DNA from: Cochliopodium minus
Lineage: Eukaryota; Discosea; Himatismenida; Cochliopodiidae
DNA: 23,522 nucleotides
Direction of reading: 5' to 3'
Assembly (NCBI GenBank): GCA_024220525.1
Contig: JAMYWO010000126.1
Span: 46,717 to 70,238 of the forward strand
The notes beneath the pieces are model-generated. The model was not told where the DNA came from. It saw only the letters and a program-made list of their open reading frames with translations, and made no database searches. The translations under genes and the position numbers were made by a program. Below, in pieces: positions 1 to 23,522 of this stretch (its first letter is position 1; each line of letters begins with the position of its first letter).

Positions 1-77
1 ATATCTAATGGATATAATCCTTGGTATGATGGTATAATTGCACAAAGGCTTGATATTTTGTAATTGGAGGGATTTTT
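1..77. repeat. 77-bp contig-end overlap, copy at piece A start (identical to 22386-22462)
   Basis: These 77 bases are repeated exactly at 22386-22462, directly before the n at 22463. Identity stops at exactly 77 bases on both sides. This is the signature of a de Bruijn k-mer overlap (k=77) between contigs that adjoin in the assembly graph, rather than a biological repeat. Confidence 0.9.
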
Positions 78-101
78 CTTAGTTTTCGATTTTTTTGACA
101 T
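1..101 (-). CDS. 5' part of a split small gene (unknown protein); remainder lies at 21839-22462
   Basis: On the minus strand an ATG at 101-99 opens a reading frame that runs off the window start without a stop. It encodes MSKKSKTKKNPSNY and onward. The first 77 bases of the window are identical to 22386-22462, where the same frame continues to an intron and two more exons. Joined there, exon 1 is 136 nt (45 codons plus 1 base) and the whole gene is 507 nt, exactly 169 codons. The start is basic (Lys/Ser-rich). I do not recognise the family. The start codon lies 171 bp from the divergent PI3-kinase start at 273, so the two genes share a promoter region. See the 21839-22462 entry for the rest of the protein. 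Confidence 0.75.
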   Translation of the reverse strand, partial: MSKKSKTKKNPSNYKISSLCAIIPSYQGLYPLD

Positions 102-272
102 TTTTTTTTTAATTTAGTGAAATATATTCATATAAAATTTTTTTTTAGGAAGAATATTTCCCTTTTTATGAATTATGTGTGGGAAATGATCTTCAAAGAC
201 AAATTTAATGTTATTAATGAATTCAATTTTTGCTTACTAAATTTTCATAAAATTATAATCAAAAAAAAAAAA
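102..272. promoter_or_regulatory. Divergent promoter/5' leader region between the small minus gene and the PI3-kinase gene
   Basis: This very AT-rich spacer lies between an ATG on the minus strand (101) and one on the plus strand (273). It ends in a run of A immediately before the plus ATG, as is seen in the THOC6 gene at 7910. An open frame runs through it from 117, but its composition is spacer-like. No specific factor site is recognised. Confidence 0.5.
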
Positions 273-2663
273 ATGGACCATCCAAAAATATTTGAAGATA
301 TATGCAAGAAACCTATTGAGATTCAACTTCAATATTTTCTTCATAGATTCATCTTGGATTTGGGGGATCTTTGGAAACAAGCAATAAGATTATCAAGATT
401 ATATGTGCAAATAGAGAATGATATTGATAATATTGCAAAATTCTATCAAATCCATAAATATAACAAAGATGTCAAATTAGAATATATAAAGAGAGATTTC
501 AAGATTTGGGAGAACCATTATATCTCCTTTTTCGAATATCTATTCATCCATTACAAATATTTGATAGTTAAAAATAATATAGTAACAAAAAGACAATTAT
601 TAGATACATTCTTTACAATGCCCGAGAATATCAACACAGATCTGAGATCTGAGATGGATAAATTGATAAATACAATAAGGGAGTCAAAAAAGGAATCACA
701 TTACACAAAATTGAAGATGGAAAAGGTGGCTATAGATAGATTGGACAACATAATAGATAATTATACACTAAATAAATCCAAAAAATTCGCCATGAAAATG
801 TAACATTTTCTTATTTTGGTGCTCTAAAAAAAAAAGATAATTCAATATCATAAATGTTTATCTAATATATTGATTATTTGAAAAATGAAAAATAAATAAT
901 AATTTTTTATTCAGAACATCAATAGAAATAAAAGAAGACAACTATGAAAAACTCAATAAAATAGAAAAAAAGTACTACCTGGAAATTTCACTGAGGGATG
1001 GAGATACAGACCTATGCGAGCCCAAAACAACACCATTCAACAAAGAGCAAAAATATGGCCAGCTCATATTCAACTACTACGTCAAGTTCCCCATCTCGTA
1101 CAACGACATAACAAAAAATACGGTAGTGCATTTCGAAGTGAAAGGAAACAAGAAGACATTCACCAAAAAAAACAAAGAGATCAAAAAATCAATCTTTTAT
1201 TCTGCACAATGCAAAATCTTTGAAAACGATGAGACTATATCGGGAAGACGTCAAATCGTTTTGATCAAAAACGAGCAAAAGAACGTCGAGCAGTCGCTTT
1301 GTGAGGATTCGATTGATGAGCGCATTCTCAATTTTGAAGAGCAGCGCACTACGAACGAACCTACAGAGGTGGATTGGTTGGAAGATTTGACCATAAATTT
1401 CATCAAAGAGAGAAAGATCTACAACAAAAACAACTCAAAGAAAAAACTTTTTTTGCATGTTCTTTTCCCTTCCAACAGCCTTGACTCTCATCCTAATAGA
1501 AACGTTTCCTTGTCCCCCAACTCTGTAAATATCAATACTGAAAAGGATTTCAGCGTTTTGGTTGACGATAAGATCCTCGACATCGACATTTTTGGTGTTC
1601 CCAACCCTAAATACGAGCCTTTTGACAATTTCATGAGTTACATGTAAAAATAATTTATATTTTTTATTTTTTATTTTTATTTTCACTTTTTTTAATTAAA
1701 TAATTTTTCATTTTATTAATGTTTTTTCTTCTGAATTTTATTTTTATAGAGAAGGAGATTCTGTTATTGAGTTGGACACTGTTCAGCAGAGAGACAAAAA
1801 AGTTCTGGAGGCAATCATGAACTACCCAGACACCAGACAGCTTACTAACAGAGAAGGGAGAATCGTTCGTAAATATCAGAAATATTTGAAAAACAACAAA
1901 CAAGGCCTTGTCAAATATTTAAAAGTAATTATTTCATTTTATTTAATAATTTTTTATTTTATTTTTGATATTTTATTTTTTATTTTTTAATAGTATTTTC
2001 CAAATTTTTAATTTTTTTTTTCAAAATAGACGGTAGATTGGAATTCAGATATTAAAGTAAGAAATTCAGTTTATCTCATGCAAAGTTGGTATTGTGACCT
2101 TTCTCAAGCTTTCGCCCTGTTGTCAGACGACTTCAACTTTGTGGTGCGTTGCTTTGCAGTTTCCAAATTGAGAACTTTGCTCAGTGAACAGTCCTTCGTC
2201 ATTAACATGATCCTTCTCGTTCAGTGTCTCGCTTTTGAATTGAAAGATGTATTTTTTATAATTTTTTTTTATTTTTAGATTTTTTATTTTTATTTTTCGA
2301 TTTTTTTATTTTTTATTTTTTATTTTTTATTTTTTATTTTTTATTTTTTATTATTTATTATTTATTTTTTATATTATATTTATTTTAATATTTATTTTAG
2401 AAAAGTTACGAAAACTTCAACAAGGTAATTTTTTTTATTTTTCGTTGATAGAAAAACAATTGAATTTTATTTATTTTTTGTTTAAACAGAATATTTTTGA
2501 TTTTGAGTTGACTTTTGACACGAACATAGAGAACCCATTGGCAAATTTTCTGATGGAAAAGGCCTCTCAAACCGCAGAGCTTTCAAACTATTTTAAATGG
2601 GCCTTAGCAATCGATCCCAAATTCAAAAACTTAAGCAATCAATTCATTTCGATATTAGGGCCT
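273..2663 (+). CDS. Phosphatidylinositol 3-kinase, Vps34-like (class III type); kinase domain missing at contig end
   Basis: Six exons splice in phase: 273-799, 915-1643, 1750-1924, 2030-2248, a 24-nt exon 2401-2424, and 2490-2663. They give 616 codons. Residues 1-170 are an unusual charged, probably helical extension. A C2 domain follows from about 170 (KITSIEI, then DGDTDLCEP, as in PI3K C2 domains). VDWLEDLT near 328 and VPNPKYEPFDNFM match the Vps34 post-C2 region, and the PIK helical domain runs from about 430 to 610 (LTNREGRIVRKYQKYL, TVDWN, FAVSKLRTL, NPLANFLMEKA). Vps34 makes PtdIns3P on endosomes and autophagosomes. The catalytic domain is not in the window: after a likely donor at 2664 the sequence enters heptamer repeats and the n at 2898. 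I read this as a contig break, not a truncated gene. Class III is favoured over class I by the VDWL segment, but the N-terminal extension is atypical. Confidence 0.85.
2249..2400 (+). repeat. T-rich intron with (ATTTTTT)n heptamer microsatellite
   Basis: This is the intron between exon 4 and the 24-nt exon of the PI3-kinase gene. From about 2290 to 2350 it holds perfect or near-perfect copies of a 7-bp unit of one A and six T. The acceptor is TATTTTAG at 2393-2400. Simple-sequence expansion is the likely origin. Confidence 0.8.
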
Positions 2664-2897
2664 GTATTATTTTTTTAATTTTTTAGTTCTATTCTTAATT
2701 TTTATTTTTTATTTGAAAAATTGTCTTTTCACTTTTGAATATCTTCAAGTTTTATTTTTTCAATTAACCTATATATTTTTTCATTAATTTTTAATTTTTA
2801 ATTTTTAATTTTTAATTTTTACATTTTTATTTTTTATTTTTTATTTTTTATTTTTTATTTTTTATTTTTTATTTTTTATTTTTTATTTTTTATTTTT

Positions 2898-2898
2898 N
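2898..2898. other. Undetermined base marking join of piece A and piece B
   Basis: A single n sits exactly between the heptamer microsatellite and a 77-bp segment that is also the last 77 bases of the window. It marks a scaffolding join. Gene continuity elsewhere suggests the two flanks are not truly adjacent. Confidence 0.9.
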
Positions 2899-2975
2899 AA
2901 TCTAACACTTGGAGTTTTAAAGATAATTCTTTCACTTGAGAATTTTGGTTAGCAAGTTTTTTAGTAGATGAAAAG
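2899..2975. repeat. 77-bp contig-end overlap, copy at piece B start (identical to 23446-23522)
   Basis: These 77 bases match the last 77 bases of the window exactly, and identity ends at the n on one side and the window end on the other. Like the 1-77 / 22386-22462 pair, this fits a k=77 assembly-graph overlap. It implies that piece C runs directly into piece B. Confidence 0.9.
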
Positions 2976-3079
2976 AATAGATCAAAAAATAACAATTGGA
3001 ATATATGAAAAAAAGAGTATACAAAAATATTTTAATTTTTTAAGACCATTTAATGTAGGTAAGCAGAAAAAGTTTGTTT

Positions 3080-4279
3080 TCACAATACATCATCAAAATT
3101 TTCATCATCTTTCTCATTATCATCAGTAGAAGAAGTCTTTCCCTCGAGCTCTTCTTGTCTCTTTTGGAGGAGATACTTGGTTTCCTCAGGAAAGAGTCGC
3201 AGAGCTTCCTCAATCTCCTCGGTTGACTTTGGATCAAAGTCGTGAAGCATTCTTCTCCACTTACGCACTTGACCATCCCAACTTCTCTTACTGCAAATTT
3301 GGTTCTTTCTAGGGGTGACAGGGCAACCCTTTTTTCTTTCGAATATAGGAACCTTCTTGCAGTACATGTAGTAACTGAGGGTCTTTTTGCCCAAGTCGAT
3401 TTGTTTTTGTCTTTGATCCAATCTGCGATCATCTGTTTCGATGTGAGAGTTGTTCTTGATGGGGGTCAAATCTAATTTGAGAGGGGATGAAGGGACATTT
3501 TTATCGATCAATGGCTTGAGGGTCTGGATAGGGATGAATTGGACGGTAGGCAATACATTATCCATCTTTAAGATGCTTTTATTTTCATTGGCAGCAATAT
3601 TCAGCTTTTCAAGAATATTGATTTGTTCAATGCATTTATGAGCATTATTAATGTTGGATGTGGTAATATTGACGACCATAGGGCTTGATTCACCAGAAGG
3701 GGATCTCTTCTTGAAAATCGAATTTGCTTTGTTGTTGTTTTTTTTGATAGGTGTTTTGAATTCTCTTGGCTTAGGATTCCTCAATTCTTCTGGCCAATAC
3801 TCAAATCCAATAGGTTTTGGACTCTCCTTTGGCTCCATTTTCAGCAAATGATAGATGCTGTAAGTTTTTCTCATCACATTCGACTCGTTTCCCAGGAATA
3901 TCCCCACAGATGATAATGCCTCTTCATTTTTGCTGATAATTGCATCATGTAGTTGATCCACTCTGACTTCCTTATCGTGCATAGTGGGTGGTGCATTTTC
4001 AATATCATCTGGTATTTTCTTTTGTTGTACCCCTTCAACAGATGGTTCAATAGATGGCGCCAATAAAGTATTAGTGTGGCCACTCACTAAATTTATGTCA
4101 CCATTATTATCCTTCTTGTTGATGTATATCTTGCTGTTGGTTCTGGTATTTACTTTGATGATTTTTGTGGTTTGCTTTTTACTTGCAATATTTCTCTTTT
4201 CTGCCTTTTCTTCATTTGTTTTGTTGGAGATATTCAATTCATTCTGGGTCCTTATGCTAAATGGTTTTCTTGTTGTCAT
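3080..4279 (-). CDS. SLBP: Histone RNA stem-loop binding protein (SLBP)
   Basis: This is a single-exon protein of 399 residues. The SLBP RNA-binding domain is clear at about residues 285-350: RQKQIDLGKKTLSYY, then KKVP, a TPRK element at the place of the phosphorylatable TPNK of animal SLBP, then SKRSWDGQVRKWRR and LHDFDP. The usual closing motif is HxWDP, so Phe replaces Trp here. SLBP binds the 3' stem-loop of replication-dependent histone mRNAs and controls their 3'-end processing, export and translation. The N-terminal 280 residues are mostly disordered, basic and Ser/Asn-rich, with one conserved-looking block (FEYWPEELRNPKPREFKTP). The acidic C-terminal tail (TDDNEKDDENFDD) fits known SLBPs. 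It is divergent from the TYW4-TYW5 gene. The shared promoter holds an E2F-like site about 130 bp upstream of this ATG, consistent with S-phase expression. Confidence 0.92.
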   Translation of the reverse strand: MTTRKPFSIRTQNELNISNKTNEEKAEKRNIASKKQTTKIIKVNTRTNSKIYINKKDNNGDINLVSGHTNTLLAPSIEPSVEGVQQKKIPDDIENAPPTMHDKEVRVDQLHDAIISKNEEALSSVGIFLGNESNVMRKTYSIYHLLKMEPKESPKPIGFEYWPEELRNPKPREFKTPIKKNNNKANSIFKKRSPSGESSPMVVNITTSNINNAHKCIEQINILEKLNIAANENKSILKMDNVLPTVQFIPIQTLKPLIDKNVPSSPLKLDLTPIKNNSHIETDDRRLDQRQKQIDLGKKTLSYYMYCKKVPIFERKKGCPVTPRKNQICSKRSWDGQVRKWRRMLHDFDPKSTEEIEEALRLFPEETKYLLQKRQEELEGKTSSTDDNEKDDENFDDVL

Positions 4280-4567
4280 TGCCTCGATATATATAACAAA
4301 AAAGTCGTTTTGATAATTATATAAAACGATTATATTCCTTTTTTCTTTTTTTTTTTTTTATTTTTAATTACTTTCTTACTCATGAAGTGAAAAAAAAAAG
4401 AGCGGTTTTTGGCGGGAAAAAAAACATCTTAAATTGCTTCAATCATATATATTTTAAAGATTATTTTCTTTAATCCATCTCGCAAATTGCATTCATCTTT
4501 TTATATATAATTTTAATGGCCGTTATTTATAATTATTTTGCTTTATGAAATACAAAAAAAAATAAAG
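4280..4567. promoter_or_regulatory. Divergent promoter region SLBP / TYW4-TYW5
   Basis: This 288-bp AT-rich spacer lies between the two divergent ATGs, with long T and A runs. Its only GC-rich island is the E2F-like site near 4408-4419. TATATATAATTTTAATGG near 4501 could serve as a TATA-type element for the plus-strand gene (inference). An ATG near 4544 opens a frame that stops after six codons. Confidence 0.6.
4408..4419. promoter_or_regulatory. E2F/DP-type binding site TTTGGCGGGAAA
   Basis: TTTGGCGGGAAA contains GCGGGAAA, which fits the E2F consensus GCGSSAAA, and it is flanked by T and A runs. It is the only GC-rich stretch in the spacer. It lies about 130 bp upstream of the SLBP start and about 150 bp upstream of the TYW4-TYW5 start. 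E2F control is well known for S-phase genes, and SLBP is a histone-mRNA S-phase factor. That E2F binds here is an inference from sequence. Confidence 0.5.
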
Positions 4568-7500
4568 ATGAAGAAAGACAAAAGAATAAAAGAAAATAAA
4601 ATCAATATAGAGCAACATCCATCTTCGGTTGCAAAGACAAATGATGATTCAATAGTCAGCAAAAGTAAAAATACAAATTTCAAGAGTCTTAATTTTTAAA
4701 TATATCATAAGGATCTTCCTCTAGAAAAAGATATTTCAATGATGAATTTCTTGGGAGGGTGGTCAAAAAACCCTCAATGAGATCACCATTGATAAATAGA
4801 GGATATTGGATCAGATGTGTTGCAGTGCGTGATTTATTAAGACAATTTCTATCAGATACAAAACATCAAAAAAAACAAATCATATCTTTTGGAGCAGGTT
4901 TATTTTAATTTGAATACCTTATTTTCTCAAAAATTTCTCAAAATACATAAATATTCTTCTTATTAAAAAGGATTTGATACGAGTTATTTCGTATTGAAGA
5001 ATGAAGGATTGATGGGAGAAGGATGTTCATTTTATGAATTGGATTTCAAATCGATAGTGGAGAGGAAGTTGATTTGTATAGAAGATGCACCCAAAATGGT
5101 TGAATTGATAGGGGAGGTGAAAAAGATAGAATCAACAGAAGAATCATTGGATATAATAAGCAAAGATTATTATCTCTTGACTGCTGATTTGAGAGATTTG
5201 AATAATCTATCCCACAAATTGAAAGAATATGGGGTAGATTTCAATGCACCAACTTTATTTTTTGCCGAATGTGTGATGACATACATGAAAGCAGAAGATT
5301 CATCAGAATTGATCAAATGGACAAGCGCCAATTTCAATTTGGGCCAATTTGTAAGTTATGAGCACATTAATCCTCAATCTGCATTCGGAAATGTGATGCA
5401 ATCAAATCTAGGCTCAAGAAATTCTCCGCTCATAGGAGTATATCAATATCCAACAAAGGAATCTCAAAGACAAAGATATTTGGATCTTGGCTACGATGAA
5501 TGCAAAATTCAAACCATTTTGGAATTTTATGAAGAAGAGATAAGCGAATCTGAAAAGAAAAGAATCTCTGAAATTGAAGAGTTTGATGAATATGAAGAAT
5601 GGAATGAGAAATGTTCGCATTATTTCATACTCGTCGCTAACAAGAAGTCTCTACACACTGTACGAACTCAAATCGGATTCAAAAACTCATCTCACGTAGA
5701 AAAGATAGACAGGAGTGAAAGCGGCAACGTCATCCAAGAAAATCAAAACAATGTAAATAAATGGTTCAAGTTGGAATTAGACGGTCGTGCTAGCTCTGCC
5801 AAAAGATGGGGTCAATCTTCTGTTGCTTATGGCACCAAAATAATTACTTTTGGTGGATACGGAGGATCAAAGAGGCATTCAAGGTAAAAATTTAATTATT
5901 ACTTTCAAACTTTAATTACTTTTTTGAACAAAATAGATTGAACGATGTTCTCACCTTAGATGTAATTTCTGGGCAGTGGGAACTTCCTTTCATTTCTGGC
6001 ACTGCACCTTGTGAAAGACTTTTCCACACATCCGCAATGATCGATAACAACATGTATATATACGGTGGAAGAAAAGGTCCATCAGATCCTTTGTCTGATT
6101 TGTTCACTTTGGATCTTTCCGAAATGAAGTGGAAGAAAGTGGAAGATGGAGGAGATCGTCCACCAGCTAGGTGGAGGCATTCCATGAACAGTTGGAAAAA
6201 CTTTTTGGTTGTTTTTGGAGGGAAGAGGGGTCTCTCTGATCAAGACGCTCTTAACGATTTTCATTTGTTTGATACTTCTACCTTTAAATGGAAATCTGTT
6301 AGTCTCAACAGTGGAAACATTTCTCATAGACATTCTCATACTTCACAGGTTTATGGTGACAAATTGTTTATTTTTGGTGGAATGAGTTCTTATTGTACAA
6401 GATTCAATGATCTCTATTGCTTGGACTTGAACACATTCGATTTGAAAAAGATAGAGTTGAGTGGAACTATTCCTGATCCTTCTTTTTCCATCTCTTCTTC
6501 TATTTACAAAAACAAGTTGTATCTTGTCGGAGGAATTTCCAGCAATTCAAAAAATACCATTTATGGGGTTGATCTCGAAAGTTTTGTGGTTGAAGATATA
6601 TCGCCTCAAACAACCACCAAACCAGAAGAACTTTGTATCCTTGCAAGACACAATACCTGTTTAGTTGGAAACAGAATCTACGTTATCTCGGGAGGGTTGT
6701 TATGCTTTTCTTTCGGAACTTTTTTCAACGACACTTTCGTTTATCAATTTGGAGAAAACTTTGATGCGCCCATTCAACACCAATCCACATCCAACATCCC
6801 CAAATCCTTAGGTAACTTAAGCAACAACACCGTCATACAAATACCAAGGCTCACCAACGTCTCTTTAGAAAAGTTCCAAGAGATCTACAAAGAAAGGAAG
6901 CCTGTGATCATTTCCGGCGTGGATTTCGGAAGTTGCACAGAAAAGTGGAAGGATACACAATATCTCAAAGACATTATGGGCGATCAAAAAATCTCTGTTC
7001 ACATCACCAAGAGTACCAACTTGGATTTCCTCAACAAAAACTTCAAGTTCAAAGTCTTGCCTGCCAACGCTTTCGTTGAAAATGTCTTTGATGAAAAATG
7101 CAGCAGTAAGTTCTATTTCAGATCTGTGGGTGAGAATATCAGAAAGGATGTTAGCGACATCTACTCGAACTTTCCCAAGATGTCCGAAGACTTCCAAGTC
7201 CCTTCCATTGTCCCCATGGCCAAAGAAAGATATTTCTCCTCCTGTCTTAGATTTAGTTCAAAAGAAATCAGAATGTGGACACATTACGACATTATGGTAC
7301 TGAAAATTTTTTAAAATTTTCATTTTTAAATTTCATTTGTTTTCATTTTGAAGGACAATATCTTGTGTGGCATTGTTGGTTCCAAAAAAGTCACTCTGTG
7401 GGCACCTGATCAAATTTCCAACTTGTACGTCTCTGACTCCAGCTCCCACGTCTTGGACATTGATAACCCGGACTACCTCAAATACCCCAAGTTCTCCAAA

Positions 7501-7800
7501 GCCAATCCAAGGTATGAGGGAATCTTGAACCCTGGTGAGTTCCTATTCCTCCCTTCTTGTTGGTTTCACAACGTTATTACTCAAGAACCTTGCATAAGTG
7601 TTAACATCTTCTTTAAACATCTTGGTGACGAGTTTTATGCTCCTAAGGATCTTTATGGTAACAAGGATCTCTTGATTTTTGATGAGCAAACTCAGAAGAT
7701 CGAGGAGGCTCTCCAGATCCTTCAGAACACTGTTCCAGACTATTTTACTTTTTATGGAAAGAAGTTGATTGATAAAATCAAATCCAAATACAATCTCTAA
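4568..7800 (+). CDS. TYW4: tRNA wybutosine-synthesizing fusion protein TYW4-TYW5 (LCMT-type methyltransferase, Kelch, JmjC)
   Basis: Five exons (4568-4664, 4712-4897, 4971-5883, 5937-7296, 7354-7800) splice in phase to exactly 1001 codons, 1000 residues. Residues 1 to about 330 are a leucine-carboxyl-methyltransferase-like domain: AKTNDDSIVSKRS at the start, PLINRGYWIRCVAVR, the SAM motif FGAGFDTSYF near 93, AECVMTYM, and the closing AHYFILV-like CSHYFILVA. A Kelch propeller follows (about 335-690; repeated FGG/YGG and LDL turns). A JmjC domain covers about 700-985, with the iron ligands HYD (848 and 850) and FH (924). The enzyme completes wybutosine at position 37 of tRNA-Phe: TYW4 methylates and carboxymethylates, and TYW5 hydroxylates. 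Fusion of the two is known from some fungi and plants, while animals have separate proteins. It is followed at 44 bp by THOC6 on the same strand. Confidence 0.93.
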
Positions 7801-7843
7801 AGAGATTCCCAAATTAAAAATATTTATTTTTTTTTAACCAAAA

Positions 7844-9223
7844 ATGGATTTGAACAGTTCTTTTTTGGAATCAACTTTGAATATTGATTTATTTCAAAAA
7901 AAAAAAAAAATGAACACATATATTTCTCAGATCAATCAAGATTTGATACAAGAATGTTCAATCATTTATTCAAGCTTGATTGTCTCGAATTACCTTTTAT
8001 GTGGAAATAATTTTGGGGAGATATTAGTTTGGGATTTCAAAATAATAAGCTCAAAGGTAATAGAATGAAAATTTGTTAAAGTGCAAACAATAGATAACCA
8101 AAATAATTTTATCATCAATCAAAAGAATATTTTAATTTTTCATTTGTTTTTATTTAATTTATAAAGTGGTAATATATCAATATATTGATATATAGATTTT
8201 TATCCCAATTATCTTTCATTTTATAGAAAAATGCAAAATATCAAATAAAATTTAAAGCGCATGAAGCACCAATATACGAGATGAAAGAAGATAATGGATT
8301 GATATATCTATGCACAAATCAAGGAATAAGAGTATATAAACTACAAGAGATCCTCTCAGGGAAAAAAGAGGCGGGGATTTTGTTCGACATAAATTCATTT
8401 GAAGCAAAAAAGGGCCTATCGTTCAACAGCATAGTATTGGGGGATAAAAAACTTTTTGGAGCCTCCATTGATGGAAACATCTATTGTTATTCGATCGAGG
8501 AGGGATTGAAGGATTTGCAAAAGATTTCTGGCCACACTGATAGTGTATTGACTATGGATCATCACAAAAATTCAAAGAAACTTTATTCTGGTGGAGAAGA
8601 TGGAAGTTTGAGAATTTTTGGTATCTTTTTTTTTTTGCAAAAAAATAAATAAATAAAAATAATAAAAAATAAAATAAATAAAAATAATAAAAGTAAATAA
8701 GGGACATATTGAAAAAACCCAAACTTAAAAACAATACAATTTTAATAATTCGATTTTTTTGTTGTTGACAGATATAAATTCTTGTCAACAAATCAACTGC
8801 ATTGACGTCTTCGAAGGCAAAGAGTCGAGAAACAACAAGGCAACAGGAAAATGGGTGAGCTCTGTCAAAGTGGACGAACAAGAGAACTGGATCCTTACGG
8901 GTGGTGGGGATAACGTCCTGGGAGTGTGGCACTCTTCGAGTAGTTCCCTCGTTTCTTCCTTACCCACTTATTTTAACATCAACACCACTTTATTTTATGA
9001 CACCAACAATGTCTTGGTTGGAGGAAACTCTCGTAACGTTATGACGATGAATTTAGATGGTACAAATTTGAACACTTTTGAGATTGCTGATAAAGGCAGA
9101 CAGAGGTGTGTTTGGGACTTCAAGTTCAAGAATGACTATTTGATCTCTGTTGGCGATTATTTCGTTCAGATTTACCCTGACATCCTCAACAACTTTTACA
9201 ATGCTATTGATTTGGATCTTTAA
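7844..9223 (+). CDS. THOC6: THO complex subunit 6 (THOC6), WD40 protein
   Basis: Three exons (7844-8056, 8227-8620, 8772-9223) join in phase to 353 codons. The protein is a WD40 propeller closely resembling THOC6: CGNNFGEILVWDF, FKAHEAPIYEM, the GHTDSVLTM and SGGEDGSLRIFD repeat, then GKWVSSVKVDEQENWILTGG with LGVWH, which is the THOC6-specific GRW...GGG...LWH region. THOC6 belongs to the TREX complex, which couples transcription to mRNA export in the nucleus. Two in-frame starts are possible: 7844, and 7910 right after a 15-base A-run. The second gives 330 residues, closer to human THOC6 (about 341), and the A-run before an ATG is typical here, so 7910 may be the real start. The spacer to the upstream TYW4-TYW5 stop is only 43 bp (109 bp with the second start). 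Confidence 0.88.
8172..8193. other. 22-bp perfect AT palindrome in THOC6 intron 1
   Basis: Positions 8172-8193 read identically on both strands, centred on CAATATATTG. It lies inside the 170-bp first intron (8057-8226), 33 bp before the acceptor. It could fold into a hairpin in the pre-mRNA, but a chance occurrence in such AT-rich sequence is possible. Confidence 0.6.
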
Positions 9224-9400
9224 ATATTTTTTCCTTTTTGTTTAAATTTTTTTATTTTATATCCCCATTTTGTTTTAAATCTTATCAGAATATTCAAAAA
9301 AAAAAATTATTATTTTAAAACTAATTAAATTTTTAAAACTGATCAAATTTAATAAAAATTAATTAACAAAATATATTCTTTTCTTGGTAAATAGTTTGAT

Positions 9401-10112
9401 CTATTTATCATCCACCTCCACAGAGGCAGTGTCCACTATAACCCCAATACTCTGACATAAACCCAAATAACCAAAAATAATTAAAGCCAGACCCACTGCC
9501 CATAAAGGTTTACCTAATCTTTTCTAAAATAAAAGAAAAAATGAAAAATTATTAAATTAAATTTTGTTTTACGCAATCTTGTCCGTAATGGCCAGCAATC
9601 GTAATGGTACCTGTAATCATCCAAGCGACTATTTATAATAAAACTTTTTAAAAAAATTAATCAAATTATCTTTTATTGAAATTTCCTAATCAATCCATAT
9701 TCCACTTTATTTTTAATATAAAGTGAATATGATTTCAAAAAGAGAAATATTTATTTATTATGATAACTTAATTCATTTCTATTTGAATTTTATTCATATT
9801 TATTTTTATTGCAATTCCATTAATCTGCATTCATAAAAGAATAAAAAAAATTTCTCACCTTGTACAATGAGGGCAATTACACTTGTACCCATGAAACATA
9901 ATTTAGTTTTTCTATTTGGAGATAGATAAAAGGGGAAGGTGCTGAATGGTTGTAATAAAACGAAGAGTGATTGTAAAATGACCCATGCTTTCCAAAAACT
10001 ATTACAATTCTTCTGTTGTGCTGCCACTACGATACCTGCTACTCCCAAAGGTAATGCACAACATATACATCCACATATCCATACTCCCAATCTTGTTGGC
10101 GTTTTTTTGTCT
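9401..10112 (-). CDS. Four-helix membrane protein, unknown function (first exon unresolved)
   Basis: Three minus-strand exons fit in phase: 10112-9859, 9628-9573 (56 nt) and 9523-9401, with stop TAG at 9403-9401. The donors are GTGAGA and GTAAAA, and the acceptors are AATAG and TTTTAG. The protein has four hydrophobic segments, beginning LGVWICGCICCALPLGVAG, WKAWVILQSLFVLLQ, MGTSVIALIVQVAWMITGT and PLWAVGLALIIFGYLGLC, followed by an acidic tail ending VEVDDK. A GHYGQDC loop lies between helices 3 and 4. Exon 1 must supply two bases through an acceptor at 10113-10114 (GCAG), and no convincing start exon was found between 10113 and 10400. Faint pattern similarity to TMEM272-like proteins is too weak for a call. 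It is convergent with THOC6 (177 bp apart) and divergent from the giant coiled-coil gene. Confidence 0.65.
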
Positions 10113-10415
10113 CTGCAAAGTATTTGATAATAGATTTTATTTTATATGATTGGAAATATACATGATTCTTTGCATTATTTATTTGAAAAAAAATTCAGAA
10201 TTTTTGCACCTTTATTATTTTTCAATTTTTTTTTATTACCATTCAGAACTTTGTATTTATGTAAATCTTGAAATATTAAAAAGTTTATTCTTTATAAATT
10301 TCATAAATACTCAAACTGAAAATAATTATGATACCAGTTGATCTTTAAACATGTTTTAAAAATAGACCAGCATGCAATGAACAAAAATTAAAAAAAAAAA
10401 AAAATTGAATTTGGG
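10113..10415. promoter_or_regulatory. Divergent spacer between membrane-protein gene and coiled-coil/fimbrin gene
   Basis: This AT-rich region probably contains the unresolved first exon of the minus-strand membrane-protein gene and the promoter and leader of the plus-strand gene. A 14-base A-run lies shortly before the ATG at 10416. No recognisable factor site was seen. Confidence 0.4.
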
Positions 10416-13400
10416 ATGGAGGATGATGAATACAAGGATATCAGGGATGTGGATGAATTGCATTCCATCATATTCAATATGAACGAAGATTATAAAGAAT
10501 TGGAAAGTCATTTGCAGGAAGCTGCATCGTATGGAGCAAAATTATTAAATGATAATAAAGAATTGAGAGAACAGATGGATGAATTAGTACCCTTTTTTTT
10601 ATTACTTTGAAAAAAAAATTTTTTTTTAATTTTAAACATGATATCTATCCAAATAACAAATAGAAAAGCAATACAGAAAAAACAGATCATTATGAAATGG
10701 TGAATTTAAAATATATAAATTAATTATCCTCAAAATTCCTTCAAAATTCAGAAAATAAAGATTCTGAATGAACAATTGAAAGATGCACAATTGTTGAATG
10801 GATCATTGGAGATAAAAATAGAGAAATATATTGAAGAATTACATAATAAAAACAAAGAAATTGAGCATATGTCTCCTTTCAAGGAGAAATCCAAGCAATT
10901 GACAAACGAAATACAGGAGAATACGAAAGATCTCGAACAATTCAAGTTATTGAGAAGAGAGAGTATGCGAATGGAAATGGATAAATTGAAAATGCAAAAG
11001 GAATTGAGTAATACCCAAAATACTTATAAATCCATAATATAATATCTTTTATTTCTATCCCCCAATCCATTAAAATCAATATCCGATAATCTAATACCTT
11101 TAATTAAATTAAATAAGGGAAGGAAGCTGTTAAAAATTTTGAATACGATTTAACCAATGAGGAGTTGAAGAAACAAATTAGTGAGTTGAAGGAAGAAAAC
11201 TCAAAGCTAAGCAAAAGAGAAGAAGAAGTTTCGGGCATGAAAGAAAAAATGATGATTGTATTTTTTTAATTTTTGATTGATTTTATTTTTTTTATTTTCG
11301 TTTTTTGTGGCTACATGATAGTTGTATAAAAGAGATTTAGTTTTGAAGGAGTTGGAAAAAAACCAGATAAAAGGATGTGTTGATTTGTTGATCAATAACC
11401 GGAAATTTCTTACTTCTCTGTCCGAAGGAAAAATTGATGTTTCTAAGAATGTTACAGTGTTTGCAGAGAAACTATTGAATATTCCTTCCAATGGGCTAGA
11501 GAGTTCTTTAGAACTAGATGATCAAACATTATTCACTGTAACTTTTTTTTCTTCTTCTTTTAGTTTTGTTTATATTTATTTTTAGATCTGTGCTATTGTT
11601 TGCAGCTATCAAAATACTATTCTTTTCTCTGAGAACGAAAAGTCGAAAAAGGAAAAGCAAGAATTTGAGGAACAACTTGAAGATATTATGATAGAGTTGA
11701 AACAGAAAGAAAAGACTATTCAAGAGATTAACGAGAAGAATCTGGAAGACATGCAGAAGCAAACAATGCTGGAAATAGAAAACAAGCATCTCATTTCTTC
11801 TTTGGAGGAAGAAAAGAAAGTCATGCAACAAAATACAAACAAATTCCAGGAAGAAATTTCTCACTTGGAAGAAGAGAAAAAGTCTTTTCAAAAGGAAATC
11901 GAAGACCTCAAATCTATCATCTCTACTTCTTCTCAAAACAACGAGAGCTTACAAGACTTGCAAAAGAAAATCCAACATCACTTGGACAAAATAAGGGAAT
12001 TAGAAGAAGAGAAAGAAAAAAGGGCACTTTCTGAAAGCAAAAAGATTTCGAATTTAGAGAAAGAAAATAAGGAAAATTTGGAAGAAAATAAACTGTATGA
12101 AAAGAAAGTAATGACTCTCATGGACGAACTTTCGAACCAAGAGAAGGAGAAAACTGAACTTTTCAATGTGATTCAAATTCTTCAAAAGACGGAGCTGAGT
12201 AACAAGGAGCTTTATTCTTCAAAAGAAGAGTTAGTGTTACTTTTAGAAAAATCACAAAAGAGTCTTGAAGAAAACATCAATCAATTGAAAGAAAAGGACA
12301 GAGAAATAATAGGGTTGCAAGAAGAGGTCAGTAAACTTAAAGAGGAAATAAAAAGAAAGAACAAATCTGAAGAAGAGTTAAAAGAGAAGAATCACCAAAA
12401 TGAAAAATTGTTGAAGGGAAAGGATGGGGAAATAGAAAAGCTGAACAAATCTTTGCAAGAGAAGATAGAAGAAACTGGAAATCTCAAAAAAGAAAATGAA
12501 AGAAAGGAAAAAACAATCGGAGATCTCAGAAATAATAGTGAGAAGAAAGACCAAAATGAAAAATTGTTGAAAGAAAAAGATGGGGAAATAGAAAAGCTGA
12601 ACAAATCTTTGCAAGATAAAATAGAAGAAACTGAAAATCTCAAAAAAGAAAACGAGAGAATGGAAAAGATGATTGAGGAACTCAAAAATAGTAATGAGCA
12701 AAAAAAAAAGTCGTTGAAGGAAAAGGATGGGGAAATAGAAAAGCTGAACAAATCATTGCAAGATAAAATAGAAGAAACTGGAAATCTCAAAAAAGAAAAT
12801 GAAACAAAGGAAAAGAAGATGGAGGAACTCAAAAATAGTAATGAGCAAAATGAAAAATTATTGAAGGAAAAGGATGGGGAAATAGAAAAGCTGAACAAAT
12901 ATTTGCAAGAGAAGATAGAAGAAATAGAAAATCTCAAAAAAGAAAATGAAAGAAAGGAAAAGTCGATTGAGGAACTCAAAAATAGTAATGAGGAGAACAA
13001 CGATAAAAGAGAAAGAATTTCAAAAGAAAAAGATGGAGAAATAGAAAAGTTGAACAAATCATTGCAAGATAAAATAGAAGAAATAGAAAATCTCAAAAAA
13101 GAAAATGAAAGAAAGGAAAAGAAGATTGAGGAACTCAAAAATAGTAATGAAAAGAGTGACCATTATGAAAAATTGTTGAAAGAAAAGAATGGGGAAATAG
13201 AAAAGCTGAACAAATCTTTTCAAGATAAAATAGAAGAAACTGAAAATCTCAAAAAAGAAAATGAAAGAAAGGGAAAAATGATTGAGGAACTCAAAAATAG
13301 TAATGAAAAGAGTGACCAAAATGAAAAATTGTTGAAAGAAAAGAATGGGGAAATAGAAAAGTTGAACAAATCTTTGCAAGAGAAGAAAGAAGAAATAGAA

Positions 13401-16400
13401 AATCTCAAAAAAGAAAATGAAAGAAAGAAAAGTTCTATTGAGGAGCTAAAGGTTGACGCAGATTTACTCCAAAAAGAAAACCAGCTGCTTAAAGAAAAGT
13501 GTGAAGGGTATGAAAAGGTTGAGCAAATCAAGTGGAAAATTTCTGAAGAATTGGTCCAATATGAAGCCACCCAAGAAAAGAATCTCGTTCCTATCAATGT
13601 TATGGGTGAAAACTTGAGTTTACAAGTCAATATAAGAGATCCAATGAGTGAAACTGAGTCTGAGCTCAAACATTACAAAGAGAAAGCATCCGAGCTCGAA
13701 AAAAAGGTCATAGAGCTCGAAATGTCCTTAGAAGAAACCAAGAAACAAGCCTCAACACTTCAAGAACAATATGAGAAGTCCAAAAAAACGAGCCAAAAGT
13801 TTATGAACGATCTTAAGAACTACCAAAAGGAGATCTCGTCTAAGAATGGACAAATAATAAAAATTCAAAATGAACTGAAAAACCTTGAGGAATTGAGTAA
13901 TAATTTTTCAAGAAGGAGCAAAGAAAAACATTCTCTTGATACAGAAAAGTTGAACGAAAGAATTACCCTACTAGAGAAAGAGCTTCAAACTCTGAAAGAT
14001 GAGAAATCAGTTTTGGAATCAAAAATCCAAGATCTGGAAAAAGAAAACAAAGAAATCGAACAAGAGAGTCTTGAGATGTTCAAAAACATCGAGAAAGAAA
14101 AGAACAATTACTTTGAGGAAAACAATGATTTGAAACAAGAGAATCAATCCAATTCTCAGAAGATTTCAGGACTTGAAAACAAAATTATCAACAAAAGAAA
14201 CAAGTTGATGAAGCAAAAGACTCAAAACGATCTTAATTCACAAGAAATCGATTCCATCAAAAAAGAGAATACAAATCTTCGTGAAGAATCTAACAAACTC
14301 AAATCCAACCTAAAAGAGTCTGAAGACAAAAACAACAAGCTCAAACAAGATCTTGGTTCCCTCAAAGAGAAGCTCAGAAGCCTCGAGATACAGGAAGAAG
14401 AGTCTAACTCCAAGATTTTTGTTCTGGAGAAGAAACACCAAGAGCTTGCAGGTAAGATTCTGATCCTCGAGGAAACCAACACTTCTCATCAAAACCAAAG
14501 AGATATTTTTGAAACCAATAACAAGAAGACAAGGGAAGAAATAAACAATCTCAATGAAGAGATCAAAGATTTGAAGATCAAGATTTCAGATCTGGAGGAT
14601 GAAATATTGAGCAAGGAAAACATCAAAAACGAGTCTAAAAGTGCTTTACTCAAAAAAAAAGAGAAGAAAGACCAGCTCAAAGAGTTGTTGATCCTCAAAG
14701 ATCAAACGATATCTGAAGATTTTAAAAAGATTGAAGATCTCAACAAAGAAATCCTAATCCTTCAAAACAAAATGGATGAAATGAGCAAAGAGCTCGAAAT
14801 TGAGAAGGACAAATCTTTCGAAAATCTTGATCAACTCCTCAAGGAAATTGATGATCTTAAGAACAGTCACAAGAAAGAGGTGGATACCTTGAACGAGAGA
14901 ATAGATCAGTTCGAAATAGATAGAGTACAGCTATTTTCAAAAATAAATGAATCTGATGTTTTGAAGAAAGATTATGAACAACAAATCGAATCTTTGAATG
15001 AAAAAATCTCTCTTCTTGAAAATCAAAAAGAAGATCTCAATAAAGACTCTTCAGCTTTGAACGAGAGAATCAACCAGCTTGAATCAGAAAGAGACAAGTC
15101 AGACGAGTCATACAAGCAATTGTTCTCTAAACTGAATGACTCTGATGTTTTGAAGAAAGATCATGAACAACAAGTAGAGAAGTTGAACAAAACGATTTCA
15201 TATCTCAAAAATGAGAAAGAAGAATTAGATGAAAATGTTTCTAGACTTGAACAAAATAATAAAACTTTGAAAGAGAAAATAGATCAACTAGAGAAAGAAA
15301 GAGATGAGTCCGAAGAGTCTCACAAACAACTTCTTTCTAAATTAAATGGTTCTGATGTTTCGAAGAAAGAATACGAACAACAAATGGAGAAACTAAAGGA
15401 AAATATCTCACATCTCAAAAATGAGAAAGAAGAATTGGATAAAAATGTTTCTACACTCGAATACAGAAATAAAACTTTGAAAGAGAAAATAGATCAACTC
15501 GAGAATGAATCCAAAGAGTCTCACAAACAACTTCTTTCTAAACTGAATGACTCTGATGTTTTGAAGAAAGATTATGAACAACAAATGGAATCACAAAGAG
15601 AAAAGATCACACATCTTGAGAATCAGAAAATGGAACTCAACAAAACCGTCTCTACACTTGAATACAGTATTCAAAATCTCAAAGATAGAATTAAAGTGAT
15701 AGAAAAGGAAAGAGATTCTCACCTAGAACAAAAATCTGGAGCTGACATAGATAACCAAAAGCTGAGATCAAAAATTCTTCAACTAGAAAAAGAAAACAAA
15801 CAATTCCAAAACGAGAGACAAAAGATCAAATCTGAACATGAGAACGAAGTAAACAGATTAGAGCAAGAGAAAAGAAAGTTGAAACAAGAAAAAGATGATT
15901 TGGAAAATGAAATGCAAGGACTCACAAATAAGATGCACCATCTCGAGAATTCTGTCCAGCCTATCCTCAAAGAAACCAACAACTCTCATCTAGAAATTGA
16001 AATCAATAGATTGGAAGAGAAACTATCAAACAAATCTGATCAATTAAAGAAACTGAAGAAAAAGTACGAAAAAGACAAGTCCACTTGGTCAAAGAAGAAC
16101 GAAGAACTTGAAAAAAAGCTCCTCTTTGAAAACAACAAGTACTCTACATTGGAAAAAGACATGGATGCCCTTTTTGAAGAAAACATGAATCTACTTGAGA
16201 AAGTGAAAGAAGTCGAAAAAGCAAAAGGATTAGACATCACTCCTCTTCAAAAAGAAAAAGAATTGTTGCTTCAAGAAATCGAACACCTCAAAAAGCTCAA
16301 CAGTAGTTTGAAGAGAGACAAACAACATTTAGAGAAGAAGCTCAAATCTGCACAAAAGAGATTATCTGATCCATCTTTCCAAAAAGAAAACGAAAACATT

Positions 16401-19400
16401 AACAATCAGATGATTTCTTTGGACAAAGAACTTGAAATCAATGAGAAAGAAAAGAGAAAGCTCAACTTTTATCTCGACAACAGTACAAACTCTTCTCTAA
16501 ACTTTAGTCCTATCGAGAAGAAAAAAGAACGCGACAGCCTCAAAGATATCTTTGAGCTTACCATTGCCAACAACTCTCTTGTCGAAGAGAAGCTGAATAC
16601 TCTGAAAGAAATTTCTCTTCTTCAAAATAAAGTCTCTTCTCTCGAAGATGAAGTCAATACTTCCAAATCCAAACTTTCCAAGCTCCAAAAAGAAAAGATA
16701 AATCAAGAAAACAATTTTCTAGAAGAAAGTAAAAGATACAAGATGATTATTAGTTCATTAGAGAAATACAAACAAAACGGTCACAAAACAGAAATGTTCC
16801 AACCTGAAAAAGCATCTGTTTTGAATAAACTCGAAAATGACAAGGAGATTCTCATGAACTTGAAAGAGAATATCAACGATTATCAACAAATGAATCAAGA
16901 TTTGGTGGAAGAAATCAACAAATTTGAGGTGTTCTTGGGAAATAACGAACTCAAAACCTCCGATAACATCAATAAATTAAAACAAAACGAGTTTGAAGAA
17001 GCTCTGAAGAAAAGGATTGAGAAAAAATCTTTTAAAATCAAATCCCTCAAGCAAAAAATTGATGAGAAGAACAAGTATATCACCCAACTAGAAGACAAAC
17101 TGTTCAGCGAGAAAGAAAAAATCAAAATGAATGATTCATACGAGCTTCTTAATAACTCTTTTGAGAAAACAAATTATAACAATGATATTATGTCTGATCT
17201 CTCCAATATCATTCTCCAACTAAACAATTCTTCTTCTGATGTGCCATTGAGCAGATTTTTGAAAGTGTTGAATGATCTGAAAGAAACCTGGAAAAAAAGA
17301 GAAATGGATGTTGAACAAAAGAATAGAGTCTTTGATTTGTTGAAATCTACAAATAAAAAACTAACAGAAGAGATTTTGTCATATCAGGATGACACTAAAG
17401 AAGCAAGAGAAAATGAAAGGATTGCTAATGAACGTCTCTTAGAGCAAATCAATCTCACAGAAAGATTAAAAACACAAATCAATCTTTATAAAGTCAAGAT
17501 CGAAGATGTTTCAAAAGAGAATCAAAGAAAAAGCATCAATTTAACTGAAACTCTCCATCAACAACCGATCATGCAAAACAATACAACCACAAACAACAAC
17601 AATAATAAACCTCAAGAAAAACCAAAGTTTGTGATACCAAATCTAAAACTTTCAAACTTGAGCTTGAATTTGGAAGCACCCAAATCAGACAGGCCAATGA
17701 ACTCCGAAGTGAAAAAGCCAGTTGAAATTCCTCAAAAACTAAGTATCACATCCAATATGGTACCCAAACTCAAATTCTTGAAAGAAAATGATGAATCACA
17801 GCAGCTCCCACTGAGCGCAAGAAACAATACCACCAAAATAATAGAAAAACCTAAAAAGGAAGGATTCCAAAAACTCAATTTCAGCTCTATGAGTAATATG
17901 AATGATGACATCGTAAGGGTTTCTTCCAAAAGCGCCAGAGGATCCAAGAACTTTACCAAGATGCTCTCCAAAGAAAGTTTGATCACAGGAAAATCTAGGA
18001 TTCTAAGAAACTTTCTAGAGTTTTACAAAAACGATATTTTCTTGGATGAATACTACAAAAAATTCTTTCCCATCAAAACCTTGAAGAACCTCCATGAACT
18101 CTTGTCCGATGGTGCCATCTTGTGCAAATTGATAGAATTTACGTTCCCTGGGGAAGTGGATGAAAGATTGATCATCAAAAAAGTGAATGGAAAGAAAGAA
18201 CTTACTTCCAACTTGAAACTTTTGTACGGTTCTTTTCCTCTTATTGGAATCAAAGCTAAATTTCCATTGGAAGAACTTTTATTCGAACAGCCTAACAGAG
18301 AAAAAAAACTTCGTCAACTAGGATTTCAGATTCTTGAGCAGTACACTTTCTCCAAGATTTCTCTTTTCGCCCATCCTCAGATCATGTCTCTTTCCCAGAA
18401 AGAAACTATTTCCGAAATGCTCTCATTAGATGCAAAGACAATTTTGTTGAGATGGATCAACTTTCATCTCAAGAAAAATGGAAAGAGTGAAGTGATTTCG
18501 ATAGAAGATACTTCAAAATTTGTAAAAAAAAAAAAATTTTTAATCTTTTTTATTTTTAAATCTTTTCATCCCAGGTTACATCAATGAACTTGATTGTTAC
18601 TCTGTTAAAAATTTTGGATCCCAACAACAAAAACCTCCAAAAAGTATCTTACGAACAATCTAACCACCCGGACGTAGAATTCATTGACAAGTATATTTTG
18701 GACACCACCTACGAGTGGGGAGTGGTTCCCATCTTTGACTCTAGCTCCATGATGATCACCAAGGATACCCGCATGTCCGTTATGTTCCTTTGTCACTTGT
18801 TTGAAGCAAGATCAAGATTGCCATTGACAACAAACGCGCCAAGATTAGAAAAAAAAACAATCACAAAGTACAGAGAAGAACAAACATTTAAAACTTTTTG
18901 TAACAGCCTAGATGCTGTTGATCCTCCTATTCAGGATCTCCTCAAGGAATCAAAGACTGGTGTTCCTCTCTTACAAATCGCCTCTTCCATCATTCCTAAC
19001 ATCAAAGTGAACTGGAAGAGCCTTCACTCCGCCCAAGAGAACGTGGAGCTCTTCATCTCTTTGATCTCTAAGATTGGAATTGATACAAAGTCCGTAAAAG
19101 CTTCTGACATTCTAAAAGGAAAGAGAGAAGTGATCCTTCTTTTGATTTGGCAACTGATGGAATATCAGTAAGTTACATATTTTATTTTATTTAATATTTT
19201 TTATTTTTTATTAATTTTTCTTTTTTTTTGAAATTTAAAAAAAAAAAAAATTAGTTTGTTATTCAATGTTATTAAAACCGATTCAAGAGAAGATATCAAA
19301 AAATGGTTCAATAGCAAACTCAAATACCTAGATATGCAGCCTTTCAGCCGATATGATGACGAACGTTTCTCCAATGGTGAGATGATGATAAAATTTATCT

Positions 19401-19624
19401 CCCTATTGGATCCCAGCACCAAAATGAAAGAGATATCTCGAGATAGAGCCAGCTCCAACAACAAATATATCATTTCTGCTGCCCGCAGATTGGGAATACA
19501 CTCTTGTGTCAATTATGAAGATCTCAAAAATGTGAATGGCCGAATGATTTTTGTATTCCTATGTTATTGCTTCTCTCATTGTGCATCCCTCGAAAAAGAA
19601 AATATTAACAAGGAAAAAAAATAA
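10416..19624 (+). CDS. Giant coiled-coil protein with N-terminal CC1-box-like motif and C-terminal fimbrin-type four-CH actin-binding module
   Basis: Seven exons (10416-10586, 10752-11007, 11118-11257, 11322-11537, 11586-18521, 18575-19167, 19255-19624) splice in phase to exactly 2894 codons (2893 residues). Residues 29-57 contain LESHLQEAASYGAKLL, matching the AAxxGxxLL CC1 box by which dynein adaptors such as BICD and Spindly bind dynein light intermediate chain. Residues of about 260-2250 are a Glu/Lys/Asn-rich coiled coil with two internal repeat blocks. A disordered Asn/Pro/Ser linker spans about 2250-2390. Four calponin-homology domains follow (about 2395-2510, 2540-2655, 2670-2770, 2785-2885) in fimbrin/plastin order: LHELLSDGAILCKLI, the plastin-like VDERLI, LLRWINFHLKKNG, and AARRLGIHSC near the end. 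The fimbrin EF-hands are absent. Expected roles are F-actin binding and possibly dynein recruitment. The domain calls are strong for CH and coiled coil. The dynein link is inference. Confidence 0.9.
12396..13452 (+). repeat. Seven tandem coding repeats of 49-53 codons in the coiled coil
   Basis: The unit reads approximately NEKLLKEKDGEIEKLNKS, then a LQDKIEETENLKKENER block, then a KMIEELKNSNE block. The GGGGAAATAGAAAAG core (GGAG in unit 5) recurs at 12426, 12582, 12729, 12876, 13035, 13191 and 13347, giving spacings of 156, 147, 147, 159, 156 and 156 bp. DNA identity is high, including synonymous sites, which points to recent in-frame expansion or gene conversion. Length changes are whole codons. 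The antisense strand is open through this block and gives spurious Phe/Ser-rich frames. Confidence 0.9.
14900..15735 (+). repeat. Four tandem coding repeats of 63-70 codons in the coiled coil
   Basis: The unit runs through a QLLSKLNDSDVLKKDYEQQ block, a NISHLKNEKEELDKNVSTLE block and a NKTLKEKIDQLEKERDE block. The marker TCTGATGTTT recurs at about 14952, 15141, 15351 and 15552, giving spacings of 189, 210 and 201 bp. It is distinct from the 12396-13452 repeat and more diverged, hence probably an older expansion. Confidence 0.85.
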
Positions 19625-19884
19625 TTTTTTTTATATTTTGGAAATATAAAACCTAATACGCTAATATTGTAATTAAAACCTTATATTTAATACTTATTTT
19701 CATTCAATTCTATATTGCTTTCAGTATTTCTTCTTTTTTCAAAATTTAAATTTTATATAAATATAAATAAAAAAATAAAAAAAAATCACTTTTATTCAAA
19801 AAAGGAAATATACAACCAAAAGATGTAAGATAAATAATTTTAATGTTTAAAATTTCTGAAAAATCTTCCTAATTTTAAGGTCTT

Positions 19885-20731
19885 ATGATGATGATCAATT
19901 TTTCTACAGAGATTCAATGTAAAAATTTTTTTTCTCAAGGATATATTTGAGATATACCTTTATAAATTTCATTAATTTAAAAATATAAAATATATTTTTA
20001 AATTCAACAATTCTTTAAAATAAAAGTATAATTGATGCAGTACCACCCCCACCAGAAGATGGTTACAATGATTTGCAAGAATTGAACGATAATATCGAGC
20101 AGGTCGATCATAACAGAGATCCCCAACTCACCGAAAGAGAAAAAGAATTAATGCAAGAATTAAATTCATTGAGATCCAATCCAAGAGTGTATTTTGATTT
20201 ATTAGTCAGAAGAAGAAAACATTTTTATCTCCAAAGTGAAATGGATCAGGATCAAGTTCAAACTAATACCAACATCAGAGAAGGAAAACAAGCAGTATTG
20301 GAATGTATCGAACATCTCGAAAATTTGAGTGGAGTGACTGAAATATCCTTCGAGAACGGAATCCATCTTGCATCCCAAGACATCAGAGAGAGAATTGGAA
20401 ATCAAAATGGTACTGAGCCAACTTCCGCTGAAGAGGTAAATGATGCTCTTTACAAATATGGAAGTTATAGAGGTAATTCTGTCCAATTGGTTGGCTTTGG
20501 ATATGACAATCCTAAAGAAGTTTTGGTAAATATTCAAATAATATCTCAGAAATCTAATTTATATACTTTTTTTCATAGTGCCATCTATTAATTTCTGATG
20601 GTGATAAATCCAGAAAATCAAGATCTATTCTTTTGAATGATGATTTCCGCTTTGGTGGACTTGCTATGGGAGATCATGGTATGGTTGTATTTCATTTCAT
20701 AACTGAAGAATGGACCCCAAATTACTATTAA
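19885..20731 (+). CDS. CAP/SCP-superfamily domain protein, no signal peptide
   Basis: Three exons, 19885-19918 (34 nt), 20041-20525 and 20579-20731, splice in phase to exactly 224 codons (223 residues). The first exon encodes MMMINFSTEIQ and is chosen because its GT donor phase matches the GCAG acceptor at 20037-20040. No ATG opens the main frame. The body fits a CAP/SCP fold: LTEREKELMQELNSLRSNPRVYF (first helix, N-x-x-R), NIREGKQAVLECIEHLENLS, a YGSYRGNSVQ segment, then LLISDGDKSRKSRSILLND and FGGLAMGDHG, resembling the IDDG...RGHR...GVAxGxH core. The usual His of RGHR is absent (RKSR). CAP proteins are mostly secreted, but no hydrophobic leader is visible here, so it may be cytosolic. Its specific function is unknown. 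It follows the coiled-coil gene by 260 bp on the same strand and is convergent with the acidic gene. Confidence 0.72.
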
Positions 20732-20837
20732 ATCAAAAACTTTTTTTAATAAAATAAATTCCTTTTAATTTTTGTAGATCTTTCTCCTCATTGAAAAAAA
20801 AAAATTTTATTGAAAAAATCTTAAAGGAGAGAAAAAT

Positions 20838-21803
20838 TTAATACAATTTTTGGAGAGAATTCTTCCCAAAATTAATATACTTTCCATTGAACAAAGAAAG
20901 GGTGAGCTGAAAAGATTGGAACAAGAAGGAAAGATATAATTTAGAAAAGAAAGAGCACAAAGCTAAATTGAATGAGAATGTAAATGACAATTGAATAATA
21001 ATAATATCAAGTAAAGGTATGGGATCAGGCGGTTTGTGGGAAGAAGAGTTGGTTATAAAGGAAGAGAATTTCATGTTGATCTCATCCATTTGTTGGTTGC
21101 TGAGAGGGCTCACTCTAACAGAAGAAAACAAATTGGGTGTGAAATGAGAAGAGTTGTCTTCTGAAGAAGAGGAAGCAGGAGAAGTAGAATAAGAAGAAGA
21201 AATATTCTCGACGTGACTCAAAGGATGATCGCGAAGAGAATCAGTGAAATAATCATGATCGTTGAAAAAATCGATGAAAATGTCGTCTCCGTTGTTTTGG
21301 TGGGGAGAGACATCAGTGCTGCTGCTAACATCGCTGCTTTGCTCGAAGGAAGAGGTGTTAGAAGAAAAGAACTCATCGAATAATTCATGATCATGATTAT
21401 TATAATGATGCATACGGTCATGATTATTAAAATGGTACAAGGAACGATCATGATCAGCATTATGACTCACTGATGGATCTATGAATTGACTGAGATCAGG
21501 TATCTCGATGGAAATCTGTTCATCATAAGAAGGAATGCATTCCTTCTTGGTCTTCTTTGACACAACTTGTTGTCTATCCTCACTCTCATTCTTTCTCTTC
21601 TTGTTATCAAAGAGGGTATTGTCAAATTCAAAGGAATCAAAAGAGAAATCGCTAAAGACGATGGTATCGTTCATTTCAGATGGGGAATGCAAGCAGCTGC
21701 TACTATTGGAGTCATCTTTATCTGTGGTATCAACTTCAGAAGATAATATATTATCGAGTTCATGATCTTGGCTGGATCTAAACAAATCATATTTGTATAT
21801 CAT
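20838..21803 (-). CDS. Acidic Ser/Asp/His-rich low-complexity protein, probable nuclear/transactivator-like; hypothetical
   Basis: An unspliced frame of 321 residues starts at MIYKYDLFRSS. No folded domain is recognised. It has clustered acidic-aromatic motifs (FSDFSFDSFEFDNTLF at 50-65, IFIDFFNDHDYF), which resemble acidic activation domains. A bipartite basic stretch (KKRK at 68-71 and KKTKK at 83-87) could be a nuclear signal, and the His/Asp/Asn-rich tract at 114-140 contains four NHD triplets. The last 55 residues are abruptly hydrophobic (DIIIIQLSFTFSFNLALC and onward). They may be a membrane anchor, or they may not be coding: a 52-bp stretch with GTGCTC and TTTTCAG ends could be an intron, giving a different tail. 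It is convergent with the CAP gene (106 bp). The start is 33 bp beyond a poly-A/T run that separates it from the next minus gene. Confidence 0.55.
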   Translation of the reverse strand: MIYKYDLFRSSQDHELDNILSSEVDTTDKDDSNSSSCLHSPSEMNDTIVFSDFSFDSFEFDNTLFDNKKRKNESEDRQQVVSKKTKKECIPSYDEQISIEIPDLSQFIDPSVSHNADHDRSLYHFNNHDRMHHYNNHDHELFDEFFSSNTSSFEQSSDVSSSTDVSPHQNNGDDIFIDFFNDHDYFTDSLRDHPLSHVENISSSYSTSPASSSSEDNSSHFTPNLFSSVRVSPLSNQQMDEINMKFSSFITNSSSHKPPDPIPLLDIIIIQLSFTFSFNLALCSFFSKLYLSFLFQSFQLTLSLFNGKYINFGKNSLQKLY

Positions 21804-21838
21804 GACTAATCAAATTTCAAAAAAAAAAAAAATTTTTT

Positions 21839-22462
21839 TTACATAAATGAAGTATCGATGTCTTCATGTTTTCCGAGATAGAGCACCCTATCGAGTTCGA
21901 ATAGTCCAAACACATTCTGGAATTTTCCCTCGGTGAATTCTGTGAAAGGGATCAAACAAAGATGTGCACAACCTTTCTTCTTTTCTAATTTCAAGAAATC
22001 TTGTGGGTTTTTCTTTTTGGAATATACCAACATCTTGTTTTGTTTTCTGATTATATCTAATCTTGGTTTATATTTTGGAGAAATATCTTTTGGGAAATTA
22101 TTTTGGATACTATAATTTTGGAGTTATCATAAATTCAAATGAGAAGTATTAATTATTTTTTTACCTGGAAGTATCAAAGTATAAAAATTTCTTGGAGAAT
22201 TCTATTGCATCTTGTGGGCCAACCCATTTTAATTGTGTATGAGCATTAATTTGAACAGGAATATCTAGATAATAAATTTTTAAAACGAAATAAAATTAAT
22301 ATGAATATTGCTCTTTTGAAAAACATATAATATTATTTTTTCATTATTACTTTTTCTGAGGATTATTAAATCAGAAGTTGGTACGATATCTAATGGATAT
22401 AATCCTTGGTATGATGGTATAATTGCACAAAGGCTTGATATTTTGTAATTGGAGGGATTTTT
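21839..22462 (-). CDS. 3' part of the split small gene (unknown protein); start lies at 101-1
   Basis: Exons on the minus strand are 22462-22351 (continuing exon 1), 22264-22165 and 22109-21839, with phase-matched GT...AG introns and a TAA stop. Together with the 24 unique bases at 101-78, they make exactly 169 codons. The 168-residue protein is basic at the start. It then contains SSLCAIIPSYQGLYPLDIVP, KWVGPQDAIEFSKKFLYFD, a Lys-rich patch (KLEKKKGCAHLCLIPF) and an acidic end (GKHEDIDTSFM). There is no signal peptide or membrane segment, and I do not recognise the family. It lies head-to-tail behind the acidic gene's start (35 bp from its ATG). In this window the piece has no start codon because the contig was joined to the wrong neighbour at 22463. 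Confidence 0.75.
22386..22462. repeat. 77-bp contig-end overlap, copy at piece B end (identical to 1-77)
   Basis: This is an exact copy of window positions 1-77, immediately before the n at 22463. It lies inside exon 1 of the small minus-strand gene, and the reading frame passes through it into the sequence that follows position 77 of the window. This shows that piece A, not piece C, follows here. Confidence 0.9.
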
Positions 22463-22463
22463 N
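22463..22463. other. Undetermined base marking join of piece B and piece C
   Basis: A single n lies between the end of the 77-bp overlap and an intron acceptor (ATTTTAG) of the SH2-protein gene. The minus-strand gene on the left and the plus-strand gene on the right are both cut at this base, as expected for a false join. Confidence 0.9.
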
Positions 22464-22470
22464 ATTTTAG

Positions 22471-23058
22471 GGTCTCCAAACCGAAGTAAAATGGGATAAA
22501 TTTATTTCTGCATTTGGAAAATTCAATGGAGAAAATTATGATTCACAATCAATCGAATATAAATTGATGAAGTCTCTTTTCTCTCCTGAAGAGAAGAGCG
22601 TGGGATTGGAGTTGTTCGGTAACATCATCGGATTCTTCACCTCTCTGAAACCTAAAACCTGGGTCTCCAACGCTTGTCAGTTGATGTTCCAAGACTTTTT
22701 TTGGGGTGATACCTCTGGTCCGAAGGCTCAAAAGGCTTTGGGTAACAAGCCTGAAGGTACTTTCTTAATTCGTTTCTCCTCAAAGGATAGTAATTACACT
22801 CTTTCATTTGTTGGCGGAAAAAAGATTTGGCATACCAGAATCATCCATCCTTATGCTCAAAATAAATTTGCTCTTGATGGGGCTCCCAATAAAATCTACT
22901 CTTCACTTCAAGATCTCATCAAGGCAACCAAGGAGAGTGGAACCATCGATGAGGTTTGTGAGGGTAATCCTTTTAAAGTTTTATTTGGAGATACTCTTGA
23001 GAATGCCGGTTATGCGACACTGCAATATGATTCAGATAGCGACGAGCTTGACATTTGA
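22471..23058 (+). CDS. SH2-domain protein, C-terminal part (5' truncated at contig start)
   Basis: The last exon follows an ATTTTAG acceptor at 22464-22470, and upstream exons are missing. About 196 residues remain. An N-terminal segment of roughly 80 residues (VKWDKFISAFGKFNG, ELFGNIIGFFTSLKP) resembles the EF-hand-like helical region that precedes SH2 domains in Cbl/STAT-like and dictyostelid SH2 proteins. The SH2 domain follows: FFWGDTSGPKAQKAL, KPEGTFLIRFSS with the phosphotyrosine-binding Arg of the FLIRFS strand, the central strand YTLSFV, then IYSSLQDLIKATKES. The tail is acidic (DSDSDELDI). It should bind phosphotyrosine peptides in signalling. Whether the missing part is a kinase, a STAT or something else cannot be told. 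An AATAAA overlaps the stop codon at 23058. Confidence 0.82.
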   Translation, partial: GLQTEVKWDKFISAFGKFNGENYDSQSIEYKLMKSLFSPEEKSVGLELFGNIIGFFTSLKPKTWVSNACQLMFQDFFWGDTSGPKAQKALGNKPEGTFLIRFSSKDSNYTLSFVGGKKIWHTRIIHPYAQNKFALDGAPNKIYSSLQDLIKATKESGTIDEVCEGNPFKVLFGDTLENAGYATLQYDSDSDELDI

Positions 23059-23522
23059 ATAAAGAATAATACTCATTTTGGAATGAATATGACTATTTTT
23101 TGATCAAATTTTCAATAAAAATTTTAAAAAAAAAGAAAATTTTAGATAGCAAATTTCTCAAATCAACTCTTCCACAAGATCTTATTAAAGTCAAACAAGA
23201 GGAGGTTCTTGAGGGTAATTTTATTGTTTTTTAGATTCCTGACACTCAACAATGATCAGATAAAGACAATAAATTAGAAGAAAAATGTTTCAAATTATGC
23301 ATTTAATACCAAGAAAGAAAATTGATATATCGTATAGATGTATTGAAATATGTGAGTTATCTCGAAAATAAACTAATGATTGGTAACAAGAAGTATTATC
23401 ATTACTAACATTGAATAAATTTTATAAACCTATCGGCTTTAATACAATCTAACACTTGGAGTTTTAAAGATAATTCTTTCACTTGAGAATTTTGGTTAGC
23501 AAGTTTTTTAGTAGATGAAAAG
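23059..23522. other. 3' flank of the SH2 gene with one coding-like island at about 23141-23212
   Basis: This is mostly AT-rich spacer, and AATAAA also occurs near 23113. The stretch 23141-23212, after a TTTTAG and before a GTAATTTTATT, reads SKFLKSTLPQDLIKVKQEEV and is richer in GC than its surroundings, like a single exon. I found no start or partner exon. If piece C runs into piece B as the overlaps imply, this flank faces the 3' end of SLBP (convergent genes). Confidence 0.4.
23446..23522. repeat. 77-bp contig-end overlap, copy at piece C end (identical to 2899-2975)
   Basis: The last 77 bases of the window equal 2899-2975 exactly, so C is followed by B in the assembly graph. The flanks on both sides are intergenic, so no gene tests this join, but it is consistent with convergent SH2 and SLBP genes. 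Confidence 0.9.

Follow-up and report, generated by a model that had tools for sequence, protein, structure and literature searches.

The window, a stretch of 23,522 nucleotides, contains on its plus strand a gene at 10416 to 19624 whose seven exons join in phase into 2893 amino acids and a stop codon, in agreement with the 2894 codons proposed earlier from the letters alone (the sequence-only reading). All exon junctions are GT−AG. The exons are as follows:

10416 to 10586, plus strand: exon 1, residues 1 to 57, with the start ATG and an N-terminal coil bearing a CC1-box-like motif
10752 to 11007, plus strand: exon 2, residues 58 to 143 (first base of codon 143)
11118 to 11257, plus strand: exon 3, with acceptor 11117 preferred; the alternative, 11126, makes it three residues shorter
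11322 to 11537, plus strand: exon 4, residues 190 to 261, mostly the non-coil break between the first and second coils
11586 to 18521, plus strand: exon 5, residues 262 to 2573, with most of the coil, the linker, CH1, and the start of CH2
18575 to 19167, plus strand: exon 6
19255 to 19624, plus strand: exon 7, including the stop codon

The six introns offered 15 in-frame splice choices (2, 4, 2, 3, 2, and 2), from which one per intron was picked by eye. For intron 2, acceptor 11117 was chosen as the first AG downstream of the donor; use of 11126 would give a protein of 2890 amino acids. Six coding stretches before residue ~530 were frame-scored (exons 1 to 4, the part of exon 5 upstream of its first ATG, and 11688 to 12387). 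The assigned frame outscored the other two forward frames in all six stretches and every other frame, forward or reverse, in five, the exception being exon 3, where one reverse frame reached 0.48 versus 0.32 for the assigned frame. The assigned frame also scored best in exon 7. The GC content of the introns is 0.07 to 0.22, versus 0.30 to 0.35 in the frame-scored exons. The N-terminal motif and the C-terminal CH module thus described lie within one predicted gene model.

A fimbrin-type CH1-CH4 module makes up the last ~500 residues and is the sole part of the protein with significant database support:

17988 to 18368, plus strand: CH1 (PF00307, E = 2e-05, 25.2 bits, just below the cut-off of 26; fimbrin alignment)
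18417 to 18823, plus strand: CH2, split by the intron at 18522 to 18574 (PF00307, E = 7.4e-05, 23.3 bits, cut-off 26; fimbrin alignment)
18860 to 19264, plus strand: CH3, ending in exon 7 (PF00307, E = 1.4e-10)
19277 to 19621, plus strand: CH4 and the C-terminus (PF00307, E = 1.5e-08)

Scanned singly, each of the four pieces matched PF00307 with E ≤ 7.4e-05, CH1 and CH2 falling below the Pfam cut-off. The fimbrin core 1pxy in the PDB matched query positions 19 to 478 with E = 9.9e-34, collinear across the actin-crosslinking core. These matches confirm the four C-terminal CH domains in fimbrin order that the sequence-only reading had described. Its statement that no EF-hands accompany them also holds, as a scan of the 326 residues before CH1 gave no Pfam family, EF-hand included, with E ≤ 0.01 (the scans covered the protein apart from residues ~300 to 870 and 980 to 2100). 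The module is 26 and 28% identical to two fimbrins, and its CH1 keeps the DGxxLxKLI and the DER block. CH3 is without the loop after VNWK, being 8 residues short relative to 1pxy and 12 relative to 1rt8. A single-sequence model of exon 6 had a pLDDT of 64.7, and its top four fold matches were fimbrins at nonsignificant E values of 0.06 to 0.22 (best, 0.061); the structure model of the CH1 piece had a pLDDT of 39.1.

Between the first exons and the CH module lie the following features, the coil being judged by an ad hoc, crude heptad score and not by a published predictor:

11640 to 17552, plus strand: long interrupted coiled coil, residues ~280 to 2250 (crude heptad score)
12384 to 13444, plus strand: 156-bp (52-residue) tandem repeat, 6.9 copies, within the coil
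15086 to 15616, plus strand: 210-bp (70-residue) tandem repeat, 2.6 copies, within the coil
17565 to 17987, plus strand: Asn/Pro/Ser-rich linker, residues ~2255 to 2395 (proline counts)

By this score, the coil stops at residues ~195 to 265, scores low across the repeats that contain glycine (~495 to 855), and is broken near 910 to 960 and at later proline-bearing points. A coil of 2000 residues spanning up to ~300 nm if continuous had been proposed; because the coil is discontinuous by this score, ~290 nm is an upper bound on its span.

Three sites in the N-terminal part resemble those of dynein adaptors:

10521 to 10547, plus strand: CC1-box-like motif AASYGAKLL, residues 36 to 44, containing the only AAxxG (22-column profile rank 1 of 2872)
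10788 to 10838, plus strand: HBS1-like position, Q70, at +34 from the first Ala, with several glutamates after it
11622 to 11633, plus strand: Spindly-motif-like LFSE, residues 274 to 277, where the second coil begins; the next residue is N

The AA and G-x-x-LL spacing of a CC1 box, N-terminal to a long coil, was correctly noted before. AAxxG occurs once in the 2893 residues (AASYG, residues 36 to 40, in the first coil). Whole-protein composition predicts 0.0096 occurrences of AAxxG and 0.0002 of AAxxGxx[LV][LV] by chance. When residues 1 to 100 were shuffled, the longer pattern arose in 10 of 300,000 free and 37 of 150,000 heptad-preserving shuffles, and AAxxG alone in 691 and 661 of them, respectively. 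With the heptad register set from A36 as a core position, A36 and G40 both lie on coiled-coil core positions, as do A23/G27 of Spindly and A43/G47 of BICD2 (PMC9481740). In that register, the core positions are V12, L15, I19, M22, Y26, L29, L33, A36, G40, L43, N47, L50, M54, L57, and I61, hydrophobic except for G40 and N47. The register holds over residues 12 to 61 and is lost from residue 64 (E64, D68, S75, K82).

The +34 offset of Q70 equals that of Q57 of Spindly, Gln150 of BICDR1, and the corresponding Gln in TRAK2 and BICD2; the HBS1 was defined, and BICDR1 Gln150 identified as an HBS1 contact, in PMC7615804. The HBS1 pattern QxxY/H is present in part: Q70 and the glutamates are found, and the residue three positions on from Q70 is N in place of Y/H. 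LFSEN (residues 274 to 278) follows the coil break, with N at the fifth position, which is hydrophobic in the Spindly motif, and fits the less strict definition of PMC11310688, L[F/A]xE. LFSE lies 239 residues from the first Ala versus 235 in Spindly (PMC9481740). The probability of an L[FA]xE in the 18-position span is ~0.017, a span picked after LFSE had been noticed, and the protein contains three L[FA]xE sites against 2.2 expected. Use of an acceptor at 11633 would remove LFSE by splicing.

The five columns that do not vary between Spindly, BICD2, BICDR1, and TRAK2 are all conserved here, including the HBS1 glutamine; outside AAxxG, the only columns in which the four adaptors agree are those of Q53 and Q70. 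Over 43 ungapped columns, the site has 10 to 13 identities to each adaptor, and the adaptors share 8 to 17 among themselves. A heptad-corrected, 22-column CC1-box profile scored the site at 19.0, ranking it first of 2872 windows (next, 3.9) and within the range of held-out adaptors (9.4 to 26.1), and none of 20,000 heptad shuffles reached its score. The site outscored generic coil in the coil-corrected profiles, which placed it first in all three column ranges (the 22-column core and two wider), but not in the plain 43-column profiles. There it was second of 2848 windows in both backgrounds, behind a generic repeat window with the standard background and a CH2/CH3 window with the coil background. 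Held-out adaptors scored above the site in all eight comparisons with the two wide coil-corrected ranges and likewise in all eight with the plain profiles. Five profile variants were used in all, and the coil-corrected ones were built after the plain 43-column result was known.

A 268-residue N-terminal query of the PDB gave four weak matches and no adaptor at E ≤ 10. A phmmer search with residues 4 to 100 against 177,635 PDB sequences, run after that result, placed Spindly (8arf) third with E = 0.16 and 16.1 bits; this match is not significant alone, and two unrelated sequences scored higher. As a reference level, Spindly finds BICD2 with E = 0.05 and 17.2 bits. No adaptor family in Pfam matched the N-terminus, the best match being COG6_N (E = 0.0021, under its cut-off); because Spindly itself matches none, this result was set aside as evidence either way. 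Since Spindly is the nearest PDB adaptor, a Spindly-type kinetochore role was considered and rejected: nothing in the sequence points to kinetochore binding, and the protein ends in an actin-type module.

We give an even chance to the reading that the gene encodes a dimeric coiled-coil dynein adaptor of ~2893 residues whose cargo end is an actin-binding CH module. Somewhat short of even is the fuller proposal that a single homodimeric CC1-box adaptor with a complete fimbrin-type crosslinker joins dynein-dynactin to actin over up to ~290 nm. From the predicted protein we infer that it dimerizes, that it binds dynein, dynactin, and actin, and what it does in the cell. Two chains would pair as a parallel coil, with residues ~12 to 190 running along the dynactin rod and LFSE, beyond the coil break, contacting the dynactin pointed end. 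The ~1950 further residues would form an interrupted spacer, and the C-terminal CH1-CH2 and CH3-CH4 pairs would bind F-actin. Dynein held on actin in this way could pull microtubules toward the cortex or another structure built of actin; alternatively, dynein might carry actin along microtubules. The earlier suggestion of one protein bridging dynein and actin is partly supported: both ends are recognized, at the motif or domain level, in one gene model, and two features absent from the sequence-only reading, the conserved Q53 and Q70 and the LFSE beyond the coil break, fit it as well. It is weakened by the plain profiles, the 268-residue PDB query, the partial HBS1 and Spindly motifs, the lost CH3 loop, and the lack of orthologues in the scans described below.

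The main competing account, possible though rather unlikely, is that this coiled-coil protein uses its fimbrin-type module to bundle actin or space the cortex and plays no part in dynein function, its AAxxG being a chance feature of the coil. It accords with the database searches, in which the CH module is significant and the N-terminus is not, with the repeat and CH2/CH3 windows that plain profiles put above the N-terminal site, and with the incomplete HBS1 and Spindly-motif matches. However, in this Ala-poor protein AAxxG is expected only 0.01 times, yet it occurs at the N-terminus and on core positions; the retention of Q53 and Q70 and the first rank in all three coil-corrected ranges also argue against chance.

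A dynein adaptor whose CH module has lost actin binding or has another partner is improbable. CH-like folds can have other roles, as in Hook domains, and the absent loop of 8 to 12 residues in CH3, the low identity to the two fimbrins, and the single scores of CH1 and CH2 below the Pfam cut-off would suit such a change, whereas the presence of all four CH domains in fimbrin order and the conserved CH1 blocks speak for retained function. We consider it very improbable that the model joins two genes, with exons 1 to 4 forming a separate transcript to ~11582 and a second gene starting from the ATG at 11688. That internal ATG in exon 5 and the several open splice choices, four of them for intron 2, would allow it, but 11586 to 11687 scores as coding in the frame assigned to exon 5 (0.37, the highest of the six frames; next, 0.34), all six introns are low in GC, and every phase joins.

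CC1-box adaptors as a class bind helix 1 of the light intermediate chain and activate dynein-dynactin. The protein shares with the CC1-box adaptors Spindly, BICD2, BICDR1, and TRAK1/2 the N-terminal AAxxGxx[LV][LV] with Ala and Gly on the coil core, the HBS1 glutamine at the same offset, and a break followed by L[FA]xE at near-Spindly spacing. It differs from them in its fimbrin-type CH1-CH4 cargo end and in the HBS1 Y/H and fifth Spindly-motif residue, which are not kept here; to our knowledge, none of these adaptors has such a module. Fimbrins and plastins, which bind and bundle F-actin, have about 600 residues, with an N-terminal EF-hand pair directly before CH1. The four CH domains of the present protein follow their order and align collinearly with the entire actin-crosslinking core, but no EF-hands were found before CH1, and here the module forms the C-terminal end of ~2900 residues. 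In the fungal Num1-type cortical dynein anchor, a coiled-coil N-terminus engages dynein and the C-terminal anchoring domain is a PH domain; the combination of dynein-engaging coil and C-terminal anchor may be similar, but Num1 anchors to the membrane.

In plan, the proposed adaptor would resemble NuMA or nesprin-2G. The NuMA N-terminus binds dynein and carries a Hook domain, a CC1-box-like motif, and a Spindly motif (PMC11623564). As is proposed for the present protein, NuMA combines a coiled coil, a dynein-binding N-terminus, and a C-terminal region that serves for anchoring, at the cell cortex among other sites (same source). Unlike the present protein, NuMA has the N-terminal Hook domain and a C-terminus that binds microtubules and LGN, without actin-binding CH domains. 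Nesprin-2 giant differs in its spectrin repeats, N-terminal CH region, and reversed motif order, in the dependence of its dynein recruitment on BicD2, and in its KASH membrane anchor. Fusions of a fimbrin-type CH unit to another protein do occur, as in Dictyostelium IqgD, although that IQGAP has only two fimbrin-type CH domains, at its N-terminus (PMC13299636).

Scans of contig collections gave no confirmed relatives. The CH-module protein had 14 and 35 pattern matches among viral and prokaryote contigs, and a joint alignment of this module and two fimbrins had 104 and 94 among prokaryote and viral contigs, none confirmed by tblastn; the N-terminal 298 residues had 0 pattern matches among viral contigs. 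As these collections hold prokaryotes and viruses, the absence of relatives in all five scans says little. In the open-licence literature searched, no protein combining a CC1 box and a fimbrin-type module is described. According to PMC3583065, N. gruberi yielded neither dynactin1 nor dynactin3, a contrary point only if the source organism is a heterolobosean, and a look through PMC9036621 gave no mention of dynein in Naegleria spindles.

If the preferred reading of an actin-binding dynein adaptor is true, this would be a direct bridge from a microtubule motor to actin, of which the literature searched describes no example. Dynein would be attached to actin by one protein, with no series of adaptors, membranes, or scaffolds at the cortex in between, offering a simple route to spindle or nucleus positioning where actin dominates the cell. 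CC1-box adaptors would also exist outside animals, and the protein would serve as a marker for their age. The adaptor reading predicts a specific, easily disabled pocket at A36/A37/G40. Should only the fimbrin part be functional, it would still be unusual for a giant coil to end in a complete fimbrin-type module.

The gene under study, on the forward strand at 10416-19624, encodes a candidate dynein-to-actin linker protein. GT-AG pairs keeping the frame open were enumerated for its six introns (15 choices) and one per intron was picked by eye, giving exons 10416-10586, 10752-11007, 11118-11257, 11322-11537, 11586-18521, 18575-19167, and 19255-19624. Joined, the seven exons encode 2893 residues followed by a single stop, in agreement with the in-phase 2894-codon model of the sequence-only reading; an alternative acceptor of intron 2, at 11126, shortens the product by three residues. 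A codon score trained on 1852 codons from window segments taken as coding placed the assigned frame first among the three forward frames in all seven stretches scored (exons 1 to 4, exon 5 before its first ATG, 11688-12387, and exon 7), and in exon 3 one reverse frame scored above it. Parts of exons 5 and 6 belonged to the training set and so stand outside the independent test. GC content was 0.30 to 0.35 in the exons tested versus 0.07 to 0.22 in introns. One gene would be the simplest reading of this predicted exon set.

AASYG (residues 36 to 40) is the sole AAxxG, the signature of the CC1 box that docks the dynein light intermediate chain, in the whole protein, where only 0.0096 copies are expected because alanine and glycine are scarce (1.4 and 1.7%). 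With A36 as a core position, a coil core comprises V12, L15, I19, M22, Y26, L29, L33, A36, G40, L43, N47, L50, M54, L57, and I61, after which the heptad register is lost (E64, D68, S75, K82). According to PMC9481740, Spindly A23/G27 and BICD2 A43/G47 occupy a and d positions, opening a cavity for the light-intermediate-chain helix. Over 43 ungapped columns the site shares 12 identities with Spindly, 11 with BICD2, 10 with BICDR1, and 13 with TRAK2, the CC1-box adaptors used for comparison, which share 8 to 17 among themselves (six pairs). All five columns identical in the four adaptors (two Ala, Gly, and two Gln) are kept. Counted from the first Ala, the second of these Gln lies at +34, where Spindly has Q57 and BICDR1 its residue 150; PMC7615804 names BICDR1 Gln150, together with the motif QxxY/H, as the heavy-chain binding site HBS1. 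Three residues further, a Y or H is present in Spindly, BICDR1, and TRAK2; the candidate linker has N. The predicted N terminus carries the AAxxG motif and coil register of the CC1-box class.

Plain 43-column profiles ranked the site second. With a standard background it scored 14.7 among 2848 windows, a value reached by none of 3000 free and none of 3000 heptad shuffles, and stood behind a window in the repeats (15.8; position 588 as numbered in the first model); with a coil background it scored 5.9, behind a CH2/CH3 window (7.2), and 4 of 3000 shuffles of either kind reached it. In leave-one-out comparisons with these profiles, the held-out adaptor exceeded the site in all eight, and the site fell under its own protein's best other window in one of four (standard) and four of four (coil background). 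A six-frame scan of the whole DNA stretch (9438 windows), which leaves out the N-terminal site spanning a splice junction, again returned the repeat at 15.8, with the next ORF at -4.0. After subtraction of a heptad-specific background, the site ranked first over columns -8 to +34 (of 2851; -1.0 versus -10.2; reached by 54 of 20,000 heptad shuffles), 0 to +34 (of 2859; 3.7 versus -6.9; 37 of 20,000), and 0 to +21 (of 2872; 19.0 versus 3.9; 0 of 20,000). Held-out adaptors outscored it in all eight comparisons over the two wider ranges, while over the 22 columns it scored 15.6, 17.2, 21.3, and 17.8 on the models with Spindly, BICD2, BICDR1, and TRAK2 held out, which themselves scored 9.4, 22.8, 26.1, and 24.3. 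These scores point to a specific predicted CC1 box with divergent flanks. Against 177,635 PDB sequences, residues 4 to 100 returned Spindly third (E = 0.16); the two better matches were an entry for a ribosomal protein (0.016) and one for a designed bundle (0.13). A 268-residue N-terminal query matched four PDB sequences, no adaptor among them; for comparison, Spindly as query returned BICD2 at E = 0.05. The CC1 box proposed earlier is borne out in AAxxG, register, and invariant columns; the profiles are divided, with first rank after heptad correction and second rank without it, and the HBS1 and Spindly-motif matches are partial.

Our own heptad score is low over residues 55 to 134 of the first coil, which ends near 195; coil resumes near 270. 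LFSE (residues 274 to 277) falls where this second coil starts; the Spindly motif (L-hydrophobic-x-E-hydrophobic) likewise follows a break and opens a second coil in Spindly (PMC9481740). First Ala to LFSE spans 239 residues (236 with the shorter acceptor) versus 235 in Spindly. For TRAK2 the spacing, read off a printed alignment, is about 246, with LAAEI taken as its Spindly motif. The fifth position is N versus hydrophobic in the consensus; the NuMA motif is also off consensus (PMC11623564). L[FA]xE occurs three times in the whole protein versus 2.2 expected, and the probability of finding one within 18 positions, a span selected post hoc, is about 0.017. Acceptor 11633, if used, would remove LFSE. 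Two in-frame tandem repeats lie in the coil:

12384-13444: 52-residue repeat, 6.9 copies
15086-15616: 70-residue repeat, 2.6 copies

Seventy residues make ten heptads and 52 is no heptad multiple, so the 12384-13444 array should carry register shifts.

In a PDB search, residues 2396 to 2893 were collinear with the entire actin-crosslinking core of three proteins: Arabidopsis fimbrin (1pxy, E = 9.9e-34), a second fimbrin, from fission yeast (1rt8, 8.8e-27), and plastin-3 (3.7e-24); identity to the two aligned fimbrins is 26 and 28%. Pfam marks four CH stretches; scanned singly, CH3 and CH4 exceed the cutoff of 26, and CH1 (25.2 bits) and CH2 (23.3 bits) lie slightly under it. Four CH domains in fimbrin order, as previously claimed, are thereby borne out, and Pfam found no EF-hand in the 326 residues that precede CH1. 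The C terminus is a fimbrin-type module, and the protein itself is not a fimbrin because EF-hands were not found before CH1 and its architecture differs. CH3 (19007-19042) lacks 8 residues of 1pxy and 12 of 1rt8 between VNWK and the next helix, a gap inside one exon and hence not a splicing artifact. The missing stretch is close to a secondary actin-contact region, so that actin affinity could be lowered. For exon 6, modelled from its single sequence (pLDDT 64.7), the top four Foldseek matches were all fimbrins, but none reached significance (best E = 0.061); no usable single-sequence model was obtained for the CH1 piece.

The best-supported reading is a predicted dynein adaptor with F-actin as cargo. 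The gene, motif, and CH module of the sequence-only reading are confirmed, while its dynein-actin linker is partly supported, binding to either partner being putative. The plan resembles that of NuMA (dynein end, long coil, anchoring end; PMC11623564). Nesprin-2G likewise has CH domains together with CC1-box and Spindly-like motifs, but nesprin-2 carries these motifs in reversed order and requires BicD2 (PMC11310688). In PMC3583065, dynactin1 and dynactin3 were not found in Naegleria gruberi, while one of the evolutionary models used there gives Heterolobosea a complete Arp1 rod; both points bear on the window only if it is heterolobosean.

Neighboring ORFs gave the following Pfam assignments:

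889-1644, plus strand: PI3K C2 match
2262-2675, plus strand: PI3K accessory-domain match, weak and under its cutoff
3083-4357, minus strand: histone-hairpin-binding (SLBP) RNA-binding domain
4967-7797, plus strand: leucine carboxyl methyltransferase, Kelch, and Cupin_8 domains, in order, in adjacent ORFs (Pfam on 4967-7311)
8227-8649, plus strand: WD40 repeat
22471-23055: SH2 domain, the stretch ahead of it being without assignment

The ORFs at 4967-7797 may belong to a single TYW4-like gene interrupted by short introns. Single ambiguous bases (N) at 2898 and 22463 suggest a draft assembly. The ORF at 20019-20588 has no confident Pfam match, and its start, LTEREKELMQELNSLRSNPR, is reminiscent of CAP/SCP-like proteins.
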